A stretch of DNA of 64,000 nucleotides from Candidatus Fermentibacteraceae bacterium (GTDB lineage Bacteria > Fermentibacterota > Fermentibacteria > Fermentibacterales > JCC-6), in assembly GCA_016744855.1 (NCBI GenBank), contig JADGDO010000011.1, positions 62,001 to 126,000 on the forward strand, written 5' to 3'. Position 1 is the first letter of the stretch; each line of letters opens with the position of its first letter. The translations under genes and the position numbers were made by a program. Positions 1 to 64,000 of this stretch are shown one piece after another. The notes under the pieces are model-generated. The model saw nothing but the letters and a program-made list of their open reading frames with translations, was not told the origin of the DNA and made no database searches.

Positions 1-257
1 TTTATCAGGCTATGGCTTACCAGATTGCTAAAGAGACCGGGGCAATGGCAACTGTGCTTAAAGGGTCTGTTGATGCTGTAGTTATTTCAGGTGGTATTGC
101 TTATGACAAAAAGTTTATCGGGTGGCTCAAGGAAATGATTGACTTTATAGCCCCCGTTATTGTTTATCCAGGTGAAATGGAAATGGAGGCCCTTGCTCTG
201 GGAGCTCTTCGAGTTCTGAGAAAGCAGGAGGAACCAAAAACATATAATCCCGAATAG
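1..257 (+). CDS. buk: butyrate kinase, C-terminal fragment
   Basis: This is the C-terminal ~85 residues of an acetate/butyrate kinase-family enzyme; the reading frame is open to the left edge, so the gene starts outside the window. The motif VVISGGIAYDKKF and the following FIAPVIVYPGEMEMEALALG segment are the characteristic end of butyrate and branched-chain fatty acid kinases, where the GG loop helps bind ATP. The family converts butyryl-phosphate (or isobutyryl-phosphate) plus ADP to the acid plus ATP in fermentation. It lies 18 bases upstream of methylmalonyl-CoA mutase and is probably co-transcribed with it, consistent with short-chain acyl-CoA metabolism. Acetate kinase is less likely because the PGE-M-ALA-GALRVL ending fits Buk. 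The ATG at 12 is internal to the gene. Confidence 0.85.
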   Translation, partial: YQAMAYQIAKETGAMATVLKGSVDAVVISGGIAYDKKFIGWLKEMIDFIAPVIVYPGEMEMEALALGALRVLRKQEEPKTYNPE

Positions 258-275
258 GGACCGGAGGAAATTAAT

Positions 276-1937
276 ATGAGTGATAGGTTCAACGAGGCAA
301 AGAGTGCCTGGGAAGAGACAATCCTTGCCAAAGTTCTGGGCAGATTCCCTGAACGCAAAGAGGAATTCGTGACAGGCTCTGGAAATCCTGTAGAGCGAGT
401 TTACTTCCCATCAAATCCTAATGATGATTACATCAAACAGTCAGGATTCCCAGGGGAATTCCCCTACACCAGAGGCGTCCAGCCGACAATGTACAGAGGG
501 CGACTCTGGACAATGCGTCAGTATGCCGGATTCGGCAGTGCAGTAGAGTCGAACAATCGTTACAAGTTTCTTCTTGATGCTGGACAAACCGGGCTTTCTG
601 TAGCTTTCGATCTACCAACACAGATAGGTTACGATTCAGATCACGCTCTATGCGCAGGTGAGGTCGGTAAGGTCGGTGTTGCCATTGACAGTCTTGCAGA
701 TATGGAACTTCTCTTTAAAGACATTCCTCTCGGCAAAGTGTCAACTTCCATGACCATTAACTCCCCCGCATCTGTTCTTCTCGCTATGTACATAGCAGTC
801 GCCGAAAAACAGGGTGTTTCAAGCGATAAGCTGCGAGGAACTATTCAGAACGATATTCTAAAAGAATACATGGCTCGTGGAACCTACATTTTTCCCCCAA
901 AGCCTTCAATGCGATTAATCACGGATATTTTCGGTTTCTGCAAAGAGAGTGTACCCAACTGGAATACGATCTCTATAAGTGGTTATCATATTAGAGAAGC
1001 AGGCAGCACAGCAGCTCAGGAAGTTGGATTCACCATAGCCGATGGAATAGCCTATGTTGAAGCTGCTACTAAAGCTGGTCTAGGTGTTGATGATTTTGCT
1101 CCTCGTTTGAGCTTCTTCTTCAATGCACACAATGACCTTTTGGAAGAGGTTGCAAAATATCGTGCTGCTAGAAGAGTTTGGGCCAGAGTGATGAGAGATC
1201 GATTCGGTGCAAAAAACCCCAAGAGCCTCATGCTTCGCTTCCACACACAGACCGGAGGCTCAACACTCACCGCCCAGCAGGCTGATAACAACATCGTTCG
1301 AGTTGCAATACAAACTCTTGCAGCAGTTATGGGAGGCACGCAGAGTCTTCACACCAATAGCCGTGATGAAGCGCTTGCTCTTCCTACACAGCATGCTGTT
1401 ACAATTGCACTAAGAACTCAGCAGATTGTAGCCCATGAAAGCGGTGTTGCCAGCACTATTGATCCACTTGCTGGAAGCTACTTTGTAGAAAACCTTACAG
1501 ACAAGATAGAAGAAGATGCGATGAACTACATTGCCAACATAGACAGTATGGGCGGAATGGTTAAGGCAGTTGAAGAGGGATACCCTCAGCGCCAGATCCA
1601 GGATGCAGCTTACGATTATCAGAGAACTATTGAGTCGGGCGATCGCGTAGTTGTTGGTGTTAACAAATTCACTCAGGAAGAGCCACCTCCGACCGGTCTT
1701 CTGAGAGTAAACCCTGCCGTTGAAGCTGCCCAGAAAAAGAAACTTGAAGCAGACAAGGCAAACCGTGACAATGACAGAGTAAAAACAACCCTTGCCGCTC
1801 TTAGAAGTGCTGCCTCCACAAATGAGAACATGATGCCTGCCATTATTGACTGCGTCAGGTGCTACGGAACACTGGGAGAAATCTGCGGTGTTCTTCGTGA
1901 GGAGTTTGGTGAGTATCAGCCCAAAACTGTAGTGTAG
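276..1937 (+). CDS. methylmalonyl-CoA mutase, large (catalytic) chain
   Basis: This 553-residue chain carries the TIM-barrel substrate-binding domain of B12-dependent acyl-CoA mutases and interconverts succinyl-CoA and (R)-methylmalonyl-CoA. Visible family motifs include TMYRGR and RQYAGF near residues 71-86, PSMR ending at Arg213, SGYHI near 236 and SLHTN. The retained Tyr (TMY) and Arg (PSMR) are the residues that mark methylmalonyl-CoA rather than isobutyryl-CoA mutases. The protein stops after the barrel and linker; the cobalamin-binding DxHxxG domain is absent and must be a separate small subunit, which is not next door. The start ATG has a strong GGAGGAAA site. With butyrate kinase upstream and a carboxyltransferase at 16774, a propionate/succinate route is plausible. 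Confidence 0.93.
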
Positions 1938-1974
1938 CTTCTTTTATTAGCCACTAAGATGGTATCTTTCTGTA

Positions 1975-2009
1975 GAGAGGGGGAAATGATTGCAATCTTT
2001 CCCCCTCTC
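1975..2009 (+). terminator. long GC-rich hairpin after the mutase gene
   Basis: Arms of 12 bases (1975-1986 and 1998-2009) are perfectly complementary around a small, itself palindromic loop. The hairpin lies 38 bases after the mutase stop. There is no clean T-run on the plus strand, so it may act as a 3'-end stabiliser or a weak terminator. A promoter begins at its right edge. Confidence 0.6.
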
Positions 2010-2038
2010 TTGACAACGGGTCGCTAGGTAAGCATTAT
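2010..2038 (+). promoter_or_regulatory. sigma-70-type promoter for the secreted propeller gene
   Basis: A perfect TTGACA (2010-2015) is followed by a 17-base spacer and CATTAT (2033-2038, 4 of 6 matches to TATAAT). The expected transcription start is near 2045, giving a leader of about 38 bases with an AGAAGGA ribosome site before the ATG at 2083. Confidence 0.65.
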
Positions 2039-2082
2039 TGTTCGGGGTTTTAAATTATTATCTTTTAGAAGGAAGGATAAGA

Positions 2083-2916
2083 ATGAGACTTTTTTCTCTT
2101 CTTATGGTATTGGCTGTTGCTGCTTTTGCAATGACCGACTCTGCTCCTCACGCTGGGATTACTCAGCCGGGAACAGATACGTGGCTTGAAGAAATCGCAT
2201 ACATCGACCTTACAGCGTCTGGAATTGCGTCTGTATACAACGTTGGTTGCGGTTGGGATGGAACAAACTTCTGGGTAACAAACGGACTTGCTCAGGGTGG
2301 ATCAGCTTCAACAGGTATGTTCTACATCCTTGACCATGATGGTGTTCTCCTTGACAGTATTGTTCAGAACACTGCTCCAGGCTGGGGTCTTCGTGATCTC
2401 TGCTGTGACGGTACCTACATGTACGGTAGTGTTTCAACTGCCATCGATTACTACGATATCACCACAGGCGAGAAGGTTGGAGCTTTCACAGGACCAATCA
2501 ACCCGAACCGTGCTCTTGCCTACGACGGAATGTGCTTCTACACAAGCTCATTCAGCACAGATGTTAATCAGCTCACATGGGACGGCGTAAGCGGTTCAAC
2601 AGCTGCCAGCACAGTATGGTCTACTCAGGCAACAAGCGCTTACGGTGCAGCCTGGGATGCTATCAACGACTGTCTCTGGGTAACAAGTGCTAACTCAACA
2701 GGTATCATCGATCAGATCGCTGCTGACGGTTCTCTCATCGATCACCATACAGTTATTGCTGCCGCTACATACGGTGGAGCTACAATGGCTATGACAAGCC
2801 CAATCAACGAACTCTTTGTTCTTGAGCAGGGTGACCCTGATGCACTTCACGGATACGATGTAAACCCTGACGCTCTCGACCGCGAGACATGGGGATCCAT
2901 TAAGAGCTTGTTCTAA
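2083..2916 (+). CDS. secreted beta-propeller-like protein, monocistronic
   Basis: This is a 277-residue exported protein of unknown function. I chose the ATG at 2083 because AGAAGGA precedes it and it begins with a clear signal peptide (MRLFSLLMVLAVAAFA); an in-frame ATG at 2038 would put 15 residues before it and has no ribosome site. The mature part has repeated blade-like units: WDG-FWVTN, CDGTYMYG, YDGMCFYTS and WDAINDCLWVTS, each followed by a short strand and a D-G turn, suggesting an NHL/WD-like propeller. It lacks the C-terminal sorting tail seen in the C25 protease at 6436. A near-consensus promoter and a strong terminator flank it, so it is probably an abundant single-gene transcript. 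No specific family is recognised. Confidence 0.75.
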   Translation: MRLFSLLMVLAVAAFAMTDSAPHAGITQPGTDTWLEEIAYIDLTASGIASVYNVGCGWDGTNFWVTNGLAQGGSASTGMFYILDHDGVLLDSIVQNTAPGWGLRDLCCDGTYMYGSVSTAIDYYDITTGEKVGAFTGPINPNRALAYDGMCFYTSSFSTDVNQLTWDGVSGSTAASTVWSTQATSAYGAAWDAINDCLWVTSANSTGIIDQIAADGSLIDHHTVIAAATYGGATMAMTSPINELFVLEQGDPDALHGYDVNPDALDRETWGSIKSLF

Positions 2917-2935
2917 GACATCTTAGACGCTTTTC

Positions 2936-2969
2936 AGCGGGAGTTCCTCCGGGGGCTCCCGCTTTTTTT
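2936..2969 (+). terminator. strong intrinsic terminator
   Basis: An 8-base-pair stem (AGCGGGAG, 2936-2943, with CTCCCGCT, 2955-2962) encloses a 12-base loop and is followed by seven T. It lies 20 bases after the propeller gene stop. Confidence 0.9.
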
Positions 2970-3058
2970 ATACTCCCACATCATTCACTTTCCAATCACA
3001 ATCTTTTTGTATATTTGAAACATCAAAGTTTTTGATTTTTAATAAACGGAGGGTTTGA

Positions 3059-4600
3059 ATGAATAAGGTATTGTATCTCTCAACGCTTTTACTGATTCTT
3101 ACAAGCTGTAGTTCTCCCGATGGGAACAGCTGGTTGATTTCAACAGCCACTGATACACTCACGGTTGCTGAAGTCGGAACAATCTGGAATGACCTTGATG
3201 AAAGTGCCAGGCAGGGGTTTCTAGCAAAAGACAATCCGGTTGGTGAATTTCTCACTGCACTTGGCAGAAAAGCAATAATCACAGAAGAAATCAGTAATGA
3301 CAGATACCTCTACTCACCGGTAATCCAGGAGATGAAGGAATGTTGGCTTGCTAGTGCCGCATTCATTGCCTACAAAGATACGTTGTCGGTTTCTCTCCGC
3401 GCAGGTTTGACAGAAGCCGACCTTTCCAATTACTCTAATCTTCTCGGAAGTGTAGTCTGGTATTCTTCAGAGAGGGATGGTCTTATGGGCCCCGAAAGGC
3501 TTCCCGACCTTCCATGGGAGCTCGCCTTTGCATTTGATACTATTGCAACCGGATCGTCTGTAGAGTTTGACGGAAATGTTTACACCCTGGACTCGATAGT
3601 AACCTCAGATCAGGAACTAATTGATGCCACGCTGGCAAACGAAGATCAATTCAATGTTTTCGCGTCTACAAGTCTTACAGAAAGTCGAACACTCAGGCAT
3701 CTCTCTACCCTTAAGAGAGAAGTGATTGAGACGTTCACCTATGACTCCATTGCAGTCGAAACCTACTGCACGGATAGAAATGCTCTGGTTGGAACTGAGG
3801 TTCTGGCGTCCTGGGAAGGCGGGTCAATTACAGCTGAAAACTTTGATGCCATAGTTCAATTCCTAACTTTGGGCAATTATGGGAATCGAAGCTCTTCCCT
3901 CTGGGTCCTTCATAATCTCAGAAATCAGGCACGACTAATCTATATAGCTAATGTTTATAGAGCTCTCTATCCTTCAGATTATGAAGAACTGAAGGCCGGT
4001 GCAGAGAGTTTTGCTCTTGATCAGGCAAGTGAGATTCTTTTTAAAGAAAATGTTACAGACTCAATAATTATCAACGATGAACTGATCCTGGAAAGCTATG
4101 AAAGCATGGATTCTCTTCCTATTGTTCCTGAATCCAGAACGTTTGAATCAGTAATGATTCCCGCCGGTTTACTTCAGGAAGCATTGGTTCTTCTTGATGA
4201 TGAAGATGAAGATGCCATTCTCGAATTCGGTTATCCGGGATATACAGAGTACCTTCAATCTGGTAGTGAATTCCTCTCAAGGCCGGTTTTCTCAAGTGAA
4301 TTGCAGTATGAAATGGGAGTCTTGCTATTTCTGCTCGAAGAAGATGATACCGCTTGGAACAGGCCGCTTGAAATCGAAGAGGATTTGTTTCTTGCCTACC
4401 GATTGAAAGAGATAATTCCCCCTCACCCGGCTTCCTTTGAGTACCTTCAACCAGCGATCAGAAGAAATCTTACAATACACCTGGAAGAACAGAGAACAAT
4501 GGAATGGCTCTGTCAGCTGGAAGCAGCGCATCAGTACCGGATAAACAGTGAAATACTGAGCAAACTGCCAATTGAACCATCACGCTGGAGCGAGTTGTAA
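3059..4600 (+). CDS. SurA/PpiC-like periplasmic lipoprotein, probably not catalytic
   Basis: This 513-residue lipoprotein has a short signal peptide and a lipobox LTSC at about residues 14-17, so it should be lipidated in the periplasm. Two stretches recall periplasmic peptidyl-prolyl isomerase chaperones. The N-terminal part (TLTVAEVGTIWNDLDES, then a helix-rich block) resembles the PpiC/SurA entry helices. The C-terminal RLKEIIPPHPASFEYLQ and following helix resembles the closing helices of SurA. The central region (ESRTFESVMIP) is a poor match to a parvulin domain, so a chaperone role without isomerase activity is my guess. The start has a GGAGGG site. The downstream gene begins immediately after its stop, so the two are coupled. 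Confidence 0.6.
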   Translation: MNKVLYLSTLLLILTSCSSPDGNSWLISTATDTLTVAEVGTIWNDLDESARQGFLAKDNPVGEFLTALGRKAIITEEISNDRYLYSPVIQEMKECWLASAAFIAYKDTLSVSLRAGLTEADLSNYSNLLGSVVWYSSERDGLMGPERLPDLPWELAFAFDTIATGSSVEFDGNVYTLDSIVTSDQELIDATLANEDQFNVFASTSLTESRTLRHLSTLKREVIETFTYDSIAVETYCTDRNALVGTEVLASWEGGSITAENFDAIVQFLTLGNYGNRSSSLWVLHNLRNQARLIYIANVYRALYPSDYEELKAGAESFALDQASEILFKENVTDSIIINDELILESYESMDSLPIVPESRTFESVMIPAGLLQEALVLLDDEDEDAILEFGYPGYTEYLQSGSEFLSRPVFSSELQYEMGVLLFLLEEDDTAWNRPLEIEEDLFLAYRLKEIIPPHPASFEYLQPAIRRNLTIHLEEQRTMEWLCQLEAAHQYRINSEILSKLPIEPSRWSEL

Positions 4601-6427
4601 TTGGCCGGATTCTCTACATTTCTACTGCCCTTTACTTTTGTACTTCTTTTCGTCTTACCGGATCTGTTTGACCCTTCTATGATGTCCCGGCTGGCGGTGT
4701 ATCCGCTAGCTGGAACAGTCATTCTCTTTCTTGGCAGAAAGAACCTTTCTCTCACACACATCATATCCGGAGCAGCTATCAGCCTGTTGCCGATGATATC
4801 TCTTCTATGGAACTCATCTTTCATAGGGGGAATCCCATTCGCTGTACGGTGGTTCTCATTCGGATTGATGATCATAGGCTTCTCGGGTACGGTAAAACGT
4901 TGGGGGCTCCGACCTCATATAAAAGGTCTTGTAGGAGCTGCACTGCTGACATCACTCTTGATGCTCTTCATGGGAACTGATACTGTAACCGGAAATGCAA
5001 ACCGAGCGGGAATGATTCTCTCTCTGGGTTTTCTTGGAAATCTTGTTCTTTTCAACAAAACAAAGTGGTATTCATGGGCTATTCAATTAGTCCTCATCTC
5101 AGCTATTTATATCTCTTTTTTCTACATCAGCTGGATCGCATGTGCCGTCGGAATGGTAATTTTCCTTCTCCCTAAAAATCGCAAAATTAAACCATGGATA
5201 GTTCTGCTAGTTATGATCACAGGTCAGATAATTTTCAGCATGGTTCCTCAATTTGCAGGACAGATTGGACCTACTCTTGAACTCCGGACACGAATTTGGA
5301 GATCTTCAACCGCTCTTGTGACCCAAAATTTGCCGCTTGGCACAGGGGCAGGATCTTCAAGGCTTCAGGTATTAAATTCCGGTGAACCGGAACTGAGGGC
5401 ATTGTCCGGTAGCGAGAAACGAATAGACTTCCTGCATTCTGAATCTCTGACTATGATTGTAGAACAAGGTATACCCGGTCTACTGCTGCTGCTGTTCCTT
5501 CTATTCTGGTTTTCCCGAAAGTGTTATGCAGCAATCCAGTTTTCCTTCCTTGCAGCTTTCTGGATTTTGTTCACCAGCGACCTCCCCCTCGCTACACCAC
5601 TGGGGGCCATTCCTGCTGCTTTTTTCATCGGATCTATACCGCCCATTAGTACAAAAACAATAAAGATACATTTGGGGATCCCTCTTCTGCTTGGTGTTTT
5701 TTCTCTATTCTGGTGCTTCACTGTTCTAGCAGGGTATGGTGCCCTCGGTAATAGAGGGAGAGCAACTCTAGAAGAACTGGAATACGCATCAGCACGGATC
5801 CCATGGGAGGAAAGAGTATTCCTGGCTTCAGGTGTAATGCATCTTCAGAATGGAATGATTCTTGCTGCTCTCGAAGATTCTGATAATTTCATCGCTCTTT
5901 ATCCCGACAACTACAGAGGTTGGGAGCTTCAAGCCACAGCCCTTTCAGCCGCTGGTCGTGACCGTCACTCCGCTTCAGCTTGGGCCAGGGCTACACTTCT
6001 GGTCCCGGGAGACATCGACTTCGCCGACAGGGTGCTTTTTGCGCTGAATGCCATACATCCGAATCCAATGCCGGCCGATACAATGACTGCAATAGCATCA
6101 GTAATGATAGATTCAGAGCAAACACTCCGCGAGACACTCAAGAGCCTGCCTCCGCAGGGTCTTGCTTTTGCTGCAGAGAAATGTCTCCTGCTGTCGAGAC
6201 AATTAAGAGCATTTTCGATAAATCAGTCTGCAATAATGTGGGTTATCGCGGGAAGTTTTTCTGCCACCGCAGGAGCGGAATCTTCTGAAGAGCTGCTAAC
6301 AGATATTCTTAGTGACATTCAACTTCACCAGCATCTCAATTTATTTTATAGTGAGATATCAGACAAGTTCACTGAACAGAATAGAGAATTACTGGGGACA
6401 GTAACGGAATCGGTACTGTCCCCATAA
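4601..6427 (+). CDS. O-antigen ligase/polymerase-like membrane protein with TPR tail
   Basis: This 608-residue protein has about ten hydrophobic segments in its first ~380 residues, then a soluble helical region with TPR-like repeats (for example SDNFIALYPDNYRGWELQA). The loop GTGAGSSRL ... HSESLTMIVEQGIPGLLLLL matches the Wzy_C/O-antigen ligase signature (usually GxGxG ... HNxxLxxxxExGxxGLL). Such proteins transfer or polymerise glycans on lipid carriers at the outer face of the inner membrane. The start is TTG directly after the previous stop. A sugar ligase joined to TPRs is known from diverse phyla; the actual substrate cannot be told from the sequence. Confidence 0.75.
   Translation: MAGFSTFLLPFTFVLLFVLPDLFDPSMMSRLAVYPLAGTVILFLGRKNLSLTHIISGAAISLLPMISLLWNSSFIGGIPFAVRWFSFGLMIIGFSGTVKRWGLRPHIKGLVGAALLTSLLMLFMGTDTVTGNANRAGMILSLGFLGNLVLFNKTKWYSWAIQLVLISAIYISFFYISWIACAVGMVIFLLPKNRKIKPWIVLLVMITGQIIFSMVPQFAGQIGPTLELRTRIWRSSTALVTQNLPLGTGAGSSRLQVLNSGEPELRALSGSEKRIDFLHSESLTMIVEQGIPGLLLLLFLLFWFSRKCYAAIQFSFLAAFWILFTSDLPLATPLGAIPAAFFIGSIPPISTKTIKIHLGIPLLLGVFSLFWCFTVLAGYGALGNRGRATLEELEYASARIPWEERVFLASGVMHLQNGMILAALEDSDNFIALYPDNYRGWELQATALSAAGRDRHSASAWARATLLVPGDIDFADRVLFALNAIHPNPMPADTMTAIASVMIDSEQTLRETLKSLPPQGLAFAAEKCLLLSRQLRAFSINQSAIMWVIAGSFSATAGAESSEELLTDILSDIQLHQHLNLFYSEISDKFTEQNRELLGTVTESVLSP
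6394..6423. terminator. inverted repeat at the convergent gene junction
   Basis: Ten-base arms (6394-6403 and 6414-6423) with a 10-base loop overlap the end of the Wzy-like gene and face the convergent C25 protease gene. There is no good T-run on either strand, so terminator function is uncertain. Confidence 0.4.
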
Positions 6428-6435
6428 AAAGCTGT

Positions 6436-7893
6436 CTATCTGAGAACGCAGAGTTTTTCTGTTGCGGTTACACCCTGGTTTTCTGCCCTGACAAGGTAGA
6501 TACCAGCCTGTAGACCTGTAAAGGTCTCGCTGTGTGATCCGCAGGCGATTTCTCGGCCGCTCATGTCATGAATACTGAAAACTCCCGGAGAAGCGATAGT
6601 AACAGTACCCATGGCGGGGTTTGAACTGAAGTGAATTGCAGGGGCCTGTGATGGTGTAGCATCGTCAATTCCTAGCATGTGTATTGCAGGTGCTATTGTA
6701 GGATCTCCGATAACAACCATACCCAGATGCCAGTACTGTTCAGACTGGGTGAACCCGCCGGCAATAATGTAGTTCCACCAGGCCTGGTAAGCCTCACCGA
6801 AACTGCTGCCGTTACCCAATGGGGAATAAAACTGTGGAAACTGAAGCATGGCTCCGCTCTTTGTACTACCGATTGCTGCTAGTCCCGTATCTGTTCCAAA
6901 AACATATACACAACCCATGCACCAGTTTGATGTAAAGCGGCAGTTAGAGCAAGCGAAAAGGTTATAGAATCTGGAAGGTGGATTGTCCGTCCAGATGTGG
7001 CCGGCTGTGGTACTGGGGCCGGGGCTCCACTGATGTACAGTAGGACCTGAGTGTACAAAGGGGCTGATCCATGTGTATCCTGCAGGAAGCCTGTTCTCCC
7101 TGTAGTCAGTTCCGTTAGTTGCGCTGGTTGGCTGATTCACAAGCTCCACGTCATCATAGAGATTCTCCATGGCGGCCTTGTAAGAGTTACCCCAGGAAGC
7201 CCAGTCATCATCAACATAACAAAGTCCATTTGGAGACGGGTCGCCATTAAGACGCCACTCGTGAAGACGGGTAAGATATGCCTCAATCAGATCATATTCA
7301 TCACCCAGCGGAATATTACTGGTTGTAATTCTACCGGTATAAATCTCTGGATAAAGATCACCGCTCCACCCGTCATATATACTGTCCTGGCCAGCTGTTC
7401 CGATACCTGGATAACCGATCCAGTTGTCTTCCCACACTCCGTCCAGGTCCATATAAAAATAGTCGCTGGGGAATGTCTCGTTAGATCTGGCGCTAGACTC
7501 CACAGTACAGGACCAGGGAGCAGCAATGTCTCCGACAAATACAACACCCTCAAGACCATCCGCATACAAACCCGAAAGCCAAGTACGGATTTCAACCGGG
7601 TCTGCGTAAGTAATCTCTACAGATGAGCAAGTAAGACCCTCGCCCTCAATATCAGCAATCCACTGCACAAGAAGAGCAGAGTCAAGACTGTCAGACATGT
7701 ACTCTTCCATGACGATCAAGAACTGTGTTCCTCTCGTCGGACCACTGACAGAAGTAACCTTAAGGTCTGTATAACTGGGCTGGCTTTCCCTGTACTCCGA
7801 ATAAGTACCTGGGACATAGTCCGTGTCGAGGTTCCTCGTAATTGGTGTTTCATCATATACACCAGCAATCAGTAAAAGAATCAGAAATGACAT
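6436..7893 (-). CDS. gingipain-like C25 cysteine protease with type IX sorting tail
   Basis: This 485-residue secreted protein resembles the C25 (gingipain, clan CD caspase-like) peptidases. After an N-terminal signal segment and a short propeptide, the first sub-domain has VVFVGDIAAP near residue 117. The candidate catalytic His lies in FVHSGPTVHQW (His281 or His287) and the candidate Cys in NLFACSNC (Cys315 or Cys318). The last ~70 residues (VFSIHDMSGREIA, GIYLVRAENQG, ending EKLCVLR) form a typical Por/type IX secretion C-terminal domain. This implies outer-membrane translocation and a T9SS elsewhere in the genome. A TAGGAG site precedes the ATG. It is the last gene of a three-protease operon. 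Confidence 0.8.
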   Translation of the reverse strand: MSFLILLLIAGVYDETPITRNLDTDYVPGTYSEYRESQPSYTDLKVTSVSGPTRGTQFLIVMEEYMSDSLDSALLVQWIADIEGEGLTCSSVEITYADPVEIRTWLSGLYADGLEGVVFVGDIAAPWSCTVESSARSNETFPSDYFYMDLDGVWEDNWIGYPGIGTAGQDSIYDGWSGDLYPEIYTGRITTSNIPLGDEYDLIEAYLTRLHEWRLNGDPSPNGLCYVDDDWASWGNSYKAAMENLYDDVELVNQPTSATNGTDYRENRLPAGYTWISPFVHSGPTVHQWSPGPSTTAGHIWTDNPPSRFYNLFACSNCRFTSNWCMGCVYVFGTDTGLAAIGSTKSGAMLQFPQFYSPLGNGSSFGEAYQAWWNYIIAGGFTQSEQYWHLGMVVIGDPTIAPAIHMLGIDDATPSQAPAIHFSSNPAMGTVTIASPGVFSIHDMSGREIACGSHSETFTGLQAGIYLVRAENQGVTATEKLCVLR

Positions 7894-7901
7894 AGCGACT
7901 C

Positions 7902-8528
7902 CTAACGTAAGTATTGTGCAAGCCCTAAGAGCCTGACAGAAAGATTCATGGCAGGATATAATATGCTGGAAATGACACCGGTAAAAAGAAGAGCAAATAC
8001 AATGAACATTCCATACCTTTCAAGCTTCATGTAATTAAACAGTGTCTTTCCCTTAAGGAACCGGGCAACAATCCTGCTACCGTCAAGAGGTGGAATGGGT
8101 ACAAGGTTAAACACCATAAGCATTACATTGATAACTGAAACATACGCAAAAGTTTTTGTCAAAAATGCTGGAAGAAATGAACCTGTAAGAAAAAGAAGAA
8201 CTGCGAGTGCAATAGCAATGAGAAGATTAGTAGCAGGACCGGCTATAGCAACAAGCATCATACCTTTCTTAGGATCTCTGAAATAGGCAGGATTTACCGG
8301 TACCGGTTTTGCCCATGCAAACAGGAAGGGAGAATGTGTTAAAACAAGAATTGCAGGCAGAATGATTGTTCCGAACAAATCAACGTGCACAATAGGATTG
8401 AAAGAGAGGCGTCCCATTCTCGAAGCAGTGGGATCACCAAGCCTGTAAGCTGTATAGCCGTGAGCGATCTCATGACAAACAACACTAAAAAAGACCATTA
8501 CAAGAACCAGAGGCATTTCCATTAACAT
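7902..8528 (-). CDS. site-2-type (M50) membrane zinc protease
   Basis: This 208-residue polytopic protein belongs to the short M50 family (YwhC/FtsH-independent rhomboid-like cleavage of membrane proteins). It has the zinc-binding helix HEIAH at residues 19-23 and the second motif NLVPIPPLDGSRIV, whose Asp is the third ligand. I chose the ATG at 8528, preceded by GGAG, over an upstream in-frame ATG at 8564 that would overlap the neighbouring gene. No PDZ domain is present, which fits the compact subfamily. It sits between a YugP-type metallopeptidase and a C25 protease in the same transcript. Confidence 0.88.
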   Translation of the reverse strand: MLMEMPLVLVMVFFSVVCHEIAHGYTAYRLGDPTASRMGRLSFNPIVHVDLFGTIILPAILVLTHSPFLFAWAKPVPVNPAYFRDPKKGMMLVAIAGPATNLLIAIALAVLLFLTGSFLPAFLTKTFAYVSVINVMLMVFNLVPIPPLDGSRIVARFLKGKTLFNYMKLERYGMFIVFALLFTGVISSILYPAMNLSVRLLGLAQYLR

Positions 8529-8533
8529 GTACT

Positions 8534-9226
8534 TTATCTCCTTCTTCCGGCAAGAAGCAACCATATCATCTGCCCGATGGCAGCAAGTGCACTTGCAACG
8601 TAGGTTAAAGCAGCAGCAGTAAGAACTTTCTTTACACCCGCTACATCTGATGGAGGGAAGCCTCTCTCTTTTTCAAGCCAGTTAACAGCCCTTGCGCTGG
8701 CATTAAATTCAACAGGAAGAGTAACAAGCTGAAAGAGCAAAGCTGCTCCATACAAAGCAATTCCAATGTAGATGAGATTTGTCATCCGGAAGAAGAAACC
8801 ACCAATAAGAAGAGGAAACAACATTTTGCTGCCAAGGTTGGCAACCGGTACAAGAGCAGTTCTAAACTTAAGCGGAGAGTATCCCATTGCATGCTGTACA
8901 GCATGACCCGCCTCGTGAGCTGCAATACCTATTGCAGCAACAGAGTCGCTGGCGTATACCGCAGCTGAAAGCCTCAGTGTTGATGACCGTGGATCATAAT
9001 GATCGGTTAATTTTCCTTGAATCTGCTCAATTTGGATATTTGCTAAACCGTAATTATCTAAAATACTTCGAGCCATCGAAGCACCAGTAAGCCCCATTCC
9101 ATTCCGAACTTTACTGTATTGATTGAAGGTGGAATTCACTCTCGACCGGGCAATCATTCCCAGAATGAAAGCTGCAAAAATCACAATGATACCGGGATTC
9201 ATATCGTACATCATTTGAAATAGCAT
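8534..9226 (-). CDS. YugP-family neutral zinc metallopeptidase
   Basis: This 230-residue membrane protein matches the YugP-type zinc peptidase family (Zn_peptidase_2). It has an N-terminal membrane segment, the HEAGHAVQH active-site helix at residues 104-112, the conserved YDPRSSTLRLS segment upstream and VEFNASARA downstream, followed by two C-terminal membrane helices. Its physiological substrates are not known for the family. It is the first gene of an operon with an M50 and a C25 protease; the gap to the next gene is 5 bases. Confidence 0.9.
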   Translation of the reverse strand: MLFQMMYDMNPGIIVIFAAFILGMIARSRVNSTFNQYSKVRNGMGLTGASMARSILDNYGLANIQIEQIQGKLTDHYDPRSSTLRLSAAVYASDSVAAIGIAAHEAGHAVQHAMGYSPLKFRTALVPVANLGSKMLFPLLIGGFFFRMTNLIYIGIALYGAALLFQLVTLPVEFNASARAVNWLEKERGFPPSDVAGVKKVLTAAALTYVASALAAIGQMIWLLLAGRRR

Positions 9227-9324
9227 CTATTGTCACCTTTCTATAGGAAGAGAGTATGCAATTCTGTTTCCAAAGCTATAACGGTAAGTGGCATAAACAT
9301 AAGAAAACATCTAATCTGTTGTCA

Positions 9325-10035
9325 TCATACATGTGCCAGGTCAGCGCAGGTCAAACAGCTCCTGCCACTAGTTGAATTCTCGAGAACATGATCAAGATGT
9401 TTCTCCAAAAGAGGAAGATCTTTCACATGAAGAGCAAGACGATAAACAGAAGTACCAGAAAAAACCGCAGGACCTGAATGAGCCCATAGAACACTGCACA
9501 ATCTCTTCCAGAGAGTTCTCGTTGCAAAAACAACAGCAGGTATTCTATGAACTGGAGCATTTGCAAATTCAATAGCCCACCGGTACTCAACCCATTTAAA
9601 GGGAAAGTCCTTAAGAGCTTCCCTTGTTCCACGACTGTAGAGCCACGCAGGGGCAGTAAATCCCGACGGAGCCTCTCCCAGAACATCAGCTAAAATCCTA
9701 TACCCCTCTTCAATTCTCAAACCGGCCTCTGCAGAGGAAAGAGAAAGAAACTCTCCTTCCCCCTTCGTGAAAAGTTTGCCTTCAATAGAGAACTTCTCAT
9801 GAACATCAAGATGATAGAGGCCGTGCTGAGCGATTTCAACACCCGCATCATTCAACTCTCTGAGCCAAGTGCAGAAATCCGAATACTTGTCTATTCTGCC
9901 CTGTGAATGAAAATCCGGCACAACCAGCATAGTAAAATCTGTCCCGGTTCTCTTCATTATCATATCAGTAAGTCGTCGTGATCGATCGAACATCACCGGA
10001 GTAACATCATGCAGAGAAACTAGAATCTTCTTCAC
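9325..10035 (-). CDS. DUF2334/polysaccharide deacetylase-fold protein
   Basis: This 236-residue protein resembles the DUF2334 branch of the polysaccharide deacetylase superfamily. It starts with ILVSLHDVTP, where the Asp is a likely metal ligand. EIAQHGLYHLDVHEK near residue 78 supplies the H-x-x-x-H motif, and GFTAPAWLYSRG matches the substrate-groove RAPxW-type motif. The start is GTG at 10035, overlapping the metG stop by one base (TAGTG); the longer ATG at 10140 would lie wholly inside metG. Substrate and localisation are unknown: no signal peptide is visible, so it is probably cytoplasmic. Confidence 0.75.
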   Translation of the reverse strand: MKKILVSLHDVTPVMFDRSRRLTDMIMKRTGTDFTMLVVPDFHSQGRIDKYSDFCTWLRELNDAGVEIAQHGLYHLDVHEKFSIEGKLFTKGEGEFLSLSSAEAGLRIEEGYRILADVLGEAPSGFTAPAWLYSRGTREALKDFPFKWVEYRWAIEFANAPVHRIPAVVFATRTLWKRLCSVLWAHSGPAVFSGTSVYRLALHVKDLPLLEKHLDHVLENSTSGRSCLTCADLAHV

Positions 10036-12041
10036 TAGCGAATTGTATCTCCGGGTTTCGCATCTGCGCCTGGTTCGATCAGGAAGACTCCAGCCTCGCC
10101 ATCGCTGGCCATAAGCATACCATGGCTGACAACACCACAAAGCTTTGCCGGCTTAAGATTACACACCACTGACACCAGGCGGCCCTGAAGTTCCTCTTTG
10201 GAATAATGTTTTTTCATGCCAGCTACAACAGTTCTTACCCTGTCTCCTGTATCAACTTCAATTTTATATAGCTTGTTGGCCTTCTTGATATCTTCCACGG
10301 TTAGGATTCTTCCCACCTTAAACTCAATTTTCATGAAGTCTTCGAAATCCACTTGCGTAGTTTCCGGAGCTTCGGGGGCAGCCTGTTCTTCTTCAACAGA
10401 GATTTCAGTCTTATTCATAACTTCCTCAAAACCATCTTCCAGCTTCTTGAAGAGTATTTCAGCATTTCCAAGCTCGTGATCAGGTTTTAGAAGAACTGTA
10501 CCAGCGTCAGACCAGCTAAGCTTATCAAGGCCCAGCATCCTTCTAATTTTCTCGGTGGAGAAGGGAATAAAAGGCTCGAAAATAACGGCCAGAGAAGCAC
10601 AGAGATTCAGACAGCTAGCAACTGTCACTGCGCATTCTTCAGGATTTGTCTTCAATGATTTCCATGGTTTGGCCGTATCGAAGTATCTGTTACCCTCTCT
10701 TGCCAGTTCCATCGCAACGCCAATGGCCTTCTTGAATTTGAAAGAATTTATAAGAACAGCCATATCCGCTGCTGTTTCTTCGGCTTTACCAAGAAGCACA
10801 GTATCATTTACCGCCTCCGGAACCTTGCCACTAAACTTACTTGAAGTAAACTTGAGTGTTCTGTTTATGAAATTACCGAGTACGTCGGCGAGCTCATTGT
10901 TTCTGGACTGATATTCCATCCAGGAAAAATCGGAATCTCTGCTCTCAGGAGCATTCACCGAAAGAGCGTAACGCATAGGATCAGGATCAAAATGCTCGAG
11001 GTAATCAGCGAGACCGATTCCAGTACCTTTACTTGTAGAGAACTTCTCTCCGGAAATGTTCAGGAATTCGTTTGCCGGTACGTTCCAGGGAAGAGTGTAA
11101 CCCCCAAGCCCGTGAAGGAGAGATGGTTCAATAATGCAGTGAAAAACAATGTTGTCTTTTCCTATGAATTGAACAAGCCTAGCGTCTGAACTCTGCCAGT
11201 ACTTTTTCCATTCTTCGGGGTCTTTCCCGGCTTTTGCAAAGTACTCCTTCGTACTGCTTATGTAGCCAAGCACTGCTTCGAACCAGACATAAAGAACCTT
11301 ACCCTTTGCTTCTTCCAAAGGAACAGGAACTCCCCACGAAATATCCCTGGTAATAGCTCTTTCCCTGAGACCATCCCCAAGCCAGCTGTGACAGTACTTC
11401 AATACATTTGTTTTCCAGTCTGACTGTTCTCCCAACCAACCCTCAAGCCAGCCCTGAAAGTGATCCAGAAGTAAGAACCAGTGTCTTGTGTCCCTGGTTT
11501 CAGGAACGGCTCCGCAAATACCGCACTTGGGATTCACAAGTTCAAAAGGTTCAGTCCATGTTCCACAACTCTCGCACTGATCTCCCCTGGCATCCTCTGA
11601 TCCGCATTTGGGGCAAGTGCCATTTATGTATCTGTCTGGAAGGTACCTCTTGCAATCGGGGCAGTAAAGCTGTTTCATATCTCGGGGAACAATATGTCCC
11701 TTTTCAAGAAGTTCGAGAAAAACACTCTGAGCAAATTTCATGTGTTCTGGTCGAGTTGTTCTGGAAAAATTGTCGAAACTGATTCCAAATCTTCTGAAAT
11801 CTTCAGCAATAATCGAGTGAAACTTATCTACAACCTGCATGGGAGTAATTCCCATTTTTTCAGCAGTAATCGTGATTGGAACCCCGTGCTCATCCGTGCC
11901 TGAGCAAAAGAGAACCTCTTGCTGATTCATCCGCAAAAACCTGGCATATATATCGGCCGGAAGATATGCTCCAGCAAGATGTCCCAGGTGCAATGGTCCG
12001 TTTGCATAAGGAAGTGCGCTTGTCACCATGTATTTAGGCAT
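10035..12041 (-). CDS. metG: methionyl-tRNA synthetase with C-terminal tRNA-binding domain
   Basis: This 668-residue enzyme charges tRNA-Met. It contains the class I HIGH variant HLGH (LPYANGPLHLGH, near residues 9-20), a zinc knuckle region (CPKCGSEDARGDQCESCG) and the KMSKS variant FSTSKGT. The C-terminal ~100 residues (FEFKVGRI-type start, VAGMKKHYSKEEL, LKPAKLCGVVSHGMLMAS) form the Trbp111-like tRNA-binding domain that dimerises many bacterial MetRS. I placed the start at the ATG at 12041 because homologues begin there, GAGGGG lies upstream, and it overlaps the ricT stop by 8 bases; a longer frame reaching 12143 is just ricT sequence in another frame. Confidence 0.95.
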   Translation of the reverse strand: MPKYMVTSALPYANGPLHLGHLAGAYLPADIYARFLRMNQQEVLFCSGTDEHGVPITITAEKMGITPMQVVDKFHSIIAEDFRRFGISFDNFSRTTRPEHMKFAQSVFLELLEKGHIVPRDMKQLYCPDCKRYLPDRYINGTCPKCGSEDARGDQCESCGTWTEPFELVNPKCGICGAVPETRDTRHWFLLLDHFQGWLEGWLGEQSDWKTNVLKYCHSWLGDGLRERAITRDISWGVPVPLEEAKGKVLYVWFEAVLGYISSTKEYFAKAGKDPEEWKKYWQSSDARLVQFIGKDNIVFHCIIEPSLLHGLGGYTLPWNVPANEFLNISGEKFSTSKGTGIGLADYLEHFDPDPMRYALSVNAPESRDSDFSWMEYQSRNNELADVLGNFINRTLKFTSSKFSGKVPEAVNDTVLLGKAEETAADMAVLINSFKFKKAIGVAMELAREGNRYFDTAKPWKSLKTNPEECAVTVASCLNLCASLAVIFEPFIPFSTEKIRRMLGLDKLSWSDAGTVLLKPDHELGNAEILFKKLEDGFEEVMNKTEISVEEEQAAPEAPETTQVDFEDFMKIEFKVGRILTVEDIKKANKLYKIEVDTGDRVRTVVAGMKKHYSKEELQGRLVSVVCNLKPAKLCGVVSHGMLMASDGEAGVFLIEPGADAKPGDTIR

Positions 12042-13155
12042 CACTTGTCCCCTCTTCTTTCTTGCTGCTTCTTCTTCGGTATCTGCCACGGCCTCTGCGC
12101 CTGTTCTTCTTCTCTGGCTTGTCTGTTTTTTCATTTGTTTCATTAGTATTACTGGTCTCTTTTGTAGATGCTGTATTCTGTGCTGCAGGTTCTTTTACAG
12201 ACCTTGATTGTGGTTTTCGTGCAGGTTTTTGTCTGGGTTTCGGTTTTGCCTTTGGCTTCGATCTAGGTAAGCGCTTCTCTTTTGCATCAGAACAGTTGTT
12301 GCACTTGCTGTCAGAGCAGGGAGAAGCCGGCATGGAAGTCATTGTGCGTCTTCTGTGGAAATCCTCAATAGACTGTATTTCCTCTTCACCGCTTTCCTCC
12401 CAGCGAAGAGTAACGGTCTCCTTAAAAATGTTGACATCCTTAATAGAAGCCTGCATTCCGTTTACCTTTAACTTTAGACCGGGTCTGGGATATGTTTTGG
12501 CAGCTTTGTGGTAGAATTCAGTTTCATACTCCAGGCAACACATCAGGCGACTGCAGGCACCAGAAACTTTGCTGGGATTCGGAGAGAGATGCTGATCTCT
12601 TACTGATTTGAGTGTAACAGATTTAAACTCGTTTAGAAACCCGGCACAACAAAGCTGTCTACCGCATATTCCAACACCGTCTTTGTATTTGGCATCATCC
12701 CTGACACCAATCTGACGCATCTCGATTCTAGCTCTGAAGGCAGACGCCATATCTCTGACAAGTCCTCTGAAATCTGTTCTCTGATCTGCTGTGAAAAATA
12801 TTCTAATCCTGTTTCTGTCAAGTTGAGATTCGCAATCGGTGAGACGCATCTCAAGATTCCTAATCTTCACCCTGCTTTCACAATGCTGCAGAACTTCTTT
12901 CTCAAATTCACTGTTAGATCTGTACTTTTCCAGATCGTCATCTGTAGAGACACGGAGGAAGTCGCCCTCAACTCTCTCTATGTTGCCTTCAGTGGGAGGC
13001 AGTTTGTCAACAACTCTGCCAATGTCCTCACCACGGTCAACCGAGACAACAGCCATGTCACCCATATTAACGGGCTTGCTTGTTCTATTTGCAAACATCA
13101 GCAGTCTTCTTGATTTAAAGGCCAGCTGAATTATTTCCAGTGGTTGATTTTCCAT
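12034..13155 (-). CDS. PSP1-domain protein, RicT/YaaT-like
   Basis: This 373-residue protein has the PSP1 C-terminal domain typical of RicT (YaaT). Diagnostic cysteines occur in GICGRQLCCAGFL and GACSRLMCCLEYE, which in Bacillus RicT bind [4Fe-4S] clusters together with RicA and RicF. The last ~110 residues are a lysine/arginine/proline-rich low-complexity tail ending in acidic residues, an accretion not seen in Firmicute RicT. In Bacillus the Ric complex affects RNase Y-dependent RNA maturation; that role here is inferred. The neighbourhood holB-ricT-metG is widely conserved for this family and supports the call. Confidence 0.88.
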   Translation of the reverse strand: MENQPLEIIQLAFKSRRLLMFANRTSKPVNMGDMAVVSVDRGEDIGRVVDKLPPTEGNIERVEGDFLRVSTDDDLEKYRSNSEFEKEVLQHCESRVKIRNLEMRLTDCESQLDRNRIRIFFTADQRTDFRGLVRDMASAFRARIEMRQIGVRDDAKYKDGVGICGRQLCCAGFLNEFKSVTLKSVRDQHLSPNPSKVSGACSRLMCCLEYETEFYHKAAKTYPRPGLKLKVNGMQASIKDVNIFKETVTLRWEESGEEEIQSIEDFHRRRTMTSMPASPCSDSKCNNCSDAKEKRLPRSKPKAKPKPRQKPARKPQSRSVKEPAAQNTASTKETSNTNETNEKTDKPEKKNRRRGRGRYRRRSSKKEEGTSDA

Positions 13156-13185
13156 TATTCAAGTATCCCATTCTTTTATTTAGGT

Positions 13186-13212
13186 ACTTTTGGAACTTTT
13201 GGAACTTTTGGA
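13186..13212. repeat. three tandem 9-base repeats
   Basis: The unit ACTTTTGGA is repeated exactly three times in the 78-base spacer between holB and ricT. It may be simple slippage. No function is evident. Confidence 0.8.
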
Positions 13213-13233
13213 ACTCTCGGTAATTCTACTACT

Positions 13234-14292
13234 TCAGCGTACTCTTCTTCTTGAACCCACTACTGCTGCCGCAATAGCCATTGAAGGTGATACATTTGCT
13301 TTCAGTCTCTGTTCACATTGCCGAAACAGTATTTCCATACCCTGTAAGGTTTCGCAATCTGCACCAGACAACTCTGGAACATCTTCCCGACTGATCGGTT
13401 TTGACCCAGCTGCAGCTCTTCGAAGATCGTGCGTTAGAGAAGTCAATTCTGAGCATAGAACAAGTATACCATCTCTGCCAAGCTTCCTGGACAATGTATT
13501 CACTTCTTCAACAAGTTCCATATCCCCGAGAGATTTGCTGAATATCATTTCCATAAGAGTAACGGCCTGATTCGATTCCTTAATCTTGCTCTTTCCAGAG
13601 ACAAGAGCTTTACCTGGACTTCCGTCTGCTTGAACGGCAAGTCTTGAGGCTTCTTCCCGTGAAACACCGGTTCTCTCGATAAGAAGATCCTCAACCAAAC
13701 TGGTTGTCAGTCTTCCGAATCTGACTGTGTGCGCTCTGGACCTTACAGTAGGCAACATGCCTGTTACTCTGGAGGTGACTAAAACAATCATAGCCCCGTC
13801 TGGCGGTTCCTCAAGGGTTTTCAGGATAGAATTTGCTGCTTCTCTTCTGAGCTTGTGAGCATCATATATAATTTCAACAAATCCATACCCTTCAAAAGAT
13901 TTTCGGGATAGCCTATGCCCCACTTCACGCATCTGATCAATAGAAATATAGGTATTTCCAGCTATACGTAGGGGTGTAACTCCATCACGAATTCTGGTTT
14001 TGAAGAGGTCAGCTACATCCTCAACTTTTGTGGTTTTCATCGCAGGGATTGTAATTCTGACATCCGGATGCGTCATTCCGTCAATCTGAAGGCAATGCTT
14101 GCATGAACCGCAGAAACCTCTTTCAACTACAGGGCAAATTCTTGCTTTTGCCATATCAAGAGCAGCTGTCAATCGGCCGCTGCCATCAGGTCCTGCAAGG
14201 ATGTAAGCATGAGCAAGTCTGTCGCTCTTAACGGCAGAAAGAAGTAATTCCTTCGCCTGGTGTTGGCCCTTAATTGTTGAAAACATTTCCAT
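13234..14292 (-). CDS. holB: DNA polymerase III delta' subunit
   Basis: This 352-residue clamp-loader subunit shows the AAA+ core: a P-loop position (AGPDGSGRL, near residue 34) that lacks the catalytic Lys, as expected for the ATPase-dead delta' wrench subunit; a Cys zinc module (CPVVERGFCGSCKHC); and the sensor region ANSILKTLEEPPDGAMIVLVT, which is nearly diagnostic for HolB/DnaX. It is part of the replicative clamp loader. It follows the EnvC-like gene by 2 bases and precedes ricT by 78 bases in the metK-led operon. Confidence 0.93.
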   Translation of the reverse strand: MEMFSTIKGQHQAKELLLSAVKSDRLAHAYILAGPDGSGRLTAALDMAKARICPVVERGFCGSCKHCLQIDGMTHPDVRITIPAMKTTKVEDVADLFKTRIRDGVTPLRIAGNTYISIDQMREVGHRLSRKSFEGYGFVEIIYDAHKLRREAANSILKTLEEPPDGAMIVLVTSRVTGMLPTVRSRAHTVRFGRLTTSLVEDLLIERTGVSREEASRLAVQADGSPGKALVSGKSKIKESNQAVTLMEMIFSKSLGDMELVEEVNTLSRKLGRDGILVLCSELTSLTHDLRRAAAGSKPISREDVPELSGADCETLQGMEILFRQCEQRLKANVSPSMAIAAAVVGSRRRVR

Positions 14293-14294
14293 CT

Positions 14295-15416
14295 CTACTC
14301 CAGGTACTCAAGAGGATTAACCGGTTCTCCTGCTCTTCGTATCTCAAGATAACAACCTGACCTGCCTCCCGGCATCGGACCGGTCAGTCCGAGGAAAGAG
14401 CCCGTATTCACGGTCTCTCCCCGGTCCACCTCAAGACTTCCCAAGTGTGCATAAACACTGTAATAACCATCCAGGTGATCAAGAACAACCATCCTGCCCA
14501 TGTTAAGAAATTCACTGGCATAAAGAATAACACCGGGGCCAATGGTTGAAACTCTGGCAGAATTACCCGTTACAGCTATAGAAATGCCGTCACTGACAGT
14601 TTCTGTTCCATACACAGGATCTTGATCCAATCCGAATCTTCGTATAACGGTTCCGCTAACTGGCCAGATGATGCTTCCTCTATTAGCGGCAAGAAAGGCC
14701 GAGGAGGAAACATCCGAAGACGGAATTGACGAAGGTGAAACACTGGATCTAAGAGTGGTAACAAATGCTGAAAGTTGCTGCCTTCGCTGCTCCATTGCCT
14801 CTGCAGAATCCCGCGCTGCAATTATCTCGCTTTCAAGAGTCTGGCGAAGAAGCATCTGTCTCTCTTCTTCTCTGTAAATTCTTTCTTGAACATCTTCCAT
14901 CTGGATCCTGAGAATTCTTACATCCTCAACGAGAATTTCGAGAGAATCCCTGTATTGAGAGAGAGAATCTCCTGATTGAGCGAGATTTTCCATTCTGGAA
15001 ATGGCACTACCGGCAAGATGATCCATAAAAGACATCCGCCGGAGATATCTGCCTATCCCGCCTGGTGCGAAAAGAACTGAGGATCCGACAAGCCTTCGAT
15101 GGGAATAGAGGAAGAGTATGTAATCCTGAACACCCTCCTCCAACTCGATTCTTGCCGAATCTGTTAGAAACCATCTTTGGTCGATACTGTGAATATCCAT
15201 GGTAATTCTGGCTTCCCGCACCGCCAGTTCATTGTAATAATTCCGTGCTGCTCCCAGATGCTCATGAATCCCTACAAGTATCTCTTCATTGGATGCCTGC
15301 CGGCTTTCAAGTTGTTCCAGGTAAACCCTGGTCTGATCAAGCTTGACATCCAGGCTGTCAATACTGGCATCCCCCAGTAAAAGCAGACAAACAAACACTA
15401 AGACACTATGGCCCAT
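14295..15416 (-). CDS. EnvC-like murein hydrolase activator (degenerate M23)
   Basis: This 373-residue secreted protein has a signal peptide, a long coiled-coil region (about residues 20-210, rich in E, Q, R and L) and a C-terminal LytM/M23 fold (IIWPVSGTVIRRFG onward). The zinc ligands are missing: the usual H-x-G-x-D position reads VSDGISIAV, and the final H-x-H reads CYLEIRR, while only AHLG persists. This arrangement matches EnvC and NlpD, whose catalytically dead LytM domains activate cell-division amidases. I infer a role in septal peptidoglycan splitting. AGGAG precedes the ATG and the gap to metK is 9 bases. Confidence 0.82.
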   Translation of the reverse strand: MGHSVLVFVCLLLLGDASIDSLDVKLDQTRVYLEQLESRQASNEEILVGIHEHLGAARNYYNELAVREARITMDIHSIDQRWFLTDSARIELEEGVQDYILFLYSHRRLVGSSVLFAPGGIGRYLRRMSFMDHLAGSAISRMENLAQSGDSLSQYRDSLEILVEDVRILRIQMEDVQERIYREEERQMLLRQTLESEIIAARDSAEAMEQRRQQLSAFVTTLRSSVSPSSIPSSDVSSSAFLAANRGSIIWPVSGTVIRRFGLDQDPVYGTETVSDGISIAVTGNSARVSTIGPGVILYASEFLNMGRMVVLDHLDGYYSVYAHLGSLEVDRGETVNTGSFLGLTGPMPGGRSGCYLEIRRAGEPVNPLEYLE

Positions 15417-15425
15417 GAATCGCTC

Positions 15426-16586
15426 CTATTTAAGCAACCTTGAAGCTAATTCCTCGGCTTTGTCGGTTTTTTCCCAACTGAAACTACCATCTTCTCCAGG
15501 AATTCTACCGAAGTGACCGAAGGAGGCTGTTTTCCTGAAAATCGGCTTCCTGAGCCCGAGTGAAGTAATTATTTCATATGGCTTAAGAGGGAAAATATCA
15601 ATTACTGCTTTTTCAATGTCTGAAACATTTCCAACTTTTTCTGTTCCGAATGTGTCGACCCTTACACTAACCGGTTCGGGCTGGCCTATTGCGTATGCGA
15701 GCTGTATTTCACATCTGTCGGCAACGCCAGAGGCAACAATATTTTTAGCAATGTATCTTGCCATGTATGCAGCACTTCTATCAACTTTTGTACTGTCTTT
15801 ACCGCTGAAAGCACCGCCTCCATGTCTACCCATTCCACCATAAGTGTCTACAATAATTTTTCTTCCGGTAAGACCAGTGTCTCCATCCGGACCTCCAATA
15901 AAAAAATCACCGGCAGGGTTATAGGTAAACTTTCCACTCCATTCGAGGTAGGGAACAAAATCATCGAGGAGTGGGGTAATTACCTTCTGCTTGATCTCTT
16001 CTTTCATTGAGTCGATATCAATCCCTCTGGCGTGGTGCACTGACATAAGAATATCGGTAATTGCGACGGGTTTGCCGTTTTCATACTCAACTGTAACCTG
16101 GCTCTTGGCATCTGGTCTGGCCCATTCAATTTCACCGCTACGTCTCGCGAGACTGAGCCGTTCAAGAAGCCTGTGAGAAAGGTGGATAGGGTAAGGCATA
16201 AGAGCCTTTGTCTCATTACAAGCATAGCCAAACATCATTCCCTGATCGCCGGCACCCTCATTACTGCTTACACCGTTATTAATATTTGCAGACTGTGAAT
16301 GCAGCTTGATCTCGTAATCGTTCTTTTCGTAATGAAAACCGATCTCAGGAAGAGTGTAGCCTATATCCTTGACTGTATCCGCTGCAATCTGGCTATAATC
16401 AACATCACCTTCTGCAGTTACTTCTCCTGCAAGAAGGCAAAAATTTGTGGTTACAAGCGTCTCGCATGCAACATGAGCATTCGGATCAAGGGCAAGATGG
16501 GCATCAAGTACTGCGTCAGATATCTGATCACAAACTTTATCAGGGTGTCCTTCAGAAACAGATTCGCTGGTAAAAAGCTTTCTCAT
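15426..16586 (-). CDS. metK: S-adenosylmethionine synthetase
   Basis: This 386-residue enzyme makes SAM from methionine and ATP. Family motifs are all present: SVSEGHPDKVCDQISDA at the N-terminus, GAGDQGMMFGYA, and the phosphate loop GGGAFSGKDSTKVDRSAAY. The start is the ATG at 16586, as homologues begin MRKLFTSES; GGAG lies just upstream. The leader carries a SAM-II-like aptamer followed by a terminator hairpin, so transcription is probably repressed by its own product. Downstream genes (EnvC-like, holB, ricT, metG) follow at spacings of 2 to 78 bases and may share this control. Confidence 0.97.
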   Translation of the reverse strand: MRKLFTSESVSEGHPDKVCDQISDAVLDAHLALDPNAHVACETLVTTNFCLLAGEVTAEGDVDYSQIAADTVKDIGYTLPEIGFHYEKNDYEIKLHSQSANINNGVSSNEGAGDQGMMFGYACNETKALMPYPIHLSHRLLERLSLARRSGEIEWARPDAKSQVTVEYENGKPVAITDILMSVHHARGIDIDSMKEEIKQKVITPLLDDFVPYLEWSGKFTYNPAGDFFIGGPDGDTGLTGRKIIVDTYGGMGRHGGGAFSGKDSTKVDRSAAYMARYIAKNIVASGVADRCEIQLAYAIGQPEPVSVRVDTFGTEKVGNVSDIEKAVIDIFPLKPYEIITSLGLRKPIFRKTASFGHFGRIPGEDGSFSWEKTDKAEELASRLLK

Positions 16587-16615
16587 AAAAATCTCCAATT
16601 CCTCTTTGTTGTACA

Positions 16616-16639
16616 GAAAAAGGCCGTCGTCCGACGGCC
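16616..16639 (-). terminator. riboswitch-linked intrinsic terminator before metK
   Basis: On the minus strand a perfect 7-base-pair stem (GGCCGTC, 16639-16633, with GACGGCC, 16628-16622) closes a 4-base loop and runs straight into five T. It lies between the SAM-II-like aptamer and the metK start codon. The upstream copy GCCGTC at 16658-16653 can pair with the same GACGGC arm, so the two structures exclude each other. Confidence 0.85.
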
Positions 16640-16655
16640 CGAGGGTCTGGCTGAC

Positions 16656-16710
16656 GGCTTTTTAGCACTTTTTTTAATGTGGTTGCAATACACCTCAAAT
16701 CAATCCACAC
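16656..16710 (-). ncRNA. SAM-II-type riboswitch aptamer
   Basis: Read on the minus strand, the leader contains in order GTGTGG, TGATTTG, TATTGCAA, CCACAT, TTAAA and GTGCTAAAAAGCC. These are the conserved blocks of the SAM-II class (TGATTT, TTGCA, TTAAA or TAAA, GCTAAA) with matching order and spacing. GTGTGG and CCACAT form a 6-base-pair P1 (one G-U). The GGT in the P1 loop can pair with the 3' GCC as the pseudoknot, where the marine metX example known to me has CC/GG, an apparent covariation. There are two extra bases between P1 and TGATTT compared with the usual form. The position directly ahead of metK supports SAM sensing. SAM-II is best known in alphaproteobacteria. Confidence 0.78.
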
Positions 16711-16718
16711 ACTTCAGT

Positions 16719-16747
16719 AACATAAATGAACAGCTGAAACCGGTAAA
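16719..16747 (-). promoter_or_regulatory. candidate promoter for the metK leader
   Basis: On the minus strand TTTACC (16747-16742) and TATGTT (16724-16719) are separated by 17 bases, each with 4 of 6 consensus matches. The implied start site falls just before P1 of the SAM-II-like aptamer. Confidence 0.4.
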
Positions 16748-16773
16748 GGGTTCCAAATTTTCCTTGCTTTCTG

Positions 16774-18498
16774 CTAATCCTCTACTGTATCACCCACTAC
16801 ATCGTCCTGAGTGAAAGTATCTCCATCTCCAACCGCACCGGAAAGATTTTCAGAAAGAGAATACATATCGTCCGCAAAGCGATTCATTAAAGCATTTGCC
16901 TCCAGAATTGCCTTGTTTCTTTCTCTTTCTTCTTCCTCGCGTTTGTTTCTTTCATCTGCTACAGAGGCCCATTCTTTCTGCCTCAGACCTTCGAGGTAGC
17001 TTTTACCCGAGCTATCCGGGAAGAGATAGTAAAGAAGCTTCTCGTGAGTGGTTTCAGCAAGCGGTAATTCTGTACCGGCGGCAAGAGGAATTCTCCTGTT
17101 AAACCCTGAAGAATCATATTCTTTCTCTTCTCTAAATCCGCACACTTCTTCTCTGTAGTTCTTATCAATAGGGAAAGGTGTTTTGCCGTAGAAACCAGCA
17201 ATAAGATTAAAATACTGTACAGGGTTAACTGACTTACCCATTGCGGTGAAGTAGGCTTTAACCCCAACAATTTGTGACGTAGGGGTAACCAGGGGACACC
17301 ATCCAGCTTTCTTCCTTATCTCTTGAACAGCCTCAAGAGCCTTACCCAGGTATTCTGATTTATTGTCTCTGGCCAGCTGATTAACAAAATTGCTGTACAT
17401 TCCTCCGGGAATCTGAGCGCTCAGCACTTCCAGATTAGGTTTCGGGAACCCGCAGGCCTGCTCCATTTTGTGGGTAATTTCAAGCGCTTTGTCAATATTG
17501 CCCTTTGCCAGATTGTGTAAAATATCCTTAACCATTGGAAGAAGAGTCTCTCTTCCGGGCCAGACGGACTTGTGGATACTCAAATCGAATTCCTGCTCGA
17601 CTTCGGCTATCACAGCATACATCTCGTCATGAATGGGCTTCAGTACTTTGTCTGAAAGATCCAGGCCAGTATCGATACCAAGAACCTCTGCAAACAGTGA
17701 AAGTATTTCAATAGAAGGATGAGAGGAACCGCCGGCAAGAGGGAGGAAAGCAGTATCTATTTTATCTATACCTGCGAGCAATGCAATAACTGCAGAAATA
17801 TGACCATATCCGGGAGTGCAATGGGTGTGAGAAACCACTGGAACCGTCAGTGCTTCTTTCAAAGCTCTGTAGTATTCCCATGCCTCTGCCGGGGTTTTCA
17901 GACCAGCCATGTCTTTGTCACTAACCATGTGAGCACCCATTTTTTCCAGCTCAACGCACTTCTTCACAAAGTGATCAACACCGTAGGGTGATCCGGTGGT
18001 GTAGCATACGGCAGCGTCAAAAGTGCCGCCTGCTTCATTAACTCCTTCAAGAGCTGCTTTGAAATTAGGCGTATAGTTCAGAGCATCGAATATTCTCATC
18101 ACCGAGGCTCCAGCCTTGACAGCTTCCCGGTTGAAATCCTTCACAATATCATTTGGATAAGGATCGTAACCGAACAGATTCTGCCCTCTGGAAAGGGCAC
18201 GCAAACCCGCATTATACGGTTTTGCCATTTCACTCATTTTCTGAAGACGGGTGAAAGGATTCTCTCCAAGGTATCTCATAGCACTGTCAAGAGTCGCTCC
18301 ACCCCATACCTCAAGAAGCTTCACTCCGGTCTCAAGGATATGTGGAAGAATTCTCAATACCTGCTCTGTAGACATCCTTGTAGCAAGAAGAGACTGTTGC
18401 CCATCTCTGAGACTCAAGTCAACAAATTCTACTGAGTCTCTGGGTACAGCTTCCATTCTTGGAGCAGGTTTCCTGTGGAAAAATTTCTTTATTGACAT
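16774..18498 (-). CDS. carboxyltransferase subunit (transcarboxylase 5S / pyruvate carboxylase B type)
   Basis: This 574-residue protein has the TIM-barrel carboxyltransferase domain shared by transcarboxylase 5S, oxaloacetate decarboxylase alpha and pyruvate carboxylase B: FVDLSLRDGQQSLLATRM at the N-terminus, the metal-binding HTHCTPGYGH and the carbamylated-lysine region VSDKDMAGL. It transfers CO2 between biotin and pyruvate/oxaloacetate. The conserved carboxylase domain follows, but there is no biotinyl AMKM domain; the chain instead ends in an acidic tail. A separate biotin carrier is therefore required and none is in the window. Together with methylmalonyl-CoA mutase at 276, a transcarboxylase role in propionate metabolism is attractive. 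An ATG at 18498 preceded by GGAAAGAG is preferred over the adjacent GTG. Confidence 0.85.
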   Translation of the reverse strand: MSIKKFFHRKPAPRMEAVPRDSVEFVDLSLRDGQQSLLATRMSTEQVLRILPHILETGVKLLEVWGGATLDSAMRYLGENPFTRLQKMSEMAKPYNAGLRALSRGQNLFGYDPYPNDIVKDFNREAVKAGASVMRIFDALNYTPNFKAALEGVNEAGGTFDAAVCYTTGSPYGVDHFVKKCVELEKMGAHMVSDKDMAGLKTPAEAWEYYRALKEALTVPVVSHTHCTPGYGHISAVIALLAGIDKIDTAFLPLAGGSSHPSIEILSLFAEVLGIDTGLDLSDKVLKPIHDEMYAVIAEVEQEFDLSIHKSVWPGRETLLPMVKDILHNLAKGNIDKALEITHKMEQACGFPKPNLEVLSAQIPGGMYSNFVNQLARDNKSEYLGKALEAVQEIRKKAGWCPLVTPTSQIVGVKAYFTAMGKSVNPVQYFNLIAGFYGKTPFPIDKNYREEVCGFREEKEYDSSGFNRRIPLAAGTELPLAETTHEKLLYYLFPDSSGKSYLEGLRQKEWASVADERNKREEEERERNKAILEANALMNRFADDMYSLSENLSGAVGDGDTFTQDDVVGDTVED

Positions 18499-18673
18499 CA
18501 CTTCTCTTTCCTCGTTATCAGTGAGGGGTTACTCCAGTTCCTGTAGGCGATTATATTGAAAGTTAGGGGCAGAGTGCCAGATCGACAATTAACAGATACA
18601 CCGTTTCTTAAAACTAATCGGTGTGCTTGCAATTAAATCAACTTAGGGTTATTTACAGCAAAGGGATTTCTTG

Positions 18674-19483
18674 ATGATGAAGAACAGAGTAAAAACTCAC
18701 CTGACTCAAGCCAGGCAGTACGTAGCCGGGGGCAATAGAGAACAGGCCTTACTCTCAATAAAGAAAGCTCTAGCTGTAGATCCAGGAGAAATACTTATTA
18801 CCGAAGTCTTGATCTCAATGGAAAGAGCTGACAGCGTCCGTGAGCAACAAGTAAATAGCAACGAAATAGACATACCAGTTCTATATCCGACTACTGAAAG
18901 GAACATAACTGCAGATATGGATTCAAAGCTCGAAAAAATCTTCAAACTCTCTGATGAAGCCCTTACTTCTGGAAATGATGCCAAGGCTCTGGCCTATCTA
19001 AAAAAGGCAGTACAACTTTTTCCAGATGAACAGCAGGCAATAGATAAACTGCAGGATCTGAAGAACAGATTCAATGCAGAAAATCTTGTCAAAATCGGAG
19101 TAAAAAAACTTTCTGCCGGGGAGATACAAAAAGCAATAGCCGCTTCGAGAAAAGCATTTACACTTGCTCCAGGAGTAAAAGGGCTTAATGAACTTCTCTC
19201 TAGTATTGAAGCAGCAAAGAAAATCAAATCAGAGCCGGAAGAGGAACCAGAGGTCGAGATTGAAGAAACTGTTGTTCAGGAAAAGTCCGAAGACAACAGT
19301 ACAGAACAGAGCCCCGGTGGGGAAGCTCTGCTCTGGGCAGACAGAATAAGAACAGCCGTAAAAGATGACAACTTCGAAGAGGCCGGCAAAATGGTCGCAG
19401 AAGCAGTTAGAAGACACCCTGACGACTCTCTTCTGGATTCTTTCTACTCAAAACTGAAAAGACTCGGTTTTGTAAAAAGCTAG
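18674..19483 (+). CDS. TPR-repeat protein
   Basis: This is a 269-residue cytoplasmic protein made mostly of tetratricopeptide-like helical pairs: ARQYVAGGNREQALLSIKKAL near residue 12, a second pair near 95 (SGNDAKALAYLKKAVQLFPD), a third near 140 and a C-terminal pair (AVKDDNFEEAGKMVAEAVRRHPDD). A glutamate-rich linker separates the last pair. There is no signal peptide or enzymatic domain. AAGGG lies 8 bases before the ATG at 18674; TTG (18671) and a second ATG (18677) are alternatives. It stands alone between divergent and convergent neighbours; its role is unknown, presumably scaffolding. Confidence 0.8.
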   Translation: MMKNRVKTHLTQARQYVAGGNREQALLSIKKALAVDPGEILITEVLISMERADSVREQQVNSNEIDIPVLYPTTERNITADMDSKLEKIFKLSDEALTSGNDAKALAYLKKAVQLFPDEQQAIDKLQDLKNRFNAENLVKIGVKKLSAGEIQKAIAASRKAFTLAPGVKGLNELLSSIEAAKKIKSEPEEEPEVEIEETVVQEKSEDNSTEQSPGGEALLWADRIRTAVKDDNFEEAGKMVAEAVRRHPDDSLLDSFYSKLKRLGFVKS

Positions 19484-19501
19484 TTAAAGCCTAGACCGGG
19501 A

Positions 19502-19681
19502 TCAGCCTGCAAAGAATCCTGGAACGGAAGTAAGCAGAATCCCTAAGGTGAGCGAAACAATGCCGATCAGAAAGAGCAGGGCTGCACCCAGTTTGTGACC
19601 CCTGCTTTTGCCATTCTGGATAAATCCAAAGACAGCCAGAATGAGACCAATCACAACCAGAATCAGGTATGAGTAATTCAA
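19502..19681 (-). CDS. small two-helix membrane protein, 59 residues
   Basis: A short frame directly downstream of dnaJ (15-base gap) encodes a 59-residue protein with two hydrophobic segments, YLILVVIGLILAVFGFI and LGAALLFLIGIVSLTLGILL, joined by a basic loop (QNGKSRGHK). It starts at TTG with GGAGA seven bases upstream. The clean alternation of membrane helix, basic turn and membrane helix makes a random frame unlikely. I do not recognise a family. The same stretch also contains a longer overlapping frame, 19491-19727, whose peptide is Cys/Trp-rich and unconvincing. Confidence 0.6.
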   Translation of the reverse strand: MNYSYLILVVIGLILAVFGFIQNGKSRGHKLGAALLFLIGIVSLTLGILLTSVPGFFAG

Positions 19682-19696
19682 GATTTCTCCAATCGG

Positions 19697-20704
19697 TTAG
19701 GAACCGGTTTCCTTGATTTTTGTCCATAATGAACGTTGGTCATCGCTCAGCTCTACCGGCAGTTTAACAACAACCGTTACAAACTGATCGCCGGTTACAC
19801 CATTGTGAACAACACCTTTTCCCCGCATGCGAAGAACTGTTCCGGGTTGTGTTCCCGGTTTAATTTTCAGTTTAACTTTACCATCAAGAGTTCTAACCAT
19901 CAGAGCAGAACCCAGAACTGCCTGTGCAGCTGTGACTGTTACACTGCAGAGGAGATCTCTTCCCTGCCTTGTGAAAAACCTGTCACTCTTTACCCTTAAG
20001 CGTACCAAAACGGTATTACCGCCAACAGAGGTTCGGAGAGCGGAACCATCGACTGCGCCTGGAGGTATTCTTAAAGAAACCTTTTCGCTGCTCTGTGTCT
20101 CGCCAGAGCCTCCACAGCTGGAGCATTTTTTCCTAAGAGTGTATCCTCTTCCTCCACAATTGACACAAGGATGCATAGTTGAAAAGAAACCCTGTCCACT
20201 GGAGATTCTTCCAGCTCCACCGCAACTTGAACATGTCTCTCTTCCCGATCCTCCAGCTCCATTGCACTCGGAACACTGTACAGGAAGGCGCAGAACACGT
20301 TGAACTGTTCCCCCTCTGGCAGCTGTCGCAAAGGGGATTTCTATCTCAACCTGCGAAGTAGCACGTTGGGCAGATCTCCCTCCACCAAAAGGATTCCCTC
20401 CTCCTGCACCACCACCGAACATTGATCTCAGTACATCACTCAGATCACCGAACCCCTCGCCACCGCCTCCACCGGCAAAAGGATCGTGTCCCCCCTGACG
20501 CATCAGATCATACTGTTCGCGCTTCTCAGGATTGCCAAGAATATCATAGGCATCTGAAATTCTCTTGAATCTCTCCTCTGATGCAGGATCATCAGGATTA
20601 GCATCAGGATGATTCTTCTTTGCAAGTTTCCTGTAGGATTTCCGCAGCTCATCGGGAGTCGATTTTTCACTTACTCCCAGAATTTCATAAAGATCTTTCG
20701 TCAA
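19697..20704 (-). CDS. dnaJ: DnaJ co-chaperone
   Basis: This 335-residue Hsp40 has the J domain with HPD (KKNHPDAN, residues 31-33), a Gly/Phe-rich linker (about 76-110) and four CxxCxGxG zinc repeats (CSECNGAG, CSSCGGAG, CVNCGGRG, CSSCGGSG), followed by the client-binding domain. It delivers unfolded clients to DnaK and stimulates its ATPase. It is slightly shorter than the usual ~375 residues because the linker and C-terminus are compact. Its ATG overlaps the grpE stop by 4 bases. Confidence 0.95.
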   Translation of the reverse strand: MTKDLYEILGVSEKSTPDELRKSYRKLAKKNHPDANPDDPASEERFKRISDAYDILGNPEKREQYDLMRQGGHDPFAGGGGGEGFGDLSDVLRSMFGGGAGGGNPFGGGRSAQRATSQVEIEIPFATAARGGTVQRVLRLPVQCSECNGAGGSGRETCSSCGGAGRISSGQGFFSTMHPCVNCGGRGYTLRKKCSSCGGSGETQSSEKVSLRIPPGAVDGSALRTSVGGNTVLVRLRVKSDRFFTRQGRDLLCSVTVTAAQAVLGSALMVRTLDGKVKLKIKPGTQPGTVLRMRGKGVVHNGVTGDQFVTVVVKLPVELSDDQRSLWTKIKETGS

Positions 20705-21309
20705 CAGGCATCAACCCCATTCCCGAGAGAAACCTTGCCAACTTTGACACGAACCGGTCGGAGGAGATCCTGTCCAAAAGTATAACCCTTCTGGAAAACC
20801 TCAAGAACAACATCAACATCTCCACCTTCGATGCTCTCTGCAACCATGGCCTCATGTATATTGGGATCAAAGGGATCGCCGGGTTCGGTGGGAACAACCT
20901 CAAGCCCTTCTTTTTTCAAAACACTCTGAAGCTGTTCTGAAGTCTGCATTATTCCGTCTACAACCTCTTTGTCAGAATGATCTCCCTGACATGTGGCTCT
21001 TGCCCGGTCAAAGTTATCAACCACGGTAAGAAGTTCTTCAATAAGCTTCTTTCTTCCCTGTTCAATCAATCTGTTGAAATCTCTGGCCTGTCGCTTCCGG
21101 TAATTGTCAAATTCTGCAGCAAGTCTCTGGTATCTGTCCAGAATTTCATCGCGCTCTTTCTCCAGAACCTCGACCTGATCGATGGGAACTTCTTCTTCCT
21201 CACCAGGTTCAACAGCACTACTGCTTTCTTCTTCTATCTCGACGGGGCGGGGCTCTGTGCCCCGCCTTCCACGATTTTCTTTTCCCTTTTTTCTTCTTGG
21301 ATCACTCAT
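20701..21309 (-). CDS. grpE: GrpE nucleotide exchange factor
   Basis: This 202-residue protein has a charged N-terminal region, a long coiled coil (RDEILDRYQRLAAEFDNYRKRQ) and the C-terminal beta domain ending VEVFQKGYTFGQDLLRPVRVKV, the usual GrpE signature. It releases ADP from DnaK. The start codon overlaps the dnaK stop by one base (TGATG) and its end overlaps dnaJ by 4 bases, giving tight translational coupling. Confidence 0.95.
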   Translation of the reverse strand: MSDPRRKKGKENRGRRGTEPRPVEIEEESSSAVEPGEEEEVPIDQVEVLEKERDEILDRYQRLAAEFDNYRKRQARDFNRLIEQGRKKLIEELLTVVDNFDRARATCQGDHSDKEVVDGIMQTSEQLQSVLKKEGLEVVPTEPGDPFDPNIHEAMVAESIEGGDVDVVLEVFQKGYTFGQDLLRPVRVKVGKVSLGNGVDAC

Positions 21310-23207
21310 CAGTCATCCACCACTTCAAAATCTGCATCTACTGCATCATCACCGGCTGAAGGCTCTTCTTCCTGCTGGGCGGAATCGTCCTGCTGAGCCT
21401 GTTCAGCATTCTGAGTGTGAAACCTGGTGCCAACATCCTGCCATACTTTTTCAAGTTCTTCAACCTGAGCTGCAATGGCCGAGTCATCATCACCTTCGAG
21501 GGCTTTTCTGGTTTCAGAAACAGCTTCTTCAAGCTTAGCCTTATCGGCTGAATCAAGCTTCTCACCCATCTCTTCAATCTGCTTCTCTACCTGATAAGCA
21601 AGGTTTTCACCCTTGTTTCGCATATCGACAGCCTCGCGGCGTTGTTCATCCTCAGAAGCATGTGCTTCTGCGTCTTTAACCATCTGATCAATATCATTCT
21701 CTGAAAGACCGCTTGAAGCTTCTATCCTGATCTTCTGTTCTTTGCCTGTGGACTTATCCTTAGCAGAGACGTGTACAATACCGTTTGCATCGATATCAAA
21801 CTCTACCTCAATCTGAGGAAGACCACGAGGGGCAGGTGGGATTCCCTCGAGAGTGAAACGACCAAGTGTACGGTTGTCACCTGCCATTTTCCTCTCACCC
21901 TGAAGAACATGAATCTCCACGCTGGTCTGATTGTCTGCTGCTGTGCTGAAGACCTGACTCTTCTTCGTAGGAATTGTTGAGTTCCTGTCGATGATGGAGG
22001 TAAAAACAGCTCCAAGAGTCTCAATACCAAGAGTAAGTGGTGTTACATCGAGAAGAAGAACATCTTTGATGTCTCCGCTGAGAACACCAGCCTGAATTGC
22101 TGCACCAACGGCAACAACTTCATCAGGGTTTACTCCCTTGTGGGGCTCGCGCTTGAATATCTCAGTAACCTTCTGCTGAACGAGTGGCATTCTGGTCATT
22201 CCACCAACAAGAATTACTTCACTGATCTCAGAAGCTGCAACTCTGGCATCTTTAAGTGCTTGAAGGCAAGGTGCAACTGTTTTCTCAACAAGAGGGGCGG
22301 AAAGCTGTTCGTACTTTGCCCTGCTCAGAGTAAGACTGAGGTGCTTAGGACCTGTAGCGTCAGCAGTAACGAAGGGAAGACTTATATCAGTGCTTTTTGT
22401 AGTAGAAAGCTCGCACTTGGCCTTTTCTGCAGCTTCCTTAAGCCTCTGAATTGCCATCTGATCCGCCGAAAGATCTATTCCCTGGTCTTTCTTAAATTCG
22501 CTAACCATCCAGTCGATGATAACCTGATCAAAGTCATCTCCACCAAGATGTGTATTACCATTGGTAGATTTTACTTCAAATACACCATCACCTATCTCAA
22601 GAATAGAAACATCAAAGGTTCCTCCACCAAGATCATAAACAGCAATTGTAGAATTGCCCTTCTGCTTGTCCATTCCGTAGGCAAGTGCAGCTGCAGTAGG
22701 TTCGTTAACGATTCGCAGCACTTCAAGACCGGCGATTCTTCCAGCGTCTTTAGTTGCCTGCCTCTGACTGTCATTGAAGTAAGCAGGAACGGTTATTACC
22801 GCCTGTGTCACTTTTTCACCAAGATAATCCTCGGCAGTCTGCTTCATCTTCTGAAGAATCATGGCACTGATTTCTGCAGGTGAGTACTTCTTCCCAAAGA
22901 CCTCAACCCAGGCATCATTGCTTTTACCTTCTACAATTTTGAAGGGGACTCTTTTCACTTCTTTTTTGGCTTCACCGAAGTGCATGCCCATAAAACGCTT
23001 TATTGAAAATATGGTGTTACCCGGGTTGGCAACTGCCTGCCTACGGGCAACCACTCCTATATGTCTCTCACCATTCTCGTTAAAAGCAACAACGGATGGT
23101 GTTGTTCTAGTTCCCTCTGCATTGGGAATAACAACAGGTTCACCACCCTCCATGACAGCAACGCACGAGTTGGTTGTACCCAAATCGATTCCTATCACTT
23201 TACTCAT
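21309..23207 (-). CDS. dnaK: DnaK (Hsp70) chaperone
   Basis: This 632-residue Hsp70 is full length. It has [18 protein letters not shown] at the N-terminus, the phosphate loop [18 protein letters not shown], the adenosine motif [13 protein letters not shown] and the linker [18 protein letters not shown], followed by the substrate-binding domain and an acidic tail ending FEVVDD. AAGGAGGT precedes the ATG. The gene order dnaK-grpE-dnaJ, with no hrcA alongside, differs from the common hrcA-grpE-dnaK-dnaJ arrangement. No CIRCE element lies upstream; instead there is a short inverted repeat at 23274-23289. Confidence 0.97.
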
Positions 23208-23273
23208 TTTCCGTACCTCCTTTAGTGTATTTTATATCTATATTCATTCAATTAACTTATTTATTCCTGCTAT

Positions 23274-23289
23274 ACAGCAACTTTGCTGT
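23274..23289. promoter_or_regulatory. inverted repeat upstream of dnaK
   Basis: A perfect 7-base palindromic pair (ACAGCAA, CT, TTGCTGT) sits 67 bases upstream of the dnaK start in the 258-base gap shared with divergent uvrA. It does not match CIRCE. It could be an operator or an RNA hairpin in the dnaK leader; I could not place a convincing promoter. Confidence 0.45.
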
Positions 23290-23465
23290 CTAATCCTACT
23301 AAAGCAATTGTCATGCCATTTCTTTGTTGCTCTGTTTCTTGTTCTACCGCAGCCAATTACCGACAACAGCCTCTGTGTGCGGTTTCTTCGTCATCTCAGC
23401 ATGGTGCAAATGTGACACATGCAAAGTTGGAGTTATATTAGGTGTCACGCAAAACAGGAGAGTGT

Positions 23466-26294
23466 ATGTCCAGCGATAAAATCACTGTAAAAGGAGCCCG
23501 GGAGCACAATCTAAAAGGAGTTTCGGTTGAGTTACCGAAAGACTCTCTGGTTGTCTGTACCGGCGTTTCAGGTTCCGGTAAAAGCTCATTCGCCTTTGAT
23601 ACGTTGTATGCAGAAGGTCAACGAAGATACATAGAATCACTCTCCTCCTATGCCCGACAATTCCTGGGGCAGATGGATAAACCAGACTTTGATTCAATTG
23701 ATGGACTTTCTCCTGCAATATCAATTGAGCAGAAAACTGTGAGTCACAATCCCCGCTCTACTGTGGGCACGGTAACAGAAATAGCGGACTACCTCAGAGT
23801 TCTCTATGCAAGAGCCGGTGTACCCCATTGCCCTACTTGTAAAAGAGAAGTTACAACACAAACATCCCAGCAGATGTCCGACTCCATAATGGACATGGCT
23901 GAGAACACAAAAATATTGATAACCGCCCCGGTTCTGACAAATCGTAAAGGCGCACACGAAGAGTTGCTTTCCGACATCAGAGAGAAGGGTTTTGTAAGAA
24001 TTCTCCTGAACGGCGAGCTAACTGACCTTGATCAGATTTCTGAGCTCAACAAAAACAAACGAAATTCTATTTCTGTTGTTGTTGACAGAATCATTGTAAA
24101 GCAGGGCATAGAAACCAGACTCAATGACTCGGTTGAAACTGCTACAAAAATCGGGAATGGTGTTATCGCCATAATTGATGCAGAAACAGGCAGCAAAACA
24201 ATGATGAGTGAACACAACGCCTGTCTTCATTGCGGAATAAGCTTGCCTGACCTTTCTCCACAGCTCTTCAGTTTCAACAACCCTTTGGGCATGTGTCCCA
24301 GATGCTCGGGGCTTGGATACATTCTGAAGGTTGATCCCGACCTCATTGTTCCTAAACCTTCCTTATCGTTACAGTCGGGTGCTGTCGTTCCCTGGGGAAT
24401 CCCGCAGGGTTGGGTTGCTGCATCACTAAGAACTATGTGCAAGGAAATGAACTTCAGTCTTCACGTGCCGTGGAACAGACTCCCCGAAGAGATACAAAAC
24501 ATGATTCTTCACGGATCCGGCAAAAAGGAATTTGACGTCAGCTGGAAAACGACTCATTCCTCAGGAAGCTGGAGCGGTCCTTTCGAAGGCGTGGTACACC
24601 GGATAGAAAGGCTTTATCATCAGACCGGTAGTGATGATATGCGCAAGTATTACGAGAAATTCTTCCGCAAATACACCTGTGATGATTGCGGTGGTTCAAG
24701 AATCAGATCTGAAGCCCGTGCGGTTCTTATTGGCGGCAAGGGTATTCATGAGATATCTAACAACACCGTTGGCGACACTCTGGAATTCCTTAAAACGATT
24801 GAACTTACAAACTACCAGAGGGCAATAGCAGATGGGCTTTTAAAAGAAATTTTAGCCCGGCTGACCTTTCTAACAGATGTTGGTCTGCACTACCTCACAC
24901 TGAACAGATCAGCACCATCCCTTTCCGGTGGTGAAGCACAGAGAATCAGACTTGCAAGCCAGATAGGAAGTGGTCTTACCGGTGTACTGTATGTTCTTGA
25001 TGAACCGACAGTCGGTCTACACCCTAGGGACAATGCAAGATTGGTCAAAACTCTTGAACACCTTAGAGATATCGGTAACACGGTTGTGGTTGTAGAGCAC
25101 GATACCGACACTCTGCTTAAAGCCGATCACATTATAGACTTCGGTCCTGGAGCCGGCTCACACGGAGGTGAGGTTATCACTCAGGGTACACCTGAGGAAA
25201 TCATGGCGCACCCGGACTCAATCACAGGAGCTTACTTATCGGGACGCAAATCTATCGTTCGCCTTGGAGAACCTAGAACAAAGAAAACTCCTATTCTCTC
25301 CCTCAATGGTGCTTCTCTTCACAATCTCAAGTCTGTTGATTTGCACATACCGCTTGGCAGGCTTGTCTCAGTTACAGGGGTCTCCGGTTCAGGTAAGAGT
25401 TCTCTTGTGGGACAAACTCTTTACCCGGCAATCTCCAGGCTTATCGGTGGAGCTTCCAGTATGAAGCCCGGTCCGTACAAGTCAATTGATGGTATTAGAC
25501 ACATCGACAAAATAATAAACATCACACAGGACCCTATCGGCCGCACTCCCAGATCAAACCCCGCCACTTATACAAAAGTCTTTGACAACATGAGGAACCT
25601 TTTCGCAGAGATGCCGGAATCCAGGATCAGAGGTTACAAACCCGGTCGATTCAGCTTCAATGTAAAAGGTGGTAGATGTGAAGACTGTAAGGGAGCAGGA
25701 GTGAAGCGCATTGAAATGCATTTCCTCCCGGATGTTTTCATCGAATGTGAAACATGTCAGGGACTCAGATTCAACAAAGAAACACTTAAGATAAAATTCA
25801 GAGAACACAACATCTCCGATATTCTTAACATGACCATTGAAAGTGCAATGGTACTTTTCGAAAGAATTCCTACTGTCTACTCGACTTTGAAAGTCATGAA
25901 CGAAGTTGGGCTTGGCTACATTCAGCTTGGACAGCGCGCACCAACGCTTTCCGGTGGAGAAGCGCAAAGAGTAAAACTTGCAAAAGAACTCAGTCGTCCT
26001 TCAACAAGTCATACCATGTACATCCTTGACGAGCCGACAACAGGTCTTCACCCACATGACGTCAGTAAGCTTCTCAATGTTCTGGACAGGCTTGTTTCAG
26101 CTGGAAACACCGTTGTTGTAATTGAACATAATTCAGATGTAATAGCAAATTCCGACTGGGTAGTAGATTTGGGACCTGATGGAGGAGATTGTGGTGGTGA
26201 AATTCTAGTGACTGGTACGCCGAGAGATATCGCTAATTCCGAGAACTCCTATACGGGAGAGCACCTTCGGTTTCAGGGGCGTTTTGTAGATTAA
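23466..26294 (+). CDS. uvrA: excinuclease ABC subunit A
   Basis: This 942-residue DNA-damage recognition ATPase of nucleotide excision repair has two ABC modules. The N-terminal Walker A is GVSGSGKSSFAFDT, the C-terminal one GVSGSGKSSLVGQT, and there are two signature motifs (LSGGEAQRIRLA, LSGGEAQRVKLA) and Walker B segments (YVLDEPTVGLHP, YILDEPTTGLHP). Three Cys-rich zinc modules are visible, including CLHCGISLP...CPRCSGLGY and CEDCKGAGV...CETCQG. I chose the ATG at 23466 preceded by AGGAGAG; a GTG at 23442 is possible. The stop overlaps the convergent rmlD-like stop by 4 bases. Confidence 0.97.
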   Translation: MSSDKITVKGAREHNLKGVSVELPKDSLVVCTGVSGSGKSSFAFDTLYAEGQRRYIESLSSYARQFLGQMDKPDFDSIDGLSPAISIEQKTVSHNPRSTVGTVTEIADYLRVLYARAGVPHCPTCKREVTTQTSQQMSDSIMDMAENTKILITAPVLTNRKGAHEELLSDIREKGFVRILLNGELTDLDQISELNKNKRNSISVVVDRIIVKQGIETRLNDSVETATKIGNGVIAIIDAETGSKTMMSEHNACLHCGISLPDLSPQLFSFNNPLGMCPRCSGLGYILKVDPDLIVPKPSLSLQSGAVVPWGIPQGWVAASLRTMCKEMNFSLHVPWNRLPEEIQNMILHGSGKKEFDVSWKTTHSSGSWSGPFEGVVHRIERLYHQTGSDDMRKYYEKFFRKYTCDDCGGSRIRSEARAVLIGGKGIHEISNNTVGDTLEFLKTIELTNYQRAIADGLLKEILARLTFLTDVGLHYLTLNRSAPSLSGGEAQRIRLASQIGSGLTGVLYVLDEPTVGLHPRDNARLVKTLEHLRDIGNTVVVVEHDTDTLLKADHIIDFGPGAGSHGGEVITQGTPEEIMAHPDSITGAYLSGRKSIVRLGEPRTKKTPILSLNGASLHNLKSVDLHIPLGRLVSVTGVSGSGKSSLVGQTLYPAISRLIGGASSMKPGPYKSIDGIRHIDKIINITQDPIGRTPRSNPATYTKVFDNMRNLFAEMPESRIRGYKPGRFSFNVKGGRCEDCKGAGVKRIEMHFLPDVFIECETCQGLRFNKETLKIKFREHNISDILNMTIESAMVLFERIPTVYSTLKVMNEVGLGYIQLGQRAPTLSGGEAQRVKLAKELSRPSTSHTMYILDEPTTGLHPHDVSKLLNVLDRLVSAGNTVVVIEHNSDVIANSDWVVDLGPDGGDCGGEILVTGTPRDIANSENSYTGEHLRFQGRFVD

Positions 26295-27040
26295 TCTACA
26301 AACTCGATAACTTCTGTTGGTCTCAGTGTTAAATCATGAGGTATGTCCGTGGGAGCATGAATCAGATTGATGTCCTTCTGCAGAAGGGCATAAGCATAGG
26401 CTGCCCGGGATTGGGCATAGGGTGCTGCAGCAATAATCAAACCGGAACATGAAGACAGAAGACATTTTGAGAGAAAACGGGCAAGGGCATTGATATCAGT
26501 GTGATTCCTGAAACAGTCAACGTGAAAATGTGTTGCTCTTCCAGAAAGAATGTCTTCGCTGAAAGTAGTCATCGCTGCACCGACATTTCCTACAAGAATT
26601 GATGTTCGTACTATACAGGCATCCGGATTTCTTCTTGCTACAGCAATGTCTCCCAGAAGTTTGGTCCAACCGTACAAAGAGCGCGGGACTGCAGGAGACT
26701 TCCTGGTATAAGGTGGAATGCCACCAGCATATACAAGGTCTGTAGACATGTGAAGAAGTCTTCGGTTTTCCTCTCTACAGAAACTAGCCAGTTTTTGGGG
26801 CCAGAGGGTGTTTAACTTGAAAGCCGATAAAGGGTCTTTAATGCAACTACCTCTGGAAGAGATAGCCGCACAATTCAGCACGAAATCTGTAGCTAGGGGT
26901 ACAACATCCACAGGTTCCAGAGAGGTAAGGTCATCTCCCCCGCTCAATGAGCAGGGGAGGATTTTCCAATTGCCTTCAAACTCGCTTTGTACAGTTTTTC
27001 CCAGGCGCCCGGTAGCACCCGTTAAAAAGAGTTCTCTCAC
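26291..27040 (-). CDS. RmlD-like sugar-nucleotide reductase (extended SDR)
   Basis: This 249-residue protein has the Rossmann nucleotide-binding start LFLTGATGRLGKTV and the SDR catalytic pair YGWTK (near residue 122), with HMSTDLVYAG before it, which is the RmlD-type sequence around dTDP-4-dehydrorhamnose reductases. It is 35-45 residues shorter than typical RmlD, with the loss in the C-terminal substrate domain. It could therefore act on a different 4-keto-sugar or be a structural homologue such as the MAT2B type. It is the last gene of the seven-gene operon and its start overlaps hflC by 4 bases. Confidence 0.75.
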   Translation of the reverse strand: MRELFLTGATGRLGKTVQSEFEGNWKILPCSLSGGDDLTSLEPVDVVPLATDFVLNCAAISSRGSCIKDPLSAFKLNTLWPQKLASFCREENRRLLHMSTDLVYAGGIPPYTRKSPAVPRSLYGWTKLLGDIAVARRNPDACIVRTSILVGNVGAAMTTFSEDILSGRATHFHVDCFRNHTDINALARFLSKCLLSSCSGLIIAAAPYAQSRAAYAYALLQKDINLIHAPTDIPHDLTLRPTEVIEFVD

Positions 27041-28137
27041 CGCATCGTACCGGGAGCTGTGGCAAAGTACTGGAAGATACCAGTCGTGCCTAAAACCATC
27101 TCATCATTCGCGTCCATGATGTTTTCAAGGGTTTCAAGTGACTGCATAAATCTGTAAAAATCAGGATGAGCTTCGTAAGCGTTGGCATATATAGCTGCTG
27201 CTGAGCTGTCTGCAGCACCACGAATAAGAAGAGCACTTCTCTCAGCCAGAGAACTGATGCTGTCTACCCTGAGGTTGGTTTCTGCAAGAATGGTCTGAGC
27301 CATTCGGTGCCCCTCTGCACGATATCTTGTAGAAATCCTGTTTCTTTCAGCCTGCATCCTTGTGAAAACAGCCTGCTGATTTGCTACGGGAAGATCTGCT
27401 CTCTTTATTCTTACATCAACTACATAAATACCATACTGAGCTGTCATGACTCTAGTGGCATCTGTTACTCTGTGTAGTAGAGCTTCTCTGCCCTGACCCA
27501 CAGGAACACGAATCATTCTGATTACTTCAACAACCTCTCCGGATTCCGTCATAAGAATATCTGCGTCAGATGTGTCGGAATAAGTAACATTATCAACGAG
27601 ACGCACATACTCACCAATACCTATCGGGTCGTTGCTGTTTCTTACCACCTGAATCAGGTCACTCTGTCCTATCTCCTGACGAAGAACTGAGTAGATAACA
27701 TCATCGAGCCTGGAACTCGCAGCGTAGACAGACTGAACGCTCTGAAGAAAGAGAAGTGGGTTCTGGATTCTCCATCTTGCATAACAATCAACCTGAAGAT
27801 GTTTCTTGTCTCGGGTAACAACATCGGAAGGATCGTCATCGTATTCAAGAATCCTGTCATCAAATATCTTCAACTGATGAAGGAAGGGAATCTTGAAGTA
27901 AAGACCCGCACCTGAACTCAATGCAACACCGGGAGCATTTTCAGCCATCCAGAGTTCAAGTTCAGCCATTTCCTCGGGAGTTCTGTCTCCGACAATTACA
28001 CGGAGAGGTCTACCAAACTGAAGAATGACTGCCTGCTGTGTCTCGTCGACAGTGAAAAAGGCTCCGAAAAAGAGTATACCCACAACAACAACAACAACGC
28101 CTGTAAGGCAACCCTTAAATTTTGGAGGGATTTTCAT
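27037..28137 (-). CDS. hflC: HflC, membrane protease modulator
   Basis: This 366-residue SPFH/band-7 protein has one N-terminal membrane anchor (TGVVVVVVGILFFGAFF) followed by VDETQQAVILQFGRPL, the opening of the SPFH domain in HflC. The coiled-coil C-terminal half is rich in A, E and R (RYRAEGHRMAQTILAET). HflC pairs with HflK to form a large periplasmic cage around FtsH and moderates its proteolysis. An insertion of about 25 residues after the first strand is similar to insertions in HflC of other phyla. Its start overlaps the hflK stop by one base. Confidence 0.92.
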   Translation of the reverse strand: MKIPPKFKGCLTGVVVVVVGILFFGAFFTVDETQQAVILQFGRPLRVIVGDRTPEEMAELELWMAENAPGVALSSGAGLYFKIPFLHQLKIFDDRILEYDDDPSDVVTRDKKHLQVDCYARWRIQNPLLFLQSVQSVYAASSRLDDVIYSVLRQEIGQSDLIQVVRNSNDPIGIGEYVRLVDNVTYSDTSDADILMTESGEVVEVIRMIRVPVGQGREALLHRVTDATRVMTAQYGIYVVDVRIKRADLPVANQQAVFTRMQAERNRISTRYRAEGHRMAQTILAETNLRVDSISSLAERSALLIRGAADSSAAAIYANAYEAHPDFYRFMQSLETLENIMDANDEMVLGTTGIFQYFATAPGTMR

Positions 28138-29096
28138 TACATGCCTCCATCAAGGTTGTAGTGGGTAAGCGCACCTGCACTCTGGTCAACAATAGTAATC
28201 TGCATATCGCGCAGCACACTCTCAAGCATTTCCAGATGAATTCTTGCTGAAGTGACCTGCGGGCTCTTAGCATATTCAGCAGCAACCATGGTGAACCTTT
28301 CAGCTTCACCGTTTGCTCTGTTTACTCTTACAGCCGAATAGCCCATCGCCTCGTTCACCGCAGATACGGAATCTGCCCGTGCTTCTGGAATAACCTGATT
28401 ACGGTATCCTTCTGCTTCGTTTATGTATGACTGCATATCCTCACGGGCAGTCGCAACATCCTTGAATGCATCAGAAACCTGTGAAGGGGGTTGAACATCC
28501 TTCAACTGAACCGCAACGATGTCGATACCCATGGAGTAGTTGTCGGTCATTTCCTGAACCTGCTCAATTATGCGATTTTGAATATCGAGTTTACCTGTGG
28601 TAAGAACTGCATCGATTGCATTATCTCCAATTACCTGACGAATGGAAGCTTCAGAAATATCAATCAGAGTTCCTCTCGGTTCTCTAACATTGAACAGATA
28701 TGCGCCTGCATCACTAATTCTGTATTGCACAATTATTGAGCAGTTGATGATGTTTTCATCACCGGTTAACATCTGAGCTTCTCTTAGCATATCCGGATCG
28801 CTAAATCCGACATATTCGGTGTTTCTTCCGGATCCATAGGAACGGAAACCAATTTCTATTCTCTGAACTACATTAACAGGAGCCTTTAGAACTGTCTGAA
28901 TAGGCCACGGCAGCTTAAAATGGAATCCCGGTTCAGTAACGGACGTCTGCTTGCCGAAGGTAAGAACTACCCCCTGCTCCTCTGGCCCAATAACATAGAA
29001 TGGACCTCCTTTAATGAGCCATACCAGAGCAATAACGGAAAGAAGTACCAGCAAAATCTGTTTTGGCCCAAACGATTGAACATCTACAACTTTCAT
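28137..29096 (-). CDS. hflK: HflK, membrane protease modulator
   Basis: This 319-residue SPFH protein has a membrane anchor at residues ~12-28 (ILLVLLSVIALVWLIKG) followed by YVIGPEEQGVVLTFGK, the HflK hallmark. The C-terminal coiled coil (AREDMQSYINEAEGYRNQVIPEA) matches HflK of Gram-negative bacteria. It lacks the long Gly/Pro-rich N-terminus of proteobacterial HflK. It is the direct partner of HflC encoded next, and one base separates it from the sigma-54 activator upstream. Confidence 0.92.
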   Translation of the reverse strand: MKVVDVQSFGPKQILLVLLSVIALVWLIKGGPFYVIGPEEQGVVLTFGKQTSVTEPGFHFKLPWPIQTVLKAPVNVVQRIEIGFRSYGSGRNTEYVGFSDPDMLREAQMLTGDENIINCSIIVQYRISDAGAYLFNVREPRGTLIDISEASIRQVIGDNAIDAVLTTGKLDIQNRIIEQVQEMTDNYSMGIDIVAVQLKDVQPPSQVSDAFKDVATAREDMQSYINEAEGYRNQVIPEARADSVSAVNEAMGYSAVRVNRANGEAERFTMVAAEYAKSPQVTSARIHLEMLESVLRDMQITIVDQSAGALTHYNLDGGM

Positions 29097-29097
29097 A

Positions 29098-30486
29098 TCA
29101 TCTCCCCTCTTCCTTTAGTATTTCAAGTTTCCTCTGAAGTGTTCTTCTGCCGATGCCGAGAAGGGTTGCGGTTTTAGTTCTGTTCCCTCCTGTTAACTCA
29201 AGCGTTTTCTTTATTGTCTCATCTTCAACAGCTGCAATAGTCATCGGCAGACACAGTTCCAGTGTGCTGCATGCGTCTTCCTTAACTCGTTCAAATTCGG
29301 CAGGAAGATCTTCGATAGTAATTTTGTTCTGAGTGGTTACAAGAAGACTTTCCATCATGTTTTTCAGTTGACGGACATTCCCCGGCCACCGGTATGACTT
29401 GAGTCTCTGGATGACCTCTGGATCAACTTCAGGCATAGAAAGACCAAATTTTTCAGCAGCTTCTCTGAGCAGTGATAATGATAAAAGAGGAATATCGCTT
29501 CTACGGGAACGAAGAGGAGGGATATCCAGCTCTATTACTTTTATTCGATAATACAGGTCCTCGCGGAATGTGTTTTCCTCCACCATCTTGGAAAGATCAC
29601 GATTGGTTGCTGCTATCAATCGAACATTGACAGAGATTGCTGAATTTCCCCCGAGCCGGGTTACTTTTTCTTCTTCCAGAACACGAAGAAGTTTAGCCTG
29701 AATTGAAAGAGGCATATCACCTATTTCATCAAGGAGCAGGGTGCCTCCATCGGCGGCTTCGAATTTTCCTTCGCGCCGAGAATCAGCTCCTGTAAATGCT
29801 CCTCTTTCATGACCAAAGAGCTCACTTTCAAGAAGGGTTTCAGGAATTGCAGCACAGTTAATGGCAATGTAATTACCACGCCTTCTGCTAAGTGAGTGAA
29901 TCTCTCTGGCAAGTACGTCTTTTCCTGTGCCACTCTCTCCTGAAAGAAGTACGGTTACTTTAACTGGAGCAACTCTCTCTGCCTTTTTTATCAGATCAGA
30001 CATTGACCTGCTGCGGTAAAGAAGCCCACTGACATGGGTTTCGATACCAGAGCCTGCTTTTGATGGAAGTGATTTACTCTCCCTCTTGGTCGATGATCTG
30101 GTAAAGGCATTCTGCAAAGCACTTCTCAGTGATTCGGAATCCGATGGATCCAGCAGAATGTCAACAACTCCAGATCTCATCCAAGAGATGGCTTCTCCTG
30201 CCGATATGTTCTTACCGTAAATAACAACACTTGAGTTCACATTTGCCCTGGAAAGAGATTCCAGGAATGTATCCATGTGAAGATCAGTCAGCTCTGAGCT
30301 GGCTACAATAACATTAACAGCTCTGGTCTTCACTCTTCGCAGAGCTGATCTGGCAGAATTTTCAATTGTGCAGTTGTAACCGCTTGATGCTACCTCTGTG
30401 CGAAGACACGACGCTCTGCTGTTATCCGGATCCACAAAAAGAACTGTTCCACGACCGAGAATGGTGGCCAATTTAGCTCTTCTCAC
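29098..30486 (-). CDS. sigma-54 activator with degenerate receiver domain
   Basis: This 462-residue protein has three parts. The N-terminal ~125 residues fold like a receiver ([15 protein letters not shown]), but the phospho-acceptor Asp is replaced: the strand reads [12 protein letters not shown]. The AAA+ domain has [13 protein letters not shown], the sigma-54 contact loop GAFTGA and a full arginine-finger region. The C-terminus has a Fis-type helix-turn-helix ([23 protein letters not shown]). It should activate sigma-54 promoters without conventional phosphorylation, or by another input. The GTG start overlaps the carbamoyltransferase gene by 14 bases. hflK-hflC follow, so it may control or sense envelope state; targets are unknown. 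Confidence 0.87.
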
Positions 30487-32185
30487 AGAGAGGCTTTTTC
30501 ACAAACAGGAAGGGAGGCATGGCAAGAGCATCAATTCCGGTTCCATAGTAACAGCGTACTGCATCGATGGGAGTATTTACAATGGGTTCACCTCTGATAT
30601 TGAAAGAAGTGTTCAATACAACAGAAACTCCTGTAATCTTCCCGAACTCCTTTATAACATCATAATAGAATGAGTTCTCTGCTCGTGTTACAGTTTGAAC
30701 TCTTGCAGTATTGTCTACATGAGTAACTGCAGGAATAACCTTATCCATGTCTTTCACTACCGGATATGTTTTTATCATGTGAGTGGATTTTACACAACCC
30801 TGGAAGTACTTACCCGCTTCCTCTTGAATACAGGCTGGAGCAAAGGGTCTGAATCCTTCTCTGTGTTTCACTACCCCGTTAACAATATCTTTCATCTCTG
30901 CTCTTCTTGGATCTGCAAGGATGGACCTGTTACCAAGAGCCCTGGGACCAAATTCTGTTCTGCCCTGGTAAACAGCAACAACTTGCCCTTCTGAAATCAT
31001 TTCTGCAACCGTAGCTGCAAGGTTCTCAGGCATTGTCGGGCTGAGTTTTGCCATATCAATATCACTCTGGATCTCTTCTGTGCTAGATCCCGATCCAAGA
31101 TACATGGTATCCAGATTTTTCAAAGTAACATCAGGAAAAAGAACTCTATAAACTGCAACAGCTGCACCGATAGAGGTTCCCGCATCGTTGGGAGCAGGGA
31201 ATGGATAAATCTCTTCGAACCCGCCTTCTCTCTCGAACAATCCGTTCATCACACAGTTGAGAGCCACACCTCCGGCAATAACAAGGAGATCATGGTTGGT
31301 CTGTTTTCTAAGATACTTAACAACAGAAAGACCGGCTTCTTCAATTGCTCTCTGAGCACTGGCTGCTATATTTTCGTGCCTCTCGGTCGGTTCGCCATCT
31401 TTTGGGTTTCTCGGTTCCCCAAGAATTTCAAGAACTTCGCTGCTGAATATCGCATGGTGAACACCCATGGAAACATCCATCAACTTTGAATTGATGACAA
31501 AACGACCGTCTTCAGCGCTGAATATTCGTCTGAATAGATCCAGGTAAACCGGCTTACCGTAGCTGGAGAGACCCATAACCTTGTATTCATCATTGTCAGG
31601 AGTGAAACCGAGATATCGGGTTACTGCTGAATAAAACAAACCCGGGGAAACAGGAAGTCTGGTTCTTCTGTACTCTTTAAGAACACCACCTGTAATCGAT
31701 CCTACAAGACTTGAATGCTTCTCTCCGGCACCATCCATAGTGAGTATTGCGGCATCACGGCAGCCTGCCCCGAACCAGGCCGACCAGGCATGTGACTCGT
31801 GATGATCAATAAAATGGAATTCTGGGTTAAAGGATTCTCCGAGATGCTCACGCATCCTGCCGGGAATAGAGGCCATTTTTATAGAACCACTCAGCTGCCC
31901 TAGGAAAAATTTCACAGACCCTTTTCTAGTCAAATATCCCGGAAGCGATCTGATTGCTTCTCCACGAACCTGATCAGGCCTCATGTAGTAGGCAACATGA
32001 TCAATATCTGATGGTTTTAAGCCAGCTTGATTCAGGAGAAAATTGATAGCATTTTTCGGGTAGTCGGCATCGTGCTTGCGTCTGGAAAATCTCTCTTCTT
32101 CGGAAGCTCCAACAAGAACACCATCAACAAAAAGAGCGGCAGCAGCATCGTGTTTGAAACAGTTAACACCAAGAATTGCAGTCAT
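30473..32185 (-). CDS. NodU/CmcH-family carbamoyltransferase
   Basis: This 570-residue enzyme belongs to the family that transfers the carbamoyl group of carbamoyl phosphate (via carbamoyl-AMP) to a hydroxyl of a sugar or other metabolite. It begins ILGVNCFKHDAAAALF, has the metal-binding HxxxH motif in FIDHHESHAWSAW (near residue 128) and the C-terminal YrdC-like part EFGPRALGNRSILADPR. The acceptor cannot be inferred from sequence; neighbouring glycosyltransferase and RmlD-like genes suggest a cell-surface sugar. Its start overlaps the glycosyltransferase stop by one base. Confidence 0.9.
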   Translation of the reverse strand: MTAILGVNCFKHDAAAALFVDGVLVGASEEERFSRRKHDADYPKNAINFLLNQAGLKPSDIDHVAYYMRPDQVRGEAIRSLPGYLTRKGSVKFFLGQLSGSIKMASIPGRMREHLGESFNPEFHFIDHHESHAWSAWFGAGCRDAAILTMDGAGEKHSSLVGSITGGVLKEYRRTRLPVSPGLFYSAVTRYLGFTPDNDEYKVMGLSSYGKPVYLDLFRRIFSAEDGRFVINSKLMDVSMGVHHAIFSSEVLEILGEPRNPKDGEPTERHENIAASAQRAIEEAGLSVVKYLRKQTNHDLLVIAGGVALNCVMNGLFEREGGFEEIYPFPAPNDAGTSIGAAVAVYRVLFPDVTLKNLDTMYLGSGSSTEEIQSDIDMAKLSPTMPENLAATVAEMISEGQVVAVYQGRTEFGPRALGNRSILADPRRAEMKDIVNGVVKHREGFRPFAPACIQEEAGKYFQGCVKSTHMIKTYPVVKDMDKVIPAVTHVDNTARVQTVTRAENSFYYDVIKEFGKITGVSVVLNTSFNIRGEPIVNTPIDAVRCYYGTGIDALAMPPFLFVKKPLCEKS

Positions 32186-33108
32186 TAAAAATCCTGTCTG
32201 TTGCGCCGGAAAAGCTCATGAAAGGCTCTTCGGCAATACGGCGCTGTGTATCGAATATCTCTAAGGGGCAACTCCGGTCGAAAAACACCGGTTACCAACC
32301 TGCACCCCTGCAACAACCCCATAAACAACCTGAAAAGAAGAATGGAGCCTCTATATCCGTGTTTCCTCAGAAACTTCAGCTTTGCCTGAATATACTTCAG
32401 GTAAGTTTCTCTACCAAACATCTTTCTGGCCGATGCTCCCTCCACATGAATCACTTCAGCAGCAGGGACGAATAATGATGAATATCCTTTTAGAAAAAAC
32501 CGGTATTGAAGCTCTGTTTCCTCGTGATAAAAGAAAAAGTCTTCATCAAATCCATCACAGCTTTCGAACAATTCTTTCCTGAAAACCATTACCGCCCCGA
32601 CAAGCCAGTCAACACTTTGCTGACCTGTATGTGGTTGGTTTATATATGCTTTACTGCTAAAAAAATGTGGAAGATGCTCTGTGATTAATCGCCCGGGAAA
32701 GGGAAAATCTCTAAGTGATCGCTGAAGTGTACCGTCCGGCCACAATAGTTTGGGGCCGACTATACCGGCTTCAGGATGGCTCTCAAGAGCATTCAGCAAT
32801 ATTTCAAGGCTATCCTGAAGGAAAACAGTATCCGAATTAGCAAGAACTATGATCTCAGCATCTATATCTTTTATAGCTTTATTTGCTCCTCCGGCAAATC
32901 CCAGATTTTCAGATGACTTGATCAAAGTAAACCAGCTTTTGCTGCCCCAGGTTTCCTGTGCAACACAATCTGAACCGTCAGTGGATCCATTGTCGAAAAC
33001 AATGAGATTTCCATTTAGCTTTTCAAGAGGTTCTGCCAGAGAAGCTATCATATCTGGCAGAACATCACTACCATTCCAATTAAGAGTAAGAACAGTAAAT
33101 CTTTTCAG
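32185..33108 (-). CDS. family 2 glycosyltransferase, probable CTG start
   Basis: This is a GT-A fold inverting glycosyltransferase resembling rhamnosyl/dTDP-sugar transferases. Starting from the first in-frame ATG (33051) would delete the essential first strand. The frame continues upstream to give KRFTVLTLNWNGSDVLPD, the canonical GT2 opening. The only plausible start there is CTG at 33108, which has GGGAG six bases upstream and lies two bases after the previous stop. The 307-residue product then has VFDNGSTDGS (near residue 37), NLGFAGGANKAI, the metal site LANSDT, and FFYHEETELQYRF. The C-terminal region is basic. The likely product is a surface polysaccharide or glycolipid. Confidence 0.85.
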   Translation of the reverse strand: MKRFTVLTLNWNGSDVLPDMIASLAEPLEKLNGNLIVFDNGSTDGSDCVAQETWGSKSWFTLIKSSENLGFAGGANKAIKDIDAEIIVLANSDTVFLQDSLEILLNALESHPEAGIVGPKLLWPDGTLQRSLRDFPFPGRLITEHLPHFFSSKAYINQPHTGQQSVDWLVGAVMVFRKELFESCDGFDEDFFFYHEETELQYRFFLKGYSSLFVPAAEVIHVEGASARKMFGRETYLKYIQAKLKFLRKHGYRGSILLFRLFMGLLQGCRLVTGVFRPELPLRDIRYTAPYCRRAFHELFRRNRQDF

Positions 33109-33109
33109 G

Positions 33110-34180
33110 TCATTCTCCCATCATGCGTTGACATAGTGCAACCTGCTCTTGAAACCGATCCATATCTTCAGCGCCCAGAACTCTTCGGTGACTACTGAAA
33201 TAGAGATAGGGATCAATTGCGTAATCGTCAGGACCATTAATCTGATAATGAAGATGGGGTGCGGTGGATATTCCGGTGTTACCCACAGTTCCGACCGATT
33301 GCCCGGGCTCAATCAAAGCCCCCGCAGATACAGCAGAATCAATTGAACAAAGGTGTAGGAATACTTCAGAATACCCTCCGAAATCAATTTCAACACAGTA
33401 ACCGTTGTATCTTGTATTCCAGTTGGTTCGTAAAACGGTTCCCCCGGTTACAGAAAAAACAGGCGTTTCAAGTGGAGCCTTGAAGTCTACCCCCTGGTGT
33501 GTATGGTTCCCTCTGGGTTCACCAAATACACTTGTAATCTCTTCGAATGTTCTAACCGGCGATCTATCCAGAAGCTTAACAAGCTCAGAACCATCCGGTT
33601 GCCAGACTGAAGGCCAGTTGTCTCCGGTTTTCGTAAAAACATACCCGGAAAAGCTGTGGTTAGATGAACCGGCAACAGGAATGTACTCAAAGGCAACAAC
33701 CATATTCTCTCTGGGTAACTCTTCTGTTGTGTAAAGAATTCGAACTGAATCCCCGGCAATGAATCCCCTCCAGGGGTTCATCTCCCAGACAAGATTACGA
33801 ACACAGTGCGCTCCCAGGATATCTGGCTCGACATCAGATACAACCGCAAGGCTCTGATAGAGAGATCCCTGTATTTCGATTTCTATGAATTTCCATTCCG
33901 CTGGAGGTTCAGGAGGTATAAGAGAGTCAATCTCGACAACTAAGCTATCCTCCAGAACAATCATTGAATCTAAAGCGGAAACTGAATCAATATCCAGAGA
34001 TACTGTGCTGTCAGGGAGTACTATAAGAATAAGAGAATCTTCTAAAAATATCTCTTCGGGCAGCTCATCAACGGCATTGTTATAATCATTTTGCGTTATA
34101 AAGTAGCTATCCTCAGGGACGGGGTCCCTTGAACAGCCGAACAGGACAAAAATCATGACAATATATTGCCAGTATTTCAT
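33110..34180 (-). CDS. M23 peptidoglycan endopeptidase lipoprotein
   Basis: This 356-residue lipoprotein has a signal peptide with lipobox LFGC at about residues 13-16 and a Ser/Asp/Glu-rich linker. Its C-terminal LytM domain is intact: HTHQGVDFKAP supplies the first His and Asp, and APHLHYQI the H-x-H pair; VFLHLCS is the additional His position. It is therefore probably an active zinc endopeptidase cleaving peptide cross-links. GGAGG precedes the ATG. It is the first gene of the seven-gene operon and is transcribed away from an NtrC-type regulator with only 53 bases between starts. Confidence 0.87.
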   Translation of the reverse strand: MKYWQYIVMIFVLFGCSRDPVPEDSYFITQNDYNNAVDELPEEIFLEDSLILIVLPDSTVSLDIDSVSALDSMIVLEDSLVVEIDSLIPPEPPAEWKFIEIEIQGSLYQSLAVVSDVEPDILGAHCVRNLVWEMNPWRGFIAGDSVRILYTTEELPRENMVVAFEYIPVAGSSNHSFSGYVFTKTGDNWPSVWQPDGSELVKLLDRSPVRTFEEITSVFGEPRGNHTHQGVDFKAPLETPVFSVTGGTVLRTNWNTRYNGYCVEIDFGGYSEVFLHLCSIDSAVSAGALIEPGQSVGTVGNTGISTAPHLHYQINGPDDYAIDPYLYFSSHRRVLGAEDMDRFQEQVALCQRMMGE

Positions 34181-34192
34181 TTAACCTCCGTC

Positions 34193-34229
34193 AGTATATT
34201 GACATCCGTAGGGTTATCTTCAATACTAT
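34193..34229. promoter_or_regulatory. overlapping divergent promoter pair
   Basis: Within the 53-base gap, plus-strand TTGACA (34199-34204) and TACTAT (34224-34229) are 19 bases apart. Minus-strand TTGAAG (34223-34218) and TATACT (34198-34193) are also 19 bases apart, so each -10 abuts the other's -35. Such a face-to-face pair would prevent both promoters being occupied at once. Spacers are longer than ideal, so this is a candidate only. Confidence 0.35.
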
Positions 34230-34233
34230 ACGC

Positions 34234-35589
34234 ATGAAAGAGTCAAGGGGGGGATACAGAGTACTGGTTGTAGATGATGAACCGGGTGTTTTGGACTTTA
34301 TAAAAGAAGTTCTAGACTCCAACGGCTTTCTCTGTGACTGTGTAACAGGAACCAGGCAAGCACTGGGCAAGTTAAGAACAGAGTCATACCATCTGTTGAT
34401 TACTGACATCCGCCTTCCGGATGGCTCAGGAATCGATATTATCAGAATTGCCCGGGAAAAACACCCCTACATGTCGGCAATGGTAATCACAGGATTTGCA
34501 TCAATAGAAGGTATAAAAGAAGCAATGGATCTGGGTGCTCTGGATTACATTCCAAAGCCATTCTCCGTGGAAGAGCTTCTTGTTGCTGTTAAGAGTGTAA
34601 TTACAAAGCAGAGACTCCGCAAAAACACATCCGGGAAATCTCTGATATTCAAGAGCGCTGAGATGAAGAAGGTAATGGAGCTTGTCGAGAAAGTAAGCAC
34701 TACAGACAGTACTGTACTGCTCACCGGAGAGAGTGGAACAGGTAAGGAGATGATTGCAAGGTCTCTTCACCGTATGAGTAGAAGGTCTGCCGGACCATTT
34801 GTTTCAGTAAACTCCGGAGGAATCCCCGAGGGGCTTCTGGAGAGCGAACTTTTCGGTCATGTAAAAGGCTCATACACCGGTGCCAGTGCAACCACAATGG
34901 GTCACTTTCAGGCGGCTGAAAACGGCACTCTTTTTATGGATGAAATCGGAAACATGGGTCAGCCTATGCAGGTGAAACTCCTCAGAGCTCTTCAAGAAAG
35001 AGAAGTAACACCAGTTGGCTCTACGACTCCTGTTCCAATCAGCACCAGACTTATTTCTGCTACCAACAGCAACATCAGAGAGGATATTGAAGCCGGTACC
35101 TTCAGAAGGGACCTCTACTATCGGCTCAATGTCTTTGAAATAAAGATACCGTCTTTAAGAGAAAGACCTGCAGATATCATCCCTCTGGCCGAACACTTCC
35201 TTTCTAAAATGCAGGGCCCTCTCTACACTGAATCACTGAGCGATGCTGCGATAACAGCTCTCCTCACTTATGCCTGGCCAGGAAATGTACGAGAGCTGGA
35301 AAATGTAATGGAAAGAGCAGTTGTTCTAGCAGGAAATGCAAGAATACAACTGGCCCACCTTCCAGATTGGATCTCAGACCCAACAGATGGCAAATTACTG
35401 CAGACAGAGACTGAGGGAGCAGTACACTTGAATATTATTGTTGAATCAGTTGAACGACACTATATTAAAAAGGCGTTGCTGGTTTCTGGTGGAGTAAGGT
35501 CCAAAGCCGCAAAAATACTTGGTCTGAAACGAACAACGCTGTTGGCAAGAATGAAAAAGCTGGAAATTGAGGATAGCTGGAAAGGATAG
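34234..35589 (+). CDS. NtrC-family sigma-54 response regulator
   Basis: This 451-residue protein has an intact receiver (VLVVDDEPGVLDF at the N-terminus; phospho-Asp in LLITDIRLPDGSG, near residue 55; conserved Lys in IPKPFS). An AAA+ domain follows with GESGTGKEMIARS and the sigma-54 loop as GSYTGA instead of GAFTGA, then a Fis-type helix-turn-helix (VRSKAAKILGLKRTTLLARM). It should activate sigma-54 transcription when phosphorylated; no cognate kinase lies in the window. The ATG has no ribosome site and sits at the predicted start of transcription, so the mRNA may be leaderless. It is followed by an HD-GYP regulator two bases later. Confidence 0.9.
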   Translation: MKESRGGYRVLVVDDEPGVLDFIKEVLDSNGFLCDCVTGTRQALGKLRTESYHLLITDIRLPDGSGIDIIRIAREKHPYMSAMVITGFASIEGIKEAMDLGALDYIPKPFSVEELLVAVKSVITKQRLRKNTSGKSLIFKSAEMKKVMELVEKVSTTDSTVLLTGESGTGKEMIARSLHRMSRRSAGPFVSVNSGGIPEGLLESELFGHVKGSYTGASATTMGHFQAAENGTLFMDEIGNMGQPMQVKLLRALQEREVTPVGSTTPVPISTRLISATNSNIREDIEAGTFRRDLYYRLNVFEIKIPSLRERPADIIPLAEHFLSKMQGPLYTESLSDAAITALLTYAWPGNVRELENVMERAVVLAGNARIQLAHLPDWISDPTDGKLLQTETEGAVHLNIIVESVERHYIKKALLVSGGVRSKAAKILGLKRTTLLARMKKLEIEDSWKG

Positions 35590-35591
35590 CC

Positions 35592-37586
35592 ATGAGCGGT
35601 AATCTTCCCAGGATTCTGGTTATTGATGATGATCCCGTCATCTGTGAAATTGTTGTTGAAACTCTGAATAATCAGGGATACACCGTTGATGCTGCTCTTT
35701 CGGGTGAAGAGGTCTCCGTATTTCTCGCCCAAAAAAGCTATCCAATTGTTCTCTGCGACATCCTGCTGCCGGACACCAATGGCCTGGAGCTCATGTCCGA
35801 GATCAAACAACTAAATCCAGATACATTTGTAATCCTCTTTACAGGGCATGCATCTGTTGACCTCGCTAAAGAAGCCATAAGACAAGGCGCTTACGATTTC
35901 ATCACAAAACCTTTTACCAGCAACGAAATTATTGAAGCTGTTCACCGTGCTGAAAATGAACAACGAATGCATTTCTCTGAAATAACTTCCACAGAGCTGA
36001 AAATTCTTCATGAGCTGACACTCTCCAACCAAATGACCAATTTTTCAAAGAAGGCCTCTCTGGCAAACTTCGGCAAGAAGACAGCCGAAAGCTTCGGTGC
36101 CGATTCCCTCCGCATCTACCTTCAGGATGACAAAGGCAGAGGGATGCTGGAGAACTCTGTGGAAACAGGTCTGGGGACATTCGCTGACGAAGTCACCTGG
36201 TATTTTCTGGCAAGCAGAACGATGCAGTCCGGAGGAGAAGTTCTTCTTGACCCCAGCAGCTCTGAAAACACAGACATGTCCGGTACAAAAGCATCCTTCA
36301 TGGGAACTGTTATTCCCACAGGCGAGGGTAACAATTTGGGAGTTATCCTTGCAGGAAGGGATCAGCGAAGAGATCGTTTCAAAGTAAGAGACCTAAAGCT
36401 TCTTGGTCTATATGCCGCACAGTTGGGCAACCAGCTTCAGCACCTTAAAATGACCGACGATCTTCTAATAAACAACAAGGAACTCGAAAAAATCAACCTT
36501 GTTACCAGTGGCTTTTCATCATCCTTGGAAATTTCCTCTGTAATCTCATCTATAGCAAGAGGCTTACGAGATTTTATCCCTTTCGATGCCGCAGGCTTTT
36601 TTGTTTCACTTGAAAATGGGACCCCCTACAACTACATCCTGATGAATGAAGCTATCCCCAAGGAGAAGGTTTTTGGGGCAATCAAAAGGCAAATCGGTAA
36701 AAATCTTGGTGAAGTGCTTGCTACGGAACTCATGAGTGGAGCTCATTCGGGAACATTTGTCGGAGAAAACATCAGATCTTTCGAGAATTATCCGGAATTC
36801 ACCTTCACAGAACTTGGAGATTACGGAAAAATTCACGGCTGGATTGCAATGAGTTCTTGGTCGGGAAGAAGCAGGCTTATGCCCTCTTCAAAGTTCATCC
36901 CAATACTCCTGCGACATGCAACATCAGCTATCTGCAACTCTCTTCAGTACAGAGAAAATCAGAGAAACTATCTGGAAACCATTACTGCCCTGGCTCAGGC
37001 TGTTGATGCAAAAGACAAGTACACAAACGATCATTCAAGAAATGTGACTGCATATACTCTTGCTCTTGCAGACAAGATCGGGATAACCCATCAGTCCAGG
37101 AAAGACCTCTGGAATGCTGCTCTGCTTCACGACATAGGGAAAATAGGTATTCCGGAAAGCATACTTAACAAACCTGGCAAGCTCACCGATGAAGAGTATG
37201 AGATAATTAAGACCCATCCAGTAAAGGGTTGCAGCATACTTGAACCAATAAAGGCTTTCAGGAATCTGCTACCGGCAATCAGGTTCCATCATGAGAGGTA
37301 TGACGGCAGAGGATATCCGGATGGGCTAGACGGAACACACATACCCCTTTCTGCAAGGATTCTAACTGTAGCCGACTCTTTCGATGCAATGACAAGCAGC
37401 AGGGTTTACAGAAAATCACCCGGTGTCGAGTTTGCGCTGAAACAGCTCGCAGAACACTCCGGCTCTCAATTTGACCCTGATCTCGCAAAGGCTTTCATCG
37501 AAATAATAGAAGCCCGCCCACATCAGGAAATTCTCTTAACCTATGGTTCTGTTCTCCTGGAAAGTCAGCCTATTCTGCAACACTAA
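35592..37586 (+). CDS. response regulator with GAF-like and HD-GYP domains
   Basis: This 664-residue protein has a receiver domain (ILVIDDDPVICEI; phospho-Asp in VLCDILLPDTNG; Lys in ITKPFTS), a long central region with at least one GAF-like fold (about residues 145-430) and a C-terminal HD-GYP domain. The latter shows HDIGKIG near residue 513 and HHERYDGRGYPDG near 566, all metal and GYP residues being present. HD-GYP proteins hydrolyse cyclic di-GMP, and sometimes cGAMP, linking a phosphorelay to second-messenger control. It follows the NtrC-type regulator by 2 bases and is surely co-transcribed. Confidence 0.92.
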   Translation: MSGNLPRILVIDDDPVICEIVVETLNNQGYTVDAALSGEEVSVFLAQKSYPIVLCDILLPDTNGLELMSEIKQLNPDTFVILFTGHASVDLAKEAIRQGAYDFITKPFTSNEIIEAVHRAENEQRMHFSEITSTELKILHELTLSNQMTNFSKKASLANFGKKTAESFGADSLRIYLQDDKGRGMLENSVETGLGTFADEVTWYFLASRTMQSGGEVLLDPSSSENTDMSGTKASFMGTVIPTGEGNNLGVILAGRDQRRDRFKVRDLKLLGLYAAQLGNQLQHLKMTDDLLINNKELEKINLVTSGFSSSLEISSVISSIARGLRDFIPFDAAGFFVSLENGTPYNYILMNEAIPKEKVFGAIKRQIGKNLGEVLATELMSGAHSGTFVGENIRSFENYPEFTFTELGDYGKIHGWIAMSSWSGRSRLMPSSKFIPILLRHATSAICNSLQYRENQRNYLETITALAQAVDAKDKYTNDHSRNVTAYTLALADKIGITHQSRKDLWNAALLHDIGKIGIPESILNKPGKLTDEEYEIIKTHPVKGCSILEPIKAFRNLLPAIRFHHERYDGRGYPDGLDGTHIPLSARILTVADSFDAMTSSRVYRKSPGVEFALKQLAEHSGSQFDPDLAKAFIEIIEARPHQEILLTYGSVLLESQPILQH

Positions 37587-37638
37587 GCGGCTTGCCTTAT
37601 ATTCCTGACAACATCAAAACAAAAACAGGGAGAGAATA

Positions 37639-38919
37639 ATGGCAGAAATAGTCGAAATTAAAGCAAGACAAATAATTGATTCAAGAGGCAACCCCACGGT
37701 TGAAGCAGATGTTTACCTGGAAGACGGTAGCTTCGGCAGAGCTGCAGTTCCAAGCGGGGCATCAACTGGAGAACATGAGGCAGTAGAACTCCGCGACAAT
37801 GACAAATTCAACTTCATGGGGAAATCTGTATTGACCGCAGTTAACAACGTGCATACCAGAATAGCACCAGAGCTTCTTGGCAGAGATGCATCATGCCAAC
37901 TCGAGATAGATGCCACGATGAAGGATATCGACGGTACGTCCAATAAGGCAGCACTGGGAGCAAACGCAATACTTGCTGTTTCGATGGCGTGTGCAAGGGC
38001 CTCAGCCGACAGCCTGATGCTACCTCTTTACAGCTATCTCGGTGGGCCGGCAGCTAGAGTTCTTCCAGTCCCCATGATGAACGTCATAAATGGAGGCCAG
38101 CATGCCTCAAATCCAATTGACCTTCAGGAATTCATGGTTGTCCCGGCTGGTTTCAAAACTTTCAGCAGATCTCTGCAGGCTGGTGTTGAAATCTTCCAGA
38201 CGATGAAGAAGAAGGCATCAGCAGCAGGTATGTCTACCAGCGTTGGCGACGAGGGAGGTCTGGCTCCGGATCTGCCTGACAATGCAGCAGCACTCGAGTT
38301 CATCATTGATTCCATTAAAGCAGCTGGTTACACTCCAGGTCAGGATATTTTCATCGCTCTTGATCCGGCAGCAAGTGAATTCTACAAAGATGGTCGGTAC
38401 TTCATGCACGGAGAAGACCCTGCCGGATTAACCTCGAAGCAGATTGTTAATTACTGGGCCAAGCTGGTTAGCGAGTTCCCAATTGTCAGCATTGAAGATG
38501 GTCTTGCTGAGGATGACTGGAGTGGCTGGCAGTACATGATGAAAAAACTCGGCGACTCTATCCACATAGTGGGAGACGATCTGTTTGTAACCAACGTTGA
38601 TAGGCTCAGACAGGGCATAGAGACCAAAGCAGCAAACGCAATTCTTATCAAACTTAATCAGATAGGAACTGTCTCCGAAACACTGATGGCGATCGACATG
38701 GCACACCGTAATGGCATGACATCTGTTATCAGCCACAGAAGCGGTGAAACAGAAGACACTTTCATTGCCGATCTCACCGTAGCAAGAAACACAGGATTCA
38801 TCAAAACCGGATCAGCCTGCAGGACAGACAGAACCGCTAAATACAATCAGCTTCTCCGAATAGAGGAAGCACTTGAAACCAGCGCAGAATTTGCTGGAAT
38901 GAGTGTAATTAAGGGTTAG
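37639..38919 (+). CDS. eno: enolase
   Basis: This 426-residue glycolytic enzyme dehydrates 2-phosphoglycerate to phosphoenolpyruvate. Standard motifs are present: [15 protein letters not shown], the mobile loop [16 protein letters not shown], metal ligands in [10 protein letters not shown] and [11 protein letters not shown], and the catalytic Lys region [15 protein letters not shown] plus [21 protein letters not shown] precedes the ATG. ftsB follows 2 bases after its stop, an eno-ftsB pairing also known from proteobacteria. Confidence 0.97.
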
Positions 38920-38921
38920 TA

Positions 38922-39242
38922 ATGTACAGGAAGAGACCGCCTGAGGAAAGCAGCAAAACCAGATTATTAACTGCTCTGCTTCTTACGGCGGTCTTTCTTG
39001 TAACCGGCGCCGTACTTCTTTTCAATAGAAATGGATTCATTGCCATTACTGAAATCCAGGAGGATGTTCATTCTGTTATCGATGAAAACAACATGGTGAC
39101 AGCAGAAATTGATTCCCTCAACAATGTTATTCAATTCCTGGAAACCGATTCTCTTTACATGGAGAAAAGGGTGAGGGAAATACTGGGTTGGGGCTTCGAA
39201 GGTGAGACCATTATAAAATTTATGGAACCCGGCACTGACTAA
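38922..39242 (+). CDS. ftsB: FtsB/DivIC-like septum formation protein
   Basis: This 106-residue bitopic protein has a short basic N-terminus, one membrane helix (LLTALLLTAVFLVTGAVLLF) and a periplasmic coiled coil with an Asn/Glu heptad (NNMVTAEIDSLNNVIQFLETD). It ends with a short motif MEKRVREILGWGFEGE, the family's typical EKIAREELGM-like end. FtsB works with FtsL and FtsQ to activate septal peptidoglycan synthesis. The position after eno supports the call. Confidence 0.85.
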   Translation: MYRKRPPEESSKTRLLTALLLTAVFLVTGAVLLFNRNGFIAITEIQEDVHSVIDENNMVTAEIDSLNNVIQFLETDSLYMEKRVREILGWGFEGETIIKFMEPGTD

Positions 39243-39261
39243 AAAATACAATCTTGCTGCA

Positions 39262-40512
39262 ATGGCCTCAGTTATTCCTCTGTTGACAGTTCTGCTGTTA
39301 GTGGCTGGAGATATACCCGACCCCGACAGGAATGCTCACGACATGTGGGCCCTGCAGCTTATCAACAAAGGTTCCCTCGTTATTTCAGAGCATGGCACCT
39401 TCGATGACTGGAGATTCTTCTACCCCAACACAGTACCGAAACCTGCTGAGCTTGCAATCGGCTTTCTCAGAGCCCCCGGAGGAACAATCTATCAGAGTGG
39501 TATTACTCTGCTTACAGCCATGCTTGTTCTGGCAGCTGCCCGGTATGCAGCAGGGGGTGGCAGAACCGGCGCAGAGGCTGCCCTTTTTCTTGGCCTGAAT
39601 CCTGCGTTTATTATTCTCTGCCTCAGGGGTAACCCGGCTGTTCCGTTTCTTGGAGGAATGTTTCTTCTTCAATCGAGTGCTTCCACATCAGGTGCACTGC
39701 TGTCTTCTCTGGTAAGACCGGAAGGCTTCATATACAGCGGTTTCCACTGCCTCAGGAAGAGGAACTGGAAGCTCCTTGCAATGCTTACCTCGGCGGCGGT
39801 AGTGTGGCTTGTTTTCCACCGCATTACATGCGGCTCATTCACCTGGGCAGCGGATGAAGTGAAGTTCTCTGTGGCGGCGATGGCATACCCCACACCAAAT
39901 ACAATAACCTTTTTGCCATGGGCGGGGCTGCGTTCCATTCTTATTCTGGGTGCACCGGCAGCCGCGGTTTTGCTGAATGGTTTCAAACGCTGGCAGCTGA
40001 GAATTCCCTTCGCACTGAACTTCCTTCTGCTGGGTCTTTCCCTGGCAATGGGCTCGCTGGTATTGCCCCGTTACATCGATCAGTTGTTCCTGCTGGCTAC
40101 TCCTTTCATTTTCATGGAAACAGCCAGAATCACCACTGGCAAAAAACACACACTTCTTGTGATTGCCCTGCTTGCTTTCCCATCTTTTCAGTGGTTAAGT
40201 ACAGTACCCGAGATAAAAGAATATGTAATGCTTCGAGAAGTATACAGTTCCTTCCAGATGCCCGAGGAAGGTGTTGTGGCTGCCAACGAGCTGCTGATTC
40301 CCGGTCTCTGTCTTGGCAGCAACATACTCGACCCTAATGGCAGGTTCGTTTCTGTTGACAAGGCGGCCTGGGCACATGCTTCCGAAACAGATCTCACAGA
40401 ATCAGGTGTAACACGAGTGGTTATTGTTCCCCGGGGCGTGTATTTTCCAGTACATACAGAAGAGTGGCTTAAAGAACTAACAGATATAGAGGTGCAGTAT
40501 TACCGAGAATAA
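39262..40512 (+). CDS. polytopic membrane protein, possible GT-C type
   Basis: This 416-residue protein has about nine to ten hydrophobic segments and a soluble C-terminal ~80 residues. The first loop (DPDRNAHDMWALQLINKG...FFYPNTVPKPAE) after the first helix is long and contains acidic residues, as in GT-C glycosyltransferases of the mannosyltransferase class. I cannot assign it to a family. No clear ribosome site precedes the ATG, and the start could be elsewhere. The 3' end overlaps the apparent start of rsgA by 14 bases. Confidence 0.6.
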   Translation: MASVIPLLTVLLLVAGDIPDPDRNAHDMWALQLINKGSLVISEHGTFDDWRFFYPNTVPKPAELAIGFLRAPGGTIYQSGITLLTAMLVLAAARYAAGGGRTGAEAALFLGLNPAFIILCLRGNPAVPFLGGMFLLQSSASTSGALLSSLVRPEGFIYSGFHCLRKRNWKLLAMLTSAAVVWLVFHRITCGSFTWAADEVKFSVAAMAYPTPNTITFLPWAGLRSILILGAPAAAVLLNGFKRWQLRIPFALNFLLLGLSLAMGSLVLPRYIDQLFLLATPFIFMETARITTGKKHTLLVIALLAFPSFQWLSTVPEIKEYVMLREVYSSFQMPEEGVVAANELLIPGLCLGSNILDPNGRFVSVDKAAWAHASETDLTESGVTRVVIVPRGVYFPVHTEEWLKELTDIEVQYYRE

Positions 40513-41413
40513 CAAGGAAACCAGAACAGCAAGAATTGCATCAACGGGAAAAAGGGGAGTTACTCTTCTGTTTTCTGATGGGGAAACGGCTAAAGGCCGG
40601 GTATCCAGCAATGTTTTCCGAAAGTTCAAAAATCCGGTCTGCGGAGACAATGCCAGAGTGATTAATAAACAGGGAGCATGGTATGTTGAGGAAATCCTCG
40701 ACAGAAAGGGCATGCTTGAGCGAACTTCACCCGTCGGAAAGCGGCAGGTCCTGGCGGCAAACATAGACCTGGTTGTTGTTGTAGCATCCATTGCCAGCCC
40801 TCCCCTCAGAAGAGGATTCATTGACAGAGCTCTCGCCTCTGCAGAATGGAACCATCTTCCAGCAGCCCTGGTGCTAAACAAGATTGATCTTGCAGGGCAG
40901 AAGGAAGCCGCTTCACCTGATCTCCTTGGAAAGGTGTACGGGCATGCTGGCTATAAAGTAGTAAAAACGAGTGCAATTACCGGAGCAGGAATGGAAGAAT
41001 TCAAAACACTTATTTCGGGTAAAACAGTTGCTCTCGCGGGTATCTCAGCGGCAGGTAAAACATCTCTGATACAATCGATACATCCCGAGCTCAGCCTGAA
41101 AATCGGAGCAGTTAACGAAAAAACTTCCAAAGGCAAACACACTACGGTCTCTGCTAGACTTATCCGGCTTGACAGCAAGACCTTCCTCATGGACACCCCG
41201 GGCTTAAGAGCTTTCTCCGTAGACCATATTCCGAGATCTGAATTGAAATTCTGTTTCACCGAGTTTGATGGTGCCGGAGCATGCAAATTTCGAGATTGTC
41301 TTCACGAAACAGAACCGGAATGCGCTATTGTGGAAGCCGTCAGGAAAGGTCTTATCGACAGAGAAAGACACAAGTCTTACCTGAAGCTTCTTCACGAAGA
41401 AAACACATTCTAA
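40499..41413 (+). CDS. rsgA: RsgA, circularly permuted ribosome-assembly GTPase
   Basis: RsgA (YjeQ) checks 30S subunit maturation. The GTPase motifs run in permuted order: G4 LNKIDLA, G1 GISAAGKTSLIQS, G2 KGKHTT, G3 DTPGLRAF; then a zinc module CKFRDCLHETEPEC. The first GTG (40658) would remove the N-terminal OB fold, but the frame is open upstream and encodes a convincing OB fold (RIASTGKRGVTLLFSDGE, then VSSNVFRKF and VCGDNARVINKQG). No ATG, GTG, TTG or CTG occurs at a sensible position before it. The best candidate is ATT at 40499 (GAGGTG four bases upstream) or ATT at 40535. The annotated start is therefore tentative; a 304-residue product results. Confidence 0.85.
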   Translation: MTENNKETRTARIASTGKRGVTLLFSDGETAKGRVSSNVFRKFKNPVCGDNARVINKQGAWYVEEILDRKGMLERTSPVGKRQVLAANIDLVVVVASIASPPLRRGFIDRALASAEWNHLPAALVLNKIDLAGQKEAASPDLLGKVYGHAGYKVVKTSAITGAGMEEFKTLISGKTVALAGISAAGKTSLIQSIHPELSLKIGAVNEKTSKGKHTTVSARLIRLDSKTFLMDTPGLRAFSVDHIPRSELKFCFTEFDGAGACKFRDCLHETEPECAIVEAVRKGLIDRERHKSYLKLLHEENTF

Positions 41414-41446
41414 TAAAAAAAGTCGCCCGGGTTTACCGGGCGACTT
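41414..41446 (-). terminator. terminator of the argF transcript
   Basis: An 11-base-pair stem (41420-41430 with 41436-41446) and 5-base loop are followed on the minus strand by seven to eight T. The hairpin starts 25 bases after the argF stop and lies directly behind convergent rsgA, so it may stop both transcripts. Confidence 0.88.
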
Positions 41447-41471
41447 CCATTCAATCAACTTCTTAGAATTC

Positions 41472-42413
41472 TTAGCAAATTGAAGCAATCATCATTGCTT
41501 TAATTGTGTGCTTACGGTTCTCAGCCTCGTCCCATACCTTTGAGTTCGGGCCTTCGATAACATCGAATGTTACCTCTTTACCCTTTACTGCAGGGAGGCA
41601 ATGCATGAAGAGGCAATCAGGATTTCCTGTGGCATCCATCATTTCCTGATTCACCTGGTAGGGCTGAAGCATTGCAATACGGGCAGCTGCTTTGTCTTCT
41701 TCGCCCATAGAGGACCATACATCGGTATAGATGACATCAGCTCCTGCAACTGCTTCTTCCACATTGTCTGTAATTCTGATTTCTGAACCACTGGCCTCGG
41801 CAAGGGCAACAACAGTATCAACAAGTTCCTGCTCCGGCTGAAGACTTTCAGGGGCAAGAATTGTGCAGTTAACGCCCATCATAGCCGTTCCGATCATGAG
41901 ACTGTTTGCCATGTTGTTTCTACCGTCACCGGTGTAAACAAAGTTGACACCCTTTAATTCTCCAAGATTTTCTTCGATAGTCATAAGATCGGCAAGAATC
42001 TGTGTCGGGTGGAACTGATCGGTCAGCCCGTTGTAAACGGGAACACCTGAATACTCGTGAAGAGCTTCGACCATCTCCTGCTTGAAGCCGCGGAACATAA
42101 TGCAGTCAAACATTCTTCCAAGAACTCTTGCAGTATCCTCAACAGATTCCTTTACTCCAAGCTGAATGTCAGCGGAGCTGAGAAAAACAGGATGCCCGCC
42201 TTCTTCACCGAAAGCAGTTTCAAAAGCACAACGTGTGCGGGTTGAACGCTTCTCGAAAAGCATAGCAAGAGTTTTACCCTGAAATCTCTGGTAAGTCTGG
42301 AATCCCAGTCTCTCCTGTTTCAGGTTGTGGGAAAGGTCAAGAAGGTAGCGAAGTTCCTGAGGACTGAGATCAAGAAGCGTAAGAAGACTTCTTCCTCTGA
42401 GGTTAAAAGCCAT
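41472..42413 (-). CDS. argF: ornithine carbamoyltransferase
   Basis: This 313-residue enzyme joins carbamoyl phosphate and ornithine to citrulline. It has the carbamoyl-phosphate loop KRSTRTRCAFE, the FHPTQIL motif and the ornithine/Cys motif MHCLPAVKG. Catabolic and anabolic forms cannot be separated from sequence alone. No other arginine genes are nearby; the only link in the window is the carbamoyl-phosphate-using NodU family enzyme at 30473. GAGGAG precedes the ATG and a terminator follows. Confidence 0.95.
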   Translation of the reverse strand: MAFNLRGRSLLTLLDLSPQELRYLLDLSHNLKQERLGFQTYQRFQGKTLAMLFEKRSTRTRCAFETAFGEEGGHPVFLSSADIQLGVKESVEDTARVLGRMFDCIMFRGFKQEMVEALHEYSGVPVYNGLTDQFHPTQILADLMTIEENLGELKGVNFVYTGDGRNNMANSLMIGTAMMGVNCTILAPESLQPEQELVDTVVALAEASGSEIRITDNVEEAVAGADVIYTDVWSSMGEEDKAAARIAMLQPYQVNQEMMDATGNPDCLFMHCLPAVKGKEVTFDVIEGPNSKVWDEAENRKHTIKAMMIASIC

Positions 42414-42457
42414 TGCGACTCCTCTCTAATGAGTTGTTAAAAAATAGGGATCGACGG

Positions 42458-42485
42458 AAGATAGTGATTTAAAACTCACCGTCAA
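42458..42485 (-). promoter_or_regulatory. candidate argF promoter
   Basis: On the minus strand TTGACG (42485-42480) and TATCTT (42463-42458) are 16 bases apart, with 5 of 6 and 4 of 6 consensus matches. The predicted start lies about 40 bases before the argF ATG. Confidence 0.5.
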
Positions 42486-42501
42486 TGAAGAGCCTAAATT
42501 C

Positions 42502-43311
42502 CTACAATGCATTCCAAATCATTGAGAACGCAAGATCTGCCTTCGCGACACAGCATAGATCATTGGCAAGCACTGTAACACCATACCTGGAACCATCAGG
42601 TTTTGAAATTATCAGATTAATGCATCTGGTGTCATCGCGACCGCTGATCCAACCATAAACAACATTCGACGAACCAAGAGCACCCTCCAGTTCGGCGGAA
42701 AGCGGCGGATTGGAGCACATTCTTCTTACAGCAGTAATATCAAGACTATTAGATACTATCTCGATATAATCTAGACAATCCGAAACTGTAGTGTAACTAG
42801 GAAGCACCTCGGGAGCACCTTCCCATTCGCGACTAACTCCCTCAAATCTGGTAGTTGTGTGCGAAGTTCTTGATAACCAATTTTCAATCTGCTGAATGCC
42901 ACCAATATGGAAAATCAAGGCTTGAGTAGCTTCTCGAGAGCCCTGTTGACCGAGTCTTACAAGTTGCCAAAGCTGTTCATCTCGTCCGATAAGGGAATCT
43001 AAAAGAAACTCACCTGAGTTGTGCCGCTCAACGCAAACAACAGCGTTCACAATATCTGGTGTATCAATATAGAACCTTCTATCCTCATTTTTGCTAGAAC
43101 GCTCACCGGAAGACAAATCGATAACACCTAGACCAAAAACAGCACCCGGTAAACTAGCGACTTCATTCAAAACACTACCGATGCCAGCTGGTAATCCACC
43201 AGAGGCTTGAGTAACAACAGTATCGGCATTTAGAAGCATGGGAGGAAGCCCTCCATCTTTTAGCATGGTTCCGGGAGAAGATATTAGTAAACTAATAAGC
43301 AGAGTAATCAT
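42502..43311 (-). CDS. secreted protein with degenerate class A beta-lactamase-like fold
   Basis: This 269-residue exported protein shows the sequence order of the serine beta-lactamase/PBP fold. GLGVIDLSSGERSSKNEDRRFY corresponds to the first strands, SGEFLLDSLI follows, then IQQIENWLSRT and LPSYTTVSDCLDYIEIVSN, which parallels the TTPxDLARLL helix. The active-site Ser-x-x-Lys is absent (IDTPDIVN occupies the place) and no S-D-N motif is visible, so it should not hydrolyse beta-lactams. A binding or structural role is plausible. The assignment is from pattern alone and is moderate. It sits between argF and an FN3 lipoprotein. Confidence 0.5.
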   Translation of the reverse strand: MITLLISLLISSPGTMLKDGGLPPMLLNADTVVTQASGGLPAGIGSVLNEVASLPGAVFGLGVIDLSSGERSSKNEDRRFYIDTPDIVNAVVCVERHNSGEFLLDSLIGRDEQLWQLVRLGQQGSREATQALIFHIGGIQQIENWLSRTSHTTTRFEGVSREWEGAPEVLPSYTTVSDCLDYIEIVSNSLDITAVRRMCSNPPLSAELEGALGSSNVVYGWISGRDDTRCINLIISKPDGSRYGVTVLANDLCCVAKADLAFSMIWNAL

Positions 43312-43335
43312 TAAGAGCCTCCAGTTGCTTCATGG

Positions 43336-43367
43336 AAAAGAAAATGGGAGGAGGAATTAACCTCCCC
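43336..43367 (-). terminator. terminator of the FN3 lipoprotein gene
   Basis: On the minus strand, GGGAGG and CCTCCC arms (43366-43361 and 43351-43346) close a 9-base loop and are followed by a T-rich stretch (ATTTTCTTTT). It lies about 25 bases after the stop of the gene starting at 44216. Confidence 0.7.
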
Positions 43368-43391
43368 CCATATATTCAGCCTAAATAAGAC

Positions 43392-44216
43392 TTAGTTAGC
43401 TCTGCTTGAGAATACAGTAAGACCGCGGTCATCTGGCTGATATTCATAAGAGAAACTAACAATAGTACCGTTATCGGTATTAGGATCTGGTGTTACAGAA
43501 AGATTATACATCTTTACATAAGCATTTGTGTTGCCTGAGAAAGGCAGTCTAACAAAAACTACACTGTCAGAAGTATAAAGAATATAGGATTCGTTAAACC
43601 AAGTTCCACTAGGTTCGCAGAAACCATATCCTGTCTCTGCTGGTACCTGGAAATAAGCCTGGTTGCCGTTTCCGAAATCGCCAAAGTTTCCGCTGTAAAG
43701 CCATACATCAGCATCGCCTTTGCTACGGTCGAAAGCGTAGATGTCCTGTGCAAAACCTGTAGAAGCAGCACTACCTGCTGTACCATCAGTTGCTCCAAAG
43801 ATGAAACCACTGTAGGTATCTGCAGCTGAATAATTATCATAGATTGTGAAAGTTGTGCTTATGATATTAGGCATTGTGGATACTGCTGTAGCGTAGTCTG
43901 CGGAAAGATCATCACCCTTGTAAGCTCTTACAGAGTAAGTACCGGCATTCATAGCGTCGGCATCTGTGTAAGCAGTAGTAGTGCTTGTGCCTATCTCAGA
44001 CCAGTCACCTGTTCCGTCGGCTTTGAAATAGATTTTGTATCCGTCTACGTCAGTTACTTCGGACCATACAAGATTGATAGTTCTTCCTGTACTTGAATTA
44101 TCAAGCTCAAGGCTGGCAACGTTGGCCAATGTGCCTGGCTCTGTTGTAGAGTCACCGGCACAACCGGCAAGAGCAGCAATCATTACCGCCACAAAAATCA
44201 AACTAATTTTCTTCAT
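43392..44216 (-). CDS. lipoprotein with fibronectin type III domain
   Basis: This 274-residue lipoprotein has signal peptide KKISLIFVAVMIAALAGC with lipobox LAGC (Cys19). A fibronectin III-like domain spans residues ~30-110 (INLVWSEVTDVDGYKIYF ... AGTYSVRAYKGD). The C-terminal ~150 residues are Gly/Tyr/Asn-rich beta structure with no recognised family. It is presumably anchored in the outer or inner membrane facing the periplasm or surface. A near-consensus promoter precedes it and a terminator follows, so it is a single-gene transcript. Confidence 0.78.
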   Translation of the reverse strand: MKKISLIFVAVMIAALAGCAGDSTTEPGTLANVASLELDNSSTGRTINLVWSEVTDVDGYKIYFKADGTGDWSEIGTSTTTAYTDADAMNAGTYSVRAYKGDDLSADYATAVSTMPNIISTTFTIYDNYSAADTYSGFIFGATDGTAGSAASTGFAQDIYAFDRSKGDADVWLYSGNFGDFGNGNQAYFQVPAETGYGFCEPSGTWFNESYILYTSDSVVFVRLPFSGNTNAYVKMYNLSVTPDPNTDNGTIVSFSYEYQPDDRGLTVFSSRAN

Positions 44217-44275
44217 TAATCATTCCTCGCTTTCTGGTTTCTAAAACACGAAGAGTCGTCCCCTCCGTACCAAGC

Positions 44276-44304
44276 AAAATACCGCCAAGTCTAAATGGTG
44301 TCAA
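44276..44304 (-). promoter_or_regulatory. sigma-70-type promoter of the FN3 lipoprotein gene
   Basis: On the minus strand a perfect TTGACA (44304-44299) and TATTTT (44281-44276) are separated by 17 bases. The predicted start leaves a leader of about 55 bases before the ATG at 44216. Confidence 0.6.
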
Positions 44305-44318
44305 ACCCACTGCCTTTT

Positions 44319-46694
44319 CTACTGACTTTGCTCAATATTTATTCCATCAATTGACCTCTCTGCAGCGGATCTCACGGCAAGAGATGGGTCCGAAAGAAGA
44401 AGCTCAAGAGGTTGCATTGCTTCAACATTGAACTGCCCTAGAGTAACAGCCGTCTGCCGTCTAATGCGTTCGTTTTCGGAACTGGCAAATGGAGCAATCA
44501 GGGAAAGGGACTCCATGTTCCCGATATCCCCGAGAGTTCTAATAAGTGTTAATTGAATCCCGATCGACTGAGAATCGGATAGCATGATTTCAAGTTCAGG
44601 TCGTGCTTCTTCTCCACCAACCTCACCGAGCCATTGGATGATATTTCCCATCTCGCCGCGCTCAGGTTCGCCTGAAAGAATTTCCATCATCTGTTCTATT
44701 GCATAATCTGAGTTTTCGATAAATGCCGCTTTGATTGCCCTGTGTTCAAGACCGTCCCAGGAGCCTAAGTGTTCTTCAAGTATATAATCCACAGCAGAGC
44801 TTCCTCTTGAAGCCAATTCCTCTCTGTGGGCAAGAACTCTCTCGCTGTTACCGGAAACGCCCCATTCTGATGCAACTGCAAAAAGTGAATCAATTTCAAG
44901 GGCAGACGGGTTACCGATCTCAACAATTTCATCAACTGGAACAGGAGTAACTCCCTCTAAATCGAGACCTGCAGAGTACTCCCTTATCCAGTTACTGGAA
45001 TCAGCACCGTCTCCGAAATAGAAATCCCTGTCTGCCAGGTCCAGAAATAGACCGGTACCGGCAGAGCCTCTGGCCCACCTTGATTGACCCTGTCCCAAAC
45101 CCCTAACAGCATACAGGTCTGACCCGGCGCAATCGACAAAAACTGCTGCTGAATTTGTAAGAGCCAGCCCCTGACCTCCGTCAGTTGCAAAATAGTCATC
45201 ACCCTCCATGTCAAGAAGAAAGCCGGTTGAAAGATCATGAGCGCTGCCCTGGGCAGGTCCTCTTCGGCTTACGTACTGATCATCACCGCTAATATCTACA
45301 AGAATCCCTGAAGCAAGATGAATGCCCGATCCCTGACTGTACTGAGCTGATGAATAGGTATCCTGCCCTCCGGTATCAAAGAGAATTCCGAGAGAATAGT
45401 AGTAGGCACTGCCCTGTCCGAACACCTCGGCTCTGTAAGTATCATTGCCGCTGCCAAGGTCACACAAAGTACCAATTCCACCCGCGCAGAATGGTCTGAG
45501 GCCGATGCCGAATCCCTGTGACATGGCAATGTTATCGCGTGGAAGTAGCGGTTCGTGGGCGTATGTAAACCCTGCGAGGTAAGTATCATTCCCACCGCCG
45601 TCAACAAGATCTCCAACGCCAGAGGGGCCACCGAATCCCTGTCCGTATGCACTCACCCGGCGAACATCATCTCCCGCGCCATCAAAAAACAGCGTACGAC
45701 CGAGAGTAGCTGCTCCCTGGGAATGCACATCTGCGGTCATGTAGTCGTTGCCGGCGAGGTCAACGAAAAGGGCCTGTCCCATCATTGCAGAGCCTTGAGA
45801 CATTGAAGAGCCCCTGTAAACATCGTCTCCTCCGAGATCAATGAGAGCTCCATATCCCATGAAGCCAGCACCCTGTGAAACTGGAGAGTTTGAATTGTAA
45901 ACATCGTTACCGGAGATGTCAGCAATCACACCAACTGGTGTGCCCAAAACCCCGATACCATCTCCACCGCACAAATACATGTCATTTCCACCTGCATCAA
46001 TGATCAGATCGTATCTGGTCTCACCGGTGTAAATATTTCTGCCCCGGTCTCCTATAACCCAGGTTACTTCCGAGTCAACGGAATAATCAATAACTCTGCC
46101 CTCAACCCCTGGAGCCAGCAGAGTACCATATACGTCAGGAATGTTCAATCCCATTACAAGCCCGGTAATGAGCCCAGGAGAAGGTCCTTCAACATCCTGC
46201 CAACGGGTGAGTAAATCGGTGTATTCATCCAGATCCAGCTCAATTGCATCCTCTGAAACCGGAATTTCAAAACCACGGGAAGAGTAAAGCAGACCCCATT
46301 CACCGGGAGTCCCTAAAGAATCATCATGAGCCCACATTCCCGTGCACAGCAAAGCAAGAGTGTCCGAGGCGGAAAGAGTATCAAGAGCACTCATGTAGAC
46401 TCTGCTGTATTCAGTAAGAAGAGAGACAAGAGAATCGACTCCACCCTCTACAGGAATAAATTCATAGCTGTTGGCTAGATGAAAAACCGAGTCTGCAACA
46501 ATAGGCAAAGCCCAAACATCCTGAATACACCGGACTACAGTGCTGTCCGCGAATTTTACTGCAGTAGCCCAGTTACGATCAAAATTCATCTCTCCGGGTG
46601 TCATGTCGGCTGAATCGAAGGCAAGAGATGCGGCATCAAGGACAGGAGATGGAAGCAACGAAAGCAGCATAAAATTTAAGATAAGGCTTAACAA
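44319..46694 (-). CDS. secreted RTX-like repeat protein with C-terminal HEAT repeats
   Basis: This is a 791-residue protein of unrecognised family. After a signal peptide and a ~200-residue N-terminal domain there are about twelve repeats of 25-40 residues (roughly residues 210-560) of pattern D-x-G-G-N/D-D-x-Y, then a Gln-Gly (SQGxG) and a hydrophobic G-x-L-x-D strand; examples are LIDLGGDDVYRGSS and VDISGDDQYVSRRGPAQG. The acidic turns resemble Ca-binding RTX repeats (GGxGNDxY) but the spacing is longer and QG is extra. Residues after ~640 look like HEAT repeats. The start is TTG at 46694 preceded by AGGAGG; an ATG at 46745 lacks a ribosome site. Confidence 0.7.
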   Translation of the reverse strand: MLSLILNFMLLSLLPSPVLDAASLAFDSADMTPGEMNFDRNWATAVKFADSTVVRCIQDVWALPIVADSVFHLANSYEFIPVEGGVDSLVSLLTEYSRVYMSALDTLSASDTLALLCTGMWAHDDSLGTPGEWGLLYSSRGFEIPVSEDAIELDLDEYTDLLTRWQDVEGPSPGLITGLVMGLNIPDVYGTLLAPGVEGRVIDYSVDSEVTWVIGDRGRNIYTGETRYDLIIDAGGNDMYLCGGDGIGVLGTPVGVIADISGNDVYNSNSPVSQGAGFMGYGALIDLGGDDVYRGSSMSQGSAMMGQALFVDLAGNDYMTADVHSQGAATLGRTLFFDGAGDDVRRVSAYGQGFGGPSGVGDLVDGGGNDTYLAGFTYAHEPLLPRDNIAMSQGFGIGLRPFCAGGIGTLCDLGSGNDTYRAEVFGQGSAYYYSLGILFDTGGQDTYSSAQYSQGSGIHLASGILVDISGDDQYVSRRGPAQGSAHDLSTGFLLDMEGDDYFATDGGQGLALTNSAAVFVDCAGSDLYAVRGLGQGQSRWARGSAGTGLFLDLADRDFYFGDGADSSNWIREYSAGLDLEGVTPVPVDEIVEIGNPSALEIDSLFAVASEWGVSGNSERVLAHREELASRGSSAVDYILEEHLGSWDGLEHRAIKAAFIENSDYAIEQMMEILSGEPERGEMGNIIQWLGEVGGEEARPELEIMLSDSQSIGIQLTLIRTLGDIGNMESLSLIAPFASSENERIRRQTAVTLGQFNVEAMQPLELLLSDPSLAVRSAAERSIDGINIEQSQ

Positions 46695-46881
46695 AATTCC
46701 TCCTGTAAACAAAATTGATGTCGGGTAACCCACCCTCAGAAACAACTACAGATAAAATACCTGCTGAATAATCAAGTAACAGGCGACAATAAGGAAGCCG
46801 GGTCTGTATTGACAAGTCGTCTAAAATTCTCCAGTATTCACGGCGTGGGTTGGGGGTGGCCTCAACGTGGGGTCTGAGAAC

Positions 46882-46973
46882 GCACCATTGCCAAAGGCGG
46901 AGCGCGTCCCGAGCGATAGCACGAAAAGCACCATTGCCTGAAGCGGAGCGCTTCCCGAGCGATAGCACGAAAG
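46882..46973. repeat. two tandem ~46-base repeats upstream of thiM
   Basis: Copies at 46882-46927 and 46928-46973 share GCACCATTGCC and the block CCCGAGCGATAGCACGAAA with a few substitutions between. The second copy contains a perfect GAAGCG/CGCTTC hairpin with a 3-base loop. The last copy ends just before the thiM start, so it would lie in the mRNA leader. The GC-rich, codon-unlike base use suggests a dispersed intergenic repeat. Confidence 0.8.
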
Positions 46974-46980
46974 GAAATCC

Positions 46981-47796
46981 ATGAGCACATCTCTTAACAA
47001 AGATACCGTTTCTTTAATGTCGACCAGAGTACGGGAAGAACATCCCATGATCCACCACATAACCAATAGCGTGGTTATGAATTTCACAGCCAACATCACT
47101 CTGGCAATGGGAGCTGCACCGGTTATGGCTCCATCCATTGCAGAATCAGCGCAGATGGCCGGTTATGCAGGAGCCCTGCTTCTTAACATAGGAACTATCA
47201 ACCCTGAACTGCTTGAAAGCATGCTGGCAGCAGGAAAAGCAGCAAACAAAAGCGGTATTCCAGTTATTCTTGATCCTGTGGGCGCTGGTGCTACAAAGCT
47301 GCGTACTGATGCGGTAACAACGCTTCTCTCCGAGTTAAAGATTGATGTAGTCAGAGGAAATGCGGGTGAGGTACTTTCACTGGCAGGAACCGCCGGCGGG
47401 GTTAGAGGGGTCGACTCTCTAGCAACCGGAGAGGGTAACGAAGATGTTTTCAAAGCCTTTGCTGCCGAAACAGGAATAATTACAGCTGTTAGTGGAGAGA
47501 CTGACTTCATAACAGATGGCAAAGACTGGATCAAAGTATTCAATGGTAATCCTCTGATGACTTCAGTTACCGGAACAGGATGCGGAGCAACAACAGCAGT
47601 TGCCTGTTTTGCTGCTTCAGGAACTCCACTGCTTCACTCAGTTGCAGCTGGAGTTGCCTGCTACAACATTGCCGGAGAAATTGCCGTCGAAAACAGCAAA
47701 GGACCGGGTTCATTTGTTCCGGAATTCATTGACCAACTGGCCAGTCTCGATATGAAAACAATCGGGGAACGACTGAAAATAGAGACCAGCCTGTGA
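46981..47796 (+). CDS. thiM: hydroxyethylthiazole kinase
   Basis: This 271-residue ribokinase-like enzyme phosphorylates 4-methyl-5-(2-hydroxyethyl)thiazole for thiamine salvage. Motifs: HHITNSVVMNFTAN, ALLLNIGT, VILDPVGAGATKLR, DVVRGNAGEVLSLAG and the anion-hole/ATP motif SVTGTGCGATTAVACF. It is translationally coupled to thiE by a 4-base GTGA overlap. No thiamine-pyrophosphate (THI-box) aptamer is recognisable in the leader, which carries a tandem repeat instead. The AAGGAAA before the ATG lies in the end of the second repeat copy. Confidence 0.95.
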   Translation: MSTSLNKDTVSLMSTRVREEHPMIHHITNSVVMNFTANITLAMGAAPVMAPSIAESAQMAGYAGALLLNIGTINPELLESMLAAGKAANKSGIPVILDPVGAGATKLRTDAVTTLLSELKIDVVRGNAGEVLSLAGTAGGVRGVDSLATGEGNEDVFKAFAAETGIITAVSGETDFITDGKDWIKVFNGNPLMTSVTGTGCGATTAVACFAASGTPLLHSVAAGVACYNIAGEIAVENSKGPGSFVPEFIDQLASLDMKTIGERLKIETSL

Positions 47797-48428
47797 AGGC
47801 TGAACTGACAGAAGCCCTCCGGCTGTACCTGGTAACAGACCCTGCTCTTCACGGAGGGCGGGGTGTTGCCCAAACATGCGAAGAAGCTCTATGTGCAGGA
47901 GTGAAATTTGTACAATTGAGAGACAAGAATGCATCGACCCTCTCTCTGTACAACTCTGCTGTGGAGCTGAGAAACTTATGCCATGCGCATTCCAGCTACT
48001 TCGTGGTGAACGATCGAATTGATGTGGCTATGGCTGTCGGGGCTGACGGAGTTCACCTTGGTCAAAGTGATATGCCTGCAGGACTTGCCCGTTCTATTCT
48101 GGGACCGAATGCTGTGATTGGTGTTTCTGTAAGAACAGTCGAGCAGGCACAGAAAGCAATGATTGATGGGGCCGACTACATAGCAGCAAATCTTGTTTTC
48201 TCGACAAACACCAAAAAAGATATCAAAGAGCCACTGGGACTTGATATGGTTTCAGCACTCTCAGACGCATCATCACTGCCTTTGATTGCAATCGGCGGAA
48301 TAAACCCTGAGAACACTCCCACTGTGATGAATGCCGGATGTGCGGGGGTTGCTGTTGTAACAGCTATAATGAATGCAGACTCACCTGCTTCAGAAGTTGC
48401 GAGGTTTCTGGAAGCCCTCAGCCTTTGA
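47793..48428 (+). CDS. thiE: thiamine-phosphate synthase
   Basis: This 211-residue TIM-barrel enzyme couples the thiazole phosphate made by ThiM to the pyrimidine pyrophosphate. Motifs: YLVTDPALHG, VQLRDKNAS, NDRIDVAMAVGADGVHLGQSD and IGVSVRTVEQAQKA. It starts at GTG (47793) overlapping the thiM stop by 4 bases. No synthesis genes for the precursors are adjacent, so it probably works as the salvage pair. Its 3' end overlaps the convergent radical SAM gene by 11 bases. Confidence 0.95.
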   Translation: MKAELTEALRLYLVTDPALHGGRGVAQTCEEALCAGVKFVQLRDKNASTLSLYNSAVELRNLCHAHSSYFVVNDRIDVAMAVGADGVHLGQSDMPAGLARSILGPNAVIGVSVRTVEQAQKAMIDGADYIAANLVFSTNTKKDIKEPLGLDMVSALSDASSLPLIAIGGINPENTPTVMNAGCAGVAVVTAIMNADSPASEVARFLEALSL

Positions 48429-49323
48429 AAACATCCTCTCTGTTAAAATCAGGCAGGTAGTTGTCAGGTGCTGAATCAGGCTCCTGGATAAGAAGATTGG
48501 AAAGCCCGAGTTTCTCTGCTATTTCAACCGCTTTCCAATACTCTGAGGGTCGAACTTTTCTTGATAGCAGTATGAATTCTTCGGCTCGGTAAAGAGGATT
48601 GTATTGTGACATCAAGCTAACAGGTATCTCTTTAGAGAGAGAAGCTATAAAGCTCAGAATTTCTTCAGTCTCCGCAATATCGTTGGGCAGTACGAGATGC
48701 CTGATGCATAAACCCCCTGTAGCAATACCGTTTTTTTTCTTCAATGCTCCGGTCTGCCTATACATTTCTCTTATTGAGGTTCTGGCAGCCTCAGGGTAAC
48801 CGGGAGTATCTGAATACTCTCTGGAATACCCATCACTCCAGTATTTAAAATCAGGCAGGTATATGTCGACGAGACCATCAAGAGTCAGCAGTGCTTCCAC
48901 TGTTTCATAACCATTTGAGTTCCAGATAACAGGAACAATCAATCCCTTATTCTTTGCTTTTCGAATGGTTTCAGCTACCTGAGGCAAATAGTGTCCCGGG
49001 GAAACAAAACCTACGGTGGAACATCCCTGCTCCTGAAAAACAAGAAGCTCGTTCGCCAGTAAATCAGGAGAGTATTCAACCCCCCCGCTAAATCTGCTTA
49101 TCTGGTGATTCTGGCAGTAGACACAGTTCATCGAACAGTGGTTGAAGAACACATTCCCGACACCGGTTGCTCCTGTAAGAAAAGGTTCTTCTCCTCTGTG
49201 AATAGTCAGAGAGGCGACTTCCATTACAGAACCCGCCCCGCAATATCCCGTTTCACCGGCATCTCTGTCCATGCCGCATTGGCGTGGACAGAGAGTGCAG
49301 TAATTAGTAACTGTGTGCCTCAT
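48418..49323 (-). CDS. radical SAM protein, pyruvate formate-lyase activase-like
   Basis: This 301-residue radical SAM enzyme has the cluster motif CSMNCVYCQN (C-x3-C-x2-C, near residue 63) and an N-terminal Cys cluster (CTLCPRQCGMDRDAG...GYCGA) as in COG1313 activase-like proteins. The core includes GFVSPGHYLPQV, PVIWNSNGYE and the DIYLPDFKYWSD segment. Its substrate is not known; no glycyl radical enzyme is nearby, so an activase role is not supported by context. Its start lies 20 bases inside the end of the M29-type aminopeptidase gene. Confidence 0.8.
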   Translation of the reverse strand: MRHTVTNYCTLCPRQCGMDRDAGETGYCGAGSVMEVASLTIHRGEEPFLTGATGVGNVFFNHCSMNCVYCQNHQISRFSGGVEYSPDLLANELLVFQEQGCSTVGFVSPGHYLPQVAETIRKAKNKGLIVPVIWNSNGYETVEALLTLDGLVDIYLPDFKYWSDGYSREYSDTPGYPEAARTSIREMYRQTGALKKKNGIATGGLCIRHLVLPNDIAETEEILSFIASLSKEIPVSLMSQYNPLYRAEEFILLSRKVRPSEYWKAVEIAEKLGLSNLLIQEPDSAPDNYLPDFNREDVFKG

Positions 49324-51262
49324 CTATTGCATCATTCAACATTTCCGTGCCGGGAAGAACAAATCTTCCGCCACTGATGATGAATACTTCCCTGCCACCC
49401 GGGTGAACAACGCTGATGGAATCAAGCGAGCTGTATGGAAGTGTAACATCTGTGTGCTTGTTGGTGTATGCAAGAGAGGGGTCTTCTTTTCGCTGAATTG
49501 TCTTTTCGTTATCGACCGCAATCATGGTTTTACCCGTTATCGGAGAAGGTTTCTGAGCATCCTCAGACCATGAGTAACAGGTGTCACCTACTGCAAAATG
49601 CGGTCCCATCTTTTCAAGAATAAGTATCGGGAGCAGGCCCATAATCTTGTGCTTCAACGCCATTGCATAAACAACAGTGTTTGTGCCGATCGCGAATTCA
49701 CCAAGAGGAAGGGTCTTGTGGGGAAAGAAGAGATTCTCTGTGATGTATTCTTTCCCTCTCTGGAGATCATCAAAGTTTTCGCATGACCAGTCTGACACAT
49801 AACCATCCTTGAATTCAAGGCGAATGTTATCAAACTGCAAGCCCCGCAGAAAAGACTCTTCCACATGAAGCAGCCCGTTCGTTCCAGTAAGCTTCGGAGA
49901 AGTAAAAACCTCACCGAGGGGAATGTTAACAGAGGCCAGGCAGTTCTCGAAGATTGTCTCCTTCGAAGGATCCACTATTGGACACAATGCCACCTTAAGG
50001 TCGGTTTCGTTGGTGCCACTGCCCAGGATGTGAGCATATTCGGCTCCATCCATAGCATCAATAATAGCCTGCTGAACAGGTCTGTATGTTTCATTTGAAA
50101 GGGTGTTCAGTTTCACGGTATCTCTGAAAATCTCTTCGAAATCACCCTGTATCTCAGGTGAAGGGAAAGCGATGATCTCAAAGCTGGTCTCGTCTCCAGG
50201 CATGTATTCGTTACCGATCATGCGCAAGCCCTGCATCTGCTTGTTGAAGAGACCGGAAGCTTTGTCATCAGCCTTGCACGATTCCGGCTTCAACTCGGGG
50301 CTGAAAGGAGGTTCACCAAAGACGTCCAGATATGCCGAACCGGAAAAACCACCCAGTATGTCGGCTATCCCGGTGAAAATCTCCTTTGTGGCAGCTATTC
50401 GCTTCTCCACCATATCTTCACTGATACTAAGTGCATAGTCAAAACGATGATCGTATGTTGCCTGCTTGTTCAGCTTCGTTCCCTGAACGTGTCTTACAAA
50501 CATCTTGAGGCCGTACTTCTCGAATCCTGCAATAAGCCCCGGTACAATTCTTTCATAACCTGCCTGAATGGTCATGGAGAGAGAATTCTTGGCTGTGTAA
50601 TCCATTCCGGATTCTTTGAAACCCTCTATGTAACCTGTAACCATTGTATCAACTATGAGTTTGATGTCTTCTTCAGGAAGAGAGTTAACAAAAATCGCTG
50701 TTTTCAGGTTATTCTCTGTGATTCGAACTCCGTAACGGTAAAGAAAAGAAAGATCATCAGGAGTCGCAGAAGCTGCGATATCAGTGTAGAAACTTTTTGC
50801 AGAATCATAATTACTGCGGTACATTTCTTCGTATATATCACTGCGGATTTCCGACCATCTTTCCCTCATAAGAGAAACAAAGCCTTCCTGCCCGATCAAA
50901 GAAGCTTCAATCCAGCGATCAGCAACTCTCAATATCTGGAGAGAGTTTCCGCGAAATGCATCTCCGAAGAGAGTAGCAACTCTGAAACTGAAAGATGAGA
51001 CAAACTGACCAAGCTCTTCCCCGAATACTTCGACTGCCTTTGCTGGATTGGAAAGAGTATTCTCATAAGCCCCTTCCAGAAGGGGAGAATGAGCTTTATC
51101 ATTTAGCTCTTTCACTCTTTGGGGAGTTGCTCCATTCTTCAGTTCATTCAGAATTGTAAAGGTGAAGAGTATTCTTTCTCCAGTTTCCCTGAGGAAGGCA
51201 TCGAATACACTTTGTGTTCCAAGCCCTTCAAGAGCTTTCCTGATATCCTGCTCCTTAGCCAT
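49304..51262 (-). CDS. M29-type aminopeptidase with a long N-terminal helical domain
   Basis: This 652-residue protein has, in the last ~320 residues, the M29 (thermophilic aminopeptidase) core: ILGSGTNETDLKV, NIPLGEVFTSP, the metal-binding Glu in LGEFAIGTN, EKMGPHFAVGDTC and the closing NKHTDV with its metal ligands. The N-terminal ~330 residues are mostly helical and bear no resemblance to the usual alpha/beta N-terminal domain of M29 enzymes (which total ~370-410 residues). The core is thus fused to an unknown domain. It presumably trims peptides in the cytoplasm. GGAGG precedes the ATG. It is encoded directly after an ABC exporter pair, one base from the second subunit. Confidence 0.75.
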   Translation of the reverse strand: MAKEQDIRKALEGLGTQSVFDAFLRETGERILFTFTILNELKNGATPQRVKELNDKAHSPLLEGAYENTLSNPAKAVEVFGEELGQFVSSFSFRVATLFGDAFRGNSLQILRVADRWIEASLIGQEGFVSLMRERWSEIRSDIYEEMYRSNYDSAKSFYTDIAASATPDDLSFLYRYGVRITENNLKTAIFVNSLPEEDIKLIVDTMVTGYIEGFKESGMDYTAKNSLSMTIQAGYERIVPGLIAGFEKYGLKMFVRHVQGTKLNKQATYDHRFDYALSISEDMVEKRIAATKEIFTGIADILGGFSGSAYLDVFGEPPFSPELKPESCKADDKASGLFNKQMQGLRMIGNEYMPGDETSFEIIAFPSPEIQGDFEEIFRDTVKLNTLSNETYRPVQQAIIDAMDGAEYAHILGSGTNETDLKVALCPIVDPSKETIFENCLASVNIPLGEVFTSPKLTGTNGLLHVEESFLRGLQFDNIRLEFKDGYVSDWSCENFDDLQRGKEYITENLFFPHKTLPLGEFAIGTNTVVYAMALKHKIMGLLPILILEKMGPHFAVGDTCYSWSEDAQKPSPITGKTMIAVDNEKTIQRKEDPSLAYTNKHTDVTLPYSSLDSISVVHPGGREVFIISGGRFVLPGTEMLNDAIDEAHSY

Positions 51263-51263
51263 G

Positions 51264-53009
51264 CTAAATCTCCTCCGATTCCATTCCCCGGATTACCCGG
51301 GCATACTCTGGATTGCTATCCAGTAATTCACTGTGAATTCCAGTATCTGAAAGTTTTCCATTACTAATAAAAAGAACCATTTCACTCTGTTTTACAGTTG
51401 CTTCTCTGTGGGTAACAACAAGGGTGAGAGTGTTCATGGAGTCTGACCTCAGGTTATCCCAGAAAGCATCCTCTTTCTGTGCATCGAGTGCTGCTGTACA
51501 GTCATCAAGAAGAAGCAGAGAGGGTTTTCCTGCAACTGCACGGGCAATTGCAATCCTCTGTTTCTGACCTCCACTTGCCCCAACGCCTCTCTGTCCGAGA
51601 ATCTTGTTTTCTCCAAGCTCATCTTTACCGATTCCGGCAAGTTCAAGGGCATTTACGATGTCTGTGTCAGAAACCCTCTCTCTGCCGAACCTGACATTCT
51701 CATCAACAGATTCACCAAGAAGAACAGAGTCCTGTGGAACATAACCAAGAGTGGAGGTGATGTTTAAGCCTCCTATATCTTCTCCATTTACAGTAATATG
51801 TCCGGAGTCCACAGGAAGCAGGCCGGCGAGTATTTTCAGAAGTGTTGATTTACCTGAACCAACCTCACCCACCACCGCAATAACTGAAGGCGCCTTGAGG
51901 TGGAAGTTAAGATTCTTAAGCCCTCCGGTACCACCGTCGTATTCGAAAGCAGCATTTACAGCCTTTATCTCATTAACCCGTTCGACAGGACTCACGTCTG
52001 TGTTGTGTTTGTCGGTCTCCGGGAAGTCCATGACCTCCATCTCGCGATCAATGGAAACGAACGCCTGCCTTGAAGCAACGAACAGATTGGGGATATCCAT
52101 CATCGGGGCAAGGAGCATATCAAGATAAACATAGAATGCATAAAAATCACCAATGCCTATCTTGTCATCAATAACCATAAGGCCACCGACCAGCATGACC
52201 GTTACTTTACCAACCTGTCCAATGATGCTGTAAAGCCCGTGAACAATCATTTCCAGCTTGATAAGAGAAAAATCAATAGCAAATCTCTCATCAAGAAGGC
52301 GATGAAGTCTTAGAGCCAGAGGTTTCTCCGCCCTGTAAGCCTTAACTATTGAAATCCCATCAAAGGTGCTGTCCAGAAGGTCATTTGTATGGCTTGTTGC
52401 TTTTCTGCTCGCAGCTACTTTCTTCCCAAGCTTGTGCTCAACTGTGTAGAAGATAAACAGCATAATTGGCAGCGGAGCCATGGCAATCAGGGTCAGTTTC
52501 CAGCTCATGAAGAACATCACTGTCATGCAGAAGAGCAATCTTGATGTAGATTCCAGAGCTCTGAAAAAAGCACTGCAGCTGAACCAGGCTATTCTGGGAT
52601 AATCTGTGATATCATCAGTAAGACGAGTAGTCAGATCCCCAGGGCGGAACTTGTTGAAGAAGCGCCAGTCCTTCCGCATGATTGCTCCGAAAACATCATC
52701 CCGAACAAGCACGCCGATTGCACTGTTAATAATTCCCCTTGCACATGGATATAGTCCAGCAACAAATCGTGCTACGGCCAACCCTGCAAGAATCAGGATA
52801 ACCTTGTTGAAACCGGAAGAATCCGGTGTTCCCAGTATCGTATGGACATTATCCAGAAGGTACCGGAATACCAGAGGGAAACCTAGAGCAACTACACTGG
52901 ACAGAAGTGTAAACAAGATAAGAAACACCATGTACTTGCGTACAGGTTTCCAGTAATTGAATATCCAGGTGAGATACTTTGACCATCTTTTAAGGCTTTC
53001 ACTGAGCAA
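51264..53009 (-). CDS. ABC exporter half-transporter, degenerate ATP site
   Basis: This is a membrane-plus-ATPase half-transporter. Six membrane helices precede the nucleotide-binding domain with Walker A GEVGSGKST, signature ASGGQKQRIAIARA, Walker B LLLLDDCTAALDA and H-loop VTHRE. In Walker B the catalytic Glu is Asp, the hallmark of the degenerate site in heterodimeric exporters such as TM287/288. The product should pair with the subunit encoded upstream. The longest frame starts at 53138 but overlaps the upstream gene by 140 bases; TTG at 53009, preceded by CGGGGG and followed by SESLKRWSKYLTWIF, is the more likely start (581 residues). Cargo is unknown. Confidence 0.85.
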   Translation of the reverse strand: MLSESLKRWSKYLTWIFNYWKPVRKYMVFLILFTLLSSVVALGFPLVFRYLLDNVHTILGTPDSSGFNKVILILAGLAVARFVAGLYPCARGIINSAIGVLVRDDVFGAIMRKDWRFFNKFRPGDLTTRLTDDITDYPRIAWFSCSAFFRALESTSRLLFCMTVMFFMSWKLTLIAMAPLPIMLFIFYTVEHKLGKKVAASRKATSHTNDLLDSTFDGISIVKAYRAEKPLALRLHRLLDERFAIDFSLIKLEMIVHGLYSIIGQVGKVTVMLVGGLMVIDDKIGIGDFYAFYVYLDMLLAPMMDIPNLFVASRQAFVSIDREMEVMDFPETDKHNTDVSPVERVNEIKAVNAAFEYDGGTGGLKNLNFHLKAPSVIAVVGEVGSGKSTLLKILAGLLPVDSGHITVNGEDIGGLNITSTLGYVPQDSVLLGESVDENVRFGRERVSDTDIVNALELAGIGKDELGENKILGQRGVGASGGQKQRIAIARAVAGKPSLLLLDDCTAALDAQKEDAFWDNLRSDSMNTLTLVVTHREATVKQSEMVLFISNGKLSDTGIHSELLDSNPEYARVIRGMESEEI

Positions 53010-54795
53010 TTGAATCACCCCCGAACTGAAGAGCATGAAGCCTCGAATAGATGCCTCTCTCTGAGAGCAGTTCAGCGTGGGTTCCGCGCTCAGCAACGAT
53101 TCCATGGCGAATAACAATGATCTCTGAAGCATGGACAATAGTAGCTAGCCTGTGTGCAACGACGAGGGCAGTTCTTCCGGAGAGTGCCAGGTTGGTTGCT
53201 CTCTGAATCCTCTGCTCTGTACCCGGATCAACACTGGAGGTTGCCTCGTCCAGTACGAGAATCTCCGGTTGCCGGAGCATTGCTCTTGCAATGTTTATCA
53301 GCTGCCTCTGCCCCATTGAAAGGTTTGCACCGCCTTCACTGATTTTGCCGTCCAGCCCTCCCGGAATTCGTTCTAGAAGCTCTCCGGCTTCAATAACGCG
53401 AAGTGCATTTTCCTGATCCTCGCGAGAAACGGAGTGATCAAAAACAGTAAGGTTACCGGAGAGAGTCCCACTGAACAGATTTACTTCCTGTAAAACCAGT
53501 CCAAGACCGCTTCTCCAGGCATCAAGAGACAAGTCATTAATGTTTACTCCGTCAATGGCAATTCTGCCTTTTTCAATGTGATGGAATCTCATCAACAGGG
53601 AAACAATAGTGCTCTTACCACCGCCACTATCTCCAACCAATGCAATAGTCTCACCCCGCGAAAGGGTAAAACTGACACCCCTTAATGCCCATTCAGCTTC
53701 TTCGGAATAGCGGAACCAGACATCTTCAAACTCAATTTTACTCCATGGATCCGGAAAGCCTGAGTTAATCAGTTTTCCGTCAGGTGTCTGCGTCTCAGTA
53801 TCGAGTATTTCCATCAGCCTCTCGCCTGAAGCCAGGGCTCTCTGTATCTGATTCAGCGTTTCTGAGAACATCACAAGTGGACCGAAAAGCCTCCTTGTGT
53901 ATTCAACAAACATCACAACAGTACCGACTGTTACAACTCCGCTTACAACACCAGGTCTACCGGCGACAAGAATTACCGCTACTGCAGCAATCTCAAGAGC
54001 TCCGAGAAAACTCCAAAAGGTGTATTCCCAGATGGAAGCTTTCATTTCACGCTTGAAATAGTCTTTCCCATTTTTGTGCATTTTCTTGAGGGCGTATGCA
54101 GTGCTTCCAAATACCTGCAGTACCGGCACCGCCCTTACGAACTCAGCGGCAACTCCAGCGATTGAGGCATAGGATTTGCGCACTTCCATCCAGATTCCAC
54201 GCATCTTTCTTAGCACAGGCAGTGCAATAAGACCAACTGGAATAGTAATTGCGAAAACCCTGAGAGCAATGTAGCTGTCTGCTTTGTACATTATTACAAG
54301 GGTACCGAGTACCATGGCAGCATTTCGAAGAAGAGCCATGCTGGTCTCACTGAAAAGCATACGAACTCTTTCAGTATCACTCTCCACCCTGGCCATCAGC
54401 TTGCCCGAAGGGTTTGTGTGGAAAAAGCCCATAGATAGGGTCATCACGTGATCAAACAGCTTTCGTTTAAGAGAGCGTACAATCGCTAAACCTATCCGGC
54501 TGGCAATGATAACCTGAAGGTAGGAAACTGCCATTGTAACAAGAAAAATAAGTGCGAACAGACCGGAAAGTCTGACGATTTCAGATGCACTTCCAGCAGG
54601 AATAGCATCATCTATCACAGCTCGAAGAACGAGAGGACCTGCCAGCTCTCCAGCTATCGCGAAAAGCAGAAGAAAAACCGCAAAAGCAAAGGCTTTTCGG
54701 TGTGGTTTTAGATAGGGTACAAACCTTAAAAGCAGTTTCATTGAACTGATTTTGGGGCTTTTACTCTCAGAATTGTCATCATAAAAATTATACAT
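52999..54795 (-). CDS. ABC exporter half-transporter, consensus ATP site
   Basis: This 598-residue half-transporter has the membrane domain from about residue 25 (LLRFVPYLKPHRKAFAF) and the nucleotide-binding domain with Walker A GDSGGGKST, signature LSMGQRQLINIARA and Walker B ILVLDEATSSVD with an intact catalytic Glu and H-loop VAHRLA. Its partner, encoded next with an overlapping start, has the Asp variant, so the pair most likely forms one heterodimeric exporter. An efflux of lipids, peptides or drugs is possible; the cargo cannot be inferred. Confidence 0.88.
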   Translation of the reverse strand: MYNFYDDNSESKSPKISSMKLLLRFVPYLKPHRKAFAFAVFLLLFAIAGELAGPLVLRAVIDDAIPAGSASEIVRLSGLFALIFLVTMAVSYLQVIIASRIGLAIVRSLKRKLFDHVMTLSMGFFHTNPSGKLMARVESDTERVRMLFSETSMALLRNAAMVLGTLVIMYKADSYIALRVFAITIPVGLIALPVLRKMRGIWMEVRKSYASIAGVAAEFVRAVPVLQVFGSTAYALKKMHKNGKDYFKREMKASIWEYTFWSFLGALEIAAVAVILVAGRPGVVSGVVTVGTVVMFVEYTRRLFGPLVMFSETLNQIQRALASGERLMEILDTETQTPDGKLINSGFPDPWSKIEFEDVWFRYSEEAEWALRGVSFTLSRGETIALVGDSGGGKSTIVSLLMRFHHIEKGRIAIDGVNINDLSLDAWRSGLGLVLQEVNLFSGTLSGNLTVFDHSVSREDQENALRVIEAGELLERIPGGLDGKISEGGANLSMGQRQLINIARAMLRQPEILVLDEATSSVDPGTEQRIQRATNLALSGRTALVVAHRLATIVHASEIIVIRHGIVAERGTHAELLSERGIYSRLHALQFGGDSIAQ

Positions 54796-55058
54796 CTATA
54801 AGAATCTCCGTTCAAATTTCAGAACATGTAATCAGCGATAAATACTGATACAGGAAGGTTTTAAAAAATTAGTAGGGCGAATGGCCCTTATGCGACTGAA
54901 TTTCTTAAGATCATGTAAACCTCCAAAGTTGAACGGGTGCTAGACTTCCGAATGATAACAGCAAACTCTGATTTGTCAATCAGGCAAGAAGATATAGAAA
55001 AAATTTTGGAACAAAAAAGGCAATTTCACAGTAAAGCAATAAACCGGAGGGAATTAAA

Positions 55059-55847
55059 ATGAATGATCGAACAAGGATTGCGCTTGCAGGATCTCTACTG
55101 CTTTCGGCCACGTCGCCTGTGGCCGACGGACAAATTACTGAAACACTGGATGTTCTGAACTCGGACGACTGGCAGACTCTCAAATCAATTTGGAGATTAC
55201 TGGATGGAGTCAGACCTTCTGAAGATCATTTCACCATAAGCATCGCCACTGAAAAAGGGGATTCGCTGAGCGCGGTTATACAGAATCTACTTCCAGGAGA
55301 GGGGATAGAGAATCCTGAGTTGGAGTTTGCTGTTTCGATGATTAGGAAGATCACCTCAGCAAGAGTTAACCGACTTAGCAGGGTTAATACAATGTTGATG
55401 ACAAGAATGATGCCTCCATGGAATGAAACAGTTCAGAATAGCCTGATGTTCAATTTTGAGAGCAGAATCTCTACCATTACCAATCTTGCTGAAGCGGGAG
55501 AGATCACAGCAACAGAGTGTGTTGCAGCCAGGGATTCACTCATTGACAAAGCAGAAACTCTTGCACTTCTGGAGATACTGGATGAGGTTCGAGAATATCC
55601 ATTTTATGATGGAACCCAGTTCTACGAGGTGGAAAACCCAGGGTCAGATGAAATTCTACAGAAACTGGACATGTCATACAGAGTTGCCCTGGATTCTCTT
55701 CAGGCAGATCATCGGGTAGAAAACAAAGAATACTTCCTGACGATTGTTCAGCAGCATGAAGAATTCCTGCATAGATACGAGGATTTTCAACAGGCTAAAC
55801 CGCTTCTCAGAATTCTGCTCTTCGATCTGATGGAGGCTGGAAACTGA
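55059..55847 (+). CDS. unknown protein coupled to a radical SAM/SPASM enzyme
   Basis: This 262-residue protein is not recognised. It starts with a weakly hydrophobic stretch (TRIALAGSLLLSATSPVADG) that could be a small export signal but is poorly charged for one. The rest is mostly predicted helix, with only one Cys, a SARVNRLSRVNTMLMTRMMPPW segment (near residue 102) and a C-terminal acidic/aromatic region. GGAGGG precedes the ATG. Its TGA overlaps the CTG start of the downstream radical SAM/SPASM gene, so the two are made together. It may be a substrate, an adaptor or a binding partner of that enzyme. Confidence 0.7.
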   Translation: MNDRTRIALAGSLLLSATSPVADGQITETLDVLNSDDWQTLKSIWRLLDGVRPSEDHFTISIATEKGDSLSAVIQNLLPGEGIENPELEFAVSMIRKITSARVNRLSRVNTMLMTRMMPPWNETVQNSLMFNFESRISTITNLAEAGEITATECVAARDSLIDKAETLALLEILDEVREYPFYDGTQFYEVENPGSDEILQKLDMSYRVALDSLQADHRVENKEYFLTIVQQHEEFLHRYEDFQQAKPLLRILLFDLMEAGN

Positions 55848-56752
55848 TTCCCATATGGTTTGCTTTCGAAGTAACAGCAAAGTGCAATCTCAACTGCAGT
55901 TTCTGCTACAATGTGTGGCACAAAGGCAGCTCATGCACCTCCGAGAGCCTTTCCCTGGATTCAATTGAACTAATACTGAAGAACATTTCCAAAGCTACCA
56001 GAGTCGAGGGTGTTACGATTACCGGTGGAGAGCCTCTTCTGCGTAAGGACACTTCAGAAATAGCTAATATTTGCAGAAAAAATGGATTGAAAGCAGCGAT
56101 TGCGACAAACGGAACACTTCTCACTAAAGCAATGGTAAATGAGTTAACAGCAAGCGGAATCCAGCATTTCGACATTGGCTTCACAGACCCCTCGCACGAG
56201 ACCAGAATGGCAATGACAGAGGCTGCCAGGTCCGGGTGTACTGTAACTGCTTCAATATGCATTCACAACAATAATTTTAGACGAATCGGAGCCTTGAGTG
56301 AAATGGCTGCAGCATTGGGAGCAGATGCTATTGCCCTTAACCGATTTGTTCCGACAGGTATGGGTGCCAAAAATTCAAGCCATCTGGAAATTGGAATAGA
56401 AGACCTTCTCTATGCCCTTGAAATGGCTAATCAGACTGCACTAAAATCAGGTATTTACATATACACCGGTATTCCGGTTGAACCGTGCATTGCCTCTAAT
56501 CGTGAATTTCCGGAAATCACCTTCTCCACCTGTCAATGCGGTCATTCGAAGTGGGCAATTGGTCCAAATGGAAATCTACGTACCTGTGAACAGAATGAAA
56601 AAGAACTCGGCAGTCTATTGGAATACTCCTTTTCAGAGCTTCTTGAACGGAACACAACAGAAATATCCAATTTCAGGAGATGGAGACCATCCGAAAACTG
56701 CATGTTTTGTGACTGGAGGAAAGACTGTAATGGCGGGTGCAGGTTCAACTAG
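55844..56752 (+). CDS. radical SAM/SPASM-type maturase, probable CTG start
   Basis: The frame encodes the radical SAM motif KCNLNCSFCYNVWH (C-x3-C-x2-C, near residues 13-21), the GGEP motif (TITGGEPLLRKD-like) and a C-terminal SPASM-like Cys region (CQCGHSKWAIGPNGNLRTCEQN, then CMFCDWRKDCNGGCRFN), typical of peptide-modifying maturases. The first GTG in frame (55913) would drop the essential cluster Cys residues. The frame extends upstream to the previous stop. CTG at 55844 fits a GGAGG seven bases before and a 4-base CTGA overlap. The 302-residue product would be complete. No precursor peptide gene of the usual kind is evident nearby. Confidence 0.87.
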   Translation: MIPIWFAFEVTAKCNLNCSFCYNVWHKGSSCTSESLSLDSIELILKNISKATRVEGVTITGGEPLLRKDTSEIANICRKNGLKAAIATNGTLLTKAMVNELTASGIQHFDIGFTDPSHETRMAMTEAARSGCTVTASICIHNNNFRRIGALSEMAAALGADAIALNRFVPTGMGAKNSSHLEIGIEDLLYALEMANQTALKSGIYIYTGIPVEPCIASNREFPEITFSTCQCGHSKWAIGPNGNLRTCEQNEKELGSLLEYSFSELLERNTTEISNFRRWRPSENCMFCDWRKDCNGGCRFN

Positions 56753-56766
56753 GAGTTGATTCCTTT

Positions 56767-57444
56767 TTAAATACCCAGACAATTACCATTGCGGTAAAGA
56801 ATAGTAGTTCTCTCTATCTCTAAGCCTGTTGCCTTGAAGCTTTCAATATTCAAAGCACGAAATCCTTTGCTCTGTGCGAAACTGATCCCCTCCCGGTATC
56901 TCTCACGACTGGAATCGTCCAACAGAATCACCCCGCACTCAGTGAGTGTTTCAATACTCTGTTTTATGCAGTTAACACGATCCCGGCCATCGACCACTAT
57001 GACATCCCATTTTTGTCCTGTATTGAGAATTGTCCGACAGTATTCACCATCAACATCCTTATTCTTGAAAATGATTTCCGCATTCTCCGGCAGCGAATTT
57101 TTCTGTAAATCATACCATTCTTTATCGTGTTCAACGCTTACAACTCTCTGGACAAGCTCTGCATAAAACAAAGTGGAAAAACCACTTCCGAATTCGAACA
57201 GATGAAAATCCTTTTGCAGCCTCTCTTTAAGGATATTAACAATTGAGTAATTCATCCATGGGATCTGATTACCCTCAGCATCCAGTGGTTTACTTTCGAC
57301 CAGGCTCTTCAGCCAGCCGGTTGTTTGTAGAAATGAGTTCTCATCGTACACAAACAACTTACCAATCCATTTTGCGAGTTTTCTCTGTTTGTAACGCTCA
57401 TACTGTGAAGGAAAAGCGTTCTTGAGAAGTCTTTTGAGTAGCAT
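56767..57444 (-). CDS. SAM-dependent methyltransferase-like protein
   Basis: This 225-residue protein has a Rossmann methyltransferase-like core: FEFGSGFSTLFYAE (motif I, near residue 100), VVSVEHDKEWY (motif II) and WDVIVVDGRDR (motif near 157), then ILLDDSSRERY. The N-terminal ~70 residues are basic and helical. Homology is to class I methyltransferases of the FkbM/surface-sugar kind, so the acceptor may be a saccharide. GAGGAGG precedes the ATG. It converges on the radical SAM/SPASM gene, 14 bases from its stop, and there is no functional evidence for a link. Confidence 0.7.
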   Translation of the reverse strand: MLLKRLLKNAFPSQYERYKQRKLAKWIGKLFVYDENSFLQTTGWLKSLVESKPLDAEGNQIPWMNYSIVNILKERLQKDFHLFEFGSGFSTLFYAELVQRVVSVEHDKEWYDLQKNSLPENAEIIFKNKDVDGEYCRTILNTGQKWDVIVVDGRDRVNCIKQSIETLTECGVILLDDSSRERYREGISFAQSKGFRALNIESFKATGLEIERTTILYRNGNCLGI

Positions 57445-57484
57445 ACACTCCTCCTCTCAAGTATATCTAGATATCAACTAGATA

Positions 57485-57506
57485 ATTATAGGAATAAACC
57501 TATAAT
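57485..57506. other. AT-rich inverted repeat upstream of the methyltransferase gene
   Basis: Eight-base arms (ATTATAGG and CCTATAAT) enclose six A/T-rich bases in the 105-base gap between prsW and the methyltransferase-like gene. It may be an operator or part of a promoter, or a weak transcription end for prsW; none can be shown here. Confidence 0.35.
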
Positions 57507-57549
57507 ATTATGATTCCCCAAGAATCGCAATTGTAGGCATTGAGTCTGA

Positions 57550-58266
57550 CTACATCTCCTGCTGCTGTTCAATTCTAAGACGCTTGATTGTTCGCAGTAT
57601 CCATACTATTTCAAGAGCGAAAACAGTAAAGAGCAAGAAGAGCAAGCCAAGAATCATAAAGCCTGCCACTACATCAGTATAGGCTCCAGTATCTTCAATT
57701 GTAATCAAAAAGAAATTGAACAAACCATGAAGAAGAATTGCGATAAGAAGACCGGAAACAACAAAACCGGCTTTCCTTTGCTTGAATCGAACCTGGCCAA
57801 CAGAATATCCTAGAATTGCACCCCAAAAAGCGTGGCTTGGAACAGAAAGTACCGCTCTTGTTATGGCTGTGCCCAGACCGCCTTCAAGCACGTACAAAAT
57901 ATTTTCGACAGTGGCAAAACCGAGGGCTGCTGCAGCGCCGTAAACCAAGCCATCCATTGGCTCATCGAAAGCGGGGGATCTCGCGCAATAAAGTAGAATA
58001 ACAAGGAGCTTGAAAGTTTCTTCCGGAGCGGCTACGTTCACAATCATATCGTAAAAATTGAAAAGAATGGGACTTGTACCGGTCATCAAGCCAAGATTGC
58101 TTAGAATGTTTTCGACGATGACAACAGGCACAAAAGCGAGGCCACCATACAAAAGTGTGATTGAAAGTGTTTTGCGAGGTTCACGGTTCATATCTCTTTT
58201 GTAGAAGAATGTGATTAAAACCAGTGTTGGTAGGAAGGTAAGAATCACAGTAACAATATGAAGCAT
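57550..58266 (-). CDS. PrsW-like intramembrane metalloprotease
   Basis: This 238-residue polytopic protein of about eight hydrophobic segments matches the PrsW/CAAX-like family: the paired Glu in AAPEETFKLL (near residue 85), the second motif GFATVENILYVLEGG, and the His in VLSVPSHAFWGAILGY. These form the catalytic site of intramembrane metalloproteases that cut anti-sigma factors. The ATG at 58266 has AAAGGAA upstream and begins a membrane helix; the upstream ATG at 58335 is less likely. No anti-sigma partner is visible nearby. Confidence 0.85.
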   Translation of the reverse strand: MLHIVTVILTFLPTLVLITFFYKRDMNREPRKTLSITLLYGGLAFVPVVIVENILSNLGLMTGTSPILFNFYDMIVNVAAPEETFKLLVILLYCARSPAFDEPMDGLVYGAAAALGFATVENILYVLEGGLGTAITRAVLSVPSHAFWGAILGYSVGQVRFKQRKAGFVVSGLLIAILLHGLFNFFLITIEDTGAYTDVVAGFMILGLLFLLFTVFALEIVWILRTIKRLRIEQQQEM

Positions 58267-58453
58267 AAGCAAATTCCTTTCTGACAATCCAATGGGGCAT
58301 ACAGAAACAATGCAGTAGCGCTTCTTCTCAGTCAATGGATGGTGAATTTTTTTATTAAACTACATTGACCAACGGTACCAACTCTGTTATTCTCATCGGA
58401 TAATCATATGCATTCAGGGCAATTACCAGTTCCTGCAGGAGGCTCCTCATACT

Positions 58454-59734
58454 ATGAAACTTGTTTTAACAGGCGACATACACCTAGGTCGATCGTCTTC
58501 AAGAATACCCGGTTCGGTAGACCCCGAACAGCTTCGTTCTGCTACTGCATGGCTCAGAATTGTGGATCTGGCAATCCGGGAGAAAGCCGATATCCTCTGC
58601 CTCAGTGGAGATATTGCCGATCAAGCAAACAAGTTCTGGGAATCAATAGGACCATTAAAAACTGGAATTGAGCGCCTGGCCGGCAACGGGATACAAACTG
58701 TTGCTGTTGCGGGTAATCACGATCATGATGTTCTGCCGGGTCTTGCTGACCAACTTCCTTCCGAATCCTTCAAATTGCTAGGTAGAGATGGGAAGTGGGA
58801 AAATTTCAGACTTCAACTTGAATGTGGTGAGGTTCTGAACATTCAGGGTTGGTCGTTTCCTAGAAAACTGGTAACAACCAGCCCTCTGGACTCTTACAAA
58901 CTGACAACAGACAAGAATGAGCCTACTCTGGGGATGATACACGGTGATCTGAATTCCCCGTCTTCACCGTATGCACCTCTGAACCTGGCCAGACTTCACT
59001 CTCTAGGATCGGGGAACTGGCTGCTGGGCCATATTCATGCTCCTTTACTTATCAAAGAATCCTCCTGGGTACTATATCCGGGCTCACCTCAGGCTCTGGA
59101 TCCCGGAGAAACCGGTCCGCACGGTCCCTGGATCCTAGACGTTGCAAACGGCAGAATCGGTACACCTGTACAAATTCCACTATCCACCGTCTGGTACGAA
59201 AACGAAGAGATTGATCTGAGCGAAATTTCGAAGCCGAATGAATTACAGAGTATTGTCCTGGAAAAAATACAAGAGACCGGAAATCGTATTTTTGACCAAG
59301 CTGGTACTTCTCTCATACATACCAGTCTTCGAATCAACCTTACCGGTCAAACTGCCATCTCTCATATAGTTGAGAAAACAGCAGAAGAGATTACTTCCGA
59401 TCTTTCACTTACCATCCAAAACGGTACGATTTCTGTTGAGAGAATTGAAAATCAAACCATTCCCCAAATCGATTTGATAGAGTACTCGAAAAGCAAATCT
59501 GCAGCCGGTGCCGTAGCGGGATTGCTGTTAGAATTGGAGCAAGAACAGGATCACTTCTCAGAAGCAGTTGAGAAACTTATACAGATTACTGTTGAGAAGC
59601 TCCGCAATGCAGAGAATTCAGGTAGCTATGGTTCACTGGAGAGGCGGGAAGTAAACACTGAATTGGCTCGTAAATACTTGCTCACAAGCAGTCGAGCCCT
59701 TCTCACAGAATTGACTGGACAAATTGATGGATAA
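58454..59734 (+). CDS. SbcD/YhaO-like metallophosphoesterase (DNA repair nuclease subunit)
   Basis: This 426-residue protein has the calcineurin-like phosphoesterase motifs of DNA-repair nucleases: LTGDIHLG, LSGDIAD, AVAGNHDHD, MIHGDLN and LLGHIHAPL. The C-terminal ~150 residues are helical with no recognised domain. It resembles the B. subtilis YhaO and SbcD proteins, which pair with an SMC-like ATPase. The ATPase gene follows with an 8-base overlap, so a two-subunit nuclease complex is expected. GGAGG precedes the ATG. Confidence 0.85.
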   Translation: MKLVLTGDIHLGRSSSRIPGSVDPEQLRSATAWLRIVDLAIREKADILCLSGDIADQANKFWESIGPLKTGIERLAGNGIQTVAVAGNHDHDVLPGLADQLPSESFKLLGRDGKWENFRLQLECGEVLNIQGWSFPRKLVTTSPLDSYKLTTDKNEPTLGMIHGDLNSPSSPYAPLNLARLHSLGSGNWLLGHIHAPLLIKESSWVLYPGSPQALDPGETGPHGPWILDVANGRIGTPVQIPLSTVWYENEEIDLSEISKPNELQSIVLEKIQETGNRIFDQAGTSLIHTSLRINLTGQTAISHIVEKTAEEITSDLSLTIQNGTISVERIENQTIPQIDLIEYSKSKSAAGAVAGLLLELEQEQDHFSEAVEKLIQITVEKLRNAENSGSYGSLERREVNTELARKYLLTSSRALLTELTGQIDG

Positions 59735-62700
59735 CAAGGCTGTATTCTTTAAAGAAATCGAAATACACAATGCACTGGGTATTACTCCGGGTGATGGGTT
59801 TGAACTATCTGAGATCTCCCCGGGAGTAAATCTTATTTTTGGACCGAATGGCTCGGGGAAAAGCACAACAGCACTTGTCATTCAAGAACTACTCTGGCCC
59901 GGGAAAACCGGAATTCCGAAACCCACTGTGAGTGCAAGATTTTCAGTAAGCGATTTAGTCTGGTCGGTAAAAATTGACGCAGGTCACACTGAAACCGAAA
60001 ACATGCAGCATTCTGGGTCAACACCGAATATCGGACCTGTGGAGAACCGTTCACGATATCTCCTTGCACTGCATGAATTGATAAACAGCGAGAATACTGA
60101 CTTTGCGAGAGTCATCACAGCTGAAAGCCAGGGTGGTTTTGACCTTGATGCGGCGAAAGAAAAACTAAAATTCAGCACCCCGACACGGAAGCCGTCAAAA
60201 GTATTAAAAAAAGCAAGAGATGCCCACGATAAGGTAAAAGAAGCCAGGGCGGTGCAGGAACGAATAGCCCGGAAAGAACAATTGTTACCGGATCTTCGCA
60301 GGAAACGCCAGAAAGCATCTGATGCAGAGCGAAAAATTTCAATTCTGAATCAGGCTGAAGAATTTCAGAGTGCGGCAAACCAATGCACAGTGATAAGTGA
60401 TCAGATTGCCCTCTATCCAGATGAGATAGCTCTTCTCAGCGGCTCAGAAGAACAGAATCTTCAAAAGCTTGCTGATAAACAAAAAGATCTTGAGAAAAAG
60501 ATCAATGCTGCTCGTCAAAATCAGTCTCTTTCAAACAGAACCCTAGCTAAACTGAACCTCCCTGATGAGCTGATTCAAGATGATACATTAGCAGTAGTTC
60601 GAGGGCTTCAGAAAAACCTTCTGAGCAGAGAGAAAGCCATAGATGAGCAGACCAGAATCTCTCTTTATTCACAGAGCGAAACAGACACTGCAAAAGACAG
60701 AATTGGTCCAAATCTCTCCCTAGAGCAGCTATCTGCTTTTGACACCGTAATCATTGAAGATATGAGTATGCTTGCGAGGCAGTCTGATCTGTTTCACGGA
60801 GAAGAGATTGCACTGGCTGAAAAGAAGCGTTTACTCAGTGGGGTAGAGTCTGAGAATCTTCCTGATTATCGATCAGAACAGATCAGAGATGGGATTGCAT
60901 CACTAAAACAATGGCTGAAAACCCCCGACCCTGCAGAAAAAAAACAGCCGACATCACGAATTCCATTCATAACTGCAGCTTCCATTCTGGTATTGCTGGC
61001 AGTTGTACTAGGCCTCATTTACACTCCCGAATGGTTTCTTCTAATTCTTCCTGCAGTTTTACTTTTCATCTGGGAGATACCTAAGAGAATAGACAAAGAA
61101 AACAAAAATGAAAAAAGCATTCATGCTTCCAGCTACCGGAAGACAATGCTACCTGCCCCAACTTCCTGGGAAAATGGATCAGTAATCGACTTGCTCGAAT
61201 CACTCGTTGATCTTGCGGAAGCAAAAGCCCAGGAGAACAGACTTGCACTGATTCTTCGCGATCTGGCAAAAGATGAACAAACTCTTGAAAATCGCAAAAC
61301 CGAGCTTGATCAACAGAGAAAACAGATCGAAGAAAAAATGGGGTTCACTGTTGCCATGGATATTCAATGGCTGCCCCTGCTCGTCCAGAACATAGGCCGG
61401 TGGCAAAAGCACAGTGCAGCTCTGTCTGCATCTAAGAACGTTCTTCTCTCTCTAGAGTCAGAGAAACAACTCCTTCTGAAAACTCTTACCGAAAAAATGA
61501 TTCACTTCGGATACAGCGAGATCCTTTCAGCGGAGCAGGCTGACCAGGCTACTCAAGACTTATCTAAAAGACTTGAGGAATACCACTCTTCAGTTCAAAT
61601 GAGAGAAACTACAGATGTTACAATTACCGAAGTTCAGCTAGAAATTGAGAGTATTCAATCAGAGAGACTTGCTATTTTTGCTAAAGTGGGTCTGGATCCT
61701 ACCCAGACCTCCACCCTGGAAGAATGGTCCAGACAGTTACCGGACTTTCTCCTTCTTCAGAAAGAGCTCACAAAGAAAGAGGCGATCAGAAAGAATCGTC
61801 AGGAAAGACTTGCCGGAAACGAGGAACTGCTCAACTTGGACCCTGAAGAAATAAGTGTGCAGATTAGGGAACTCGAAGAAGAAGCGGATAAGCGAGATGA
61901 TATAACAGAGAAAATAACGGTTATCTCCAGGAGTATTGAAACCGCACAAGCCGGACACATCTTATCAGACGCTCTCTCCCTGGAAGATCAAGCCTTATCC
62001 GATCTTGCTGATTTAAAAGAGCAGCATAGTGTATCAATTGCGGGGGATTTGCTCATAGACTGGATTCGAGAAGTAGCAATTGACAGAGCCAGACCTCTTG
62101 TTTTTAAACGAGCATGTGAACTTGTTTCAGAATTCACCAATGGGCATCTTAAACTCATCATTGACGATAGATCCAATCCACCTCAATTCAAGGCAACTGT
62201 TAACGGTAGCCATGCCAGACCTGTGCCTGAGCTTTCGACAGGAGAAAGGGTTCAGCTACTCATTGCAATAAGAGCGGCTTTCCTCGAGCAAAATGAACCG
62301 GTTCGCCTTCCTCTTCTGCTGGACGAGGCATTGGGAACTTCTGATGATCTTCGCGCTGGTTTGATAATTGAGGCGGTTGTAAAAATTGCAGAAAGTGGAA
62401 GACAGGTTTTTTACTTCACGGCACAACATGATGAGATTGCTAAATGGGTTACCAAGCTCACCAGTACAGGAACACCGTATACACTTATAGATCTCGGAGA
62501 TCTTCGTAAACTACAAGTCGCAACCTTTCTCCCTCTTGAGGTTACTCATTCTCAACCTGTTACCATCCTCTCTCCTGCAGGAATGACACATGAAGAGTAC
62601 GGCCGCGCTCTCAAAGTGGGGAACATCAACCCACACGCAGATAACCAGGACAGATTACACCTGTGGCATCTGATCAGTGACGACATTCTGCTTCAGCAAT

Positions 62701-63185
62701 TCCTTACCTACAAAATTGAGGAATGGGGTCAGCTGAAAACACTGATAGAGCATGGTGGAGAAAAACTGGTAAATGCAGAGCCTGAGGAAATTGAGAAAAT
62801 CTACACCGCTGCCAGAGCAGTTGAAGCTGCATGCGCAGGGTGGAGAGTTGGTCGGGGCAAAACAGTAAATCGCCGTGTTCTCCAGGATTCCGGTTGTGTT
62901 TCGGAAAGTTTTATGGAATCCGTTTCAGATCTTTCTAACAGCCTTAATGGAAGTGCAGCAGGAATAATACTAGGTTTAAAAAACAGGGTTATCCCGAGAT
63001 GGCTGACTACAAAAACTGACGAACTTCAGAATTATCTGGAAAACAACGGCTATCTGTCTCCTGACTCTGTACTCTCTTCTCAGGAAATTAGGATACGTGT
63101 TCTAGCCTCGGTAGCGGAGGCAGTGAGCAAGCAATTGATTGATGCTTCACTCATTGAGCGGATTGTAGGCTCTTTACCCTTATAA
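59727..63185 (+). CDS. SbcC/YhaN-like AAA ATPase with long C-terminal extension
   Basis: This 1152-residue protein has a P-loop at the N-terminus (IFGPNGSGKSTTALV, near residue 37), long coiled coils, a hydrophobic double segment near residues 410-450 (FITAASILVLLAVVLGLIY... LLILPAVLLFIWEI) as in YhaN, and the ABC-type signature and Walker B at ~840-875 (LSTGERVQLLIAIRAAF, LPLLLDEALGTSDD). Beyond it lie ~270 more residues, while YhaN-type proteins normally end soon after the ATPase. The extension has mostly helical sequence and no domain I can name. An AAATTG-rich region precedes the ATG, and TTG at 59724 is an alternative. It is presumably the ATPase partner of the upstream nuclease. Confidence 0.8.
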   Translation: MDNKAVFFKEIEIHNALGITPGDGFELSEISPGVNLIFGPNGSGKSTTALVIQELLWPGKTGIPKPTVSARFSVSDLVWSVKIDAGHTETENMQHSGSTPNIGPVENRSRYLLALHELINSENTDFARVITAESQGGFDLDAAKEKLKFSTPTRKPSKVLKKARDAHDKVKEARAVQERIARKEQLLPDLRRKRQKASDAERKISILNQAEEFQSAANQCTVISDQIALYPDEIALLSGSEEQNLQKLADKQKDLEKKINAARQNQSLSNRTLAKLNLPDELIQDDTLAVVRGLQKNLLSREKAIDEQTRISLYSQSETDTAKDRIGPNLSLEQLSAFDTVIIEDMSMLARQSDLFHGEEIALAEKKRLLSGVESENLPDYRSEQIRDGIASLKQWLKTPDPAEKKQPTSRIPFITAASILVLLAVVLGLIYTPEWFLLILPAVLLFIWEIPKRIDKENKNEKSIHASSYRKTMLPAPTSWENGSVIDLLESLVDLAEAKAQENRLALILRDLAKDEQTLENRKTELDQQRKQIEEKMGFTVAMDIQWLPLLVQNIGRWQKHSAALSASKNVLLSLESEKQLLLKTLTEKMIHFGYSEILSAEQADQATQDLSKRLEEYHSSVQMRETTDVTITEVQLEIESIQSERLAIFAKVGLDPTQTSTLEEWSRQLPDFLLLQKELTKKEAIRKNRQERLAGNEELLNLDPEEISVQIRELEEEADKRDDITEKITVISRSIETAQAGHILSDALSLEDQALSDLADLKEQHSVSIAGDLLIDWIREVAIDRARPLVFKRACELVSEFTNGHLKLIIDDRSNPPQFKATVNGSHARPVPELSTGERVQLLIAIRAAFLEQNEPVRLPLLLDEALGTSDDLRAGLIIEAVVKIAESGRQVFYFTAQHDEIAKWVTKLTSTGTPYTLIDLGDLRKLQVATFLPLEVTHSQPVTILSPAGMTHEEYGRALKVGNINPHADNQDRLHLWHLISDDILLQQFLTYKIEEWGQLKTLIEHGGEKLVNAEPEEIEKIYTAARAVEAACAGWRVGRGKTVNRRVLQDSGCVSESFMESVSDLSNSLNGSAAGIILGLKNRVIPRWLTTKTDELQNYLENNGYLSPDSVLSSQEIRIRVLASVAEAVSKQLIDASLIERIVGSLPL

Positions 63186-63190
63186 GCAAA

Positions 63191-63216
63191 CAGGCCACCG
63201 GTTTGCCGGTGGCCTG
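63191..63216. terminator. bidirectional terminator at the convergent junction
   Basis: An 11-base-pair stem (63191-63201 with 63206-63216) with a TTTG loop lies between the SbcC-like stop and the convergent hcp stop. On the plus strand ACTTTTC follows and on the minus strand TTTGCTT, so it can end both transcripts. Confidence 0.8.
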
Positions 63217-63233
63217 AACTTTTCTGATCGGTT

Positions 63234-64000
63234 CTAGCTTATCAGAGTTTTGATATCATCTTCAACAGTGCCAATTCCGGCAATCCCGAAGTTTTCAACA
63301 AGAACATTCACAACTGTGGGTGAAAGGAAAGCTGGAAGTGTTGGTCCAAGATGTATGTCTTTCACACCAAGATACAGAAGCGCAAGAAGAACCGTAACAG
63401 CCTTCTGCTCGTACCATGCGATGTTGTAAACAATCGGAAGCTCATTGATGTCATCGAGCCCAAATACTTCCTTGAGCTTCAGGGCAATAAGTGCAAGAGA
63501 GTAACTGTCGTTGCACTGCCCGGCATCAAGAACGCGTGGGATACCACCGATATCACCGAGGTTGAGTTTGTTGTAACGGAACTTAGCACAACCGGCAGTA
63601 AGGATTACTGTGTCTTCAGGAAGAGCATTGGCAAAATCGGTATAGTAATCTCTACTATTGTGACGACCGTCGCAGCCAGCCATAACGATAAATTTCTTGA
63701 TCGCTCCTGACTTTACTGCATCAACAACTTTGTCTGCAAGGGCAAACACCTGTTCGTGAGCAAATCCACCAACGATTGAACCTGTTTCTATCTCTGTTGG
63801 AGCTGGTAGAGTTTTAGCCATGGTAATAAGTTCGGAAAAGTCTTTAGAGCCATTTCCAACTCTGTCACCGATGTCTTTCACGCCGGGGAATGCAGCATTT
63901 CCTGTAGTGAAAAGGCGACCTATGTAAGACTGCTTAGGAGGAACAATGCAGTTTGTTGTCATAAGAATTGGTCCGTTAAAGGAGTCGAATTCTTTATCCT
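63234..64000 (-). CDS. hcp: hybrid-cluster protein (Hcp), C-terminal fragment
   Basis: This is the C-terminal part of hybrid-cluster protein (hydroxylamine reductase, also proposed as a nitric oxide reductase). The frame is open past the right edge ([11 protein letters not shown] is in frame), so the gene is truncated by the window. The hybrid-cluster ligand regions are present: [34 protein letters not shown] and AGQCNDSYS, then the family end [16 protein letters not shown]. It handles nitrosative and oxidative stress in anaerobes. Its start codon and any Fe-S N-terminal motif lie outside. Confidence 0.95.

Follow-up and report, generated by a model that had tools for sequence, protein, structure and literature searches.

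A SAM-II riboswitch ahead of metK in Candidatus Fermentibacterota, with a predicted role in premature transcription termination

The window, a stretch of 64,000 nucleotides, carries on its minus strand the metK gene, preceded by a leader that holds a SAM-II aptamer and an intrinsic terminator hairpin. In the direction of transcription, the elements are as follows.

16719–16747, minus strand: putative promoter, TTTACC (16747–16742), a 17-nt spacer and TATGTT (16724–16719), position kept in relatives
16652–16714, minus strand: SAM-II aptamer, match to RF01726
16705–16709, minus strand: 5' strand of helix P1, UGUGG, partner of 16682–16678
16692–16694, minus strand: 5' strand of helix P2b, GGU, in loop L1, partner of GCC at 16658–16656; GGC:GCC, GGU:ACC and GAC:GUC in relatives
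16678–16682, minus strand: 3' strand of P1, CCACA, paired with the P1 5' strand
16656–16658, minus strand: 3' strand of P2b, GCC, paired with GGU of L1
16621–16640, minus strand: intrinsic terminator hairpin, GGGCCGUC-GGAC-GACGGCCU, 7–8 bp, −12.9 to −14.6 kcal/mol
16617–16621, minus strand: U-run, read from the sequence
16593–16604, minus strand: Shine-Dalgarno region of metK, GAGGAAUUGGAG, read from the sequence
15426–16586, minus strand: metK, methionine adenosyltransferase (TIGR01034, 516 bits, cut-off 309), ATG at 16586

An earlier note on this DNA had proposed a SAM-II-type riboswitch ahead of metK. The blocks it described are present on the minus strand, in the order P1 GTGTGG/CCACAT, GATTTG, TATTGCAA, an A-rich linker and GTGCTAAAAAGCC, and GCCGTC stands at the 3' end of the aptamer (16658–16653). 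The search with Rfam models that it had suggested agreed with this reading: in a cmscan of the whole window, RF01726 was the sole family above threshold, and matched 16714–16652 from end to end with 44.8 bits (gathering cut-off 44, E = 2.6e-5). The functional leader extends beyond position 16616, where the earlier note had ended it, as far as the metK ribosome-binding site. In the whole genome, RF01726 had one match, located exactly upstream of metK (E = 3.2e-7), and no SAM-I match was found there. The alphaproteobacterial SAM-II model, RF00521, gave 29.1 bits on the leader, under its cut-off of 36. SAM-V (RF01826), which has a related H-type pseudoknot fold and the same ligand, was rejected (14.3 bits, cut-off 41, E = 9.6); the aptamer is therefore assigned to SAM-II and not to SAM-V. 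It shares with RF01726, the long-loop form of Bacteroidetes and marine samples, the P1, GAUUUG, AUUGCAA and GCUAAA blocks and the register of the P2 pseudoknot strands; it differs in a score barely over the cut-off, and in a downstream terminator and alternative pairings that lie outside the model. RF00521, the metA motif of Sinorhizobium meliloti metA and metZ, has the same aptamer plan, with a −10 element a few nucleotides ahead of P1 and, in many members, a terminator after P2 (PMC1273637, PMC2258182, PMC9373788).

The closest named genome by MetK was Candidatus Sabulitectum sp. (85% identity), of the phylum Candidatus Fermentibacterota in the FCB group. The window genome falls in the Sabulitectum genus group, in which leader L005 (genome G032, same genus) is identical to L032 of the named record. 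Of the 42 genomes of the class, 35 had an RF01726 match, 19 above and 16 below the cut-off. The other seven have either no metK match or a metK fragment that lacks the 5' end, so that every intact metK 5' end examined, 35 of 35 in nine genera, has the aptamer ahead of it. A nucleotide search of plasmids returned fragments only. A chance resemblance, with no SAM-II RNA at the locus, would accord with a window score just 0.8 bits over the curated cut-off and with the 16 matching genomes under it; it is nevertheless extremely improbable, given a full-length match that is the only one in its genome, lies exactly before metK and recurs in all 35 intact leaders. Because the same aptamer precedes metK throughout, it is by sequence more than a chance likeness: the metK leader RNA is a real SAM-II riboswitch, ordinary in its aptamer and predicted to bind SAM.

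The earlier note had also suggested looking for covarying P1 and P2 pairs in relatives. In the 35 aligned leaders, the P1 and P2 strands were paired in 95–99% of cells per helix, and some covariation was seen, at the closing pair of P1 (CG/UA/UG), in P2b (GC/GU/AU and UG/CG/UA) and in the terminator stem (U-A to C-G). It is weak because the pairs are nearly invariant; the other four pairs of P1 do not vary at all in the 35 leaders.

A consensus promoter scan of the window called no promoter at the metK leader, and the putative one there is weak. Most relatives have a −10-like TATATT, TATAAT or TATCAT a few nucleotides ahead of P1, and those of genus g2 have a clear TTGAC-17-TATNAT ahead of P1. 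A −10 element just before P1 is the placing that Corbino et al. (2005; PMC1273637) give for SAM-II. The putative −35 of the window is overlapped by a hairpin with a T-rich tail, formed by a strongly conserved stretch, GGAACCCTTTACCGGTTTC (16734–16756, minus strand), which follows the upstream gene and is found at the same place in genus g1; this stretch may act as an upstream terminator, as a promoter element or as an operator. The upstream gene itself (16774–18501, minus strand) resembles pyruvate carboxylase subunit B or the alpha subunit of oxaloacetate decarboxylase, and scored under every curated NCBIfam cut-off.

The perfect terminator hairpin and T-run that the earlier note had placed directly downstream of the aptamer were found as GGGCCGTC-GGAC-GACGGCC followed by TTTTT (16640–16617, minus strand), between the aptamer and the metK ribosome-binding site. 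The terminator scan counted 8 pairs and a T-tail; the expectation from shuffles was 0.3. In 33 of the 35 leaders, a hairpin and a U-rich tail lie between the aptamer and the start codon; 32 satisfied the rule of at least six U in ten, and L114, with a shorter run, was added. The two exceptions, L030 (genus g5) and L031 (family f3), have kept the aptamer before metK and have no U-run after the hairpin, and for this reason termination control seems, from their sequences, to have been lost or replaced.

The earlier note had held that SAM-II usually acts on translation, and that a transcriptional design outside the alphaproteobacteria would be of interest. The premise is mistaken. Terminators follow many SAM-II aptamers (Corbino et al., 2005; PMC1273637), and SAM-II was the only class most often tied to terminators in alpha- and betaproteobacteria, although the mechanism of termination was not then experimentally established (Barrick and Breaker, 2007; PMC2258182). 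SAM-dependent termination has been predicted for S. meliloti metZ (Scheuer et al., 2022; PMC9373788), and a 2010 study described long-loop SAM-II RNAs from marine samples and Bacteroidetes (PMC2864571); the crystallised metX SAM-II of the Sargasso Sea is an example that fits translational action. Because such cases have been reported, neither transcriptional control nor occurrence outside the alphaproteobacteria is new in kind for SAM-II.

In the leaders of the class, the two strands of P2b are each contained in a longer stretch that has another partner at the terminator.

16692–16698, minus strand: UUGAGGU of L1, containing the P2b 5' strand; complementary to CCUC(GGG), partner kept between genera
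16638–16644, minus strand: its counterpart, CCUC and the first three nucleotides of the terminator 5' arm; CCUC in 30 of 35 leaders
16653–16658, minus strand: GCCGUC, containing the P2b 3' strand; complementary to GACGGC of the terminator 3' arm

Since GAGGU:CCUC and GCCGUC:GACGGC are both conserved, each P2b strand has a second partner beside the terminator. In relatives, G(A/G)GG(U/C) of L1 complements a CCUC placed 0–2 nt ahead of the terminator stem. This CCUC becomes CCCC where L1 reads GGGG (L010, L012), and where L1 reads GGGGCG (L022, L028), the complement CGCCCC sits within the terminator 5' arm. The observed L1:CCUC pairing was reached in 2 of 500 shuffles and its covariation score in none of 500; in slid controls, this score dropped to about a fifth or less. 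The window pairing ranks among the weaker examples, at −8.5 and with a shuffle p of 0.15. The second pairing, GCCGUC:GACGGC, was present in 91% of cells, slightly above shuffles, and forms a duplex of −11.4 on average when A-run:U-run pairs are included; it reaches 12–14 contiguous pairs in L114 and L025, the leaders where both alternative pairings are strongest.

Two tests were applied to these pairings in nine genera. In the shuffle test, shuffled linkers or re-drawn hairpins served as the null for each leader element, and the median was taken per genus; in the swap test, a leader's own partners were compared with partners exchanged between the genera. Together they give some protection against effects of base composition and common descent. 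In the shuffle test, L1:CCUC gave a combined p of 6e-7, and the pairing of the aptamer 3' end with the 3' arm of the terminator one of 3e-4. In the swap test, the median p was 0.004 for L1:CCUC with the terminator 5' arm included (0.012 for the linker alone), 0.021–0.028 for the pairing with the 3' arm, and 0.03 for P2b. All these figures are a guide and not strict probabilities, because the leaders tested had themselves suggested L1:CCUC, a number of different stretches had been tried and the genera share history. At the level of sequence, L1:CCUC is the better supported of the two alternative pairings, and support for the pairing with the 3' arm is moderate. The latter is the one that the earlier note had put forward, with GCCGTC and the A-run facing the terminator 3' arm and the U-run. 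Its complementarity is real and its partners are kept; however, it is poorly timed, because the target strand appears only once the local hairpin can fold, and it is incomplete, L1:CCUC having been missed.

Both alternative pairings are exclusive with P2b, and their exclusivity with the terminator is only partial: L1:CCUC abuts the terminator foot and shares at most about 2–3 nt with it. In nested folding, the terminator almost always formed when the aptamer was held. The comparison with and without the aptamer held, which the earlier note had recommended, went against a switch in the window, where the terminator was not lost without SAM (P 0.99, against 1.00 with the aptamer held), L1:CCUC had a probability near 0 and the aptamer 3' end with the terminator 3' arm about 0.01. 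SAM switching in the window is for this reason inferred. A fold that pairs the P1 5' strand with GUCAGCC, which is the minimum-energy fold of the window leader, was discarded; judged by eye, it occurs in genus g1 only. Among the relatives, the terminator was lost from the ligand-free fold in L003, L023, L113, L116 and L013, and in the first four of these the aptamer 3' end with the terminator 3' arm dominated the SAM-free fold. In many leaders of g2, g4 and f2, L1:CCUC dominated the ligand-free fold yet coexisted with the terminator. Because of this coexistence, L1:CCUC does not, in these models, conceal an entire arm as a classical antiterminator would; with so small an overlap, any block would have to act sterically or kinetically, or depend on the second pairing.

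Taken together, these data make it probable that this SAM-II riboswitch turns metK off by premature transcription termination at high SAM; such feedback repression fits, since metK makes SAM. With SAM, P2b (GGU:GCC) would close and keep both of its strands in the aptamer, the terminator would fold and transcription would stop ahead of metK; binding is expected to protect L1 and GCUAAAAAGCC. Without SAM, P2b would be open. GAGGU of L1 would then pair with CCUC as soon as the latter is transcribed, at what will become the terminator foot, and the released 3' strand, GCCG(UC), could pair with the terminator 3' arm, followed by the A-run with the U-run after the polymerase has passed. L1:CCUC may leave the 3' strand free to attack the 3' arm and may also crowd the foot of the hairpin, and as the two pairings cross, they would make a pseudoknot. 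Jointly they would oppose the terminator and hold the aptamer open. That this platform operates class-wide, a melted P2b passing its loop strand to CCUC and its 3' strand to the terminator 3' arm in a pseudoknotted antiterminator, unlike the simple aptamer-3'-strand antiterminator of proteobacterial SAM-II, is a tentative proposal that we hold to be somewhat less probable than its failure.

The simplest competing account dispenses with CCUC, and has the aptamer 3' end (AAAAAGCCGUC) alone compete with the terminator 5' arm for the 3' arm. The strength of this duplex, its swap p value, its 12–14 contiguous pairs in two leaders and its dominance in the SAM-free folds of four all speak for it. It nevertheless leaves the better supported covariation of L1:CCUC unexplained, and its competitor would have to beat an adjacent hairpin with a 4-nt loop that folds first, with no help from A-run:U-run pairs while the U-run stays in the RNA–DNA hybrid; with a predicted probability of about 0.01 for the pairing in the window as well, we regard this account as unlikely. 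Hardly different in likelihood is a terminator that SAM does not switch, a constitutive attenuator or an upstream terminator, the aptamer working otherwise, for example on RNA stability, as has been proposed in part for S. meliloti metA. The terminator kept P > 0.9 without SAM in 20 of the 35 leaders, the window among them, and for the terminator found after the S. meliloti metA SAM-II aptamer, no control by SAM was predicted (Scheuer et al., 2022; PMC9373788). Against this, both P2b strands keep partners at the terminator across genera, and the terminator probability rises on holding the aptamer in many relatives (from 0.22 to 0.94 in L003, from 0.00 to 0.93 in L113).

A translational switch, in which CCUC would be an anti-Shine-Dalgarno strand released or captured by L1, is suggested by the complementarity of CCUC to GAGG in many metK Shine-Dalgarno regions, and the leaders without a U-run, L030 and L031, must act in some other way than by termination, if at all. 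As an anti-Shine-Dalgarno strand, however, CCUC was rejected: its match to the Shine-Dalgarno region does not change in step from genus to genus (swap p 0.97), and the terminator lies between CCUC and the Shine-Dalgarno in 33 of 35 leaders. We consider this explanation very improbable, and retain SAM-dependent termination as the preferred reading.

For comparison, 398 genomes of the Pseudomonas phylum were sampled, 83 of which had SAM-II matches. The terminator finder used there was simple, and doubtful hairpins (e.g. L136, L139, L145) were disregarded. The clear loci (e.g. L118–L124, L126, L127, L129, L132) pair the 3' strand of the aptamer with the 5' arm of the terminator (−13 to −23; −17 to −23 kcal/mol in L118–L127 except L125). 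In contrast, this wiring was not above chance in the Fermentibacterota class, where it gave a combined shuffle p of 0.8 in the nine genera and was rejected as an antiterminator, with swap p values of 0.69–0.88. Some rhizobial-type loci (e.g. L134, L138, L142, L144, L146) could also use a pairing of the loop with the 5' arm; since their P2 strands are palindromic, the contrast with them is one of degree.

The novelty thus seems, on comparison of sequences, to be modest and to lie in the lineage-specific wiring of the expression platform, conserved class-wide, the aptamer itself being ordinary. In the literature searched, no report was found that links Fermentibacter with a riboswitch or Fermentibacterota with metK, which does not prove absence. 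In this uncultured class of the FCB group, a probable SAM-II:metK feedback switch is universal, and the leaders supply 35 natural variants of the expression platform; with the two alternative pairings named base by base, SAM-II termination control becomes directly testable in vitro.

Two further complementarities were noted beyond the terminator. In genus g2 (L004, L006, L008, L010, L012–L019, L027), a conserved UCGGC just past the terminator U-run can pair with GCCGA at the 3' end of the aptamer. L031 lacks a U-run; there, AUCCGACU lies ahead of the ribosome-binding site and is perfectly complementary, over 8 nt, to AGUCGGAU at the 3' end of the aptamer. Pairings of this kind, L031 included, gave a between-genus swap p of 0.09, and may reflect a different control, post-terminator or translational.
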